Positions 1 to 47,496 of a DNA stretch of 47,496 bases are shown in pieces. Position numbers and translations under genes: made by a program. A model generated the notes under the pieces. It worked only from the letters and a program-made list of their open reading frames with translations, made no database searches and had not been told where the DNA came from. Source of the DNA: an archaeon (GTDB taxonomy: Archaea > Thermoplasmatota > Thermoplasmata > Methanomassiliicoccales > Methanomethylophilaceae). The stretch is from positions 1-47,496 of the forward strand of contig JAKSHX010000004.1 of the NCBI GenBank assembly GCA_024399155.1, read 5' to 3'. Numbering within the stretch: the first letter of the stretch is position 1; each line of letters opens with the position of its first letter.

Positions 1-95
1 AAAACAATCACTTAGATCGTCTGTGTGATTTTATTGTCGACAGTTGACGGATTAAATTCATACACCTAACCCTACAATATATAAAAAACAGATAA

Positions 96-206
96 TGGTC
101 CCCACTCCCTGATTTGAACAGGGGATCTGCTGATCTCTACGGCTGCACCGGTATTACCGGAAACACTCTACAGTCAGCCGCTCCAGCCAGACTAAGCTAA
201 GTGAGG
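96..206 (-). tRNA. tRNA-Tyr (anticodon GUA) with a 33-nt intron and encoded CCA
   Basis: The minus strand folds as a tRNA. The acceptor strand CCTCACT (206-200) pairs with AGTGGGG (106-100), with the C1-G72 pair known for archaeal tRNA-Tyr; the T arm is CCCTG-TTCAAAT-CAGGG, and discriminator A and CCA lie at 99-96. The anticodon stem GCTGA/TCAGC encloses a loop with anticodon GTA (171-169). The loop is interrupted after position 37 by an intron at 167-135. The splice sites form two AGA bulges, cut AG^A, around a weak 4-bp CTGU/GUAG helix, as in an archaeal bulge-helix-bulge; the intron contains a small CCGGT/ACCGG hairpin. A TATA-like ATATAAAAG lies at about 230-239 on the plus strand, some 26 nt upstream. 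Identity is firm; splice ends are inferred to within a base or two. Confidence 0.93.
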
Positions 207-228
207 ATGATGGCAAAATATGCAAACG

Positions 229-239
229 CTATATAAAAG
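229..239 (-). promoter_or_regulatory. TATA box for tRNA-Tyr
   Basis: The minus strand reads TTTTATATAG here, about 25 nt upstream of the tRNA 5' end at 206, the usual distance for an archaeal TATA box. This is inferred from sequence and spacing only. Confidence 0.5.
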
Positions 240-286
240 TTATGAGTTTGACAGCAACAACAGGATACATATAATCAATAACAAAG

Positions 287-1036
287 TCACCCTATATATC
301 CGAGATCTTTTGATGAATTCTTTTTAGTTTCGTATTCTCTAACTTTGGCAGTAAACTCATCTATTTGATGAGACTCAGCATCTAAATCGCTTTTATCCAA
401 TGTTATTCCGAGGATTTTTTCAAGTACTACGAGCATCGATATGGCACTTTTATGGTCTACGAAGTAACCAGACGTTTCTCCCATTAGGCATGTTGCAGGT
501 ATACCATAGATCTGCCCCATAGCTACAAGAACTGCTGATGCGCCAACGACTCCCGCCGAAGGTTCTCCGGGCGAAAAAATAACACCATTTTTTTCCAAAT
601 CTGTCTTTTGTGATATATCTGATACAGCCCCAAGTACACGAGGGTTATCGACCATTCGGCCGGTTCCATACCCGCCAAGTGTGTAAATGTACGATACATC
701 CATCTTAAGAAACACGTCTCTCATGAGATCATCACATATTATATACTGCCCCTCGGGTGTTGACCCTTGATAGTCTCCCCTCAGAAATATAATATCTCTT
801 TTGTTAACATCTTTTGCATACCAGAGTTCATTGCACGCCATATGCACAACACAATCACCATCAAGCATTACATGTGGAGGAAAATTTTCAGAATATATAG
901 TGGCAAATTTTTCTGCATTCAATTTTTCACTTAGAAAGTCTGTTGCTATCTTTCCAACGTTCCCTACTCCCGGAAGCCCCTCGATTAATATAGGTCTGTC
1001 TAACTTTGGCGATAAATTATACTTCACTGTTGTCAT
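287..1036 (-). CDS. PAC2-family proteasome assembly chaperone-like protein
   Basis: This is a PAC2-family (PbaB-type) protein of about 249 residues. Archaeal members bind or chaperone the 20S proteasome, and human PSMG2 is the eukaryotic relative. The glycine-rich EGLPGVGNVG segment lies at residues 19-28, the central YTLGGYGTGR strand-loop is present, and a PGEPSAGVVGAS segment follows; all are typical of the family. The ATG at 1036 is preferred over a GTG two codons upstream. Its place downstream of aIF2-alpha, S27e and L44e matches the conserved archaeal order in which Nop10 normally sits between aIF2-alpha and PAC2. The family call is secure; the proteasome role comes from family knowledge. 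Confidence 0.85.
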   Translation of the reverse strand: MTTVKYNLSPKLDRPILIEGLPGVGNVGKIATDFLSEKLNAEKFATIYSENFPPHVMLDGDCVVHMACNELWYAKDVNKRDIIFLRGDYQGSTPEGQYIICDDLMRDVFLKMDVSYIYTLGGYGTGRMVDNPRVLGAVSDISQKTDLEKNGVIFSPGEPSAGVVGASAVLVAMGQIYGIPATCLMGETSGYFVDHKSAISMLVVLEKILGITLDKSDLDAESHQIDEFTAKVREYETKKNSSKDLGYIG

Positions 1037-1046
1037 ATTCACTAAT

Positions 1047-1202
1047 TTCTCTATATTCTTCTTTCACTCTCATTCTTCGACAGGGGGATACTCTGGCGGA
1101 CGCACAGCAACGGCCTCAAAGCAGGCGTCCCACATTCGCTGCAAGGAGGTAGCAACACTCACATACAGGCTTTTTGCAGATAAGTGGCAAGCGTAATATC
1201 TC
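1047..1202 (-). pseudogene. possible frameshifted Nop10 remnant between aIF2-alpha and PAC2
   Basis: Nop10, the small zinc-knuckle H/ACA protein, usually lies between aIF2-alpha and PAC2 in archaea. No intact frame of its length exists here, but fragments resembling it occur in order in different minus-strand frames. A GTG overlapping the aIF2-alpha stop opens a frame with CKKPVCECCYLL. A second frame has CSECGTP and ends SERRI with TAG. A third has VRPPEYPPVEE. The normal pattern is CxxC, YTL, CxxCG, a PPxFSPxD-like segment and YRR. The distance from the first Cys to the CSEC Cys is 35 nt where an intact gene would have 36, so an indel is plausible. The same stretch can also form a hairpin (GGACGC/GCGTCC, 1098-1130), so a structured RNA is an alternative. 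Confidence 0.27.
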
Positions 1203-1983
1203 ACTTGTTCTCACGTTTAAGAGATGCTTCACCACCTGCCTTTGTCAGAGATTTAATTACTGTAGTCGACACCTCTTTCATTACATCTTCCGCTGTCTTA
1301 TAATCATCGGCAGTAATGACGATCCTATACCTAGGCGAACCAATTGACGTGATAGATACGTCCGCATCTTCTGAAGCTTCCATTCCTTCTGTCAGAGCCT
1401 TTTTAATGTCTTCAATACCGGTTGGAGACATAGATTTCATCTTAAGTATTCCCTCTATGCTCACATGTGGGATGGCGACATTCTCTTGTGATACTTCTAT
1501 AAACTTGTCCACCCAGCATCCTTCATAGTTTTCTCGGAGCTCATCCGGGTTAGACGCAACCGATTCAAACGCATTGTAAAGGGATCCGTAAAATTCAATT
1601 AGTTTGATTCCAAATTCATCGTAAGCGTCATCTATAGAAACCGAGAGTCTATCAGCGACAATTTCAATAAGTTTTTCAGCCTTTTTATCATTCTTCCATT
1701 GTTGGATCTTTTCTCTTTTCTGATGGTCATTAACAGATTTGAGAGAAAGGTCAATATGACCTTTAGATGAATCAACACCTAACACTTTACAGACTACTTT
1801 TTGTCCTTCCCTTATGAAGTCTCTTATGTATTTTACCCAACCCGACGCAATATTCCTAACATGTACAAACCCTTCTTTGCCGTCATATTCATCGAGAGTG
1901 ACGAACGCACCAAAATTTTTGACACTCACGACTGAACAGATTACGAATTCGCCATCATCAGGAAATTCTTTGGATCTAGACAT
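1201..1983 (-). CDS. translation initiation factor aIF2, alpha subunit
   Basis: The alpha subunit of archaeal initiation factor 2 helps the heterotrimer bring initiator Met-tRNA to the ribosome. The 260 residues match the usual length. An S1 RNA-binding domain occupies residues 10-85 and includes the VKNFGAFVTL and KEGFVHVRNIA strands. A helical middle domain follows, and then the alpha-beta C-terminal domain that contacts the gamma subunit (VSITSIGSPRYRIVITADDY). The ATG overlaps the S27e stop as TAATG, which suggests translational coupling within the L44e-S27e-aIF2-alpha operon. Confidence 0.96.
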   Translation of the reverse strand: MSRSKEFPDDGEFVICSVVSVKNFGAFVTLDEYDGKEGFVHVRNIASGWVKYIRDFIREGQKVVCKVLGVDSSKGHIDLSLKSVNDHQKREKIQQWKNDKKAEKLIEIVADRLSVSIDDAYDEFGIKLIEFYGSLYNAFESVASNPDELRENYEGCWVDKFIEVSQENVAIPHVSIEGILKMKSMSPTGIEDIKKALTEGMEASEDADVSITSIGSPRYRIVITADDYKTAEDVMKEVSTTVIKSLTKAGGEASLKRENK

Positions 1984-2150
1984 TAATTGAAAACCTCAAC
2001 CACTTCGCCTTTAATTTCTGCATTACCGCCCATTGGCCTAACAAGAGTTGCACCACATATATGGCATGTTACAATGACAGCAGCCTTCCTGAAAGTGATT
2101 TGTTCGTTTCCACAGTCGGCGCATTTAATTTTGATAAAATTGTTAACCAT
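1983..2150 (-). CDS. rps27e: small ribosomal subunit protein S27e (eS27)
   Basis: This 55-residue gene codes for the zinc-ribbon protein S27e of the small subunit. The translation begins MVNNFIKIKCADCGNEQ and has the four zinc ligands as C10-x2-C13 and C29-x2-C32, followed by the conserved GATLVRPMGG turn. The ATG lies 5 nt after the L44e stop, and its own TAA overlaps the ATG of aIF2-alpha. The order L44e-S27e-aIF2-alpha is conserved across Euryarchaeota. Confidence 0.95.
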   Translation of the reverse strand: MVNNFIKIKCADCGNEQITFRKAAVIVTCHICGATLVRPMGGNAEIKGEVVEVFN

Positions 2151-2155
2151 ACGAT

Positions 2156-2434
2156 TCACTCCGTAAGTTCAAACCTCTTTGCTCTGAGACAGGAGGTCAA
2201 ATGTGCTTTTTTACACTGGACGCACCTATATCTAATATTAACCCTTTTAGTCGGTTTCTCTCTTCCCTCAGGCTTAGGCCTAGGAAAGCCCCCATATCCA
2301 GCTGTTACAGTCCTGAACCTTCTTTGACCCCATTTGAGTTCACTCGCCTTCTTCTTCTTAACTCTCTCCACGTCGTGCGCAGTGTGAACTTGACAGTAAG
2401 GACAGTACGTCTTAATCGTTCTGGGCATCTTCAT
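2156..2434 (-). CDS. rpl44e: large ribosomal subunit protein L44e (eL42)
   Basis: This 92-residue protein is the zinc-binding L44e of the large subunit, located near the E site. It begins MKMPRTIKTYCPYC. The ligand pairs are C11/C14 and C71/C74 (RYRCVQCKK), and the GYGGFPRPKP and KPTKRVNIRY segments are typical of the family. It is the first gene of the operon with S27e and aIF2-alpha, transcribed away from the divergently placed features to its right. Confidence 0.97.
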   Translation of the reverse strand: MKMPRTIKTYCPYCQVHTAHDVERVKKKKASELKWGQRRFRTVTAGYGGFPRPKPEGREKPTKRVNIRYRCVQCKKAHLTSCLRAKRFELTE

Positions 2435-2518
2435 TTCAATTCACCCCTATACGTGGAGTTCGTTTAATATCGAGGTCATATATAATCAATGTCATTGTCA
2501 TCAATAGTCAAAAAAGGG

Positions 2519-3208
2519 TCATTCCCCACTTACTAGCCTTTCTAATTTACCATTTTCGGATGTCATGAGTACAGTGGTGGCAGTGTTGAGAAATAGCCCA
2601 TTTTCCACAACACCAGGGATGGTGTTTATCCTCGACTCCAAAAAAAACGGATTATTTATGGACTCAAATTTACAATCATAAATATAATTGCCACTGTCCG
2701 TAATAAATGGAGTGTGATCAATCATTCTGAGGTTGGCACTACACCCCTGTTTTTCCAAAGCATATTTTGTCTTATGGTGTCCGAATCTGAGAACTTCTAC
2801 TGGAAGTGGATTTTTTACACCGAGTACGTCAACCTTTTTCGATGCGTCTACAACAATAATTTCCTTCAATGAGGCAGCCGCAACAATTTTTTCTCTAAGA
2901 AGAGCTCCTCCAAGACCTTTAATCAATTGAAGATTTCTATCAACTTCATCTGCACCATCTATTGTGACATCTATGTAGTCAACATCATCAATATCAACTA
3001 TTTTGATACCGTGTTCCTTAGCAACTTTCTCGCTTTGTACAGATGTAGCAATACATGTAAGATTATAACCGCTGGCAACTAACTCACTGATTTTTTTGAT
3101 AGCATAGTACGCAGTAGAACCAGTACCCAAGCCAACAACCATATCATTCTCTACGTAATCACCAACAGCCGTTTCGGCAGCTATTTTTTTTAAATTTATG
3201 TCAGACAC
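2519..3208 (-). CDS. rpiA: ribose-5-phosphate isomerase A
   Basis: RpiA interconverts ribose 5-phosphate and ribulose 5-phosphate in the non-oxidative pentose phosphate route, giving archaea ribose for nucleotides. The 229 residues contain the phosphate-binding GLGTGST loop (26-32), the catalytic DGADEVD motif (84-90) and the KGLGGALLREK segment (97-107), all diagnostic of RpiA rather than RpiB. The start is GTG at 3208. It is divergent from the Dph6-like gene, with about 110 nt of AT-rich promoter region between them. Confidence 0.97.
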   Translation of the reverse strand: MSDINLKKIAAETAVGDYVENDMVVGLGTGSTAYYAIKKISELVASGYNLTCIATSVQSEKVAKEHGIKIVDIDDVDYIDVTIDGADEVDRNLQLIKGLGGALLREKIVAAASLKEIIVVDASKKVDVLGVKNPLPVEVLRFGHHKTKYALEKQGCSANLRMIDHTPFITDSGNYIYDCKFESINNPFFLESRINTIPGVVENGLFLNTATTVLMTSENGKLERLVSGE

Positions 3209-3320
3209 CAGTAGTTCTCCTATAATTCGAAGAGGATGTTATATTCATCTTATTTAATTGTTTATAATTGGCAAATCACGTAATGACAACCGATAAATCT
3301 ATGAAATTACTGTACAAAAC

Positions 3321-3992
3321 GTGAGGTTGGCTGCACTCTATTCTGGTGGTAAAGATTCTTCTCTAGGTCTCTACTTAGCAATGCAGATGGGACACGAAAT
3401 AGCTTACCTCGTGAACGTTATTCCCAGTAATAATGATTCTTGGATTTTTCATGTACCTAATGTCAAATACGTCCCATTTATGGCGGATGCTCTAAACATT
3501 CCACTAGTGACTGCAAAGACCGATGGCACAGAAGAAGGAGATATAAGAGCATTGGCGAATGTTCTTAAAGGCCTAGATATCGACGGCGTAGTTGTAGGGA
3601 TGCTATGGTCAGACTATCAGTGGGATAGAATAAACAGAGTTTTAGGCAAGATGAATTTAGCAATGATTGCACCGCTATGGAGAAAAAGTCAAAGTATGAT
3701 TTATGATGAAATGCTTGCTGCGGGTATTGATTCTATTATCGTAGGTGTATTTGCGGACGGATTTAATAAAAGTTGGTTAGGAAGACATATAGATAAAGAT
3801 ATGAAAGGAGAACTCCTGGCACTTAATAAGAAGTACGGTATAAGCATTATGGGTGAAGGTGGAGAGTACGAATCATTTACGTTAGATTCACCCATTCATA
3901 GAAAAAAAATAAAAATTTTAGAGCATAGCGTTGCTTATAAAAATTCATCTGGCACATATGATATTATTTCGATAGAGCTGAAAGACAAGTGA
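3321..3992 (+). CDS. diphthine--ammonia ligase-like ATP pyrophosphatase (Dph6/MJ0570 family)
   Basis: This N-type ATP pyrophosphatase should carry out the final amidation of diphthamide on elongation factor 2. The 223-residue protein starts at GTG and has the PP-loop SGGKDSS at residues 8-14, the FHVPN segment near residue 43 and the family signature GEGGEYE at 178-184. The length is normal for archaeal single-domain members. It ends convergently with the redoxin gene, one base between the stops. The role is inferred from the family; no other diphthamide gene is in the window. Confidence 0.87.
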   Translation: MRLAALYSGGKDSSLGLYLAMQMGHEIAYLVNVIPSNNDSWIFHVPNVKYVPFMADALNIPLVTAKTDGTEEGDIRALANVLKGLDIDGVVVGMLWSDYQWDRINRVLGKMNLAMIAPLWRKSQSMIYDEMLAAGIDSIIVGVFADGFNKSWLGRHIDKDMKGELLALNKKYGISIMGEGGEYESFTLDSPIHRKKIKILEHSVAYKNSSGTYDIISIELKDK

Positions 3993-3993
3993 A

Positions 3994-4464
3994 CTAGATC
4001 GCTTTTTTAATGCCTTCCAATATCTCATCAAAAGTAGGTATCGATTTCGGTGTCGTGGCCTTCCAAATAAATTTAACCTTTTTATCTCTACCAATAAGAA
4101 AAAACTCACGGTTTGTAAATCCAGATACCATATACCCTGGTCCTACGATTGCGCCATATTGTTTACTTACTTTTTTATCCTCATCAAATAAAAATTCGAA
4201 GGGGGCGTCGATCCTCTTTTTCCACAATTTGTGACTATCGAGACTGTCAGAATTAATCGGTACCATCGTGACCCCAAGATCAATTATTTTGTTGGCAGAT
4301 TCAATAAATTTTATCATGTAATTCATACAATTAATCCCAAAATCACCTATGTAGAAGTTCAAAAGTATCGGCCCTTTTTCTAGTTCTGTATAAAGATTGA
4401 ATGATTCTCTATCAGTCGACATTACTGTAAAATCTGGTGCAACGTCCCCAATTTCTATTGTCAT
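3994..4464 (-). CDS. AhpC/TSA-family redoxin with altered active site
   Basis: The 156-residue thioredoxin-fold protein opens MTIEIGDVAPDF, typical of peroxiredoxins. The ATG at 4464 is preferred to an ORF start 32 codons upstream, because the fold begins exactly there. C46 sits where the peroxidatic Cys should be, but the surrounding DFGINC lacks the Pro and Thr/Ser of the usual P-x3-(T/S)-x2-C motif, so peroxidase activity is doubtful. The later VSKQYGAIVG segment and the GRDKKVKFIW strand match the Prx fold. The gene ends in TAG. It could be a redox carrier or a degenerate peroxiredoxin. Confidence 0.75.
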   Translation of the reverse strand: MTIEIGDVAPDFTVMSTDRESFNLYTELEKGPILLNFYIGDFGINCMNYMIKFIESANKIIDLGVTMVPINSDSLDSHKLWKKRIDAPFEFLFDEDKKVSKQYGAIVGPGYMVSGFTNREFFLIGRDKKVKFIWKATTPKSIPTFDEILEGIKKAI

Positions 4465-4722
4465 GGTTACGCGATACTCGTCTATGATAATATAATTATT
4501 AAGAGCACTATATTGGCGATCAATTCTTTGATATCTCGTTATAAGAAGCGTCAAATACAAAGTTGAAAAACCCTGAGCTATCTGTCATATTTCTGACGTC
4601 CAGATAATAAAACAAATTGTTACATTACAAAACTATCATAATTTTACATCAATTTAACTGTGACCGACACATTTTGTAACGAATAGAACCCATTGTATAA
4701 TTTGATAAGATACTAGATAATC

Positions 4723-5934
4723 ATGAGGGTAGACAAGGGGGTTATTCCTCCCAAGCATAAGTTATGGTATAAGACATTCATGTTTTTTGCCAGAACTTTC
4801 TTTTTACCACTATTTAAGTTTGTTTTAGGGATTAAAACAAAAAAACCGAAGATAAATTTTGAAACGCCAGCGATAATGGTATATAATCATTCAACAGACT
4901 TTGACTTCATCTGTACAGTTGACTTATACAGGCCATATATCAGGTATGTGATGAGTGATATGATGGTCATGGGAAAACTAGCAGGTATCTTTTTTCCAAT
5001 GACCACCGATTTTATCTATAGAAGGAAGGGAGAGAAGGCTGACAATACTGTAAAGAGCGTAATATCCACAATTAAGGATGGAGTATCCGTCGGTATTGCA
5101 CCAGAAGGTGGGGAAACTGTGAATGGTGCAACACAGACGATAAGAACAAGAACTGGAGAAATGATTAAGCAGTGCAATTGTGGACTTGTAACCATTCGTC
5201 TTTACGGGATGTATTTTATAAAACCAAGTTGGGCCAAACATACGGCAAGAGGGCAGACTTTTGGTGAAATTGTCGGAACATACACCAAAGAGAAAATATC
5301 CAATATGTCTCCAGAAGAAATTAATGAACTTATTGCTAAAGATCTGCAATTAAATCAATATGAGTGGCAAAGAGAACACAAATGCATATTTAAGCGTAAA
5401 TGTCGCGCAGAATGGATGGAAAAAGCGCTGTATGTGTGTCCCAAATGTAAAGGTATCGGGAAACTCCATAGTCATATTCACGAATTGAAGTGTGAATGTG
5501 GTTACAAATTGATTGTTAACGAGTATGGATTTTATGAAGGAGATGAAGTTATTTTTGACAATCTTTATGATTGGGATGTATGGCAAAGGAAATATCTGAG
5601 GTCACAACGTCAAAAATGGTTAGATAATCCTGATAATGTAATACTTTTCAATGATCATATGGTAGTACAAGTTATACGCAATATCAAGCCAGAAACTCTT
5701 GATAATGATGTTAAATTATCGATAACCGGAAATAACATGATCATTGACGGACAGAAACTTAAACTAAGAATCGACCTCAACAAGATAGTTGGTCTTTCTG
5801 GTTCAGTAGACAACGGTATCGGTGTCAATTACAACAATAAATATTATTTGATAAAATCTAGCCGCCCGTTAGCAGGCTTCAGTTATCGTTTTATTTACAA
5901 AGTTATTCGCGGTGAAGATTTTACTAACGGATAA
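4723..5934 (+). CDS. PlsC-like 1-acylglycerol-3-phosphate acyltransferase with C-terminal zinc ribbon
   Basis: Residues 1-210 form a PlsC acyltransferase domain. A hydrophobic N-terminal segment lies at about 15-36, the catalytic H-x4-D motif is NHSTDFD (H56, D61), and PEGG (127-130) stands in place of the usual PEGTR loop. Residues 239-259 form a CPKC...CEC zinc ribbon. The C-terminal 130 residues hold two tryptophan-rich helices and a beta-rich end with a possible PH-like fold. Bacterial relatives acylate lysophosphatidate at the membrane; in an archaeon with ether lipids the substrate is unclear. It stands alone, flanked by AT-rich non-coding DNA, which fits lateral acquisition. The domain is firm; the reaction is inferred. 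Confidence 0.8.
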   Translation: MRVDKGVIPPKHKLWYKTFMFFARTFFLPLFKFVLGIKTKKPKINFETPAIMVYNHSTDFDFICTVDLYRPYIRYVMSDMMVMGKLAGIFFPMTTDFIYRRKGEKADNTVKSVISTIKDGVSVGIAPEGGETVNGATQTIRTRTGEMIKQCNCGLVTIRLYGMYFIKPSWAKHTARGQTFGEIVGTYTKEKISNMSPEEINELIAKDLQLNQYEWQREHKCIFKRKCRAEWMEKALYVCPKCKGIGKLHSHIHELKCECGYKLIVNEYGFYEGDEVIFDNLYDWDVWQRKYLRSQRQKWLDNPDNVILFNDHMVVQVIRNIKPETLDNDVKLSITGNNMIIDGQKLKLRIDLNKIVGLSGSVDNGIGVNYNNKYYLIKSSRPLAGFSYRFIYKVIRGEDFTNG

Positions 5935-6577
5935 GTTTGTTCCACATGAAATATCCACGGGTCATAAACACCCCTTCTATAATAGTATACCCGACCAGCG
6001 ACTAGATAGGATATGAAATAATTTTCCATTCCTAGTTTTACCTTTATTCTCACGGAAAGCAGAGGCAACGAGTTTTTGTAAAATTTATATTTTTTCTACT
6101 AACGTTCTACTATCAAAATACACTTTTTGGAGTCAATGTTATGAAGCCCATACATACAAATTAAGACCTCCACTAATTACCAAATAACTCTGTGTTCCTA
6201 CTGAAGTTTTAATTTTACATAAGAAAACTATCTACGATTACAGCTTTTAGTTAGACTTAATTATTCTCAGGTCAGCCTGATCCATTCTCATCCCAAAATG
6301 GTTTACAACGGACACTATCAAATTATGGCTTGACACGTCTATACGATGTCTTTCACTTGTTTTATTGAAATTATTTACCTATATGTTGCACAGATATTAC
6401 CCTAATCTACAACACACAATCTTCATCTGCTATCAGATTCTCCAATAAATTATGCTTTTTGACAAAGTCAGGAATCACAACAACAAAGAAAAAACGAACA
6501 ATTTCACTTTTTAATAAATATAGTGGTCCCCACCGGTAAATTTTAGAGGTTATACCAAGACGTGCAATTCTGTTTCC
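5935..6577. other. AT-rich intergenic stretch, no gene seen
   Basis: About 640 nt separate the acyltransferase from the convergent orphan gene. I see no open frame with a credible start, no tRNA and no long hairpin. The only structured element is a short GGTCCCCACC-like palindrome near 6525-6535. It may hold transcription ends of both genes or be a decayed gene. Confidence 0.5.
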
Positions 6578-7690
6578 TTATTTGATTATGGTCTGATAAG
6601 TATAATTTCTACAACAATCGTCTTTTTTCGGTGTCAAAACCCTAACATAGCGTTTATTGTATGAGACACTACAGTAAAATTCACTAAATTTACTCAGCTG
6701 ATTGTTATCAAATTCAACTGAATTATAATGAGCCCCGTGATGAATACAGTGATTGTCGTCACACTCTTTTTTCACACTTTGTATATTGCTATGAATCAAC
6801 CTATCCGTTTCCAAATCCACCGCTGAAACTGAGTGTTGAGATCTTTTTCTAACGGATTGGAAAAAGTCACACTGTAATGCAGTTTTAAGAGACCTCCGCG
6901 AATATTTATAACCTATTTGACGATTGAAGTATACGTCTATCAGTCGACCTATCTGTTCAACGTTCGATGTACACCCGAGATCTATAACCTTTTCAAACTT
7001 ATGCACTGTAATTCTTTTTATCCTTTGTTTCATTACCATATAAATTGTATTGACCAACTGGCAATACCTGCTTCTAACATACTCCCATATTTCGTCACTT
7101 TTAATGTCGAACAGTACCAGATTATCAGCACTAACTGATATACAAAAATCTGGCTCGCTTGCCTCTGCAGGATCTTTATAGTCAACGCATTTACAACATG
7201 CGTAATTTACCTGTAGAAATTTCTTAATGTGGTCGCGATTAGTTTGAAATGGATGTGCGCTTATCAATGACCTTAGAAATTTAAAAAAATGAAAGTCATC
7301 TCGAGGGTTCCTATTTTCTCCAAAAAAATTCATTGTTTTTATATAGTTTGTATCAGACCTAATTATATACGCGCCTTCTTCATTTTTTTCGCCAATCATA
7401 AATTTTTCAGCTGCAGTTTCAAGACAGTCTATAATCGAGTAAGCAAGGTCAATAAGCACAGAAAATGTCTCACTGTCTTTTATTCCTAACCCAATTTTTT
7501 CTTCTAGATAATTCATTCGATCTTTGGCCTGCCATTTCAATGAGTCCGAAATCGATTCACATTCTCTCAAATACCCAGTATCTTTTCCAACATGTATCAA
7601 ATATGCTTTATATGCACCAGTCATCTCGCTAATTTCATCGAGTTTTCTATAAGTATTTTTATTTATTATCACAATGCTCGCAACTACCAT
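6578..7690 (-). CDS. orphan protein, helical, with an R-x5-H motif (possible HEPN-like fold)
   Basis: I do not recognise this 370-residue protein. The N-terminal 130 residues look mostly helical (two long amphipathic segments near 40-65 and 75-100). Then comes FHFFKFLRSLISAHPFQTNRD, written here by position 133-153, in which R140 and H146 form an R-x5-H arrangement. HEPN ribonucleases carry Rx4-6H at the end of a helix, so a HEPN-like fold is possible but unproven. A CCKC cysteine cluster and a SVSADNLVLFDI strand follow, and the C-terminal 80 residues are Cys/His-rich. It stands alone in AT-rich DNA next to tRNA-Pro, with no toxin-antitoxin partner evident. Confidence 0.6.
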   Translation of the reverse strand: MVVASIVIINKNTYRKLDEISEMTGAYKAYLIHVGKDTGYLRECESISDSLKWQAKDRMNYLEEKIGLGIKDSETFSVLIDLAYSIIDCLETAAEKFMIGEKNEEGAYIIRSDTNYIKTMNFFGENRNPRDDFHFFKFLRSLISAHPFQTNRDHIKKFLQVNYACCKCVDYKDPAEASEPDFCISVSADNLVLFDIKSDEIWEYVRSRYCQLVNTIYMVMKQRIKRITVHKFEKVIDLGCTSNVEQIGRLIDVYFNRQIGYKYSRRSLKTALQCDFFQSVRKRSQHSVSAVDLETDRLIHSNIQSVKKECDDNHCIHHGAHYNSVEFDNNQLSKFSEFYCSVSYNKRYVRVLTPKKDDCCRNYTYQTIIK

Positions 7691-8116
7691 TTTTCTATTT
7701 TAAAATATTATACGTTATTAACGTTATTTATAAAAAATCAACGACCTTCTCATATTTTTGAGTTTAGTAAAGTTTTGTAATTCTCCCACCAGATATGCAT
7801 AATATGAGTTTTTACTTTGTAATTTCAGTTTCCGAGTTATGTTGTTAATATTGTATATACGTCTATACCTAATGTAAATAAAGTTCATCAATCCAATTAA
7901 AATTAGTTTTATTGTCAGCATTCGGTCAGTAAATAGAAAATTTTAATGATAGTGGGGGTTTTCAATATTTTAATCAGTTTAATCAATTTTCATGATTGCA
8001 AGTAGTTGATATACTAGCAATCCAAATTTTTTAGTAAAGTGAAACTTAGCAAGATTATCCCAGAGATTAACAGCAAACATCTCAGAAAATTCACCAAATT
8101 ACCAAGTGCATAAAAG
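7691..8116. other. AT-rich intergenic stretch, no gene seen
   Basis: The promoter of the orphan gene should lie just above 7690 (minus-strand TATA-like runs at 7700-7735). A 65-codon minus-strand frame at 7724-7921 has poor composition and no recognisable motif, so I do not call it. No RNA structure is evident up to tRNA-Pro. Confidence 0.45.
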
Positions 8117-8189
8117 TGGGCCTATTCGGATTTGAACCGAAGTCAACGGCTCCCAAAGCCGCAAGTATGCCAAGCTAGCCCATAGGCCC
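8117..8189 (-). tRNA. tRNA-Pro (anticodon UGG), no encoded CCA
   Basis: The acceptor strands GGGCCTA (8189-8183) and TAGGCCC pair perfectly, with discriminator A at 8117. The anticodon stem GCGGC/GCCGT carries loop TTTGGGA, giving anticodon TGG. The T arm is TTCGG-TTCAAAT-CCGAA. The D stem is weak. Unlike the Tyr and initiator Met genes here, CCA is not encoded; ACTT follows the acceptor. There is no intron. Confidence 0.95.
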
Positions 8190-8219
8190 ATTACAGGACA
8201 CGTCATTGGCAAAATACAT

Positions 8220-8789
8220 TTAATTATTTGTGTTTATCAGACCTAATGACGTAAGTTCAGACATGAGAAGTTTTACAGCGTTGCCTCTATGAGATACAAC
8301 ATTTTTTTCATCTATAGACATCTCTGCAAAAGATCTTTTTCCATCAAAAGTAAAAATAGGGTCATAACCAAATCCATTATTTCCAGTCTCTTTGTACAGA
8401 ATGTGCCCATCGCATTTTCCGGTGACAATTATCGTTTTATTATCAATATCGCATCCAATGCAACACTTGAATGTAGAACTTCTATCATCTACACATTTCA
8501 TAAGAGAAAGTATGCCGTCGTTGCCTATAGTTTTCTGACAGTACGCTGAATAAACCCCAGGAAAGCCTCTTAGGACATGAATAAACAGTCCTGAATCATC
8601 TATTATAAAATTTCTTAATCCCTTGGCGCGAAGTTCACTCATTCCTTTTTTTACAACTTCTTCTAACTCAGAAGTCTGTATTTCATCATATGGGACACAG
8701 CAATGTTCCACACACACGTCGAACTTAGCGAATGCTTTCTGATATTCTATTACTTTTCCAGGATTTGATGTTATTACCTTAAGTTTCAC
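8220..8789 (-). CDS. rdgB: XTP/dITP diphosphatase (RdgB/HAM1 family)
   Basis: This house-cleaning enzyme hydrolyses non-canonical purine nucleotides (ITP, dITP, XTP) to monophosphates, keeping inosine and xanthosine out of nucleic acids. The 189 residues show the family motifs in order: TSNPGK at 7-12, DDSGL at 64-68, GNNGFGYDPIF at 136-146 and SHRGNA at 166-171. The GTG start at 8789 overlaps the TGA of the Bud32 gene by 4 nt (GTGA), so the two are translationally coupled. rdgB next to KEOPS genes is a recurring archaeal arrangement. Confidence 0.95.
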   Translation of the reverse strand: MKLKVITSNPGKVIEYQKAFAKFDVCVEHCCVPYDEIQTSELEEVVKKGMSELRAKGLRNFIIDDSGLFIHVLRGFPGVYSAYCQKTIGNDGILSLMKCVDDRSSTFKCCIGCDIDNKTIIVTGKCDGHILYKETGNNGFGYDPIFTFDGKRSFAEMSIDEKNVVSHRGNAVKLLMSELTSLGLINTNN

Positions 8790-9418
8790 GTATATCTTGC
8801 CCGACTTTTGATGTCTTCAACTCTTTTAAGTACTTTTTGTGCGTCTGGCATATTGTTCTTATATGCTGAGAGCACAAACGCAAACGCATCAGTAATACTG
8901 GAATGCGCTGATGTAAGTGATCTTTCAATTAAATGAATGTCAACACCCATAGATTCCAAATCAGCTTTCTCAGTGCTTAACGAGAAGTCTATTAAGCACA
9001 ACTCATAATTTTTTGTCAACATCATATTAGATGTGGTAAGATCTCCATGGGCTATACCATTTCTATGCAACTTGGCGACCGTTTCACCTATGCTTGCACA
9101 AATTTTATCTGCAATCTCAGGATGCGTGTCGAGTGTAGATTTTACACTTTCCCCCTCAATATATTCCATTACAATAGTGCCCTCTTCAAGATCTATATCA
9201 TAAATCACCGGTGATCTAACTCCTATGCTTCTTGCGTTATGTATCATCTTAGCTTCGGTTTTTGTTCTAATGCTCCTGAGATGTCTGTCAAGGTCCGGGT
9301 GTCTGTAACTCTTTACTACTCTTTTTTTGATAACGGCATCTCTTCCAAGAAATATGGTTTTAGATATGATCGCTTCGGCCCCAATACTGATCTGCTTTTC
9401 AGACACATGCTCCTCCAT
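8786..9418 (-). CDS. bud32: KEOPS complex kinase/ATPase Bud32
   Basis: Bud32 (PRPK) is the small atypical kinase of the KEOPS complex that makes t6A at position 37 of ANN-decoding tRNAs. The 210-residue protein has the lysine strand (AVIKKRVVK, about 28-36), E55 in helix C, the hinge VMEYIEGE (83-90), the catalytic loop HGDLTTSN (124-131) and the LIDFSLS metal-binding segment (142-148). The basic C-terminal end is also typical. It is a stand-alone gene, not the Kae1-Bud32 fusion found in many Euryarchaeota; Kae1 is not in the window. Confidence 0.95.
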   Translation of the reverse strand: MEEHVSEKQISIGAEAIISKTIFLGRDAVIKKRVVKSYRHPDLDRHLRSIRTKTEAKMIHNARSIGVRSPVIYDIDLEEGTIVMEYIEGESVKSTLDTHPEIADKICASIGETVAKLHRNGIAHGDLTTSNMMLTKNYELCLIDFSLSTEKADLESMGVDIHLIERSLTSAHSSITDAFAFVLSAYKNNMPDAQKVLKRVEDIKSRARYT

Positions 9419-9874
9419 TCCTTCAAAATAAATATAAATTCGTTTACATCCACATCCCTGGATTTGTAATTGAAATATATAATCAGCATCGACAATCTAA
9501 GTTCATAAGTGTTCAAGAACAAGTAAAGAAATTAGGCCTATAGTTGGATTAACAAAATATATTACGCAATACACGTATGGAGTGGCACATTAATTTTCAA
9601 TAGGATCAAACAATCTATTTCTAGAGCATCACTATTTTTATGAAGTATTACATCAACGAAGGCCCAGAGTAAAGTTTTAATGAAAATTCATCAGTAGAAT
9701 CATAAATATTGACATTAAAAATGGTGGATGGCCGGGACGTATTTTGTAAATTTTTTAATCTTAACGATTGACTCCAAAGAGATAGTTATCAAAAATAATA
9801 AAGTTTGATATTTTTTAGATGTAACACCAATTTTTTACAAAACAATTTATTATCAGCTGCAGTATGTAACCCCC
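9419..9874. other. intergenic promoter region between bud32 and radB
   Basis: About 455 nt separate the divergent bud32 and radB genes. Minus-strand TATA-like sequence (AATATAAATTC region, 9425-9440) probably serves bud32, and AACAATTTATTATC near 9841-9854 probably serves radB. I see no coding frame or strong RNA structure in the remainder. Confidence 0.4.
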
Positions 9875-10534
9875 GTGAAACGCATACCAACCGGGTGTAA
9901 TTCTCTAGACAATCTCTTAGGCGGAGGACTAGAAACAGGTAGTGTTACATTATTCTATGGCGAGGCAGGAACAGGAAAGACTAACATCTGTTTGCAAACT
10001 GCTTATAACGTTGTCAAGGCCGGAATGAAGGTTGCGTATATTGACACCGAGGGATTATCACCTGACAGGATAGAGCAAATTTTTATCGAGAAAAAGTTTG
10101 TCAAAGACCTTCTCATATTTCAAGTGTATAGTTTTGAAGAACAGAGTGATAAAATTACCAAAGTGTACAAATTATCCAGTGCTAATGATAAAATTGGACT
10201 TATTGTAATAGATTCGATGACAATGTTCTACCGTCTACACTCAGACGATATGCTTGTAAGAAATGACTTTGTTAGACAGACGGAGACACTGTTAAACACG
10301 GCGAGACAGAACGACATCGTTGTTCTTCTTACATCACAGGTGTACACAAACATTGGTTCCGGGTCGATAGAATTCCTTGGAGGAAATGCCCTATACCACA
10401 ACGCCAAAACAATTATCCGCCTCGATAAAAAGAATAATGGCAGGCGTACTGCGGTAATAACCAAACACCGCAGCATCCCAGATGGGAAATACGTCAATTA
10501 TCACATTGCCTCCACAGGGATCGAGAGTGACTAA
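9875..10534 (+). CDS. radB: DNA repair and recombination protein RadB
   Basis: RadB is the euryarchaeal RadA paralogue that lacks the N-terminal HhH domain and aids recombination. The 219 residues begin with the MKRIPTGCNSLDNLLGGGLE signature. Walker A is GEAGTGKT at 29-36, and Walker B is GLIVIDS at 108-114. The LLTSQVY strand and the EFLGGNALYHNAKTIIRLDK segment complete the core. The start is GTG. It ends convergently with the prenyl synthase gene, the stops overlapping by 4 nt. Confidence 0.95.
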   Translation: MKRIPTGCNSLDNLLGGGLETGSVTLFYGEAGTGKTNICLQTAYNVVKAGMKVAYIDTEGLSPDRIEQIFIEKKFVKDLLIFQVYSFEEQSDKITKVYKLSSANDKIGLIVIDSMTMFYRLHSDDMLVRNDFVRQTETLLNTARQNDIVVLLTSQVYTNIGSGSIEFLGGNALYHNAKTIIRLDKKNNGRRTAVITKHRSIPDGKYVNYHIASTGIESD

Positions 10535-11538
10535 GCACTTCTATCCATTGCAAATTTTGCGAGTGCAATCATGAAATCTTTATCTTCACTTGGACCCAGA
10601 CATTCCAATTTTTTTATTGCATTTTCAGTGTACTTTTTGGCCATTTCAATGGCATAGTCAATACTACCTGTTTTTTCTAGGATTTTTCTGACACATGTGA
10701 CCTCATCTTCAGATGCATTCAGTTTGCCAAATATTGACATAAATTTTTCCATATCCTCTGGGTCTTTGATGTTTTTGAGAGCGTGACACACTATAATGGT
10801 GTTCTTTCCCCTACGTATATCATTACTAGCCGATTTTCCAATTCTGGCAGGATCACCAATCATACCTAGAACGTCATCGAACATTTGAAATGCTATACCG
10901 AGAGATATTGCATATTCTTGTACATCTTCTACTACATCATTACTAGCGCCGCCTATTACGGCACCACTCGAAGTGCATGCTGCGAACATGACGCCAGTTT
11001 TGAGACGGACTGTCTCAATGTATTCATCTATAGTGACAGATTTCCTTTTTTCGTTGTTGATGTCCATTTGCTGTCCACGTGCAAGATCCCAAACCATGGT
11101 TGTTATAATTTTCATTATTTTCCTCATTATGGCGTCTGGTACATCTAACTGAGAAATGATATTGAACGCTTTTGCGAACAGTGCATCACCAGCAAGGATG
11201 GCAGTTTGCATACCATATTTTACATGAGATGTCATCATTCCACGACGTTTTTCATCGCCATCCATGAGATCGTCATGAATTAAGGTGAAATTGTGAATAT
11301 ATTCCATAGCAACAGCTAACGGTATGGCTTTCTCTTTTTTTCCCCCGACAGCACCGCATGTAGCGAGAATCATAGACGGCCTTATTCTTTTTCCACCCGC
11401 GTAAGGATACTGTCTGATAGCTTCTATAAGATTTGATGGTGTTCCATCTTTGATATATGACTTAATAGGAGCATCAAGCGTCTTTGATATATTCATCAAA
11501 ATTGTCTGAATATCAGTTATGTTTGTCCCCCCACCCAC
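10531..11538 (-). CDS. idsA: short-chain polyprenyl diphosphate synthase (geranylgeranyl/farnesyl type)
   Basis: This trans-prenyltransferase condenses IPP with allylic diphosphates to build the isoprenoid chains of archaeal lipids. In the 335-residue frame the motifs are GGKRIRP (48-54), first aspartate-rich motif DDLMD (89-93) and second motif FDDVLG (219-224). A Phe lies five residues before the first Asp motif, as in type I archaeal GGPP synthases. Product length cannot be fixed from sequence. The GTG start at 11538 overlaps the isomerase gene by 22 nt; an ATG at 11496 is also possible. The gene ends in TAG. It is the last gene of the isoprenoid operon. Confidence 0.93.
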   Translation of the reverse strand: MGGGTNITDIQTILMNISKTLDAPIKSYIKDGTPSNLIEAIRQYPYAGGKRIRPSMILATCGAVGGKKEKAIPLAVAMEYIHNFTLIHDDLMDGDEKRRGMMTSHVKYGMQTAILAGDALFAKAFNIISQLDVPDAIMRKIMKIITTMVWDLARGQQMDINNEKRKSVTIDEYIETVRLKTGVMFAACTSSGAVIGGASNDVVEDVQEYAISLGIAFQMFDDVLGMIGDPARIGKSASNDIRRGKNTIIVCHALKNIKDPEDMEKFMSIFGKLNASEDEVTCVRKILEKTGSIDYAIEMAKKYTENAIKKLECLGPSEDKDFMIALAKFAMDRSA

Positions 11539-12572
11539 TGTTTTGTTTTTCCCAATACAATATAGTCTGCTTGTGAAAGTTCCTTCACATTAGAGGACCC
11601 CGTAAGCATCATCGCAACTTTGAGCTCCTCTTTCATTATCTTGAGAATATTTTTCACAGCTTCTGCGGATTTAACAGCCTCGTGGAGCATTGCGTAAGCA
11701 CCACCTGCGCAGACGGCTCCAAGTGCTATGGATCTTGCAATATCTAATCCGTTAAGTATTCCCCCGGATGCGATCAATGGAATGTTTGTTTTTATAGACA
11801 TCAATGACACCGTCGCTGGAATACCCCAATCAAAGTATGTACGCCCCAATCTCCGTTTTATGTAATTATTTGAATTTTTGGACCTATACATTTCAATAGC
11901 TGGAAAACTGGTCCCCCCCGCACCACCGATATCTACCGCTTTAACCCCTATACCACTAAGCCTTTGTACAGTTTTTTGTGAAATACCCGCTCCTGTTTCT
12001 TTGACAATGATTGGAAACTCACGTGCCAACGACGTAATAGCATCGAAACATCCCTTTGATTTCAAATCTCCTTCAGGTTGAATTAACTCATGAAGGTAAT
12101 TAAGATGTATCGCCATAAAGTCAGCGTTAACAATTTCTTTTGCGGCGATAACGTCATCGACTGTAAACCTTTTTTTGTCTTTTTGGTCAATAAGTTGAGG
12201 GGCACCTATGTTCCCAATCACCAAAGGTACATCATAATCTTTGATGATGCTATAACTCTCCTCATCCACACCTTCGATCGCCGCTCTTTCGGACCCAACA
12301 CCCATACCAATTTGTAGTTCAGCGCAAGCTTCTGCTATGTTAGCATTAATTTTTTTAGCGACATCAAAACCACCTGTTATCGCAGTGACAATGAATGGAA
12401 AATCTAATTTCTTACCAAGAACGTATGATGTAGTATCAATTTCATCATAATCCACTTCTGGCAATGCTTCATGTATCAATCTTATATCATTCCAATATTT
12501 GTACCTCACAGACACGTTTCGTTTGAGGCAAATGTCTATGTGATCAGCTTTTCTTTCTTCAATACTGGCCAT
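11517..12572 (-). CDS. fni: type 2 isopentenyl-diphosphate delta-isomerase
   Basis: This FMN- and NAD(P)H-dependent enzyme interconverts IPP and DMAPP. The 351-residue TIM-barrel protein has the N-terminal RKADHIDICL segment, the FPFIVTAITGG strand, GMGVGSERAAIEG, the FMAIHLNYLHELIQPEGD catalytic region and the flavin-binding IASGGILNGLDIARSIALGA segment near the C terminus. It starts one base after the kinase stop codon and overlaps the next gene, so the three isoprenoid genes are clearly an operon. Confidence 0.96.
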   Translation of the reverse strand: MASIEERKADHIDICLKRNVSVRYKYWNDIRLIHEALPEVDYDEIDTTSYVLGKKLDFPFIVTAITGGFDVAKKINANIAEACAELQIGMGVGSERAAIEGVDEESYSIIKDYDVPLVIGNIGAPQLIDQKDKKRFTVDDVIAAKEIVNADFMAIHLNYLHELIQPEGDLKSKGCFDAITSLAREFPIIVKETGAGISQKTVQRLSGIGVKAVDIGGAGGTSFPAIEMYRSKNSNNYIKRRLGRTYFDWGIPATVSLMSIKTNIPLIASGGILNGLDIARSIALGAVCAGGAYAMLHEAVKSAEAVKNILKIMKEELKVAMMLTGSSNVKELSQADYIVLGKTKQWVGGQT

Positions 12573-12573
12573 A

Positions 12574-13347
12574 TCAATCCCTTCTGATTGTTGTGCACAT
12601 CACTTTTTCTCCGTTTAACAATGACAGTAATCTCCCCTTGACCGTACCATTCACGAGGACGCAATCACAACTATCTGAACATATCCTAAACATGGTTTCT
12701 ATTTTCTCGCGAATTCCGCCAGTAACGTCGGTGACGGTGATATCTGTACTTACTTTATCGAAAGTACTTCTGCTTAATTCTTTAATGAGCCTTGCATTTG
12801 GATTATTTTGTGGATCATCGTCATATAACCCATCTACATCAGAAACAAAGATCACGCGGGATGGATTGAATATTTTTGTCAGTTTTTCTATGATTTGGTC
12901 ACCGGAACATATACCAAATCTTAATTTCTCATCCATCACGACATCGCCAAACATGACAGGCATAATGCCACAATTGTACAGGCTCTTAAGAACGCTCACG
13001 TCTTTCATAATTAATTTTTTATTTTTCATCATGAAGCAGGAACCAGTAGGGACAGACACTGCGGGTATTCCCGCATTGTTCAGTTCTTTTACCACCATGC
13101 TGTTTAATTCACGCACATCGTAGCAAACTTGTGCAACAGCGGGAATTTGCGTTGGACAACTATATCCTTCATCAAGATTATTTTTTTTAGCTAATATATG
13201 TCCGAAAGAACCTGCTCCATGAACGATAATAATTTTTTTGCCAGATTCTCTGATCTCATTACACATATTTTTTACATATTCGGCGTTAAACGTGTGATAT
13301 TTAGACTTATCCGTAATCACGCTTCCGCCAAATTTTATTAATATCAT
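12574..13347 (-). CDS. isopentenyl phosphate kinase
   Basis: The enzyme phosphorylates isopentenyl phosphate to IPP, the last step of the archaeal alternative mevalonate routes. It is an amino acid kinase-fold protein of about 257 residues. From the ATG at 13347 it reads MILIKFGGSVITDK, then HGAGSFGH at 43-50, whose last His is the family catalytic His, and VIFVSDVDGLYDDDP followed by DVTGGI. A GTG five codons upstream opens the frame but is less likely, since the first beta strand begins at the ATG. It leads the operon with the IPP isomerase and prenyl synthase, so three consecutive steps are coded together. Confidence 0.95.
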   Translation of the reverse strand: MILIKFGGSVITDKSKYHTFNAEYVKNMCNEIRESGKKIIIVHGAGSFGHILAKKNNLDEGYSCPTQIPAVAQVCYDVRELNSMVVKELNNAGIPAVSVPTGSCFMMKNKKLIMKDVSVLKSLYNCGIMPVMFGDVVMDEKLRFGICSGDQIIEKLTKIFNPSRVIFVSDVDGLYDDDPQNNPNARLIKELSRSTFDKVSTDITVTDVTGGIREKIETMFRICSDSCDCVLVNGTVKGRLLSLLNGEKVMCTTIRRD

Positions 13348-13453
13348 TGGACAGAGACACACTCGACGAATTGATATATTTAAGGTTCGACGATCACCAA
13401 ACTAGACAAAACACTCTAACATCAACCCACAAAAAAACAGAAAGTGGCTGACA

Positions 13454-13577
13454 GCGTTTCTGCGTTCCCGTACGCTTGCGCAATACAGTACAGGCAGAGA
13501 CGTAGGCGGGCTTAACTGCCGGGTTCGGAATGGGACCGGGTGTGACCCCGCCGCTATGGCCGTCATACCAGAAACGC
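13454..13577 (-). rRNA. rrf: 5S ribosomal RNA, solitary gene
   Basis: The minus strand holds a 124-nt 5S rRNA. The terminal helix is GCGTTTCTG (13577-13569) with CAGAAACGC (13462-13454). The universally recognised core is present: GGTCACACCCGGTCCCATTCC, split here as the GGTCACACC and TCCCATTCCGAACC segments, followed by the CGGCAGTTAAGCCC loop B/C region. No 16S or 23S gene is nearby. A minus-strand TATA-like TTTATAAATA lies at 13593-13602, so the gene has its own promoter. Ends are set by helix I and may be off by 1-2 nt. Confidence 0.95.
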
Positions 13578-13592
13578 CTCATGTTTATTCTA

Positions 13593-13602
13593 TATTTATA
13601 AA
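13593..13602 (-). promoter_or_regulatory. TATA box for 5S rRNA
   Basis: The minus strand reads TATAAATATAG-like sequence about 20-25 nt upstream of the 5S 5' end, at the expected archaeal distance. The call rests on spacing and base composition. Confidence 0.5.
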
Positions 13603-13627
13603 TTTCTATAAATGACAAGTAGAAACC

Positions 13628-13858
13628 TTACTGATACGTGACTTCGTCATGATCAAGAACCTCATTCCAAAGTTTAATAGTCTCCAAGGCTTCCCTTTCA
13701 TCCATAACATCAATTGCGAACCCGGCATGGACGACCACCCAATCTCCAACATTGGCATCGACCATCGAAAGATCGGCTTGCTTGACGACACCACCAAAAT
13801 CAATATCGCCATTCTGTTCTTTTATTGCTATGATCTTACCTGGAATTGCTAAACACAT
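13628..13858 (-). CDS. hypC: [NiFe]-hydrogenase maturation chaperone HypC
   Basis: HypC carries the Fe(CN)2CO precursor with HypD and delivers it to the hydrogenase large subunit. The 76-residue protein starts MCLAIPGKI, with the essential Cys2, and shows the beta-barrel segments DIDFGGVVKQADLSMV and VGDWVVVHAGFAIDVMD. The C-terminal helix ALETIKLWNEVL is typical. Its 5' end overlaps the 3' end of the NAC gene by 23 nt, so it is probably translated from the NAC transcript. No other hyp or hydrogenase gene is in the window. Its presence indicates a hydrogenase elsewhere in the genome. Confidence 0.95.
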   Translation of the reverse strand: MCLAIPGKIIAIKEQNGDIDFGGVVKQADLSMVDANVGDWVVVHAGFAIDVMDEREALETIKLWNEVLDHDEVTYQ

Positions 13859-14246
13859 GTGGTTGCTCCGTCATAATTTTAAGGATTGCTTCTGCAGGTT
13901 GTTTATTACACGCTTCGAGTGCAACTATTGCTTCTTCGCGGTCACATTGTGTTTGGGATATAACAAGTTCAATATCCTCTTCAGGCATCATAGCAGACGT
14001 AGAAACCTCCTCAGGTGATCTTTCCGTTACAGTACCAGTAATCTGATAAGTATCTGTTCCTTGTACCGTTATGACATTAACGTCTGCATCAGTAATGATG
14101 ACATCTTTATCACGACATCTGATCACCACTTCAATGACATTATCCATCGACCTGTTTGTAATACCCATTTTTTTCATCGCTTGCTTCATCTGACGGGGAT
14201 TGATACCTCTCATTTTAGACACGTCACCACTCGTATGTTTTAACAT
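13836..14246 (-). CDS. nac: nascent polypeptide-associated complex protein (archaeal alpha-NAC)
   Basis: Archaeal NAC is a homodimeric ribosome-associated chaperone that binds emerging chains. The 136 residues include MRGINPRQMKQAMKKMGI, a basic N-terminal helix for ribosome contact, the NAC beta domain from about 35 to 75 (VEVVIRCRDKDVIITDADV and VQGTDTYQITG) and a C-terminal UBA domain (EDIELVISQTQCDREEAIVALEACNKQPAEAILKIM, given by position about 98-132). The length agrees with archaeal homologues. It is the first gene of a pair with hypC. Confidence 0.95.
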   Translation of the reverse strand: MLKHTSGDVSKMRGINPRQMKQAMKKMGITNRSMDNVIEVVIRCRDKDVIITDADVNVITVQGTDTYQITGTVTERSPEEVSTSAMMPEEDIELVISQTQCDREEAIVALEACNKQPAEAILKIMTEQPHVFSNSR

Positions 14247-14664
14247 TTATTAAGAATTAGCCATTGTCATGACATCATGACCGATTTTATGGGTTGCAAA
14301 CATAGACCCGTCGACAGTTTTTATTTTACTATTATTGATAGATGCTGCCGAAATTAATCAAATCGACCGTTTGAATCGCTAGCAGTGAATAGTATAAAAT
14401 ATGCATTATTACCCAGTAAATCGTACAGTAATATTCAAATTGGAAATTAATAAGTGGCACATCTTTGCCAAATCAATTCTGACCATCGAAATGCGATATA
14501 CATGTTATTAGATTATTTCCCACACACGTACACCACGCATAAAATGCTATATAGGACATAAAACGTCGTACAACGCTTTCTGCGTTTAAGAGATTATAAC
14601 ACTTTCATATAACAGTGTCAACACAGAACACGTCGTCATAGAACATCATTTGGAAGTTTTAATA
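14247..14664. other. intergenic region between nac and alaX, nothing recognised
   Basis: These 418 nt contain AT-rich sequence with the nac promoter expected near 14270-14300 on the minus strand. I see no frame with a credible start, no tRNA fold and no repeat. Decayed coding sequence cannot be excluded. Confidence 0.4.
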
Positions 14665-15840
14665 TCATCTCAATGAGGACTCTATCCTTGAGAGTATGTT
14701 TTTTAAAAGATCATCTGCCACAAAAATGTCCTGAACGCCACCCTGTGCAAAATCTGAACAGCCTCCCCCATGACCACCATACATGCTTACACAATCTAGA
14801 CATATGCTTTTACACTCAATTTTAGGATTTCCGGATGCCATTATGATTGTAAGGCTGTTCCCTTTTCCTATGAAAACGGCAATGTTACCTTCCTTCTTAC
14901 ATGCATCTGCGGCTTTTGTAAGTATAGAATTGTCAGACACGGGAAATATGCCAGAATAGATTTTGTATTCATCGATAATTTTTGGCACTAACATCTTGAT
15001 AGATGTTGATACAGACATCTTTAGCTGTTTTTTTAAAAATTCTAATTCTTTTTTCACATTTGTGACGGTTTTTACGATATTTTCAGGTTTACTACCCAGA
15101 CATTCAATTACTGATAAGCATGATGTAGCCAGACTCATCGATGATATGATGGCATCTTTACCTATTTTGAAATGAATTTCAAATCCTTTATTACCTACCG
15201 ACGTTTTTTTGTTTACGAACAGAGCACAAATCTCTGAGGTTTTCATCACATGTGTTCCACAACACGCGGCCTTATCTACTCCATCAATCTCTATAACACT
15301 TATTCTGTCCCCTTTAATACGGTCAAGATTGATCCTTACATCTTCAATAGACGGTTCATCTTTTGTTATAGTAGTTTTGAAAACATTTCTGTTCTCTTCA
15401 ATCACTCTGTTTACAAATTCCACAGCATTAGCGATTTTATCCCATGAAACATCCTTATTTACAACGAGATACTTGTCTTCAGGAGAAATAAAAATTTTCA
15501 CGATAACAATATCTGTATCTTGACGCTGCAAAGCGTTAAACAGAAGGTGTTCAGCGGTATGTCCTTTCATCAGTTCATATCTTCTGTCCCAATCGATACT
15601 ACACTGCACTGCGTCTCCTATTGCAAACTTGTGTCCGGGTATCTTGTGAACTATTTCTGTGTTTTTGTATTTCACTTCGGTGACGTTGAAATTGTTTATT
15701 TTACCGGTATCACAGATTTGTCCACCTCCACCAGGATAGAATGCCGTACTTTCAAGTGTGATATAATCCCCATCAATTGCTGTAATTCGAGTTTCAAATT
15801 TAGAAATATAACTGTCACTTCTGAAGAGTTCATTAGTCAT
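14665..15840 (-). CDS. alaX: AlaX-type alanyl-tRNA editing protein with DHHA1-like C-terminal domain
   Basis: AlaX proteins deacylate Ser- or Gly-tRNA(Ala) in trans, backing up AlaRS. In the longest frame (395 aa from a GTG at 15852) the editing zinc site is HTAEHLL (H98, H102) and CCGTH (197-201), preceded by the FYPGGGGQ glycine motif near 39-46. The C-terminal 120 residues resemble a DHHA1 domain, ending with a YGGHGGGCSDFAQGG motif, so this is the long form (AlaX-L). The ATG at 15840 is preferred. Two long AT-rich gaps flank the gene, so it is monocistronic. Confidence 0.9.
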   Translation of the reverse strand: MTNELFRSDSYISKFETRITAIDGDYITLESTAFYPGGGGQICDTGKINNFNVTEVKYKNTEIVHKIPGHKFAIGDAVQCSIDWDRRYELMKGHTAEHLLFNALQRQDTDIVIVKIFISPEDKYLVVNKDVSWDKIANAVEFVNRVIEENRNVFKTTITKDEPSIEDVRINLDRIKGDRISVIEIDGVDKAACCGTHVMKTSEICALFVNKKTSVGNKGFEIHFKIGKDAIISSMSLATSCLSVIECLGSKPENIVKTVTNVKKELEFLKKQLKMSVSTSIKMLVPKIIDEYKIYSGIFPVSDNSILTKAADACKKEGNIAVFIGKGNSLTIIMASGNPKIECKSICLDCVSMYGGHGGGCSDFAQGGVQDIFVADDLLKNILSRIESSLR

Positions 15841-15852
15841 AATAACACTCAC

Positions 15853-16371
15853 GTTTCATGTTTTCATACTATTTGGGAACTCTCTTATTGATAAACGTTA
15901 AATCATCAACATGTTAAACTACGCAAACCCTTAGTAAAGGTTTTAACAAACTTATATGTGCAGCTGATTATAACAAATTAACAGCGGCTCTCCACGGATC
16001 TAATAGTTCTGGGTTTATTTTCTACCGTAAAAATTTCAAAGCAAAAAGAGACAACAGTTAACTAGAATAAGTGATACAAATTTTGATCGACTCTACACGT
16101 ATACGTATAGTAAATGAACATCCAACGAGTTACAAATTTAACCTTTAAACTTTATCGTCTCCTCATCGGAACAACTGCGTAATAATAAAAAATCAATATC
16201 TTTGTCGTCTTATATGACAGAAATGATTATCGAACTTATATTGAAATTTTAGTAGCAAAATGTAAACTATTTTTAATTGTTCGATAGCGAATCATCACTT
16301 TTATGAATGTTTTTGTTTTTTAACTAACTTATTTATATAGCCACTATAGTAGCAGGGACTAATAACCTCAC
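15853..16371. other. intergenic region between alaX and aspS
   Basis: About 520 nt separate these divergent genes. The only assignable element is an AspRS TATA box near 16330. The rest is AT-rich with no convincing frame, tRNA or hairpin. Confidence 0.4.
16329..16340 (+). promoter_or_regulatory. TATA box for aspS
   Basis: The sequence TTATTTATATAG ends about 32 nt before the ATG at 16372. It would place the transcript start near 16360, giving a very short leader. Confidence 0.5.
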
Positions 16372-18192
16372 ATGGGGTATCAGATTATGAGAAGAACGCA
16401 CACCTGTGGAGACCTCAGATTTTCGGATTTGGGAAAAGAGGTATGCTTGCAGGGATGGGTAAGATTTCGTAGGGACCACGGAGGAGTTACATTCATAGAT
16501 TTAGTTGATAGGTATGGAACTACCCAGGTAGTGTTTGACCCTGAAAGTCTTTCTGTCGGTATTGATACGCAAGCGCTTGCTAACATTGTAAAAACATTTA
16601 CTCGCGAATCGGTTGTCTCTGTAAACGGAATTGTCAGGAAAAGGGTAGAAGGAACGAATGATATCCGTAATGATACAGGAGATATTGAAGTTCTTATTAC
16701 TACGGCAAAACTTCTCAATAAGTCAGAATTACCTCCGTTCGAGCTTGGGAATCAAAAAGAGGGAATGCTTCCTGGAGAAGACGTACGCCTTGAATTCAGG
16801 TACCTTGATTTAAGAAGGACTGAAATGATTAAAACCATGGAATTTAGGAGTAGATTCGTACACTTATTAAGACAATACCTTGAATCGCAAAAATTTTTGG
16901 AAATCGAGACGCCAATACTTGCGAAGAGTACACCAGAGGGAGCAAGAGATTATATGGTCCCCTCGAGAGTACATCCAGGGACGTTTTATGCTCTTCCACA
17001 ATCGCCACAATTGTACAAACAAATGTTAATGGTTGCAGGTATGGACCGTTATTATCAATTAGCCAAGTGTTTTCGTGATGAAGACTCACGCAAGGACAGG
17101 CAACCAGAATTTACGCAATTAGATATGGAGATGTCATTCGTAACGGAAAAGGACATTCAAGATAACATAGAGCACATGCTTGCTTATGTATGGAAAAGTA
17201 TATACGGAAAAGAACTTCAAATTCCATTCCCCAGAATTTCGTATTTAGAAGCAATGGAAAAATATGGATCAGATAAGCCGGATTTAAGATACAATTTACC
17301 TCTTGTAAAATTATCTGACGACTTAAGAAATACAAATTATGGTATTTTTAAGAAAGTTATAGCTGAGGGTGGAGTAATTGTTGGACTCAATCTAAAGAGT
17401 GATATTGCCTTGGAAAAGGTTGGAAGAAACGACGTTGATAGATACATCGATCTTGCGAAAAAATTTGGACTCGGTGGTCTCACATGGATGAGAGTTAAAA
17501 ATGGAACTCTAGAAAGCAATATTGTAAAGTACTTTACACCTGAAAACATTGAGGTCATCAAGTCGAAAATGGATGCAGAAGAAGGTGACTTATTGTTTTT
17601 CATGGCAGGCCCATGGAAGAAAACGCTTGAAGGGGCTGGATTTATGAGAAGGCAGTTGGCCTCTGATTTGAACCTTATACCGAAAAACACATTTCAATTT
17701 CATTGGCTTGTTGATTGCCCTATGTTTGAGGTCGACCCTGTATCAGGCAAAAAAGACGCATATCATCACCCGTTTGTCCTCCCATATGACAATTATAACA
17801 AAGGAGCGTGTTTTGATATTTTACTCAATGGGTACGAAATTGGCTCAGGCTCATTAAGAATATATGATCCAGATGTTCAGAAAAAAGTTTTCCACATTCT
17901 TGGTATGAGTGATGAAAAAATTGATGAAGATTTTGGTTGGTTCATCAAAGCACTTGGATTTGGAGCACCTCCTCACGGTGGGATTGCTATAGGGATAGAT
18001 AGACTCATCACAGTTCTTCTGAATAAAGAGACCATCCGCGACACCATAGCTTTTCCGAAGAATAAGAAAGCAGAATCTCTCGTCGATAATTCACCTGGTA
18101 AAGTCGATGATGAAAGGCTAGAAGAGTTACAAATAATGTCTCTGGCTATCAATGACACAGATTTTGATAATATCGAAGAACTAAAGAAATAG
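16372..18192 (+). CDS. aspS: aspartyl-tRNA synthetase, bacterial type
   Basis: The 606 residues far exceed the roughly 430 of archaeal AspRS and match the bacterial form with the GAD insertion. The N-terminal OB domain contains GWVRFRRDHGGVTFID. Class II motif 2 is FRDEDSRKDRQPEFTQLDMEMSF, given here by its position near 232-254. The GAD insert spans roughly 300-410, and motif 3 is GGIAIGIDRLITVLL near 540. An RDHGG loop and an EGTN turn replace the residues seen in the discriminating E. coli enzyme, as I recall from Pseudomonas studies, so it may charge both tRNA-Asp and tRNA-Asn. Converging gatCAB supports this. An ATG at 16387 (MRRTHTCG) is the start usual for the family. The stop is TAG. 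Confidence 0.95.
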   Translation: MGYQIMRRTHTCGDLRFSDLGKEVCLQGWVRFRRDHGGVTFIDLVDRYGTTQVVFDPESLSVGIDTQALANIVKTFTRESVVSVNGIVRKRVEGTNDIRNDTGDIEVLITTAKLLNKSELPPFELGNQKEGMLPGEDVRLEFRYLDLRRTEMIKTMEFRSRFVHLLRQYLESQKFLEIETPILAKSTPEGARDYMVPSRVHPGTFYALPQSPQLYKQMLMVAGMDRYYQLAKCFRDEDSRKDRQPEFTQLDMEMSFVTEKDIQDNIEHMLAYVWKSIYGKELQIPFPRISYLEAMEKYGSDKPDLRYNLPLVKLSDDLRNTNYGIFKKVIAEGGVIVGLNLKSDIALEKVGRNDVDRYIDLAKKFGLGGLTWMRVKNGTLESNIVKYFTPENIEVIKSKMDAEEGDLLFFMAGPWKKTLEGAGFMRRQLASDLNLIPKNTFQFHWLVDCPMFEVDPVSGKKDAYHHPFVLPYDNYNKGACFDILLNGYEIGSGSLRIYDPDVQKKVFHILGMSDEKIDEDFGWFIKALGFGAPPHGGIAIGIDRLITVLLNKETIRDTIAFPKNKKAESLVDNSPGKVDDERLEELQIMSLAINDTDFDNIEELKK

Positions 18193-18392
18193 AGTATTGA
18201 AAAATTTAAGTTCAATGCATGTAAGGGTTAAGAGCATAATACACCGCATCAAGAGCAGCTACATGCTAAGGGGGATACCCCAAACATTAAGTTATAAGCG
18301 ATTGGACTCAACGAAAAGTGTCACAGAAAAAAGGTTTTAAAACATTGTAAACGGGTTTGCTGCCTACGCACAGGACTTTTTGTGGAATTCCA

Positions 18393-19727
18393 CTAAAGTC
18401 TCTCCTCAATGAGTTTCTTCGCTGCCGATATGATATTCTCTGAAGAATATTTCCCTCTAGTCTGTTTCATAATTATACCGACAATCCAGTTAAAGGCTTT
18501 TTCATTTCTCCTATAATCGATGAGGAATGACGGGTTGTCCTCTATTATCTTATTAATAATTGTATCAAGGTCTGCCGAAATTGAAGCAGCCTTTTCAGCA
18601 GAAACGCCAGTCATTAAAGTTTTAAGTTCGAGATTGCACTGAGTGTCAGTTGTATCACCTTTATAAAATTTAGAAATTATCGTCACAATGTCATCATACT
18701 TTTCGAAATTTTTTTCGAAGGATTTCCAATTAGCGCTTATAGTTCCCATAATCCATGTCTGAGCAGTATCAACATCAGTAATCTTTGCTATTTTTTCAAA
18801 TAATTTTGCAAGTTCTATGGATGTATTTACTATCTGTTTTGCAATCTTTTCATCAATTCCATATTCTTTTTGAAATCTGTCAATCATAATAAGTGGGCTT
18901 TCACAAAGTTCAATAGATTTTGCCATATTTGCGACGTGGTAAATGCCGAGGTCAGGTTCTCCTATATAGCCATAGTCTGCTTCAAACTCCTTTTTTCTTG
19001 CAGAAGTTGTAACCCTTTTTGCCTCATCAAAATGTCGAGTCTCACGCTCAATTTTACCGCCAGATTTTATAAGCTTTGTTTGTCTGACAGCCTCATATTT
19101 TAAACACGTTTCAACATTTTTAAGCCCAGTAACATTTTTGACTTCACATCTTTCACTTCCAACAGATATGTTGCAGTCACAACGAATGTTTCGTTCACCA
19201 CTGTCAGTTAAACCAATAGTACTTTTAATCTCTGTCAGAAGCTCCGACAGAAATTCTCTTGCTTCAGATGGAGAAGAAAGATCTGGCTCCGTCACTATTT
19301 CAGTAAGTGGAATGCCACTCCTATTATAGTCTATAAGCGAAGAACCGTTACCGACCCTTTTGATCTTGCCTGGATCTTCTTCAAGAAGTACACGTGCAAT
19401 CCTAATAGGTTTTTTGCCCAAATAAAACACTCCGTCAAACCCAATCGGCGTGTCATGTTGAGTAATTTGAAAATGTTTACATAGGTCTGGGTAAAAATAT
19501 GTTTTTCTTGAAAACCACGTAGTTTCAGGTATGGTGCATTTTAGTTTTTTAGCTATAGTAAGCCCAAGTTCCAGTGCTTTTTTATTGAGTGACGGTCTTG
19601 ACCCAGGGAGACCCAAACATCCGGGGCATATATGTGTATTCACAGTCTCTGTACCGGTAGTAGGACACGAGCAAAACATTTTCGATTTGGTTGGGAGTTG
19701 CACATGAATTTCTAATCCAATTTTCAT
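18393..19727 (-). CDS. gatB: aspartyl/glutamyl-tRNA amidotransferase subunit B
   Basis: GatB is the kinase-like and tRNA-binding subunit of GatCAB, which converts Asp-tRNA(Asn) to Asn-tRNA(Asn) in archaea. The true start is the ATG at 19727, overlapping the gatA stop (ATGA); it gives MKIGLEIHVQLPTKSKMFC. Zinc-site cysteines (CSC and CPGC near 20-40), the RKTYFYPDLCKHFQITQ segment, RSGIPLTEIVTEPD and the C-terminal GatB/YqeY helical domain are present. The length of 444 residues is close to normal. The stop is TAG. It is the last gene of gatCAB. Confidence 0.96.
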   Translation of the reverse strand: MKIGLEIHVQLPTKSKMFCSCPTTGTETVNTHICPGCLGLPGSRPSLNKKALELGLTIAKKLKCTIPETTWFSRKTYFYPDLCKHFQITQHDTPIGFDGVFYLGKKPIRIARVLLEEDPGKIKRVGNGSSLIDYNRSGIPLTEIVTEPDLSSPSEAREFLSELLTEIKSTIGLTDSGERNIRCDCNISVGSERCEVKNVTGLKNVETCLKYEAVRQTKLIKSGGKIERETRHFDEAKRVTTSARKKEFEADYGYIGEPDLGIYHVANMAKSIELCESPLIMIDRFQKEYGIDEKIAKQIVNTSIELAKLFEKIAKITDVDTAQTWIMGTISANWKSFEKNFEKYDDIVTIISKFYKGDTTDTQCNLELKTLMTGVSAEKAASISADLDTIINKIIEDNPSFLIDYRRNEKAFNWIVGIIMKQTRGKYSSENIISAAKKLIEERL

Positions 19728-21025
19728 GCATTCACCTCTGCATGTTTGACATCGAACGAACAATCCCATCTTTCAGCCATATCAACTAAGACATTTTCGT
19801 TCCAATGATCTGATGTAAACATTAAACCTATAGGCATGCCTTCAGAGTATCCACATGTAACGGACAAATGGGGCATTCCAGTAACGATCGGTGTCGCTGT
19901 TAGAAACTCTGACTTATAAGAGTCAAGAGTAGACATCTTCGATACGTCATCGAATTTTGGCGATATAAATGGCATCGTTGGTGTAATTATCGCATCAAAT
20001 CTCTCAAATTGCCTTTTGTAATCTGCTATAATAGACTCCCTTACTCGTAATGCTTTATTGTAATACTTATCAACGTACCCTGCCATCCTTATGAGTGTTC
20101 CAAGAAGTATTCTCTTTTTCGCCTCATCCCCAAAATATTGTGAACGAAACGATGTAAAATAATCATCAAATTTCAGAGTATAATCACCGTCTTGAGGACC
20201 ACATCTCATACCGCAGTATCTTGCTAGGTCCGTCGATGCCTCGGATGTGGCTATAATGGAGTACACTGAGACAGAATATTCCAGAGTTGGAATATCAACG
20301 TACTCGACATCAATACCAATAGATTTTAGAGATTCGATAGACCTATTGAAAGATTCTATGACACCTTTACTTACTTTTTTGTTATCTATTATTTGTTTAG
20401 GAACGGCAACTGCACACATCTTTTTACCTCCCAACTTTAAGTCAGGTTGAATCATTGACGTTGGGTCATGAACATCTTTACCTACTATAATCGGAAGATA
20501 CTCTCTAAGAGCAGACGCCTTGAATGAAAGAATGCCGATTCTATCAAATGAATTTCCACAATCTATGAGGCCATATCTTGAAACACGACCATATGAAGGT
20601 GACAAGCCATACACTCCACAAAAAGATGCCGGACACATAATTGACGTCCCCAATGATACATGATCAAATACCGCTGCAGCGCACGCTGAACCTCCAGATG
20701 GACCACCACATGACCTTTCAATGTCGAAAGGATTTCTAGGAATACCAAATGCCGAATTCACAGAAAATGTACCAAACCCGAATTCATCCATGTTGGTTTT
20801 CCCCATTAAAAATCCCCCTACATCTTTCATCCTCCTTATTGTAGTGGAATCAAACGGAGGGCGATAACCCTCAAGAATTTTTGAACCAGCACTCGTCTCA
20901 AAGCTTTTTGAAGTTAGATTATCACTAACAGAAAAAGTAAACTTTGCGTCGGATTCTATTTTATCAGTAAAAGCGGAAAACATCCTATATGTAGTGTTAA
21001 TGGTCGTTATGTTATTGACATTCAT
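19724..21025 (-). CDS. gatA: aspartyl/glutamyl-tRNA amidotransferase subunit A
   Basis: GatA is the amidase-signature subunit that releases ammonia from glutamine. In 433 residues it has a DNLTSKSFETSAGSKIL segment with the catalytic Lys replaced by serine-rich context (SDNLTSKS normally reads KDN-TKG), the GKTNMDEFGFG motif, the GGPSGGSACAAA serine-rich loop with the Ser-cisSer pair, and GTSIMCPASFCGVYGLSP. The protein starts directly at a shortened N terminus, without the usual first helix. Start and stop codons overlap both neighbours by 4 nt. Confidence 0.94.
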   Translation of the reverse strand: MNVNNITTINTTYRMFSAFTDKIESDAKFTFSVSDNLTSKSFETSAGSKILEGYRPPFDSTTIRRMKDVGGFLMGKTNMDEFGFGTFSVNSAFGIPRNPFDIERSCGGPSGGSACAAAVFDHVSLGTSIMCPASFCGVYGLSPSYGRVSRYGLIDCGNSFDRIGILSFKASALREYLPIIVGKDVHDPTSMIQPDLKLGGKKMCAVAVPKQIIDNKKVSKGVIESFNRSIESLKSIGIDVEYVDIPTLEYSVSVYSIIATSEASTDLARYCGMRCGPQDGDYTLKFDDYFTSFRSQYFGDEAKKRILLGTLIRMAGYVDKYYNKALRVRESIIADYKRQFERFDAIITPTMPFISPKFDDVSKMSTLDSYKSEFLTATPIVTGMPHLSVTCGYSEGMPIGLMFTSDHWNENVLVDMAERWDCSFDVKHAEVNA

Positions 21026-21294
21026 AATAGTCTTGGCCCCTTTATGTAGCCGTCATAAGTTTTCATATCTGCTATACAGTCCTCAGACGGAATTTCCATT
21101 AGAGGAACATCATCTCTCAACACGTCAGCAATTTCAACGGGATTGAATCCGTGATTTTTGATTTCAGGTGCATCGTTCAGAATCTCAAAATACCTAAACA
21201 TCTCATCTAAGTCTGTGCTGTATCTGTCTAATTCTTCATCTGTCAGAGCAATATGTGCAACGCATGCAGTTTTTTTGACTATTTCTTTGTTCAT
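21022..21294 (-). CDS. gatC: aspartyl/glutamyl-tRNA amidotransferase subunit C
   Basis: GatC is the small belt subunit linking GatA and GatB. The 90 residues show the family N-terminal VKKTACVAHIALTDEELDRYS helix pair (positions about 5-25) and the FNPVEIADVLRDDVPL segment near 65-80, ending near a PRLL tail. It is first in the gatCAB operon, with overlap into gatA. A minus-strand TATA (ATAATATATAA) at about 21319-21333 is 25-35 nt above the ATG, so the transcript is leaderless or nearly so. Confidence 0.95.
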   Translation of the reverse strand: MNKEIVKKTACVAHIALTDEELDRYSTDLDEMFRYFEILNDAPEIKNHGFNPVEIADVLRDDVPLMEIPSEDCIADMKTYDGYIKGPRLL

Positions 21295-21318
21295 AAACAG
21301 GCGGCAATTGTTTCATTC

Positions 21319-21333
21319 CATATTATATATTAT
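21319..21333 (-). promoter_or_regulatory. TATA box for gatCAB
   Basis: The minus strand reads TAATATATAATATGG immediately upstream of gatC, 25-38 nt above its ATG at 21294. It is placed as expected for a leaderless or near-leaderless archaeal transcript. Confidence 0.5.
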
Positions 21334-21395
21334 CGAGTTAAGGTAGTCGTATAGATAATAATTAAAAATATTACTGATATCAGATACCGATCAAG

Positions 21396-21902
21396 ATGGC
21401 AGACGATCTTTCAAAAAAATTAGCAACTGGTATGAAAGCTATGGATGATGGAGATTTTAAAAAGGCATACAGTACTTTTAAAAAACTTTGTGTAGAAAAT
21501 CCAAATAATGCAGATTGTTGGTACTATAAAGCTGAATGTGGCAACATGGCATCTGGCATGTTCGGTACAAAAGTATCTAACGATGAAATTATAGAAGCCT
21601 ATAGTAAGGCTATTGAGATCAATCCTAGTTGTGATTACTACGAGTCATATGGTTTGTTTTGCATCTCAATCAATAAGTATGATGAAGCGGAGAAAGCATT
21701 TACAGAGGCTGCCGAAGCGGATCCGTCTAGACTACCCAACCTATATTCTGAATTTGCTGTAGAATATTTTAATAGTGTCATGTCAACGTACGGTGATATT
21801 ATGGATGACCCTAAAGCAAAAGCTCCTTACGCCAAGAAAGCCATTGAATACATGCTTAAAGCTTTTGATATAACGCCAGAAGAAGCAAAAACACTCATTT
21901 AA
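21396..21902 (+). CDS. tetratricopeptide repeat protein
   Basis: The 168-residue protein is made of TPR helices. One repeat covers about 6-40 (ATGMKAMDDGDFKKAYSTF, NPNNADCWYYKAEC), another about 60-95 (AYSKAIEINPSC, YYESYGLFCISIN) and a third about 93-125 (KYDEAEKAFTEAAEADPSR). There is no signal peptide or membrane segment, so it should be a cytoplasmic protein-binding adaptor. It is divergent from gatC with a TATA-like TAATTAAAAATATT at about 21360. No partner can be named. Confidence 0.85.
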   Translation: MADDLSKKLATGMKAMDDGDFKKAYSTFKKLCVENPNNADCWYYKAECGNMASGMFGTKVSNDEIIEAYSKAIEINPSCDYYESYGLFCISINKYDEAEKAFTEAAEADPSRLPNLYSEFAVEYFNSVMSTYGDIMDDPKAKAPYAKKAIEYMLKAFDITPEEAKTLI

Positions 21903-21964
21903 AAATGCGAAGCACTTCGATATCAGTGTTCCCCTCACCCAGGCTTCAAAGCCTTTAAAATGTA

Positions 21965-22837
21965 TTATCTCCTAAGCTCCGCCATCGTTGTTGTTTTTTC
22001 CGCAAATGCGTTATGTTTATGAATAGATTCTTCAGACTCGCTCCTAACGGTAATTCTTACATCATCTGGCACATCAGAATATCTGTCTGTAATCTTCTTT
22101 AAAACAACTCTCACAATATCTTCTACAAATTTAGGGTTATTATGTGCATCAATTACTACGGCAGCCTCATCATCTCTTTTCAACAACTCAAATGTAGGTG
22201 ATGAAAAAGATTCGTTAATAAGATCGATAAGGTCATCAGCTTCAATACTGACGTTCTCATCCATCGTTATCATAACGGAACAAATATTTCTTTGATTGTG
22301 AGTTATAACTGGCCATTTTTTGGAACATCCTAGAGTTTGTGTGATATTCTCTTGAGCGCATGGACAGGCGGCCATTCCAATACACCGTACACCAACAGTT
22401 TTATGAATTGTCTGTCCACGCTGATCACACGCTCCACCTATGAGTGTATATATCTCTGTAGTTTTTTTGCCATGCGGGGTTACACTATTCTTAAAATATT
22501 CAGCTTCGATATTCACATTCGCAATTGTAGCATATTCATGTTTTTCTAAGAGTAGTTTACTAATTTGTACTGCCAAATCCTCAATGCCAGTAACCGGGTT
22601 TATTATATTCTCGCTTATGATTTCTCTAATTACTTCTAAATTCCTAGACATATGGGAGCCTTTTTGATCTGCAGGGAGATCAACAGATACATCAATGGTA
22701 CATACAAGCGGCTCCGTCGGAATTTCGTTATTTGGTCTGGCCACATAAATGAGTTTCCTAACGCCAGAGACCCCGACTTTGGTCAGCCTGAAACTTGTAT
22801 CGATTTTTCTGCTCTGTACATCGCATACTGGCAACAT
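21965..22837 (-). CDS. mptA: GTP cyclohydrolase MptA (type IV, FolE2-like)
   Basis: MptA converts GTP to 7,8-dihydroneopterin 2',3'-cyclic phosphate, the first step to methanopterin. The 290-residue protein begins LPVCDVQSRKIDTSF-like, with the conserved VGVSGVRKLI segment, the DLPADQKGSHMSRN motif around 54-67 and the metal-site MAACPCAQ region near 155-162. The HNQRNICSVMI strand is also typical. The length fits archaeal MptA rather than bacterial FolE. It suggests a methanopterin-dependent C1 metabolism. A convergent TPR gene lies to the left. Confidence 0.94.
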   Translation of the reverse strand: MLPVCDVQSRKIDTSFRLTKVGVSGVRKLIYVARPNNEIPTEPLVCTIDVSVDLPADQKGSHMSRNLEVIREIISENIINPVTGIEDLAVQISKLLLEKHEYATIANVNIEAEYFKNSVTPHGKKTTEIYTLIGGACDQRGQTIHKTVGVRCIGMAACPCAQENITQTLGCSKKWPVITHNQRNICSVMITMDENVSIEADDLIDLINESFSSPTFELLKRDDEAAVVIDAHNNPKFVEDIVRVVLKKITDRYSDVPDDVRITVRSESEESIHKHNAFAEKTTTMAELRR

Positions 22838-22919
22838 GATAACAGGGGGATGACAAAAATTTTAGATAAAGATATCTTCCAGTAACCAAAAATATAGTTG
22901 ACAAAACTTGATGGACGAC

Positions 22920-22930
22920 AATCCAATTTA
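22920..22930 (+). promoter_or_regulatory. TATA box for rnhB
   Basis: The sequence CAATTTATAG lies about 23-33 nt upstream of the RNase HII ATG at 22953, implying a leaderless transcript. Confidence 0.45.
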
Positions 22931-22952
22931 TAGATAAACCAATTATCGTAAT

Positions 22953-23597
22953 ATGTTTTGTGGAGTAGATGAAGCCGGCAGAGGTTCTGTCATGGGTCCG
23001 TTGGTGGTCGGGGCTGTCTACATTGAAAACGATGATATTCTCAAAAAAATAGGAGTGAAAGATTCTAAAAAGCTAACGCCAGAGGTAAGAAAGAGAATGT
23101 ACTGCGAAATAATGTCATCTGCGTCAGACTATTCTATTGTTAAAATATCGGCAACGGACATCGATGAAAAGAGACTGAGCGGTTTGTCTCTAAATGATAT
23201 AGAACTTAATATGTTCCATGAGGCTACATCAAAGGTCCCTGTTACAAAAGTATATGCAGACTGCTTTTATGTAAACGAAATTCGTTTTTCTACTAAACTT
23301 TCAAAATTGCTAGAAAATGTTGTTGTAAGAGGACGTCATAAAGCCGATGACATCTATCCTGTAGTATCGGCAGCCTCAATAATTGCTAAAGTTGAAAGAG
23401 ACCATATAATCGAAGAAATTTCGAAAGAACTTGGAGAGAATATAGGAAGCGGATATCCAAGTGACCCTCGAACTATGAACTTTATAAAAAAATGGATAAA
23501 TGATAACGGGGTATTACCGCCACATACTCGTAATTCCTGGCAACCTGTTAGAAATATGCTTTCAATATCAGCGAATACGAAGATAACGGATTGGTGA
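22953..23597 (+). CDS. rnhB: ribonuclease HII
   Basis: RNase HII cuts RNA in RNA-DNA hybrids and single ribonucleotides in DNA. The 214 residues begin MFCGVDEAGRGSVMGPLVV, which holds the first two catalytic acids (D6, E7). The KDSKKLTPEVR segment follows. The third acid is in VYADCF near residue 106, and the fourth is in the RHKADDIYPVVSAASIIAKVERD block. GSGYPSDPRT and a SWQP end are family features. It lies 7 nt upstream of the SCP2-domain gene and is probably co-transcribed with it. Confidence 0.96.
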   Translation: MFCGVDEAGRGSVMGPLVVGAVYIENDDILKKIGVKDSKKLTPEVRKRMYCEIMSSASDYSIVKISATDIDEKRLSGLSLNDIELNMFHEATSKVPVTKVYADCFYVNEIRFSTKLSKLLENVVVRGRHKADDIYPVVSAASIIAKVERDHIIEEISKELGENIGSGYPSDPRTMNFIKKWINDNGVLPPHTRNSWQPVRNMLSISANTKITDW

Positions 23598-23604
23598 AGA
23601 AGGG

Positions 23605-23934
23605 ATGATGCGATCCAAGATTCAGTCAATGATTGATAAATTTTGTAGAAAAGTAGAGAAGGATGAGAAGATAAGAAAAGAAATTGAGATCATCACCAAA
23701 ACTGTCAATATCGATCTTGGTGAAGAGACATATAATTTTAAATTGGAGCATGCGCAAATTGCTGAACTCAGTGAGGGACTATCAGAAAAAGCAGATATCA
23801 CTTTAAAAACAACACCAGAAAATCTTAACGCTCTCATTGAAGGAACACTTAGGCCTATGAAGGCATATATTACAAAAAAGATCATTGTCAAAGGCAAAAT
23901 AGATGATATTATGCATCTTAGAAATCTTTTCTGA
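23605..23934 (+). CDS. SCP2 sterol-binding-fold protein
   Basis: The 109-residue protein matches the SCP2 fold. A basic N-terminal helix is followed by the beta sheet (TKTVNIDLGEETYNFKL), EKADITLKTTPENLNALIEG, and the hydrophobic-tunnel end LRPMKAYITKKIIVKGKIDDIM. Such small SCP2 proteins may carry lipids, but their archaeal ligands are unknown. It lies 7 nt after rnhB. A second ATG one codon downstream is equally possible as start. Confidence 0.85.
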   Translation: MMRSKIQSMIDKFCRKVEKDEKIRKEIEIITKTVNIDLGEETYNFKLEHAQIAELSEGLSEKADITLKTTPENLNALIEGTLRPMKAYITKKIIVKGKIDDIMHLRNLF

Positions 23935-23964
23935 CTTGACCTATTGATATAATTTGGACCGCAC

Positions 23965-23976
23965 CTTATATATATG
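23965..23976 (+). promoter_or_regulatory. TATA box for initiator tRNA-Met
   Basis: CTTATATATATG lies about 25-30 nt upstream of the tRNA 5' end at 23999, at canonical archaeal spacing. Confidence 0.6.
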
Positions 23977-23998
23977 ACATCCGTCTAAGTCCGAATAT

Positions 23999-24076
23999 AG
24001 CGAGGTGGGGTAGCCAGGATATCCCGTCGGGCTCATAACCCGGAGACCGGTCGTTCAAATCGACTCCTCGCTACCA
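23999..24076 (+). tRNA. initiator tRNA-Met (CAU) with encoded CCA
   Basis: Acceptor AGCGAGG (23999-24005) pairs with CCTCGCT (24066-24072), then A and CCA. The anticodon loop CTCATAA gives anticodon CAT. Two initiator features are visible: an A1-U72 pair and three consecutive G-C pairs (GGG/CCC) at the bottom of the anticodon stem. The T arm is GGTCG-TTCAAAT-CGACT. There is no intron. In contrast to tRNA-Pro, CCA is encoded. Confidence 0.95.
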
Positions 24077-24138
24077 CTCTCTCTCATTCGCATTACGGTT
24101 AGAAAACGTCTTTTGAATTTCTAACATAAATGAAAGAT

Positions 24139-24196
24139 CACCTCACACACTCCATGTCCGAAAAGGTGTGATGTGTATCACAGACGTATTTTTATT
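24139..24196 (+). terminator. hairpin followed by T-rich tract downstream of tRNA-Met
   Basis: CACCTCACAC (24139-24148) can pair with GTGTGATGTG (24166-24175), with one mismatch and a 17-nt loop. About 10 nt later comes a T-rich tract (TATTTTTATTTTTA). It could end the tRNA transcript or mark the convergent end of the TPD nuclease gene, or be a small RNA. Archaeal termination mostly needs only the T tract. Confidence 0.35.
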
Positions 24197-24253
24197 TTTA
24201 TCACGACACTCCTATTGAGGACTTTTTAGATGTTTATGATAAATTTTAAAAAT

Positions 24254-25012
24254 TTATTCATCAACTCTGATGAGTTCATCTTCTAAGATAGAAATGTCGG
24301 CGACATAGATATTTTCTGGGCACTTAAGATTATTAAGACATCCTATCCAATAGACGACGATGCCAGGTCCAAAGATCTTAGTGTAGGGTATGAGCTGTTT
24401 CTTGGAATTATATTTAAATTCGATATCGTCTCCGAACGATGCCTTACTTTCGACCCAAAAGATTTTCTTGCCATTATACAACATAGGTTCGTCAAGTAGC
24501 GCATCAGGAGTTTTTTCATATATTCCTTTAAGGTCATCCTCTGTACGATAACCGATTCCTTGCTCATCTAACCATTGATGTAGAAGGGCTTCTCCCCATT
24601 TTCCTCTTTGTCTTTGTTCTTCGTTGGCAGCGGGCGAATATATAAGGTCGTTGCCGATCACCTCTTTCAATTCATTTGCTGTTTCATCATTGAGTTGGTC
24701 TGGGTTATTGACATAATTCCAAAACTCCTTTTTGCTTGCTCCATCTTGCTGAAAAATCATCATGGCAATAAGAATTGGGGGAAATTTGAATTTCTCAGAA
24801 ATTTCCATCATCGTTGCACCTTCCTTCCACAATTTAAGCATTAACTTAGATTTGGACTTCACAGCGTAGAATTTCTTCTTGACATCTCTGTTGATTTTTT
24901 GTGTGTATAAAGTCTTGATTAATTTATCGTCATAACCCTTACTAATGAAGTCGATAACATCTTTCGATCCAGAAAGACTATCGTATAGCTCTTTGTAATC
25001 CTGATAATCCAT
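24254..25012 (-). CDS. TPD-motif nuclease-like protein (CDIN1/C15orf41 family)
   Basis: This protein of about 252 residues shows the eponymous TPD motif in EKTPDALLDEP. An N-terminal helical region includes an HTH-like segment (LWKEGATMMEISEKFKFPPILIAMMIF, near 60-87). The GKWGEALLHQWLDEQGIGYRTEDDLK helix supplies a conserved Glu, and FWVESKASFGDD carries the second acidic E-x-K nuclease motif. The family is predicted to have a PD-(D/E)XK fold, and human CDIN1 belongs to it. The ATG at 25012 is preferred to one overlapping the oxidoreductase stop. Molecular function is unknown; nuclease activity is inferred from the motifs. Confidence 0.82.
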   Translation of the reverse strand: MDYQDYKELYDSLSGSKDVIDFISKGYDDKLIKTLYTQKINRDVKKKFYAVKSKSKLMLKLWKEGATMMEISEKFKFPPILIAMMIFQQDGASKKEFWNYVNNPDQLNDETANELKEVIGNDLIYSPAANEEQRQRGKWGEALLHQWLDEQGIGYRTEDDLKGIYEKTPDALLDEPMLYNGKKIFWVESKASFGDDIEFKYNSKKQLIPYTKIFGPGIVVYWIGCLNNLKCPENIYVADISILEDELIRVDE

Positions 25013-25025
25013 ATGAGTCGCCCGA

Positions 25026-26369
25026 TTAAAGTTTATTACGAAGGTCATCTACTGCCATCAATACAACATCTCTGACCATTGAAGTCGGTGGACAGTATGC
25101 GTTTTCGGACCGATATATGAAATCTTCAACTATAGTACCACTTGCTATAGCTGATGCAAGCCAATTTATGCGCCCCGTAGCATCCTCCCCAGCGATTATC
25201 TGTGCACCGACAATCTTATGTGAAAAGACATCGGCGCTAACTTTTACAGTAAGAGGTTTTCTATCAGGGTAATACCTGGCACGAGTAAATCCTGTCGCTT
25301 TGCCCTCTAAAGTCTTTATACCGTACCATGAAGCAAGGCCTAAAGAAAGACCAGTTCCTGCAACATGTATATCACCGATGACACCTACCCACGGGCTTGA
25401 TACTGGCCCAGCAATTTTTTTATCACCAGCAGCATTCGACCCGGCAATCATTCCTTGTTTAACAGCCGTAGAACCAAGTTGACTCATGATAGGACCGGAT
25501 ACCACTGCTGAACGACACTGTACAACGTCCCCAGCAAGAAAGATATCACTTACTATCTTTCCATCCCTATACGGTTGCATAGCGGCTGACACTTCAACAG
25601 CTCCAAGTTGCCCAATATCGAGTTTAAGTATTTTTGGGATTGTCAGGTTAGCACAGACTCCAGTGGCAAAAATGACCATATCACACGGATAATCTATATT
25701 TGCAGCAGTAACAGACTCCACTTTTTCATTTCCATTGATCGCTTGAATAGGACTTCTCACGATGAATTTTATGCCTTTTTCCTCCAGATGCTTCTGAACT
25801 GTATCTGCCATATCCTTGTCTATAATACGCGGAATGATCTGATCCATCATTTCGACAACAACAACTTTTTTACCAATTTCGTTTAGTACCGCTGCCGTTT
25901 CTAGACCGACAATACCAGCTCCAATAATAACTATAGTTTTAGACTCCCTAAGAGCAGATTGAATAGACTGTCCATCTTTAATCGTCTTTACGACGAATAC
26001 ATTTTTAAGGTTCCTTCCATCAATAGGAGGTATAAAGATTGTCCCGCCAGTCGCAATAACTAGTGAATCGTACTCATATTTTTTTCCGCCAGCAGTAACA
26101 GTTTTATCTACGTCATTAACATCTGTCACCAATGTCTTAGTGATGACATCAATATTTTTTTCTCGTTTGTAATACTGTGGATCGTGCATAATGATATTAT
26201 CCCAGCCAACCTTCCCTCCAATTGTCCAAGGGATCACGCATGGAGAATACGCAATATACTCATCTTCTGTAAACACAGTGATTTTTGCTTCTAAATCATA
26301 TTTTCTTGCCGAGGATGCGGCACTCATCCCTGCTGCGCCCGATCCAATAACTATAATTTTTTTCGGCAT
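25026..26369 (-). CDS. FAD-dependent NAD(P)-disulfide oxidoreductase, CoA-disulfide reductase/NADH oxidase type
   Basis: The 447-residue flavoprotein opens with an FAD-binding IIVIGSGAAGMSAA motif. A single-Cys active site lies at about residue 44 (AYSPCVIPWTIGG), as in CoA-disulfide reductases and related NADH oxidases, which lack a CxxxxC pair. The NAD domain motif is IVIIGAGIVGLETAA, near 145-160, and the second FAD motif is DIFLAGDV. The C-terminal dimerisation domain has GLSLGLASWYG. It may reduce CoA or other disulfides, oxygen, sulfur or polysulfides. The start is the ATG at 26369; a TTG precedes it. It is upstream of the TPD gene with a short gap. Confidence 0.88.
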   Translation of the reverse strand: MPKKIIVIGSGAAGMSAASSARKYDLEAKITVFTEDEYIAYSPCVIPWTIGGKVGWDNIIMHDPQYYKREKNIDVITKTLVTDVNDVDKTVTAGGKKYEYDSLVIATGGTIFIPPIDGRNLKNVFVVKTIKDGQSIQSALRESKTIVIIGAGIVGLETAAVLNEIGKKVVVVEMMDQIIPRIIDKDMADTVQKHLEEKGIKFIVRSPIQAINGNEKVESVTAANIDYPCDMVIFATGVCANLTIPKILKLDIGQLGAVEVSAAMQPYRDGKIVSDIFLAGDVVQCRSAVVSGPIMSQLGSTAVKQGMIAGSNAAGDKKIAGPVSSPWVGVIGDIHVAGTGLSLGLASWYGIKTLEGKATGFTRARYYPDRKPLTVKVSADVFSHKIVGAQIIAGEDATGRINWLASAIASGTIVEDFIYRSENAYCPPTSMVRDVVLMAVDDLRNKL

Positions 26370-26464
26370 CAAGATCAGATGCTTATTGAACCAATTAATA
26401 TAATTTTTATCTGTAATTTACTAACATGGCTAATATGAGAAATATATTATAGACACGGTAAAAA

Positions 26465-27454
26465 ATGAAAAATAGAATACCAAGTGAGCTAGAAGCTTTA
26501 TGGAAAGAAAAGGACTTTGCTAATGGTAAAACTGTCGATACTATGGTTATGATTATGCGCACCAACGGGTGCGCATGGGCAAAGAAGGGCGGATGCACTA
26601 TGTGCGGATATCGTTCCGCATCATTAAACAATGTAACAGCCGAAGATTTGCTGAAACAACTAGATCAAGCGACATCAAAGTATAAAGGCGAACCATTCGT
26701 CAAGATTTACACGTCTGGAAGTTTTCTCGATGAAGAAGAGATTCCTGCTAATATAAGAAACAAAATATTTGATGCATTTTCCGAATGTAAACGCATCTTG
26801 TTCGAGAGTCGTCCAGAATTTATAACCCGTGACGTATTGTCCACTTTACCTTCATCATCGACCATAGCACTAGGGTTGGAGACACACGATCAGGTAATTA
26901 TGGAAAAAAGTATTAGAAAAGGCTTCACACCAGCGCAGTGTGAAGCAGCCGGAAATATTGTAAAAGATTGTGGGTTGTCTGTAAGATCATATCTTCTCTT
27001 AAAGCCATTATTTATGCAAGAGATGAGAGCAATTAGTAGCACTATAGAATCAGCCAAATTTGCCGACTCGTTTTCTGATGAAATTTCAATAAATCCTATA
27101 AATGTTCAGAGTGGCACTGTTGTCGAGCATATATGGAAGAGAGGTGATTATAGACCTCCATGGGTGTGGTCTTTAATCGAAGTTATGAAACAACTATCTG
27201 GCACTGTTCGCTCGAGGATAATATCATCGCCTTCTGGGGGAGGATCGTTAAGAGGGGTACATAACTGTGGCACATGTGATCAATCGGCACTTAAAGCTGT
27301 AGAAAAATTTTCGTTCTCTCAGAATATAAATGATTTAAGCGTTGAATGTAAATGCAAGACTAAATGGAAAAATTATATAACGTCAGAATTGCTGCTCGGC
27401 ACTTCTGCAGATCTTGATAGAGAATTTGACAGTAGTTTGATGATAAAGAGATGA
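26465..27454 (+). CDS. raSEA: archaeosine biosynthesis radical SAM protein RaSEA
   Basis: RaSEA works with ArcS to convert preQ0-lysine at tRNA position 15 into archaeosine. The 329-residue protein has the atypical cluster segment NGCAWAKKGGCTMCGY (residues 35-50), with the three cluster Cys spaced C-x7-C-x2-C. The family-typical IYTSGSFLDEEEI, ESRPEFI and IALGLETHDQVIMEKSIRKGF follow. A C-terminal Cys cluster (CGTCD and CKCK) is also usual. No ArcS is in view. The DUF5611 gene overlaps its stop by 4 nt. Confidence 0.9.
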   Translation: MKNRIPSELEALWKEKDFANGKTVDTMVMIMRTNGCAWAKKGGCTMCGYRSASLNNVTAEDLLKQLDQATSKYKGEPFVKIYTSGSFLDEEEIPANIRNKIFDAFSECKRILFESRPEFITRDVLSTLPSSSTIALGLETHDQVIMEKSIRKGFTPAQCEAAGNIVKDCGLSVRSYLLLKPLFMQEMRAISSTIESAKFADSFSDEISINPINVQSGTVVEHIWKRGDYRPPWVWSLIEVMKQLSGTVRSRIISSPSGGGSLRGVHNCGTCDQSALKAVEKFSFSQNINDLSVECKCKTKWKNYITSELLLGTSADLDREFDSSLMIKR

Positions 27455-27786
27455 ATTTTATGAATTACGACATTAAAAGAGGATGGATGAAGAATATTGA
27501 AGGCAATCTTCTCCCAAATATGATGAAAGAAATATTTGGGAATGTGATAGAACAGCAAGGTACCTTTGTATCGTCTTATGGTGTCATGGCCAAGATTAAA
27601 GTGAAAATATTATCAGAAAAAGTACTTGATGTTACTGTTGAAAACGTGGCTGATCTTCAGAACAAGTATAGTGCCGAGGATCTCGATGTAGCGATCATCG
27701 ACAGTAAAAGAAACCTTAACATTTTTATGGAGAGAGCTACCGGTTTTAACATCAAGGAAAGAAAAAAAAGAATGCAAAAAAGGTGA
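27451..27786 (+). CDS. DUF5611-family protein
   Basis: This 111-residue protein resembles the DUF5611 family that I know from Thermoplasmata. It has NYDIKRGWMKNIEGN, SSYGVMAKIKVKI, a middle beta segment (KVLDVTVEN) and an IDSKRNLNIFMERATGFN-like end with a basic tail (KERKKRMQKR). There are no cysteines for zinc and no membrane segment. The basic tail suggests nucleic acid or ribosome contact. Its ATG overlaps the RaSEA stop, so the two are co-transcribed. The function is unknown. Confidence 0.75.
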   Translation: MNFMNYDIKRGWMKNIEGNLLPNMMKEIFGNVIEQQGTFVSSYGVMAKIKVKILSEKVLDVTVENVADLQNKYSAEDLDVAIIDSKRNLNIFMERATGFNIKERKKRMQKR

Positions 27787-27805
27787 AAAATAGGAAATTT
27801 AAAAA

Positions 27806-27836
27806 TTTTACAAATTTTTTCCCCCTTCATTTTGTA
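27806..27836 (+). terminator. T-rich termination region after the RaSEA-DUF5611 unit
   Basis: A stretch with AATTTTACAAATTTTTTCCCC-type T runs lies just after the DUF5611 stop and before the ribosomal promoter. It resembles an archaeal oligo-T terminator. Confidence 0.4.
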
Positions 27837-27849
27837 TTCAAACAGAGTA

Positions 27850-27866
27850 AAATTTATATATAAAAT
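27850..27866 (+). promoter_or_regulatory. TATA box of the ribosomal protein operon
   Basis: AAATTTATATATAAAATA is the strongest TATA-like match upstream of L3. The transcript should start near 27880-27895, leaving a leader of about 165-175 nt before the L3 ATG. Confidence 0.6.
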
Positions 27867-27902
27867 ACCTGTACGCATCTCGAGATTAATACGCAAGATA
27901 TT

Positions 27903-28057
27903 CGGCCAGACACGTCGGGCAATGCAATGAGCAACCCAAATCCAGTCTCATGTCGGTACTTATCGGGACGTGTGTGCGGTGTCACGGCCGGGGATTTAGA
28001 CGTTGAAATCGACTAAAATGTGAGATTAGCGGATGCATTCTCACAGGATGTGAAATT
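27903..28057 (+). promoter_or_regulatory. structured 5' leader of the ribosomal protein operon, candidate translational switch
   Basis: The leader is markedly more GC-rich than other intergenic DNA here. An outer stem CGGCC/GGCCG (27903-27907, 27986-27990) encloses ACACGTC/GACGTGT (27910-27916, 27967-27973) and a distal ATGAG/CTCAT hairpin (27927-27931, 27947-27951). A GATTT/AAATC stem follows at 27993-28010. TGTGAGA/TCTCACA (28019-28025, 28039-28045) directly precedes the Shine-Dalgarno GGATGTGA (28046-28053). TCACA at 28041 and 28061 can each also pair with TGTGA at 28049, hiding the Shine-Dalgarno site. This looks like ribosomal protein autoregulation; the ligand is unknown. Confidence 0.6.
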
Positions 28058-29056
28058 ATGTCACAAAGGAGACGTCCAAAGAGGGGGTCACGCGCGTACG
28101 GGCCCAGAAAAAGAGCGCAATCGCAAACACCCCGCTTAGATTCTTGGCCTAATACGTCAGGGACACCCAAGATTCAGGGATTTGCCGGATACAAGGTCGG
28201 TATGACACATACTTTCATAATCGACAATCGCGCAAGTTCAACAACATCCGGAATGGAACTCCAAGTGCCGGTCACAGTACTTGAAGTCCCTCCGATGAGG
28301 ATAGCGGCGGTTAGATTTTACGAGAACACAATTTATGGATTCAAGACTATGGGTGAAGTGTGGGCACAAGATCTCGATCCTCTGCTTACGAAGCGCCTTA
28401 ATGTCCCAGAATCCCACGAAGAATCATCACTCGATAAATATGATCTTGCAAGTGTTGAAGACATCCGTGTGATTGCTTATACCCAGCCAAAAATGATCAA
28501 AGGAGTGCCAAAAAAGGTTCCTGACATAATGGAACTTAGGATCGGAGGCGGGTCTATCAGTGAAAGACTTGCTTACGCGAAAAAAATTATTGGAAAAGAC
28601 ATTGAAATCAGCGATTTTACCGTGGAAGGGGCATTTGTAGACGTTGTAGCGGTTACTAAAGGAAAAGGATTCCAAGGTGCTACCAAGCGTTGGGGTATCA
28701 AACTCCTATCTCACAAGAACAGCAAGCATCGCCGCGGTGTAGCTAATCTGGGGCCCAAGAGACCCGGATACGTTAGAAGTACAGTTCCAGCATCCGGTCA
28801 AATGGGGTATCACCAAAGAACTGAGTTTAACAAACAGCTTGTGAAGATTAGTGGAGATGGATCTGAAATTACACCTAAAGGAGGGTTTCTCAATTACGGG
28901 AATGTCATCAACACATATGTTCTCATTCGTGGATCGATCCCAGGTCCCGCAAAAAGGCTTGTGAGGCTTAGAGATCCTATTAGAGCATCCACAAATGACA
29001 GCACTGAGGCCATAGATATCACCTACATCTCGATAGCATCTAAACAGGGGGCGTAG
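28058..29056 (+). CDS. rpl3: large ribosomal subunit protein L3 (uL3)
   Basis: L3 is an early-assembly protein of the large subunit with a loop near the peptidyl transferase centre. The 332 residues match archaeal L3. The start SQRRRPKRGSRAYGPRKRA is conserved, FAGYKVGMTH follows, and TKGKGFQGATKRWGIKLL with the downstream HRRGVANLGPKRPGYVRST loop is diagnostic. It is first in the operon, behind the structured leader, with GGATGTGA as Shine-Dalgarno site 4 nt before the ATG. The stop is TAG. Confidence 0.98.
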   Translation: MSQRRRPKRGSRAYGPRKRAQSQTPRLDSWPNTSGTPKIQGFAGYKVGMTHTFIIDNRASSTTSGMELQVPVTVLEVPPMRIAAVRFYENTIYGFKTMGEVWAQDLDPLLTKRLNVPESHEESSLDKYDLASVEDIRVIAYTQPKMIKGVPKKVPDIMELRIGGGSISERLAYAKKIIGKDIEISDFTVEGAFVDVVAVTKGKGFQGATKRWGIKLLSHKNSKHRRGVANLGPKRPGYVRSTVPASGQMGYHQRTEFNKQLVKISGDGSEITPKGGFLNYGNVINTYVLIRGSIPGPAKRLVRLRDPIRASTNDSTEAIDITYISIASKQGA

Positions 29057-29060
29057 ATAA

Positions 29061-29831
29061 GTGACACAAGCAAATGTTTATTCAATTGAGGGAGACGTTG
29101 TAGAGAAAATAGATATTCCCACAGCTTTTGATGCCCCGTGTAGACCAGATCTTATCAAGAAAGTGGTTATCGCTATAGCAAATAACAATAGGCAACCATA
29201 CGGCCCATCAAAAATGTCAGGAATGAGGCACTCTGTAAGCACTTGGGGAAAAGGACGCGGGACTGCACGTGTTCAGCGCATTCATGATGGAAAAAGAGCT
29301 ACAGAATCTCCGAATAACGTTTCAGGACGTAGAGCGCATCCGCCGAGACCTGAAAGAATATGGGATCTCAAGGTCAACAAAAAAGAGCGTACTTTCGCGC
29401 GAATATCAGCACTCGCCGCGACCGCATCCGCAGAGTATGTAAAAGCACGGGGTCACCAGTTTGACGATAATATTTCTTTTCCTATCGTCGTAGATGATAA
29501 TGTTCAAAGTATTGCCACGACTACAAATGTATACGACCTCTTCGAGAAAATCGGAATTAGTCACGATATTGATCGTGCCAAGGAAGGAACTAAGATTCGG
29601 GCAGGAAGAGGTAAGATGAGAAACAGGAAGTATCGTGTGCCTGTATCAGTCTTATTTGTCGTGTCCGATAAACATGCACCCATAGTGAAGGGAGCAAATA
29701 ATCTACCAGGAGTAGAGATAAGATCAGTTAATAGCATCAATGCGGCAGTCCTTGCGCCTGGTGGCGATATAGGTAGACTTACAGTTTATACCAAATCCGC
29801 GATTGCCAAGATAGGGGAGTGGAAGATATGA
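29061..29831 (+). CDS. rpl4: large ribosomal subunit protein L4 (uL4)
   Basis: L4 lines the peptide exit tunnel and in several lineages represses its own operon. The 256-residue sequence starts at GTG, 4 nt after the L3 stop. It contains IDIPTAFDAPCRPDLIKKV, the tunnel-loop GKGRGTARVQRI with GRRAHPPRPE, and the conserved SALAATAS segment. GRGKMRNRKYRVPVSVLFVV is also typical of archaeal L4. The ATG of L23 overlaps its TGA. Confidence 0.97.
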   Translation: MTQANVYSIEGDVVEKIDIPTAFDAPCRPDLIKKVVIAIANNNRQPYGPSKMSGMRHSVSTWGKGRGTARVQRIHDGKRATESPNNVSGRRAHPPRPERIWDLKVNKKERTFARISALAATASAEYVKARGHQFDDNISFPIVVDDNVQSIATTTNVYDLFEKIGISHDIDRAKEGTKIRAGRGKMRNRKYRVPVSVLFVVSDKHAPIVKGANNLPGVEIRSVNSINAAVLAPGGDIGRLTVYTKSAIAKIGEWKI

Positions 29832-30109
29832 AGCAGAGTGATGTACTCATCAGGCCGTTTGTTACAGAAAAGGCAATGAACGCTGTCAGGGGGACGTCTG
29901 CGCAGAACCTTAAAGATGGTAACAAGATTGAGTTTATTGTTCATAGAGATGCTGACAAAGCACTTATCAAAACCGTTTTTGAAGAGCGATTTGAAGTCAA
30001 AGTTGACAAAATATGGACAAAAATTCAGAAGAACGGAAAACACGCAATCATCAAACTTTCAGAAGGTTACACAGCTGAGGATGTTGGAATGAGAGTAGGA
30101 GTATTCTGA
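29828..30109 (+). CDS. rpl23: large ribosomal subunit protein L23 (uL23)
   Basis: L23 lies at the tunnel exit and docks SRP and nascent-chain factors. The ATG at 29828 overlaps the L4 stop (ATGA) and opens MKQSDVLIRPFVTEKAM. The 93-residue protein keeps the IEFIVHRDADKALIKTVFEERFEVKVDKIWT core and the AIIKLSEGYTAEDVGMRVGVF end. It is slightly longer than the smallest archaeal L23 proteins because of an insertion near residues 17-28. Confidence 0.96.
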   Translation: MKQSDVLIRPFVTEKAMNAVRGTSAQNLKDGNKIEFIVHRDADKALIKTVFEERFEVKVDKIWTKIQKNGKHAIIKLSEGYTAEDVGMRVGVF

Positions 30110-30119
30110 AGGTGGGGAA

Positions 30120-30818
30120 ATGGGAAAAAGATTGAGAACACAGAGACGCGGAAGAGGAGGATCCCAATACCGTTCCCCGAGCCACAGACACATCGATGAT
30201 GTTAGGCTACCAGCATTTAACAATGGGTGTGGGACTGTCAAAGATCTAATCCATGCACCTGGCAGGACATCACCGCTTTCGGTCGTTTGCTTCAATGGAG
30301 TTGCGGACTATCAATTGGCGACTGAGGGTGTTTCGGTCGGACAAAAAATTGTCGTCGGAGGTAACGCAGTATCACCCGGAAATATTCTGACACTTGCCAA
30401 TATCTCCGAGGGTACCAGTGTTCACAACATTGAGAAACTTCCCGGGGATGGCGGTAAATTTGTCAAGACCGCAGGGGCATCTGCAACTGTTGTTAGCAGG
30501 GGATCGACAGTTGTACTACAAATGCCATCCGGACAGCTTAAAGAGTTTAGTCCCAGTTGTCGTGCTACTATTGGAATTGTTGCAGGAAACGGAAGGGCAG
30601 ATAAACCTATTGCCAAGTCAGGCAAAAAATATCATACGCTTAATTCAAGGTCAAAAGCCTACTTCCATGTAAGCGGGGTAGCTATGAATGCCGTGAACCA
30701 TCCCCACGGTGGAGGTTCGCACCCTCATGTTGGTGGGCCGAGTACAATTGGTCGTAACGCATGGCCTGGTCAGAAAGTAGGCCGTATTTCTCCTAAGAGA
30801 GAATTAAGTAAGAAGTGA
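30120..30818 (+). CDS. rpl2: large ribosomal subunit protein L2 (uL2)
   Basis: L2 supports the peptidyl transferase centre and subunit joining. The 232 residues run from MGKRLRTQRRGRGGSQYRSP to the conserved catalytic-region loop VAMNAVNHPHGGGSHPHVGG and the IGRNAWPGQKVG end. The functional His lies in the NHPHGGG motif. GAAGGTGGGGAA upstream supplies a Shine-Dalgarno sequence. Confidence 0.98.
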   Translation: MGKRLRTQRRGRGGSQYRSPSHRHIDDVRLPAFNNGCGTVKDLIHAPGRTSPLSVVCFNGVADYQLATEGVSVGQKIVVGGNAVSPGNILTLANISEGTSVHNIEKLPGDGGKFVKTAGASATVVSRGSTVVLQMPSGQLKEFSPSCRATIGIVAGNGRADKPIAKSGKKYHTLNSRSKAYFHVSGVAMNAVNHPHGGGSHPHVGGPSTIGRNAWPGQKVGRISPKRELSKK

Positions 30819-30823
30819 TCTAC

Positions 30824-31291
30824 ATGGGAAAAGCAAAAATAATGGGTTCAGCAAAAGCCTCCAGGAGGAAAGCCAGGAAGAAGGCAAGCTTGATCCAGGC
30901 AAGGAGGAAGAAGGAGTTCCTTTACCGCGGTTACAACATGAAAGAACTTCTTACAATGTCATTCGACGAAGTATTGGGACTCATGCCGGCAAGATCAAGA
31001 AGAACATATGTGCGCGGATTGAACTATGAGCAGCAGATTCTTTTTGACAACATAAAGAATGCTGAGAACGGAAAGGTTGTGAGGACACATGTTAGGTCCA
31101 TTCCCGTTGTTCCTCAATTTGTAGGAAAGACAGTCAGTATATACAACGGAAAAGAGTTCAAAGATATCGAGATTAAATCCGAAATGATTGGTCACTTTAT
31201 TGGAGAATTTGTAGGTACTAGAAAGCTTCCTGTGCATAATGGACCTGGAGTAGGCGCTACAAGGTCTTCGAAGTTTATGCCGTTGAAGTGA
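30824..31291 (+). CDS. rps19: small ribosomal subunit protein S19 (uS19)
   Basis: S19 sits in the head of the small subunit near the A-site finger. Translation from the ATG at 30824 gives MGKAKIMGSAKASRRKARKK; an upstream GTG at 30815 overlaps the L2 stop but would add only three residues. The FLYRGYNMKELLTMSFDEV, PARSRRTY, VPQFVGKTVSIYNGKEF and IGEFVGTRK segments are diagnostic. The basic N-terminal extension is typical of archaea. Confidence 0.96.
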   Translation: MGKAKIMGSAKASRRKARKKASLIQARRKKEFLYRGYNMKELLTMSFDEVLGLMPARSRRTYVRGLNYEQQILFDNIKNAENGKVVRTHVRSIPVVPQFVGKTVSIYNGKEFKDIEIKSEMIGHFIGEFVGTRKLPVHNGPGVGATRSSKFMPLK

Positions 31292-31301
31292 GGTGTCTGA
31301 T

Positions 31302-31748
31302 GTGAAGGGATATACAGTAACAGCAGATCCTGATACATCTGCAAAGGCAATCGGAAAGGAAATGCCTGTTTCTCCTAAACTTGCCCGTGAAGTATGTAAA
31401 ATGATCCGTGGGATGAAGGTTAGCAACGCAGTTAGCGTTCTTGAAAAAATAGTTGCATTAAAAACTCCAGTTCCACTCAAAAGGTATAACAAGCGTGTTT
31501 CTCACAAGCGGGGAATAGGCCCAGGAAGATATCCTAAGAAAGTTGCTACTGCAGTTCTTGGAGTCATGAAAAGCGCCATGTCTAATGCTGAGTACAAGGG
31601 ACTTAGTGTTGATGATATGAAAGTTGCGACTATTTCTGCGGCAAGAGGTAAAGTTATACCAGGACACATGGCAAGGGCACATGGAAGAGCAACACAGTGG
31701 AATCAGGAAACGGTCAATCTTGAAGTGATTATTCAGGAGGTAAAGTGA
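31302..31748 (+). CDS. rpl22: large ribosomal subunit protein L22 (uL22)
   Basis: L22 reaches into the exit tunnel by a long beta hairpin. I prefer the GTG at 31302 because GAGGTG lies 6 nt before it; a GTG at 31293 would overlap that site. The 148-residue protein contains the VSPKLAREVCKMIRGMKVSNAV helix, RVSHKRGIGPGRYPKK and the hairpin tip GKVIPGHMARAHGRA. A gap of only 1-10 nt follows S19. Confidence 0.95.
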   Translation: MKGYTVTADPDTSAKAIGKEMPVSPKLAREVCKMIRGMKVSNAVSVLEKIVALKTPVPLKRYNKRVSHKRGIGPGRYPKKVATAVLGVMKSAMSNAEYKGLSVDDMKVATISAARGKVIPGHMARAHGRATQWNQETVNLEVIIQEVK

Positions 31749-31749
31749 A

Positions 31750-32463
31750 ATGGAGTCAGATAGAAAATTTGTTGCTGAAAATGTCCGTAGGGCTCTCCTG
31801 AAGAAGTATATGATGAAGGAGGTTAACCGTGCGGGATTTGGAGGACTTGACGTTCAGAGGACACCCATGGGGACACGCGTTATTCTTACTACTGAACGTC
31901 CAGGGCTTGTCATTGGAAGAAAAGGCCAGACGATTAAGAATTTGACAACGGCGATAGAAAAGCAATTTGGATTTGAAAATCCTCAAATTGAGGTGCAGGA
32001 AGTAAATGATCCTAATCTTAACGCTCAGATTATGGCAGAAAAACTTGCATTTTCCCTTGAAAGAGGTTGGCATTTTCGTAGGGCAGGTCACTCGACTGTT
32101 CGCAGGATCATGGATTCAGGAGCAAAGGGATGTTACATAATTGTTGCAGGAAAACTTACGGGACAAAGACACAGAACTGAAAAATTCAAGGACGGAAACA
32201 TTAAGTTTTGTGGTGAACCAAAGGCCAATTTTATGGATCATGGCTACGCGGTTGCAAAATTAAAGATGGGAGTTATCGGGGTTACAGTTCAGATTATGTC
32301 TAAGGATGCAAAACTTCCAGCAGACATTAGCGTGATAAGCAAAACTGATGCAGCGACTATTCCAGAGACATCTGAAGACAACGTCACACCACCAGCTGAA
32401 CCAAGTGCTACTACGACCACTGAAATTGAAGGAGGACAGCAAGATGACGCTCAAAGTGTCTGA
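31750..32463 (+). CDS. rps3: small ribosomal subunit protein S3 (uS3)
   Basis: S3 binds at the mRNA entry site. The 237 residues contain the KH domain with ERPGLVIGRKGQTIKNL (GxxG loop GRKGQ, residues about 55-60) and the C-terminal S3 domain (GHSTVRRIMDSGAKG, GKLTGQRHRTEKFKDG). The last 40 residues are a low-complexity tail rich in Thr, Pro, Glu and Ala. This tail contains the L29 Shine-Dalgarno site, and its final 20 nt overlap L29. Confidence 0.97.
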   Translation: MESDRKFVAENVRRALLKKYMMKEVNRAGFGGLDVQRTPMGTRVILTTERPGLVIGRKGQTIKNLTTAIEKQFGFENPQIEVQEVNDPNLNAQIMAEKLAFSLERGWHFRRAGHSTVRRIMDSGAKGCYIIVAGKLTGQRHRTEKFKDGNIKFCGEPKANFMDHGYAVAKLKMGVIGVTVQIMSKDAKLPADISVISKTDAATIPETSEDNVTPPAEPSATTTTEIEGGQQDDAQSV

Positions 32464-32644
32464 AATCAGAAAAATGAGTGCTGATGAGCGTAATCAAAAG
32501 CTCAAGGAGATTCGTAACGAACTTATGCATGAGAGAGGGATATCTGCGATGGGTGGTGCCCCAGCAAATCCTGGAGCAATTCGCTCATTTAGGACAGATA
32601 TAGCTCGTATTTTAACCGTGCAGAAGGAGGAGGAAGAGCTATAA
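32444..32644 (+). CDS. rpl29: large ribosomal subunit protein L29 (uL29)
   Basis: L29 is a small two-helix protein near the exit tunnel. The ATG at 32444 is chosen because GGAGG lies 9 nt upstream and the protein then begins [20 protein letters not shown], as in archaeal L29. The 66 residues include the conserved [31 protein letters not shown] block. Its start is inside the S3 frame, and its stop overlaps the aIF1 ATG by one base. Confidence 0.96.
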
Positions 32645-32943
32645 TGGCGGAAATCTGTCCTGTATGTGGATTACCGAAGGAGCTGTGCATGTGTGAGGAG
32701 ATTGCACGCGAGCAGCAATCCGTCAAAATATCAGTTGATAGTCGTAGATATGGAAAGGTTGTGACGGTTATCAGCGGAATCAATGAGAACGATATTGATA
32801 TCAACGATCTTGCTAAACAGTTGAAGAATAAGTGCGCCACTGGTGGCACATCTAAGGACGGGCGCATCGAACTCCAAGGTGATCACAAAAAGAAAGTGAA
32901 AGCTGTTCTGGAGGAGATGGGCTTCAACACGGAAGTCAGGTAG
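32644..32943 (+). CDS. translation initiation factor aIF1 (SUI1)
   Basis: aIF1 checks start-codon selection on the small subunit. The 99 residues begin with a four-Cys knuckle, [13 protein letters not shown] (5-17), found in archaeal members. The SUI1 beta-alpha fold follows with [33 protein letters not shown] (positions about 60-81) and [11 protein letters not shown]. It lies between L29 and Rnp1 as in most Euryarchaeota. The stop is TAG. Confidence 0.96.
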
Positions 32944-32966
32944 AAAAGATGAATAAAGGTGATTTC

Positions 32967-33206
32967 ATGAGAAGCGAGTTCATCGGATTAGATGTGGAAG
33001 TACTTTCAGCGTCATGTTACTCCGGATTGTCTGGTGTAGTTGTTGACGAGACAAAAAATACATTTACTATTGACTCGGACGGAATTGAAAGGATGATTCC
33101 AAAGCCGGGTAATGAGTTCAAGTTTACGTGTGAGGATAAGAAATTTGTTGTCAAAGGAACGGATATACAATATCGACCGGAAGACAGGATAAAGAAGGTC
33201 AGGTGA
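32967..33206 (+). CDS. rnp1: ribonuclease P protein component 1 (Rnp1/Pop4, Rpp29 homologue)
   Basis: Rnp1 is a protein subunit of archaeal RNase P that helps the RNA process tRNA 5' ends. Its Sm-like barrel includes EFIGLDVEVLSASCYSGLSGVVVDET, given by position 3-28, then FTIDSDGIERMIPKPGNEFKF. The ATG at 32967 is preferred because AAGGTGAT lies just upstream; an ATG at 32949 would add six residues. The gene lies in its normal place between aIF1 and S17. Confidence 0.93.
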   Translation: MRSEFIGLDVEVLSASCYSGLSGVVVDETKNTFTIDSDGIERMIPKPGNEFKFTCEDKKFVVKGTDIQYRPEDRIKKVR

Positions 33207-33212
33207 AATTCA

Positions 33213-33545
33213 ATGACTGCAGGAGTTAAAAATATTGGAATTAATGTCAATCCACCAAAGGCAGAATGTGATGACCCGAATTGCCCGTTCCATGGCAATT
33301 TAAAGGTGAGGGGGCAAATCATTGATGGCAAGGTTGTTTCCACTAAGATGGATAAGACCGTGGTGGTTGAGCGCAACTATCTTAAGTATCAACAAAAATA
33401 TGAAAGGTATGAGAAAAGAGATAACAGGTATGTAGTTCACGCGCCGGTTTGTTTCAATCTTAGCGTTGGAGACCAAGTATCTATCATGGAGTGCCGTCCA
33501 ATTAGCAAGACCATATCCTTCGTTGTAATCGAGAAGAGGGAATGA
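33213..33545 (+). CDS. rps17: small ribosomal subunit protein S17 (uS17)
   Basis: S17 is a primary 16S rRNA-binding OB-fold protein. The 110 residues start [15 protein letters not shown] and carry the archaeal [17 protein letters not shown] motif, whose two Cys and His may bind zinc. The [21 protein letters not shown] strand and the [28 protein letters not shown] segments are conserved. AGGTGA lies 10 nt before the ATG. Confidence 0.97.
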
Positions 33546-33546
33546 T

Positions 33547-33945
33547 ATGAAGGGAATTGCTGGAAATCAGACTAGGGGTCTTCAAAACGGTTCATCGCTC
33601 GATGTTGTAGATAACACTGGCGCCAAGGCAATCGAGATCATCACAGTTCCAGGATACCATGGTGTCGCAAGACGTGTTCCTTCGGCAGGGGTGGGTGATT
33701 TAATTATAGCGTCTGTTAAAAAGGGGACACCCCAAATGAGAAGACAGATTGTTTTTGCAGTCATTGTCCGCCAAAGACGACCTATGAGGCGCCCTGATGG
33801 CACTATGATCTATTTTGAAGATAATGCGGCAGTTATTACAACTGATACCGGTGAAACTAAAGGAACAAACATTAAAGGACCTGTAGCCAGGGAGGCAGCT
33901 GAAAGGTGGCCACGCATCGCGGCTACTGCAAGTATTATCGTATGA
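33547..33945 (+). CDS. rpl14: large ribosomal subunit protein L14 (uL14)
   Basis: L14 lies at the subunit interface. The 132 residues include GLQNGSSLDVVDNTGAKAIEI, PSAGVGDLIIASVKKGTPQMR and AVIVRQRRPMRRPDGTMIYFEDNAAVI, followed by the GTNIKGPVAREAAERWPRIAATASIIV end. It starts one base after the S17 stop. Confidence 0.98.
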   Translation: MKGIAGNQTRGLQNGSSLDVVDNTGAKAIEIITVPGYHGVARRVPSAGVGDLIIASVKKGTPQMRRQIVFAVIVRQRRPMRRPDGTMIYFEDNAAVITTDTGETKGTNIKGPVAREAAERWPRIAATASIIV

Positions 33946-33954
33946 GGTATAGGC

Positions 33955-34329
33955 ATGACGAGTAGCAAAGCAAGAATCCAGAGGAAAATGCGCATTAACG
34001 CGCCAGTTCATGTCAAGAGGAAGATGCTTTCAGCACATCTTTCCGATAATCTTAGTAAACAATATGGTAGACGTTCAGCAAGGGTCTGTGTAGGTGATAC
34101 TGTTCTTGTATCCCGTGGTGCGGAAGGAATTCGTGGCGTAGAAGGGAAAGTGGTTTCTGTTATTACAAATGATGGTTCCGTTACGATTGAAGGCATCACA
34201 ATCAATCAAGAAGATGGGACAGCAGTTGCACGTCCTATTCATGCATCAAATCTTCTTATCACCAAACTTAATCTTGAGGACAGTTGGAGAAAGGACGCAC
34301 TTCTAAAGACCAAGGAGGTCAAAAAATGA
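33955..34329 (+). CDS. rpl24: large ribosomal subunit protein L24 (uL24)
   Basis: L24 nucleates large-subunit assembly through its KOW domain. The 124 residues have the archaeal N terminus SKARIQRKMRINAPVHVKRKM and the KOW segment VCVGDTVLVSRGAEGIRGVEGKVVSV, near 45-70. ATG of S4e overlaps its TGA by 4 nt. Confidence 0.97.
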   Translation: MTSSKARIQRKMRINAPVHVKRKMLSAHLSDNLSKQYGRRSARVCVGDTVLVSRGAEGIRGVEGKVVSVITNDGSVTIEGITINQEDGTAVARPIHASNLLITKLNLEDSWRKDALLKTKEVKK

Positions 34330-35027
34330 GTGATCACTTAAAGAGACTAGCGGCACCAAGGTCGTGGCCCCTAAAGAGGAAGACTAATGTTTGGACGACA
34401 AAACAATGTCCAGGGGCTCACCCGATCGAAGAGTCAGTCCCAGCTACAGTGATGCTTAGAGATATAATCAAAATCTGTGATACGGCCAGAGAAGTTAAAA
34501 AAGTAATTGCAAACCGCAACTGTTTTGTGGACGGAAAGCCAATCAAGGACGTCAAGACACCAATTGGTTTGATGGACACACTTTCTATACCCGTTATGGA
34601 CTTGTATTATCGCGTTGTGCTAACCGACAAGGGGAAGATTGCAGTAAAAACCATCAGTAAAGAAGAAGCAACATGGAAGTTAGCTATGATAAAGGGCAAA
34701 ACAGTCATTACAGGCGATAAAATTCAACTCAATCTTCACGATGGAAGAAACATAGTACTCGATAAGAACCAGTATAAAACTGGTGACGTACTTAGAATTA
34801 CGATTCCAGATCAAAAAATTGAAGATGTATATGAGCTAAAGGCGGGTGCGACCGTATTAATATTCAAGGGCCGACATGCTGGTAAAACAGCCGTCGTCTC
34901 TGAGTATGTAGTGACAAATGAGCCATCTGATAATATCGTTAAGTTTACAGATGGATCTGAGACAATCAAATCGAATATTTTCGTAATAGGTCACGATGAG
35001 TCTCTCATTAAACTCCCGGAGGCATAA
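34326..35027 (+). CDS. rps4e: small ribosomal subunit protein S4e (eS4)
   Basis: S4e is an archaeal/eukaryotic small-subunit protein. The ATG at 34326 overlaps the L24 stop and gives MSDHLKRLAAPRSWPLKRK, the family signature. An S4-like RNA-binding segment (VMLRDIIKICDTAREVKKVI, NRNCFVDGKPIKDVKTPIGLMDTLSIP) and a C-terminal KOW-type region (GATVLIFKGRHAGKTAVVSEY) follow. The 233 residues are of normal length. GGAGG lies upstream. Confidence 0.97.
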   Translation: MSDHLKRLAAPRSWPLKRKTNVWTTKQCPGAHPIEESVPATVMLRDIIKICDTAREVKKVIANRNCFVDGKPIKDVKTPIGLMDTLSIPVMDLYYRVVLTDKGKIAVKTISKEEATWKLAMIKGKTVITGDKIQLNLHDGRNIVLDKNQYKTGDVLRITIPDQKIEDVYELKAGATVLIFKGRHAGKTAVVSEYVVTNEPSDNIVKFTDGSETIKSNIFVIGHDESLIKLPEA

Positions 35028-35029
35028 AC

Positions 35030-35536
35030 ATGGGTGTCAGAGATATCCACATGGAGAAAATTGTCGTCAACATCGGTGTAGGTGAAGCCGGAGAAAGACT
35101 TTCCAAAGCATTGAAAGTTTTAGAGATGGTCACGGGGCAGAAGCCTGTTCAGACCATTTCGAAAACGGTCAATAAGGATCTTGGTATTCGTAAAGGTATG
35201 CCTATCGGATGTAAAGTCACCTTAAGGGGAGAGGTTGCAAAAACATTCCTGGATAGAGCGCTTCCGATAAGGGAGTTTCGTGTTCCTAGCTATTCATTTG
35301 ACAAAGAAGGGAACATGTCATTTGGTGTTACTGATTACACAGATTTTGATGGCATGAAATACGATCCAGAAATTGGCATTTTCGGTATGGATATAAACGT
35401 AATTTTGAGAAGGACTGGAAACAGAATCACTCAGAGAGCATTGCTCAAAAGAAAGATTTCTAAAAATCACCGCGTTGATCGCGATGAGGCTATCCAGTTC
35501 ATGAAAGATAACTTCAAAGTAAAGGTGGTTGAATGA
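35030..35536 (+). CDS. rpl5: large ribosomal subunit protein L5 (uL5)
   Basis: L5 binds 5S rRNA and contacts P-site tRNA. The 168 residues include [53 protein letters not shown] and [25 protein letters not shown], with the [15 protein letters not shown] segment. It lies 2 nt after S4e; its stop overlaps the S14 ATG. The 5S rRNA gene itself is on the other side of the window at 13.5 kb. Confidence 0.97.
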
Positions 35537-35679
35537 AGCCTAAAAAGGAATATGGCAGGATTAAAGGCTGTACTAGGTGCGGTCGTCGTAGAGGCATTAT
35601 TAGAAGATATGGGATGCATCTCTGCCGCCAGTGCTTTAGGGAAATGGCACCTGAACTTGGATTTAAAAAATATTCATGA
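35533..35679 (+). CDS. rps14: small ribosomal subunit protein S14 (uS14), zinc-binding type
   Basis: S14 is a small zinc protein of the 30S head. The ATG at 35533 overlaps the L5 stop (ATGA). The 48-residue translation starts [21 protein letters not shown] and has zinc ligands C13/C16 and C31/C34 (LCRQC), followed by [14 protein letters not shown]. It is short, but both the position and all four Cys match archaeal S14. Confidence 0.97.
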
Positions 35680-35689
35680 GGTGATATAA

Positions 35690-36079
35690 GTGCAGAGTGA
35701 CCCATTGAATGACGCAATGTCAATCATGAAGAATGCGGCCGTTAACGGTCAATCGGAGTGCATTATTCAACCGTCATCGAAACTCATTGGTTGTGTGTTG
35801 AAGGTTATGCAGGATAACGATTACATCAACCAATTTGAGTACGTGGAAGATGGTAGAGCGGGTAAATTCCGTGTATTGATGAAAGGAGCAATTAATAATT
35901 GTGGTGTGATTAAGCCTCGGTACTCAGTAAAAGCAACTGATCTTGACAAATACGAAGCTAGATACCTCCCAGCGCAAGATTTCGGAGTTTTGATTCTTAC
36001 CACTACAGCCGGCGTAATCACACAGTCCAGTGCCAAAAAAATTGGCGTTGGAGGAAAATTACTAGCATTTGTATATTAG
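35690..36079 (+). CDS. rps8: small ribosomal subunit protein S8 (uS8)
   Basis: S8 organises the central domain of 16S rRNA. The 129 residues begin at GTG (35690) with QSDPLNDAMSIMKNAAVNGQ, and end with GVLILTTTAGVITQSSAKKIGVGGKLLAFVY, where the TTxGVxT rRNA-binding motif is visible. GAGGTGAT lies 8 nt upstream. The stop is TAG. Confidence 0.97.
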   Translation: MQSDPLNDAMSIMKNAAVNGQSECIIQPSSKLIGCVLKVMQDNDYINQFEYVEDGRAGKFRVLMKGAINNCGVIKPRYSVKATDLDKYEARYLPAQDFGVLILTTTAGVITQSSAKKIGVGGKLLAFVY

Positions 36080-36089
36080 AGGAATCCAG

Positions 36090-36641
36090 ATGACAATAGC
36101 AGGGAAAATCGAAAGTACCATCGCCATCCCCGATGGGGTGTTTGTCTCTATAGATGAAAACACCGTCAAAGTCAAAGGGCCTAGGGGTGAATTGAGCAGA
36201 AATTTCGCGCACCCTAGCGTAAATGTTGCCGTTGGAAAAGACGATCTCACAGTGAGTTGTGAATTTCCGTCCATTCGTGAGAAAGCAATGGTTGGAACAT
36301 TTCATGCGCATTTGAGGAACATGATTCGCGGAGTTACCGACGGATACACATATACCCTCAAAACCGTGTTCTCACACTTTCCGATGAAGGTGTCTGTCAA
36401 AGGAGATAAAGTTGAGATTGACAACTATATGGGGGGCCACGCACCTCGTTTCGCTAACATCATTAGTGGATGTAAGGTCAAGGTCAGTGGCTCAGATGTG
36501 ACAGTGGAAGGGAATGATGTAGAGGCGGTTGGTCAGACAGCCGCAAATATTGAGAAAGCGACTTCTAGAAGAGGTTTTGACAAAAGAACATTCCAGGATG
36601 GCATATACATTGTTCATAAGTCTCACAAGGTGAAAGAATGA
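36090..36641 (+). CDS. rpl6: large ribosomal subunit protein L6 (uL6)
   Basis: L6 lies near the GTPase-associated centre. From the ATG at 36090 (GAGGAA upstream) the 183-residue protein begins MTIAGKIESTIAIPDGV. It contains the two L6 domains, with TVKVKGPRGELSRNF, the AMVGTFHAHLRNMIRGV helix and the VTVEGNDVEAVGQTAANIE segment. Its TGA overlaps the L32e ATG by 4 nt. Confidence 0.97.
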   Translation: MTIAGKIESTIAIPDGVFVSIDENTVKVKGPRGELSRNFAHPSVNVAVGKDDLTVSCEFPSIREKAMVGTFHAHLRNMIRGVTDGYTYTLKTVFSHFPMKVSVKGDKVEIDNYMGGHAPRFANIISGCKVKVSGSDVTVEGNDVEAVGQTAANIEKATSRRGFDKRTFQDGIYIVHKSHKVKE

Positions 36642-37300
36642 CTGTCAATAAACTTACGGATTTAAAGGGTTTTAAAGACAAAAATATACCCGAACTCGAA
36701 TCCATTGGTATCACATCGTTAGAAGGTTTGAAAGCAGCGCTTGATGACGAGGAGAAAGTCAAAGAAATTATCAAGACTCTTTCTGGAATAGGGCCTAAAA
36801 CGGTCATGTCCTGGAAAGCTGAATTAGCAGACGGATCTAAATCTCCTAAAGAAGTTAAGGATAAAGAAGAGCCTAAAGTTAAAGAGAACAAGTACGTACC
36901 GTCAATTAAGCCCGAGCTTAATGCAGATATGACTGAAGCCCTCGAGAAAAGAGCAGCAATATCCAGACGCAGGCCAGCTTTCAAGAGACAAGAGTGGTTC
37001 AGATACGTCAAACTCGGGGAATCTTGGAGGAGACCTAAGGGTATCCATTCAAAAGCGAAGCGAAATCTTAAGAGACGTCCACCAGTTGTTGATATCGGCT
37101 TCCGTGGGCCCAGAGAAGTTAGAGGACTACATCCCTCAGGTTTTGAAGAAGTTTTTGTGTACAACATCGATGGGCTCGAAAACGTCAATTCTAAAACACA
37201 GGCCGTCCGTATTGGTGGAACCGTTGGCACCAAGAAGAGAGTTGTAATTCAAGACAAAGCGAAAGAACTCGGTATTAGAGTCCTCAACAGGATGGCATGA
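36638..37300 (+). CDS. rpl32e: large ribosomal subunit protein L32e (eL32) with N-terminal helix-hairpin-helix extension
   Basis: The C-terminal half, from about residue 100, is a normal L32e (RRRPAFKRQEWFRYVKLGESWRRPKG, given by position 110-135, then GFRGPREVRGLHPSGFEEVFVYN). The N-terminal 65 residues form HhH-type segments (LTDLKGFKDKNIPELESIGI and LSGIGPKTVMSWKAEL). They are joined by a charged Lys/Glu linker at 66-90. This fusion is known from Thermoplasmata and some other archaea and adds RNA or DNA-binding potential. Its total of 220 residues compares with about 130 for plain L32e. Confidence 0.97.
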   Translation: MTVNKLTDLKGFKDKNIPELESIGITSLEGLKAALDDEEKVKEIIKTLSGIGPKTVMSWKAELADGSKSPKEVKDKEEPKVKENKYVPSIKPELNADMTEALEKRAAISRRRPAFKRQEWFRYVKLGESWRRPKGIHSKAKRNLKRRPPVVDIGFRGPREVRGLHPSGFEEVFVYNIDGLENVNSKTQAVRIGGTVGTKKRVVIQDKAKELGIRVLNRMA

Positions 37301-37761
37301 ATATGGATCTTAAGAATCAGAAAAGAATGGCAGCTGACATCCTAAAATGTGGCAAGAACAGAGTATGGGTTGATCCTGATAAGATTGAAGAGGTTACCGA
37401 GTGCATTACCCGCGCTGACATTCGCACAGCGATCGCGTCTGGACATATCAAAGCAAAACCGAAAAATGGGATATCATATGAAAGAATCAGACACGCAAAA
37501 CATCAAAAGGCTAAAGGTAAGAGAAAGGGACCCGGAAGCCGAAAAGGAACAGACAATGCGCGCGTCTCTTTCAAAAGAAGATGGATATCTATAATCAGAC
37601 CAATTCGAGATGAACTCAAACAACTTCGTACGGATGGTAAGATCACACCTTCGGTTTACAGATTATATTACAAAAAAGCCAAAGGCGGCGTTTACAAGAA
37701 CCGTAGAAATCTTAGAATGCATATGATTAGCGCAGGACACTTGAAAGAGGAGGAGAGTTGA
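37297..37761 (+). CDS. rpl19e: large ribosomal subunit protein L19e (eL19)
   Basis: L19e is a helical protein bridging the subunits. The 154 residues contain MDLKNQKRMAADILKCGKNRVWVDPDKIEE, then KPKNGISYERIRHAKHQKAKGKRKGPGSRKG and WISIIRPIRDELKQLRTDGKIT. The ATG at 37297 overlaps the L32e stop; an ATG at 37303 would also serve. The next gene begins at its stop codon. Confidence 0.97.
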   Translation: MNMDLKNQKRMAADILKCGKNRVWVDPDKIEEVTECITRADIRTAIASGHIKAKPKNGISYERIRHAKHQKAKGKRKGPGSRKGTDNARVSFKRRWISIIRPIRDELKQLRTDGKITPSVYRLYYKKAKGGVYKNRRNLRMHMISAGHLKEEES

Positions 37762-38261
37762 TGGCAACAGGGCCTAGATACAAAGTCGCATTCCGCAGAA
37801 GAAGAGAAGGTCGCACTGATTACTATGTGCGTCGAAAATTACTTACAGCAGGCGAAGTCAGAGCGGTAGTTCGGAGATCTGGCAGGAATATAAGCGTCCA
37901 GTTTGAAGAGTTCGGAATAACCGGAGACAAAGTCGTTGCCTCGACAATATCCATGGAACTTAGTAAATACGGATGGAACAAGGCATATTCTAATATTCCC
38001 GCTGCATATTTGACTGGATACCTCGCAGGAAAAAAAGCGTTGAACGCAGGAATCAAATATGCGGTTCTTGACATTGGAATGCAAATTCCTAAACAAGGAG
38101 GAGTACTTTTCGCCGTAGTGAAAGGAATGTGTGACGCTGGTCTTGAGGTCCCTCACAGTGAGGACGCTGTTCCAAACGATGAAAGAATAAAAGGTGCACA
38201 TATTGACAAAAGCTTTGCGGACGCCGTTGCAACCATGAAAGAAAAGATGGAGGTTGAGTAA
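37761..38261 (+). CDS. rpl18: large ribosomal subunit protein L18 (uL18)
   Basis: L18 binds 5S rRNA with L5. Translation from ATG 37761, which overlaps the L19e stop, gives MATGPRYKVAFRRRREGRTDY. The 166-residue protein has NISVQFEEFGITGDKVVAS, a GWNKAYSNIPAAYLTGYLAGKKA helix and the AVLDIGMQIPKQGGVLFAVVKGMCDAGL core. GGAGAG lies just upstream. Confidence 0.97.
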   Translation: MATGPRYKVAFRRRREGRTDYYVRRKLLTAGEVRAVVRRSGRNISVQFEEFGITGDKVVASTISMELSKYGWNKAYSNIPAAYLTGYLAGKKALNAGIKYAVLDIGMQIPKQGGVLFAVVKGMCDAGLEVPHSEDAVPNDERIKGAHIDKSFADAVATMKEKMEVE

Positions 38262-38262
38262 A

Positions 38263-38940
38263 ATGGTAGATTGGGTACCCAAGACAAGACTTGGACAGAT
38301 GGTTCTCAGCGGTGAGATTACCACAATGAGTGCCGCACTTGCCGTTAAATTACCACTTCGTGAGCCAGAGATTGTTGACATACTGCTTCCTGAACTTCAA
38401 GATGAGGTCATTGACCTTAACATGGTGCAAAGGATGACCGATTCTGGAAGGAGAGTTAGGTTCGCTGTAACATGTGTTGTTGGAAACGGTGACGGTTTTA
38501 TCGGTATTGGAAGAGCTAAAGGCAAAGAAGTTGGGCCATCGATAAGAAAAGCTGTTGATAATGCAAAACTTAATATTATAGAGATCAAAAGAGGGTGTGG
38601 ATCTTGGGAATGCGGTTGTCAGCAGCCACACTCTTTGCCATTTGAGGTCAAAGGAAGATGTGGCTCTGTTGAAGTTACATTTAAACCAGCACCACGTGGC
38701 ATATCACTAGCGGTGGGAGATGTTGCCAAAAGTATATTCGCACTTGCAGGTATAAAGGATGCCTGGGGATTTGCTAAGGGAAACACCAAGACAAAGGTTA
38801 ACTACGCACTTGCAACATTCAACGCTCTCAAAATGACTTCGACGATGAGGGTTACTGACGAACAGGCAACAAAACAGAATATTGTATCAGGGACAGTCGG
38901 TGTCACTATACAGGAAACTGATGTAAGTTCAGAGGAGTGA
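38263..38940 (+). CDS. rps5: small ribosomal subunit protein S5 (uS5)
   Basis: S5 takes part in decoding accuracy and mRNA unwinding. From ATG 38263 the protein of 225 residues begins MVDWVPKTRLGQMVLSGEI. The dsRNA-binding-like segment is RRVRFAVTCVVGNGDGFIGIG (given by position about 62-82), followed by KAVDNAKLNIIEIKRGCGSWECGC and the C-terminal APRGISLAVGDVAKSIFALAGIKDAWGFAKG. The last codons overlap the GTG of L30. Confidence 0.97.
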   Translation: MVDWVPKTRLGQMVLSGEITTMSAALAVKLPLREPEIVDILLPELQDEVIDLNMVQRMTDSGRRVRFAVTCVVGNGDGFIGIGRAKGKEVGPSIRKAVDNAKLNIIEIKRGCGSWECGCQQPHSLPFEVKGRCGSVEVTFKPAPRGISLAVGDVAKSIFALAGIKDAWGFAKGNTKTKVNYALATFNALKMTSTMRVTDEQATKQNIVSGTVGVTIQETDVSSEE

Positions 38941-39401
38941 ATACGGTGTATGCAGTAATTCGTGTACGCGGACAGCCAGATGTCAACAAAGATATCGAGT
39001 ATACCATGAGTCTTCTTGGTCTCAATAAAGTTAATCATTGTGTGATCGTCCCAGAAGATGATGTTATGAGAGGTATGCTCCGAAAGGCAAAGGATTATAT
39101 TACATGGGGAGAAATAAGCGAGACGACATTTGCCAATATGATCCGATCTCGTGGAAGAATGAAAGGAGATTTGACAATTAACGACGCTTACCTAGAAAGT
39201 CATACCGATTTCAAAACATTTGAAGAAATGGCCAAGGGTATAATCAATGGTGAGTGCAAGATTAGCAATATCATAAAGCCAGTGTTCCGTTTACATCCCC
39301 CAATCAAAGGGTATGAAGGTAACAAACGTTCGTACAAAAATGGAGGGGCACTCGGCTACAGAGGCGAAAACATAAATAACCTCATTTCAAGGATGTTGTG
39401 A
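38937..39401 (+). CDS. rpl30: large ribosomal subunit protein L30 (uL30), archaeal long form
   Basis: L30 is a large-subunit protein; archaeal forms have a C-terminal extension compared with the 60-residue bacterial one. The 154 residues contain YAVIRVRGQPDVNKDIEYTMSLLGLNKVNHCVIVP and an extension with FKTFEEMAKGI and KPVFRLHPPIKGYEG. GTG at 38937 overlaps the S5 stop; a GTG at 38946 also fits the usual start. Confidence 0.96.
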   Translation: MNTVYAVIRVRGQPDVNKDIEYTMSLLGLNKVNHCVIVPEDDVMRGMLRKAKDYITWGEISETTFANMIRSRGRMKGDLTINDAYLESHTDFKTFEEMAKGIINGECKISNIIKPVFRLHPPIKGYEGNKRSYKNGGALGYRGENINNLISRML

Positions 39402-39405
39402 TAAT

Positions 39406-39861
39406 ATGCCGAGCAGAACAAAGAAATTCAGAGGTTTAAGAACTCATGGACGTGGAAAAAAGTCCGGGCGTGGAGCGGGAATTATAGGCGGACATGGTAA
39501 TGCTGGACTCGGCAAAACTAAGAAAATTCAGACGCTGAAGAATGATAGGAACTATTTTGGTCGTCAAGGTTTCAAAAGACCTCAATGTACTATTAAGGTA
39601 AACAGAACCATAAACGTCGGTGAACTTGCAGAGAAGCTTGATTATTTTGTTTCATCAGGATCCGCTAAAAAGAACGACGATGTTTATGAGATAAATCTTG
39701 CAGACGTAGGTATTGACAAACTTCTTGGAACTGGTAATATTAATGCCAAGGTTAAAATCACCACAAATAAAGCGTCTGTCATCGCCTCAAAGAAGATTCA
39801 GGACGCTGGGGGCTTTATTATCAACACCGATATGACCATGGTTGAAGAACATACACAGTAG
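39406..39861 (+). CDS. rpl15: large ribosomal subunit protein L15 (uL15)
   Basis: L15 is a late assembly protein. The 151 residues carry the basic glycine-rich start MPSRTKKFRGLRTHGRGKKSGRG, GIIGGHGNAGLGKTKK and FGRQGFKRP, with the C-terminal domain (VTTNKASVIASKKIQDAGGFI-like). It precedes secY by 19 nt. The stop is TAG. Confidence 0.96.
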   Translation: MPSRTKKFRGLRTHGRGKKSGRGAGIIGGHGNAGLGKTKKIQTLKNDRNYFGRQGFKRPQCTIKVNRTINVGELAEKLDYFVSSGSAKKNDDVYEINLADVGIDKLLGTGNINAKVKITTNKASVIASKKIQDAGGFIINTDMTMVEEHTQ

Positions 39862-39880
39862 AGATAATGGTGAAAATTTA

Positions 39881-41422
39881 ATGGCAGAAGAGTCAAAAAG
39901 TCTGCTGTACAAGATTAAACCCATATCTGATAGGCTTCCCGCCGTCAAACGCCCGGAAGGGCACGTGCACTTTAGAACCAAGATGATGTGGGTAGTCGTA
40001 GTGTTGATCGTCTACTATGTGATGACCAACATTTATATATACGGCCTTGACAAGGGGAAGGCTCTCGACTTGTTCGCTCAATATAGGACGATCATGGCGG
40101 GAGCTTCTGGATCTTTACTTCAATTGGGTATTGGACCGATAGTTACCGCATCTATTGTAATGCAGTTATTTGTCGGTGTAAAAATCATTAAACTTGACCT
40201 GACAAACAAAGAGGATAAGGGGTGTTACCAGTCCGTACTCAAATTGTTGGTCATTGTAATGATTCTCCTTGAAGCAATCCCGCAGGTATTTGGATACTTA
40301 GTGCCATCCTCATCATTTTGTTCTAAAGTAGGTGGAGAAGGGATAGGAAAGGCCCTTATCATTCTACAAATTGCATTTGGGTCGTACATATTGTTCTTAA
40401 TGGACGAAGTTATCTCAAAGTGGGGTATCGGAAGCGGTATTTCACTATTCATTGCGGCAGGAGTTGCGGAAGCTCTTTTCACGGGAACACTCAATTGGGA
40501 CCCAATATCAACCGCACATCCGATGGATGTATCCAACCCGCCCGCAGGTACAATTCCAAAAATTATTTACATACTAAGTAACTACTCGTTCACGGATCTC
40601 GGCACACACGGGTACGATGATATCCTTTTAAGTCCACCCAATCCGCTAATCGCATTAATAGGTACGGCAGCAATATTTTTCGTCGTGGCATATCTCGAGT
40701 CTGCGCGTATAGAATTGCCTTTATCGCACGGTAATGCAAGAGGAGCCAGAGGAAGGTATCCAATTAAGTTGATTTACGCAAGTAATATTCCAGTTATTCT
40801 TATGTCGGCATTACTCGCAAACGTCAGTATGTTTGCTTTTTTACTCTATAGCAATGAAGCACTTAGCCACATCCCGCTTTTAGGAAATAACTCATGTATC
40901 GGATACTTTAAACCGATGGAAACATCAGCATCAGGTGGGTTAGCATGGTATTTATCCGCACCATCAGGTATTACGTCATGGCTTATACCGATATTAGACC
41001 AGCAATCGGATCCGTCTTCGAAAGGACCCCTTCTTAATTTAATGCATGTACTTGTCTACGTATCGGTCATGGTCATCGGTTCAATATTGTTTGCAAAATT
41101 TTGGGTAGAAACTACCAATTTAGGTCCAAAAGCGGTAGCCAAGCAAATTCAGAAAGGTGGTATGCAGATACCTGGATTTCGTCGTGATCCACGCATACTT
41201 GAGCGTGTGCTAGAGAGATACATCCCCACAGTTACTATACTTTCTGGGGCTATTGTTGGATGCTTGGCAGCATTCGCTGACCTTATAGGAACGACAGGCA
41301 ACGCAAGTGGAACTGGAGTTTTACTTACGGTTGGAATTTTAATTCATTTTTACGAAGCGATGGGTCGTGAACAGATGATGGAAATGAATCCTCTTGTAAG
41401 AGAATTTTTTGGAGCTGAGTGA
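39881..41422 (+). CDS. secY: preprotein translocase subunit SecY
   Basis: SecY is the channel of the Sec translocon in the cytoplasmic membrane. Translation from ATG 39881, with GGTGA 9 nt upstream, gives 513 residues and about ten membrane segments. Family marks are the plug and TM2 region (GASGSLLQLGIGPIVTASIVMQL), KWGIGSGISLFIAAGVAEAL and ARGARGRYPIKLIYASNIPVIL. The cytosolic loop GGMQIPGFRRDPRILERVLERYIP, near 425-450, contacts the ribosome. A longer frame start at 39842 overlaps L15 and is rejected. It ends directly before the DUF106 gene. Confidence 0.97.
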   Translation: MAEESKSLLYKIKPISDRLPAVKRPEGHVHFRTKMMWVVVVLIVYYVMTNIYIYGLDKGKALDLFAQYRTIMAGASGSLLQLGIGPIVTASIVMQLFVGVKIIKLDLTNKEDKGCYQSVLKLLVIVMILLEAIPQVFGYLVPSSSFCSKVGGEGIGKALIILQIAFGSYILFLMDEVISKWGIGSGISLFIAAGVAEALFTGTLNWDPISTAHPMDVSNPPAGTIPKIIYILSNYSFTDLGTHGYDDILLSPPNPLIALIGTAAIFFVVAYLESARIELPLSHGNARGARGRYPIKLIYASNIPVILMSALLANVSMFAFLLYSNEALSHIPLLGNNSCIGYFKPMETSASGGLAWYLSAPSGITSWLIPILDQQSDPSSKGPLLNLMHVLVYVSVMVIGSILFAKFWVETTNLGPKAVAKQIQKGGMQIPGFRRDPRILERVLERYIPTVTILSGAIVGCLAAFADLIGTTGNASGTGVLLTVGILIHFYEAMGREQMMEMNPLVREFFGAE

Positions 41423-42109
41423 ATGAGTGAAGAGGGGCAGACTCAACAACCTGCCACGCCCGATATGTCCAATATGTGGCGCATGATGCTCATCATGATT
41501 TTGACCTTTGGGCTCTACTTTTTGGATGGTAATGATCACATAATAGGCAAAGGGCTGAATACAGTGTTTCAATTTATTGATTTTAAAGGTCAATTTCCGG
41601 TCCTTGTATTGATGTTTATGGGGTCCATCATGATTTTATTCAGCTCAGGCATAAGGGCGCTAATGACTGACACTTTAGAACAACAAAAAGCGCAGTCTTT
41701 CAGTTCCGCGTTCAGAAAGGAATTTCGTCAAGCAAAGTTGGATAACAATTTGTACAAAGTAAAAAAACTTACAAAAATGCAACCAATGGTGATGCAAAAG
41801 GGTATGGAGTCAAGTAATCAGATGATGAAAAGCATGCCAATAACGATGCTTATTGTTGTCCCCATATTACTCTGGATTAGGTATTTTGTATCTACCACAG
41901 CATTCGAAGCTAATACCATGGTCATAAGCGTACCGTGGGCCATGAATGCAGTTAACTTAATAGATATTTACTGGATATTTCCCGCATGGATCCTCATTTA
42001 TTCGCTTATGAGTATACCCCTTGGACGAATAATTATGAGTGTAGTGAGGGTCTTCCAGTTTAAAAAGCGTCTTCTTAAACTGGAAACAAAAGCTGATGAC
42101 ACAACATGA
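41423..42109 (+). CDS. DUF106/EMC3-like membrane insertase (Oxa1 superfamily)
   Basis: The 228-residue protein has four hydrophobic segments, near 16-36, 54-72, 140-165 and 175-205, and a Lys-rich cytosolic coiled coil between the second and third. Archaeal DUF106 proteins belong to the Oxa1/YidC/EMC3 superfamily and are thought to insert membrane proteins. The ATG directly follows the SecY stop, and its own stop overlaps the cmk ATG. Location next to SecY supports a biogenesis role. The insertase activity is inferred. Confidence 0.9.
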   Translation: MSEEGQTQQPATPDMSNMWRMMLIMILTFGLYFLDGNDHIIGKGLNTVFQFIDFKGQFPVLVLMFMGSIMILFSSGIRALMTDTLEQQKAQSFSSAFRKEFRQAKLDNNLYKVKKLTKMQPMVMQKGMESSNQMMKSMPITMLIVVPILLWIRYFVSTTAFEANTMVISVPWAMNAVNLIDIYWIFPAWILIYSLMSIPLGRIIMSVVRVFQFKKRLLKLETKADDTT

Positions 42110-42642
42110 GAATAACGATTAGCGGCCCTCCTGGATCCGGAAAGACCACTACATGTAGTAGACTATCTGAGATACTCGGTTTTCGGGCGGTGGTTTTCGG
42201 AAATATATTCCGTGAAATGGCCGCTGATAGACATTTTTCGCTCCTAGAGTTTAGCGACTTGGCGGAGAAAGACCCTTCAATTGACAAAATGATTGATGAC
42301 AAGATTCTTGAAATAGCAAAGAATAATGAGGACGTAATTTTAGAATCACGTTTATCCGCCTATATGGTCAGCAGAAACTCGATTCCCGCATTTAAAATAT
42401 ATCTTTACGCAAGTCCAGAGGTGCGTATGCGGAGAATCGGGATGCGTGAACGTCAACCGTCTAAAGAAGTTAATAAAGATACTTTAAAACGTCAAGCATC
42501 TGAGTCGAAACGCTATATGGCCTATTATGGTATCGATATATCTGATATGAGTGTTTACGATCTTATTATAAACACTGATAATTTGAATTCTGATGAAGTA
42601 GTTAACACCGTTTTAAAGGCAATAGAGAGTCACAAACATTGA
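42106..42642 (+). CDS. cmk: cytidylate kinase
   Basis: The enzyme phosphorylates CMP/dCMP. The 178 residues start with the P-loop ISGPPGSGKTT (5-15), then a VFGNIFREMA CMP-binding segment, ILESRLSAYM and the lid RMRRIGMRERQ. This short archaeal-type Cmk ends the ribosomal operon. The adk gene common in this cluster elsewhere is absent, and no pseudouridine synthase or L14e/L34e follows. Confidence 0.95.
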   Translation: MRITISGPPGSGKTTTCSRLSEILGFRAVVFGNIFREMAADRHFSLLEFSDLAEKDPSIDKMIDDKILEIAKNNEDVILESRLSAYMVSRNSIPAFKIYLYASPEVRMRRIGMRERQPSKEVNKDTLKRQASESKRYMAYYGIDISDMSVYDLIINTDNLNSDEVVNTVLKAIESHKH

Positions 42643-42759
42643 TTAAAAACTTAATATCTTTTTCAAAAAGAGACCGAACAAGACAACAGAGCGCCACACA
42701 CCACGACTTTTGCAAATATATTTTTAGCAAAGAATAACAAATAAGTTTTAGACACAACT

Positions 42760-42900
42760 ATGACGCTTATGATCGCAAAAAACGACAATAGGGAAAGCAA
42801 CAACATATTTTTTAAAACATGCATGGACAGAGAGAAAACTATCAAAATCGAATATCATCGGGCGCATCGCTATTTTATGAATTCTGAGAACATTTATTAA
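42760..42900 (+). CDS. possible small ORF of 46 residues
   Basis: An ATG at 42760 opens a basic, hydrophilic 46-codon frame (MTLMIAKNDNRESNNIFF..., stop TAA). A TATA-like AAATATATTTTTAG lies about 40-45 nt upstream (42714-42727). There is no recognisable motif and no clear Shine-Dalgarno site. It may be chance; the other frames of this gap show only a hydrophobic antisense frame. Confidence 0.2.
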   Translation: MTLMIAKNDNRESNNIFFKTCMDREKTIKIEYHRAHRYFMNSENIY

Positions 42901-42903
42901 TAT
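42890..42903 (+). promoter_or_regulatory. TATA box for the orphan pair at 42.9-44.4 kb
   Basis: ACATTTATTAATATA lies about 33-45 nt before the GTG at 42936. AGGTGG at 42926-42931 supplies the Shine-Dalgarno sequence, so the transcript would have a short leader. Confidence 0.45.
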
Positions 42904-42935
42904 ACGACATTTTAATAAAGAATATAGGTGGCGGG

Positions 42936-43265
42936 GTGCTTTTTCACAGGAAGGTCATATTGATAGAACACCAAACTTTGGAGATCGGTAAATTCGACAT
43001 TAAGGTAAATGGTGCTTACGATAACATCAAAACTTTTCCGCTACATGTAAAGAAGGGGAAAAAATTATTTGTATACGTAAAATCAGACAACGGCGTTGAT
43101 ATCAGTATCGTAGACAGTATGGGCATGAATGAAAAATTTGTGGGGGCTGTCAAAGATAAAATAATCGGCCCCCTCCCGATAAATAATAAAGGTACGATGG
43201 CGCTGGTTCTCGGGGTGTTCCCAGGAGACTTATCGCACGTCGAAATAGAAGCGTGGATGAAGTGA
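42936..43265 (+). CDS. hypothetical protein, beta-rich
   Basis: I do not recognise this 109-residue protein. It starts at GTG with AGGTGG upstream. The predicted strands (KVILIEHQTLEIGKFDIKVNGAY, KKLFVYVKSDNGVDISIVDS, GTMALVLGVFPGDLSHVEIEAWMK) suggest a small beta sandwich such as a jelly-roll or C2-like fold, with no signal peptide. It lies 4 nt upstream of a polytopic membrane protein and is probably co-translated with it. The pair may form a membrane-associated complex; no function can be named. Confidence 0.75.
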   Translation: MLFHRKVILIEHQTLEIGKFDIKVNGAYDNIKTFPLHVKKGKKLFVYVKSDNGVDISIVDSMGMNEKFVGAVKDKIIGPLPINNKGTMALVLGVFPGDLSHVEIEAWMK

Positions 43266-43269
43266 TCAG

Positions 43270-44409
43270 ATGAAATATAATCCGAGGCAGACAGACAACT
43301 CATCCCATGAAAATAATAGGGACCTAAAACTCCTTAGCAAGTACGATAAATTAGTGCTTATCGTGTTTGCTGCCACACTTTTTACATGTGTAGGGGCCAC
43401 GGTTTTCATGATATTGGTATTTAATGCTGATGTTGTGAATTCTATGATGATAGTCACTGGCCCATTTTTTATTCTTGGCCTTATGTGGTATAATCATGAG
43501 AAGAAATGGGATGTATTGATATTGATCATAGGGCTTTCTGCAATGGTATACTACTTTACACATGGATGGATCGCCGGGTCTACACTTGGAACACAGTACA
43601 GTTCAAAAGGTGATTTTCTTCTTCTATTTGCAATAGATTTTATTCTTGTGGGATCGTTCGGCGTTGTATCAGTCGTATCTGCTGTTCAAAGGCTTGTATT
43701 TTTTAGGATCGTCAGCGTGATCAGGTCCATCAATCTAAAAGAAGACATGAATTTGACAGAGAAGATAATTGCTTTCATGTTTAATATTCCCAGTGATCTT
43801 GATACCCGCAATTTAGACATGAATACAAATCTCTGCAGAGCATCTATCCCATGGAAAGAAATTAGAGAGACCACGGGCATGAGCTTAATGATCGCCACTT
43901 TTATTTGGATGTATTTCTCAATGAGTCCAACGTTTTCTACAATCAGCTCTTTTTCTAATATACCTCTGTACGTTTTTGCCATAATCCTTTATGTCCCAGT
44001 GATTGTGATGCCCTGGTCAATATTTTATGCGTTGGATGTAAGGGTAAAAACACGTTTTCGTTCGTTTAAACTCTATGACGGCATTAAAGGAACAATTAAA
44101 AGAATAATGCTCCCAGTGTTCGCAGCCCTGGCATACGTGTTGATCGCGTTTCGTAACAATGACCCAATGACAGTTCTAACGTTCATAGGTACATCAATAC
44201 TGATGATTATTTTGGTAACCGTATGCACCTCAACAATTTATTACACATATTTCGAAAATAAACTTGTTGATGATATAGTGCCAAAGTGGAAGACATTTAA
44301 CCCGGCAGAATTACTCATGACCGTTAACGACAAACAGCCAAAAGAGGAATATCCGGGCACTCCCCAAAGAGACATGACTAATTTTGGAGAATTTACCTTT
44401 AAAGAATGA
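43270..44409 (+). CDS. hypothetical polytopic membrane protein
   Basis: The 379-residue protein has about eight hydrophobic segments (near 27-52, 55-72, 80-98, 112-140, 195-215, 225-250, 280-300 and 305-325). A charged cytosolic loop lies at about 150-190 (SIRSINLKEDMNLTEKIIAFMFNIPSDLD), and the C terminus is a soluble tail of about 50 residues. I recognise no transporter signature or catalytic motif. It lies 4 nt after the beta-rich protein gene. Its 3' end meets the next convergent gene with one base between the stops. Confidence 0.75.
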   Translation: MKYNPRQTDNSSHENNRDLKLLSKYDKLVLIVFAATLFTCVGATVFMILVFNADVVNSMMIVTGPFFILGLMWYNHEKKWDVLILIIGLSAMVYYFTHGWIAGSTLGTQYSSKGDFLLLFAIDFILVGSFGVVSVVSAVQRLVFFRIVSVIRSINLKEDMNLTEKIIAFMFNIPSDLDTRNLDMNTNLCRASIPWKEIRETTGMSLMIATFIWMYFSMSPTFSTISSFSNIPLYVFAIILYVPVIVMPWSIFYALDVRVKTRFRSFKLYDGIKGTIKRIMLPVFAALAYVLIAFRNNDPMTVLTFIGTSILMIILVTVCTSTIYYTYFENKLVDDIVPKWKTFNPAELLMTVNDKQPKEEYPGTPQRDMTNFGEFTFKE

Positions 44410-44410
44410 A

Positions 44411-44845
44411 TCACATCATCGATTCATTTGGTCTTCCAGGCTTAGTGAGGGAGTCAAGGATAGGCAGAAAGATTTTACCAGAGCTGAATCCCTCGGTTCT
44501 GTTAAGACCAATAAGCTCAGGTTCTTTCGCGCTATCGATAATGACCTGACACTTTTGATAGTCATCATTAAGAGATATGAAAGGTTCGTTAATGTTATCT
44601 TGCGCTATCTCTAAGATTATGTCAGCCATAAGCTGTATATCGTCGGGTGAACAATCCTCCGGAAGGCGTAAAATTATACTATGGACTTCAGTAGAACCGT
44701 TAAACATGTGACTGACTTCAGTTTTGTTCATGAGTTCCACGAATTTTTCTCTATTCTTGTGTTCTGATGAGAGTTCCAATATACGCTCTGTCCAAACCGG
44801 CCCAATGTCAATATATAGGACTTTTTTTCCAAGTACTTTCCACAT
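44411..44845 (-). CDS. hypothetical protein, 144 residues
   Basis: I do not recognise this protein. It starts MWKVLGKKVLYIDIGPVWTERILELSSEH and appears alpha-beta, with a LPEDCSPDDIQLMADIILEIAQ helix and a CQVIIDSAKEP strand. It has no membrane segment, P-loop or metal site. It is convergent with the membrane protein gene and divergent from trpS, about 85 nt away. Composition is like that of its neighbours, so it is probably a real lineage-specific gene. Confidence 0.65.
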   Translation of the reverse strand: MWKVLGKKVLYIDIGPVWTERILELSSEHKNREKFVELMNKTEVSHMFNGSTEVHSIILRLPEDCSPDDIQLMADIILEIAQDNINEPFISLNDDYQKCQVIIDSAKEPELIGLNRTEGFSSGKIFLPILDSLTKPGRPNESMM

Positions 44846-44893
44846 AACACCTGTATTTACCGTTTAAAATAAACTGCTTTGCCCCCTCGCATG

Positions 44894-44906
44894 TTTTATT
44901 TATATT
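44894..44906 (+). promoter_or_regulatory. TATA box for trpS
   Basis: TTTTATTTATATT lies 25-37 nt upstream of the ATG at 44931, implying a leaderless or near-leaderless transcript. Confidence 0.55.
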
Positions 44907-44930
44907 AGCTTTATAACATGACGAAGATCA

Positions 44931-46049
44931 ATGGCAAAGTTTACAGTTACACCATGGGAGGTAACCGGGAATATCGATTATGACGAGATTCAAAGGAAGT
45001 TTGGCACAACACCCATTGATGATACGCTTATACAAAGAATCACTAAATATGGTGACCCACATTTTATGTTAAGGCGAGGGATATTTTATTCACATAGAGA
45101 CTTGAACTGGATACTTGACAGATACGATGCTGGAAAAAAATTTGTCTTGTATACCGGAAGAGGCCCCTCGGGGGGTACTCATCTTGGCCATATAATGCCA
45201 TGGATGTTTGCCAAGTGGATCCAGGATACCTTTGATGTGTCTATGTATTTTCAAATGACAGACGATGAAAAATTTTTATTCAAAGATTTAACACTACACG
45301 ATATTAGAAATACAGCCTATGAAAACGCTCTTGACTTCATAGGTTTAGGGTTCGATCCCGAAAAGACCAAAATTATACTGAATACGGAATGTGTGAAAAC
45401 TCTTTACCCGTTGGCTTTAAAAGTTGCTAAAAAGGTTACATTCTCAACAGCAAAAGCGGTATTCGGATTCGAAAATTCTGCCAATATTGGTCAGATATTT
45501 TATACATCAATGCAAGCTGCACCAGCATTTCTGGCGAGTGAGACAGAGGGCAAAGAGATTCCGTGCTTGATTCCATGTGGTATAGATCAAGATCCACATT
45601 TTAGAGTAGCTAGAGACGTCGCTACAGGATTAGGGTACCCTAAGCCATGCATGATTTACTGTAAAATGTTTCCGGGACTAAACGGTGAAGATAAGATGTC
45701 ATCTTCTGATGAAAACATCACAATATATACTGTAGACACACCAAAAATTGTTAAGAAGAAAGTTGGAAGAGCGTTTACCGGAGGGTGTGTGTCCGTAGAC
45801 GAACAAAGACATAAAGGTGGCAATCCGAACGTATGCGCTGTTTTCAAGTATAATTATTGTATGTTTGAACACGATGACTGTAAACTTGAGGAACTGTCCA
45901 ATAGATGCAAAAACGGAGAAATCCTATGTGGGGAATGTAAGGCTATTCTCACACAAAAGATTAACGCATTCTTGGAAAAGCATCAGGCAAAAAGGGAGGA
46001 AGCTAGAGAAGTTGTAGACAGTATGACTTTTGACGGTTTTAAATGGTGA
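44931..46049 (+). CDS. trpS: tryptophanyl-tRNA synthetase, archaeal/eukaryotic type
   Basis: The class I synthetase charges tRNA-Trp. The 372 residues include the N-terminal VTPWEVTGNIDYDEIQRKFGT extension typical of archaeal enzymes. The HIGH-equivalent THLGH lies at 83-87, TDDEKFLFKDLT follows, and the KMSSS motif lies near residue 260 (EDKMSSSDE). A late four-Cys cluster (CKNGEILCGECK) is present. It is followed 5 nt later by pheS, with which it is probably co-transcribed. Confidence 0.97.
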   Translation: MAKFTVTPWEVTGNIDYDEIQRKFGTTPIDDTLIQRITKYGDPHFMLRRGIFYSHRDLNWILDRYDAGKKFVLYTGRGPSGGTHLGHIMPWMFAKWIQDTFDVSMYFQMTDDEKFLFKDLTLHDIRNTAYENALDFIGLGFDPEKTKIILNTECVKTLYPLALKVAKKVTFSTAKAVFGFENSANIGQIFYTSMQAAPAFLASETEGKEIPCLIPCGIDQDPHFRVARDVATGLGYPKPCMIYCKMFPGLNGEDKMSSSDENITIYTVDTPKIVKKKVGRAFTGGCVSVDEQRHKGGNPNVCAVFKYNYCMFEHDDCKLEELSNRCKNGEILCGECKAILTQKINAFLEKHQAKREEAREVVDSMTFDGFKW

Positions 46050-46054
46050 GTGTG

Positions 46055-47496
46055 ATGGACAGCGAGATTATCAAAGGTCTTAGTTATAATGAAAAAAGGT
46101 TGCTGCTGGCACTTAATGCCGCTGGTGGTGTCTCTGCACCAGCAGAAATAATCAAGAAGGGAGAATTTAGTTTAGAGGCAGAGATCATGGGTTCAGCATC
46201 ATGGCTGAGCACAAAAGGTCTCGTTGTTATCGATGAGGAACATGTTACATTTTACGTGTTATCAGATAAAAAGATCGCAGAAATCGGCCTTGCAGAAAGG
46301 CGTGCGATACAGATCATCGATAAAGCAGGCGGTCAAATAAATATGGCCGATCTAGCGAAGTCTATGCCTGGAGAAGACAAAATTGCTGTTGGATGGATGA
46401 AGAAAAAAGGTCTCGCTGACATTAGAAAAGAGGGAGTTAATAAAGTACTTGTGCTCACCGATGAGGGAAATAAAGTTCTAAAAAAGAAAATGCCTGATGA
46501 ATGTTTTATCGACATGCTAACACAGGGGCCTATCTCTAAAAGCGATGTAGACGAAAAAATTGCGAAAGATCTCATGGGTCGTCAAGGAATGATCACTGAG
46601 AACGTAATTATGAAGCGAACTATCAGGCTCACAGATATGGGTAGGGAAGTCATTGCATCTGGCATTGAACTTAAAGAAGAAATAGCACAAGTCACTGACA
46701 GTATTATTCAATGTGGTAAGTGGAAGAATTCCGAATTCAGAAAATATGATGTGCAGACATTTGCTCCTGCCGTTTATCCAGCCAAAAAACATCCTCTTTC
46801 AAGGCTCGGTGCAGAGATAAGAAGACTTTATACCAGTATGGGATTCACTGAGTTTGACGGAGAATATGTTGAGCCAGCGTTTTGGGATCTAGATGTTCTT
46901 TATGTTCCGCAAGATCACCCAGCAAGAGAATTACAAGATACATTTTACTTGAGCAATCCTAGAAGATTCGATCTTAGTCCTTATGAAGACCTTATAAAGA
47001 AAGTTAAAAGCATTCATGAAAATGGGGGGGACACTGGATCCATAGGGTGGGGTGGAAAATGGTCTAGGGAAATAGCGGAGCAGGCTTTGCTTAGAACGCA
47101 CACCACAGTTAACACGATCACTTATGTTTCTAAACATCCAGAGGCACCCGCGAAAGTATTTTCACTTTCAAGAATATTTAGAAAAGAGTCTATTGATGCG
47201 ACACATCTTCCAGAGTTTACTCAGATTGAAGGTATAGTCATAGACGAGAATGCTAACTTTGACATGCTTGTCTCGTTGATTAAAGAGTTTTATTCTAAGA
47301 TGGGATTCGACCAGGTAAGGATAAGGCCGGCATATTTTCCATATACTGAACCATCTCTGGAAACAGAGGTATTTTTTAACGGTAAATGGATGGAACTGGG
47401 AGGAGCCGGTATTTTCAGACCTGAAGTAGTTGCACCGTTCGGTGTAAAATATCCAGTGCTTGCATGGGGACTTGGTTTTGAAAGGCTCGCAATGTT
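46055..47496 (+). CDS. pheS: phenylalanyl-tRNA synthetase alpha subunit, 3' end outside the window
   Basis: The frame from ATG 46055 stays open for 480 codons to the window end. Residues 1-190 form winged-helix DNA/RNA-binding repeats of the archaeal/eukaryotic alpha subunit (LSYNEKRLLLALNAAGG, GLAERRAIQIIDKAGG). The class II core contains the HPLSRLGAEIRRLYTSMGF segment and the FWDLDVLYVPQDHPAREL block with DTFYL. It also has LLRTHTT, FRKESIDATHLPEFTQIEG and the closing WGLGFERLAM motif 3. Only a few C-terminal residues should be missing. Confidence 0.96.
   Translation, partial: MDSEIIKGLSYNEKRLLLALNAAGGVSAPAEIIKKGEFSLEAEIMGSASWLSTKGLVVIDEEHVTFYVLSDKKIAEIGLAERRAIQIIDKAGGQINMADLAKSMPGEDKIAVGWMKKKGLADIRKEGVNKVLVLTDEGNKVLKKKMPDECFIDMLTQGPISKSDVDEKIAKDLMGRQGMITENVIMKRTIRLTDMGREVIASGIELKEEIAQVTDSIIQCGKWKNSEFRKYDVQTFAPAVYPAKKHPLSRLGAEIRRLYTSMGFTEFDGEYVEPAFWDLDVLYVPQDHPARELQDTFYLSNPRRFDLSPYEDLIKKVKSIHENGGDTGSIGWGGKWSREIAEQALLRTHTTVNTITYVSKHPEAPAKVFSLSRIFRKESIDATHLPEFTQIEGIVIDENANFDMLVSLIKEFYSKMGFDQVRIRPAYFPYTEPSLETEVFFNGKWMELGGAGIFRPEVVAPFGVKYPVLAWGLGFERLAM

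Follow-up and report, generated by a model that had tools for sequence, protein, structure and literature searches.

A putative autoregulatory leader RNA of the L3-L4-L23-L2 ribosomal protein operon, widespread in Thermoplasmatota

In the stretch of archaeal DNA analyzed here (47,496 nucleotides from a member of the Methanomethylophilaceae, referred to below as the window), two copies of the pentamer TGTGA, at 28019 and 28049, alternate with two copies of its complement TCACA, at 28041 and 28061, around the start of the gene encoding ribosomal protein L3. These coordinates, as first reported, are exact. Do the four pentamers form a translational switch of their own, or do they belong to a larger regulatory RNA? 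Our analysis favors the second answer: the pentamers probably represent the 3' end of a structured mRNA leader of ~176 nt (about 27882-28057) of the L3-L4-L23-L2 operon, a judgment made jointly with the one on its autoregulatory role given below.

The L3 start site and the four pentamers

The first gene of the operon, rpl3 (L3/uL3), extends from 28058 to 29056 on the forward strand and was identified with the NCBIfam models PRK04231.1 and TIGR03626, both above cut-off; these archaeal L3 models also back the start at 28058. Upstream of it, at 28046-28053 (forward strand), the octamer GGATGTGA agrees at 7 of 8 bases with GGAGGTGA, the complement of the 3' end of the genome's own 16S rRNA. Because L3 starts at 28058 and the 16S rRNA ends in GGATCACCTCCT, GGATGTGA is a plausible Shine-Dalgarno sequence, and it does contain the third pentamer, as had been proposed. 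The fourth pentamer was likewise correctly placed inside the L3 coding start, where it covers codons 2-3 (TCA CAA) and encodes Ser-Gln (or Pro-Gln) of L3. In relatives, it drifts to CCACA, TCGCA, CCGCA, CCAGA, or TCGGA.

Strictly alternating runs of a pentamer and its complement within 47 nt were found twice in the 47-kb window, where first-order Markov resampling predicted 0.45; resampling of the local 75 nt gave such a run in 3 out of 5000 cases. The alternation is uncommon, not striking. It partly reflects unrelated constraints, since the first two pentamers form a hairpin, the third belongs to the Shine-Dalgarno sequence and the fourth to codons 2-3.

Architecture and conservation of the leader RNA

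Relatives were found by means of the L3 protein, which was present in all 60 related genomes, and the upstream DNA of 59 loci of the order Methanomassiliicoccales was aligned, the window's own included. Conservation among these 59 leaders reached far beyond the pentamers, and the pattern.[AG]CC-A-GAC...GGG-CAA-TG...CA-W-CCC...GTC-AC-GGT fitted all of them, with small variations. We built one covariance model of the 5' domain from the 59 leaders (R1) and another from 74 class-wide sequences (R2). On the window, both matched end to end over the 110 nt from 27882 to 27991 (forward strand), with E-values of 1.1e-16 for R1 and 1.1e-15 for R2, the window sequence being among those used to build each model. 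The R1 match was the sole one in this genome at E<=10. We define this region as the 5' domain of the leader RNA, composed of the helices P0, P1, P2, and P3, all on the forward strand, as are the elements downstream.

The core formed by P1, P2, and P3 is a three-way-junction domain. P1 (27904-27989) pairs GGCC-A-GACAC (27904-27913) with GTGTC-AC-GGCC (27979-27989), leaving a conserved A opposite AC, and is supported by covariation and by the window fold. Across 73 distinct class-wide sequences, 97.3% of its cells were paired and both sides had changed at five of the nine pairs; the helix shifts from GACC-A-GACGC/GCGTC-AC-GGTC to AACC-A-TACAC/GTGTA-AC-GGTT, with the internal A/AC unchanged. P2 (27917-27937), a hairpin of the form GGG-CAA-TGC-loop-GCA-A-CCC with a 3x1 internal loop, has the same two kinds of support, with pairing in 99-100% of cells class-wide and compensatory changes in the upper stem from TGC/GCA to TCC/GGA or CGC/GCG. 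P3 (27949-27972), a variable hairpin with the arms CATGTC and GACGTG, was found in the window fold, and its columns covary in part in the alignment. As read from the sequence, P3 was lost in one lineage (loci L128, L255, L259, and L260), so that P1 and P2 can be regarded as the minimal core.

The 5'-terminal hairpin P0 (27888-27902) pairs AATA (27888-27891) with TATT (27899-27902) and was placed by class-wide covariation, with changes on both sides at all five positions of the class-wide alignment. It is weak in the window genome, where the minimum-energy fold lacks it, and stronger in relatives. Between the core and the L3 start, a possible lineage-specific linker hairpin, P4 (27996-28016; TTAG/CTAA), can be read from the sequence, outside the minimum-energy fold, which recovered P1, P2, P3, and the last hairpin, P5 (28019-28045).

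P5 is the helix formed by the first two pentamers, TGTGAGA (28019-28025) and TCTCACA (28039-28045). This seven-base-pair pairing, which had been predicted, is a genuine helix: in 36 leaders of the window's family, it varies with compensation (GCGAGA/TCTCGC, GCGAGG/CCTCGC, and GACGAGA/TCTCGTC, versus TGTGAGA/TCTCACA in the window), with 88% of cells paired, changes on both sides at five of the seven pairs, and a covariation score of 0.224 versus 0.118 after shuffling (0/500). Within the window's family (L001-L035), the P5 loop hardly varies and reads TTAGCGAAGA; the window, where it spans 28026-28038, departs from this with TTAGCGGATGCAT. In several sister families, a TTAGCG motif is also present on the 5' side of P5. 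The P5 loop may serve as a recognition site.

Class-wide, 14 of the 20 pairs showed changes on both sides (73 distinct sequences), and the covariation score was 0.355, versus 0.123 for shuffled alignments (0/500) and at most 0.077 for slid controls. Two of the three covariation alignments, including that of 73 sequences, were fitted to the model and thereby lean towards the structure; the third, made without the structure, which was then placed by hand, agrees. Covariation thus supports the secondary structure of the leader, as expected of a ribosomal-protein leader (r-leader). Compared with shuffles, the window leader did not have an unusual folding energy (z -0.27 for the whole leader, -1.09 for 27980-28100, and -1.60 for the 3' part), and the case for structure therefore rests on covariation.

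Distribution of the leader and its link to L3

The leader RNA was present in all 59 relatives of the order with enough sequence. R1 matched 155 of 300 genomes of the class Thermoplasmata, and R2 matched 150 of 196 class genomes of good quality; we presume that the class genomes compared include those of Aciduliprofundum boonei, Thermoplasma acidophilum, and Thermoplasma volcanium. The RNA also occurs in other classes of Thermoplasmatota, including marine relatives, and the named carriers among the matches listed included Ferroplasma acidarmanus, Acidiplasma aeolicum, Poseidoniales, and Methanomethylophilaceae. A scan of GTDB genomes with the exact pattern gave at least 80 matches, and those listed bore Thermoplasmatota names or unspecific archaeal or euryarchaeal ones. 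With R2, we detected no copy in one family (f14), for which many near-complete genomes were listed.

With both models, the leader was nearly always found as a single copy per genome. One genome (G225) contained two copies (L124 and L125), one of which ended at a contig end, and this may reflect a duplicate or contaminating contig.

Of 40 distant loci found with the models, 39 had L3 as the next gene downstream, the exception being L124, which stops at the contig end; at one locus (L129), the spacer was unusually long and the match weak. The same was true of 20 out of 20 further model matches, including Thermoplasma, and, among the matches listed, of all 72 named pattern loci with enough downstream sequence.

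Predicted promoter and 5' end

A TATA-like promoter box, TTTATATA (27853-27860, forward strand), was recognized by its near-fixed spacing upstream of P1, of about 50-52 nt (full range 47-55), in 58 of the 59 leaders of the order. In archaea, the distance from the TATA box to the transcription start is usually about 25-30 nt. From the position of the box and this spacing, the start is predicted near 27882-27885, at about the first base of P0. In these 58 leaders, the RNA lies between the box and L3, which places it in the predicted 5' untranslated region, as for an r-leader. Since the predicted start lies well upstream of 28019, transcription starting downstream of that position, which the original prediction could not accommodate, is unlikely. 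Matches to sigma-70 promoters were set aside as irrelevant to an archaeon. Further upstream, the window encodes the archaeosine synthesis radical SAM protein RaSEA (26465-27454, forward strand), followed by an unassigned open reading frame of 111 amino acids (27451-27786).

Proposed mechanism

We consider it fairly likely that this RNA is an autoregulatory leader controlling initiation at L3; the ligand, the repression, and the role of P5 are what we infer within that reading. In all known cases, the ligand of an r-leader is encoded by a regulated gene (PMC7247131). When ribosomal proteins are in excess, a protein encoded by the operon would bind the P1/P2 core; by analogy, the most likely candidates would be L4, favored by precedent, and L3, favored by adjacency. 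The bound protein would stabilize the core near the ribosome-binding site and thereby lower initiation at L3, and translational coupling would carry this lowered initiation to the whole operon.

P1 and the ATG are separated by 11-19 nt in genomes of Thermoplasmatales and of the Aciduliprofundum type, by 61-84 nt in the window's family, and by 77-104 nt in its sister families. In the short-linker genomes, P1 is so near the ATG that a bound core would cover the Shine-Dalgarno sequence directly. In Methanomassiliicoccales, the extra domain with P5 between the core and the start probably transmits or supplements the effect. A constant core and a variable linker fit a sensor joined to a changeable expression platform.

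Mimicry of rRNA is common, not universal, among r-leaders. Comparison of the core with the genome's own 23S and 16S rRNA by covariance model, and with the 23S rRNA by sequence and motif scan, gave no convincing likeness. A weak similarity between P2 and a hairpin of the 23S rRNA (GGCAATG...CA..CC) was set aside as likely due to chance. We put forward only tentatively, and would sooner doubt than accept, the wider reading of an ancient, undescribed Thermoplasmatota-wide leader family in which an operon protein binds a minimal P1/P2 core without rRNA mimicry, and in which a hairpin added beside the Shine-Dalgarno sequence in Methanomassiliicoccales converts that binding into a start-site switch.

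The strong conservation could instead serve mRNA stability or constitutive translation, with a structured 5' end that protects an abundant mRNA or keeps the start open, free of regulation by a ligand. Such a role would suit an element that begins at the predicted mRNA 5' end and whose P5 hairpin, in the window fold, isolates the Shine-Dalgarno sequence from the sequence upstream. We nevertheless judge it unlikely, as the internal loops (CCAnAC / GUnACGG and GGGnnA / WCCC) are conserved more than a plain stem needs, which suggests specific recognition.

The pentamers as a two-state switch

In the original prediction, pairing of the first two pentamers leaves the Shine-Dalgarno sequence exposed, and pairing of the second with the third, or of the third with the fourth, hides it. 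The pentamers are present as this design demands, and the covariation of helix 1-2 can be counted in its favor, but the same test applied to the two hiding pairings in the 36 leaders gave scores no different from those of shuffled alignments (0.078 versus 0.085 for pairing 2-3, and 0.117 versus 0.114 for pairing 3-4). Of the covariation expected among the four pentamers, only that of helix 1-2 was thus borne out, the fourth pentamer drifting as described above.

Two of the proposed pairings are also compatible with each other. The best fold of a local stretch of 60 nt contained hairpins 1-2 and 3-4 together, so these are not alternative states, and pairing 2-3 appeared only ~2.7 kcal/mol above the best fold. 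When a slightly different stretch was folded, hairpin 1-2 formed and 3-4 was absent. For pairing 3-4 in the window's family, own partners had a slight edge over shuffled ones (24/1000); shared ancestry could account for this. Because pairings 2-3 and 3-4 lack covariation and 3-4 can coexist with 1-2, the switch is unsupported in the window genome.

Energies of pairing between the P5 arm and the Shine-Dalgarno sequence pointed the same way in the window's family, where the arm was the best partner in 1 of 36 leaders, with other parts of the leader better in 35, and where an arm paired no better with its own Shine-Dalgarno sequence than with those of mismatched species (386/1000). Among 22 leaders of the sister families f2-f6, 13 had the 3' arm of P5 (CTCTC) as the best Shine-Dalgarno partner anywhere in the leader. 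Between the two clades, the window's family and f2-f6, arm complementarity was kept (own pairing -7.06 kcal/mol versus -6.04 kcal/mol shuffled, 0/1000), a result that may reflect a single event confounded with phylogeny. Inside each clade, the pairing energy stayed the same when arms and Shine-Dalgarno sequences were exchanged among species. No alternative Shine-Dalgarno pairing conserved by compensation was found in the window's family; the other families of the order showed complementarity, without covariation within groups.

In the last 60 nt before L3 in the sister families (L037-L058), the CTCTC arm complements the Shine-Dalgarno sequence GAGGGAG(AATC) with up to nine pairs. As read from these sequences, such leaders are more promising than the window itself as carriers of an anti-Shine-Dalgarno switch, and a switch of this kind may operate in f2-f6. 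For the pentamers as originally conceived, we regard it as improbable. Control of the operon by its leader is plausible, as had been predicted; the hiding pairings of the two-state pentamer design lack covariation, and the larger RNA upstream had been missed.

It is more improbable still that the P1-P3 junction is a riboswitch that binds a small molecule (e.g., one signaling growth or stringency) and not a ribosomal protein: the core is compact and multi-branched, its internal-loop nucleotides are near-invariant, and it lies ahead of a growth-related operon, as would be in keeping with one, but the association is with the L3 operon only and no metabolic gene, and no Rfam riboswitch family matched at permissive thresholds.

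As an autoregulatory leader, the RNA probably lets the cell adjust its ribosomal-protein output. A phylum-wide RNA present in culturable species such as Ferroplasma acidarmanus would open the control of archaeal ribosome synthesis to direct test, and its short versions, in which 11-19 nt separate P1 from the ATG, have the simplicity that in vitro binding and reporter experiments call for. The RNA further offers an evolutionary case in which the stretch from core to start varies from ~11 to ~100 nt around a constant, sensor-like core.

Comparison with known systems

Against the 4227 families of Rfam 15, no match came near the gathering threshold; the best E-values, 1.1 for the window and 0.71 for ten class-wide leaders, were at chance level. 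No paper describing the leader was found in a search of the openly accessible literature. With no Rfam match and no such paper, we file the RNA as a putative new r-leader.

The bacterial S10-operon leader likewise heads an operon with L3, L4, L23, and L2, and the two would share autoregulation, which is inferred here. That leader is regulated by L4, and the E. coli operon begins with the gene for S10. We know of no sequence similarity between it and the window leader, which belong to different domains of life. Among the established bacterial r-leaders, one has L4 as its ligand (PMC7247131).

Few cis-regulatory RNAs are known in archaea (PMC7247131). One comparable case is that of archaeal L7Ae (PMC5539422, PMC6298567), also a ribosomal protein proposed to control translation through its own structured leader. 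The L7Ae system uses a k-turn, whereas the internal loops of P1 and P2, inspected by eye, show no k-turn pattern, and control by L7Ae was therefore set aside; L7Ae was not among the operon genes examined.

Closest by description, and a precedent in kind, is the borderline L4 r-leader candidate that Eckert and Weinberg (2020, PMC7247131) reported from Archaeoglobi, where it lies ahead of rplC-rplD; the main text of their paper does not mention Thermoplasmata. Unlike the window leader, this candidate is restricted to Archaeoglobi; the window leader may be a separate, undescribed RNA or an extension of that published motif. Like the window leader, the candidate is a conserved RNA that precedes an archaeal rplC-rplD-rplW-rplB operon, and it has been proposed to bind L4.
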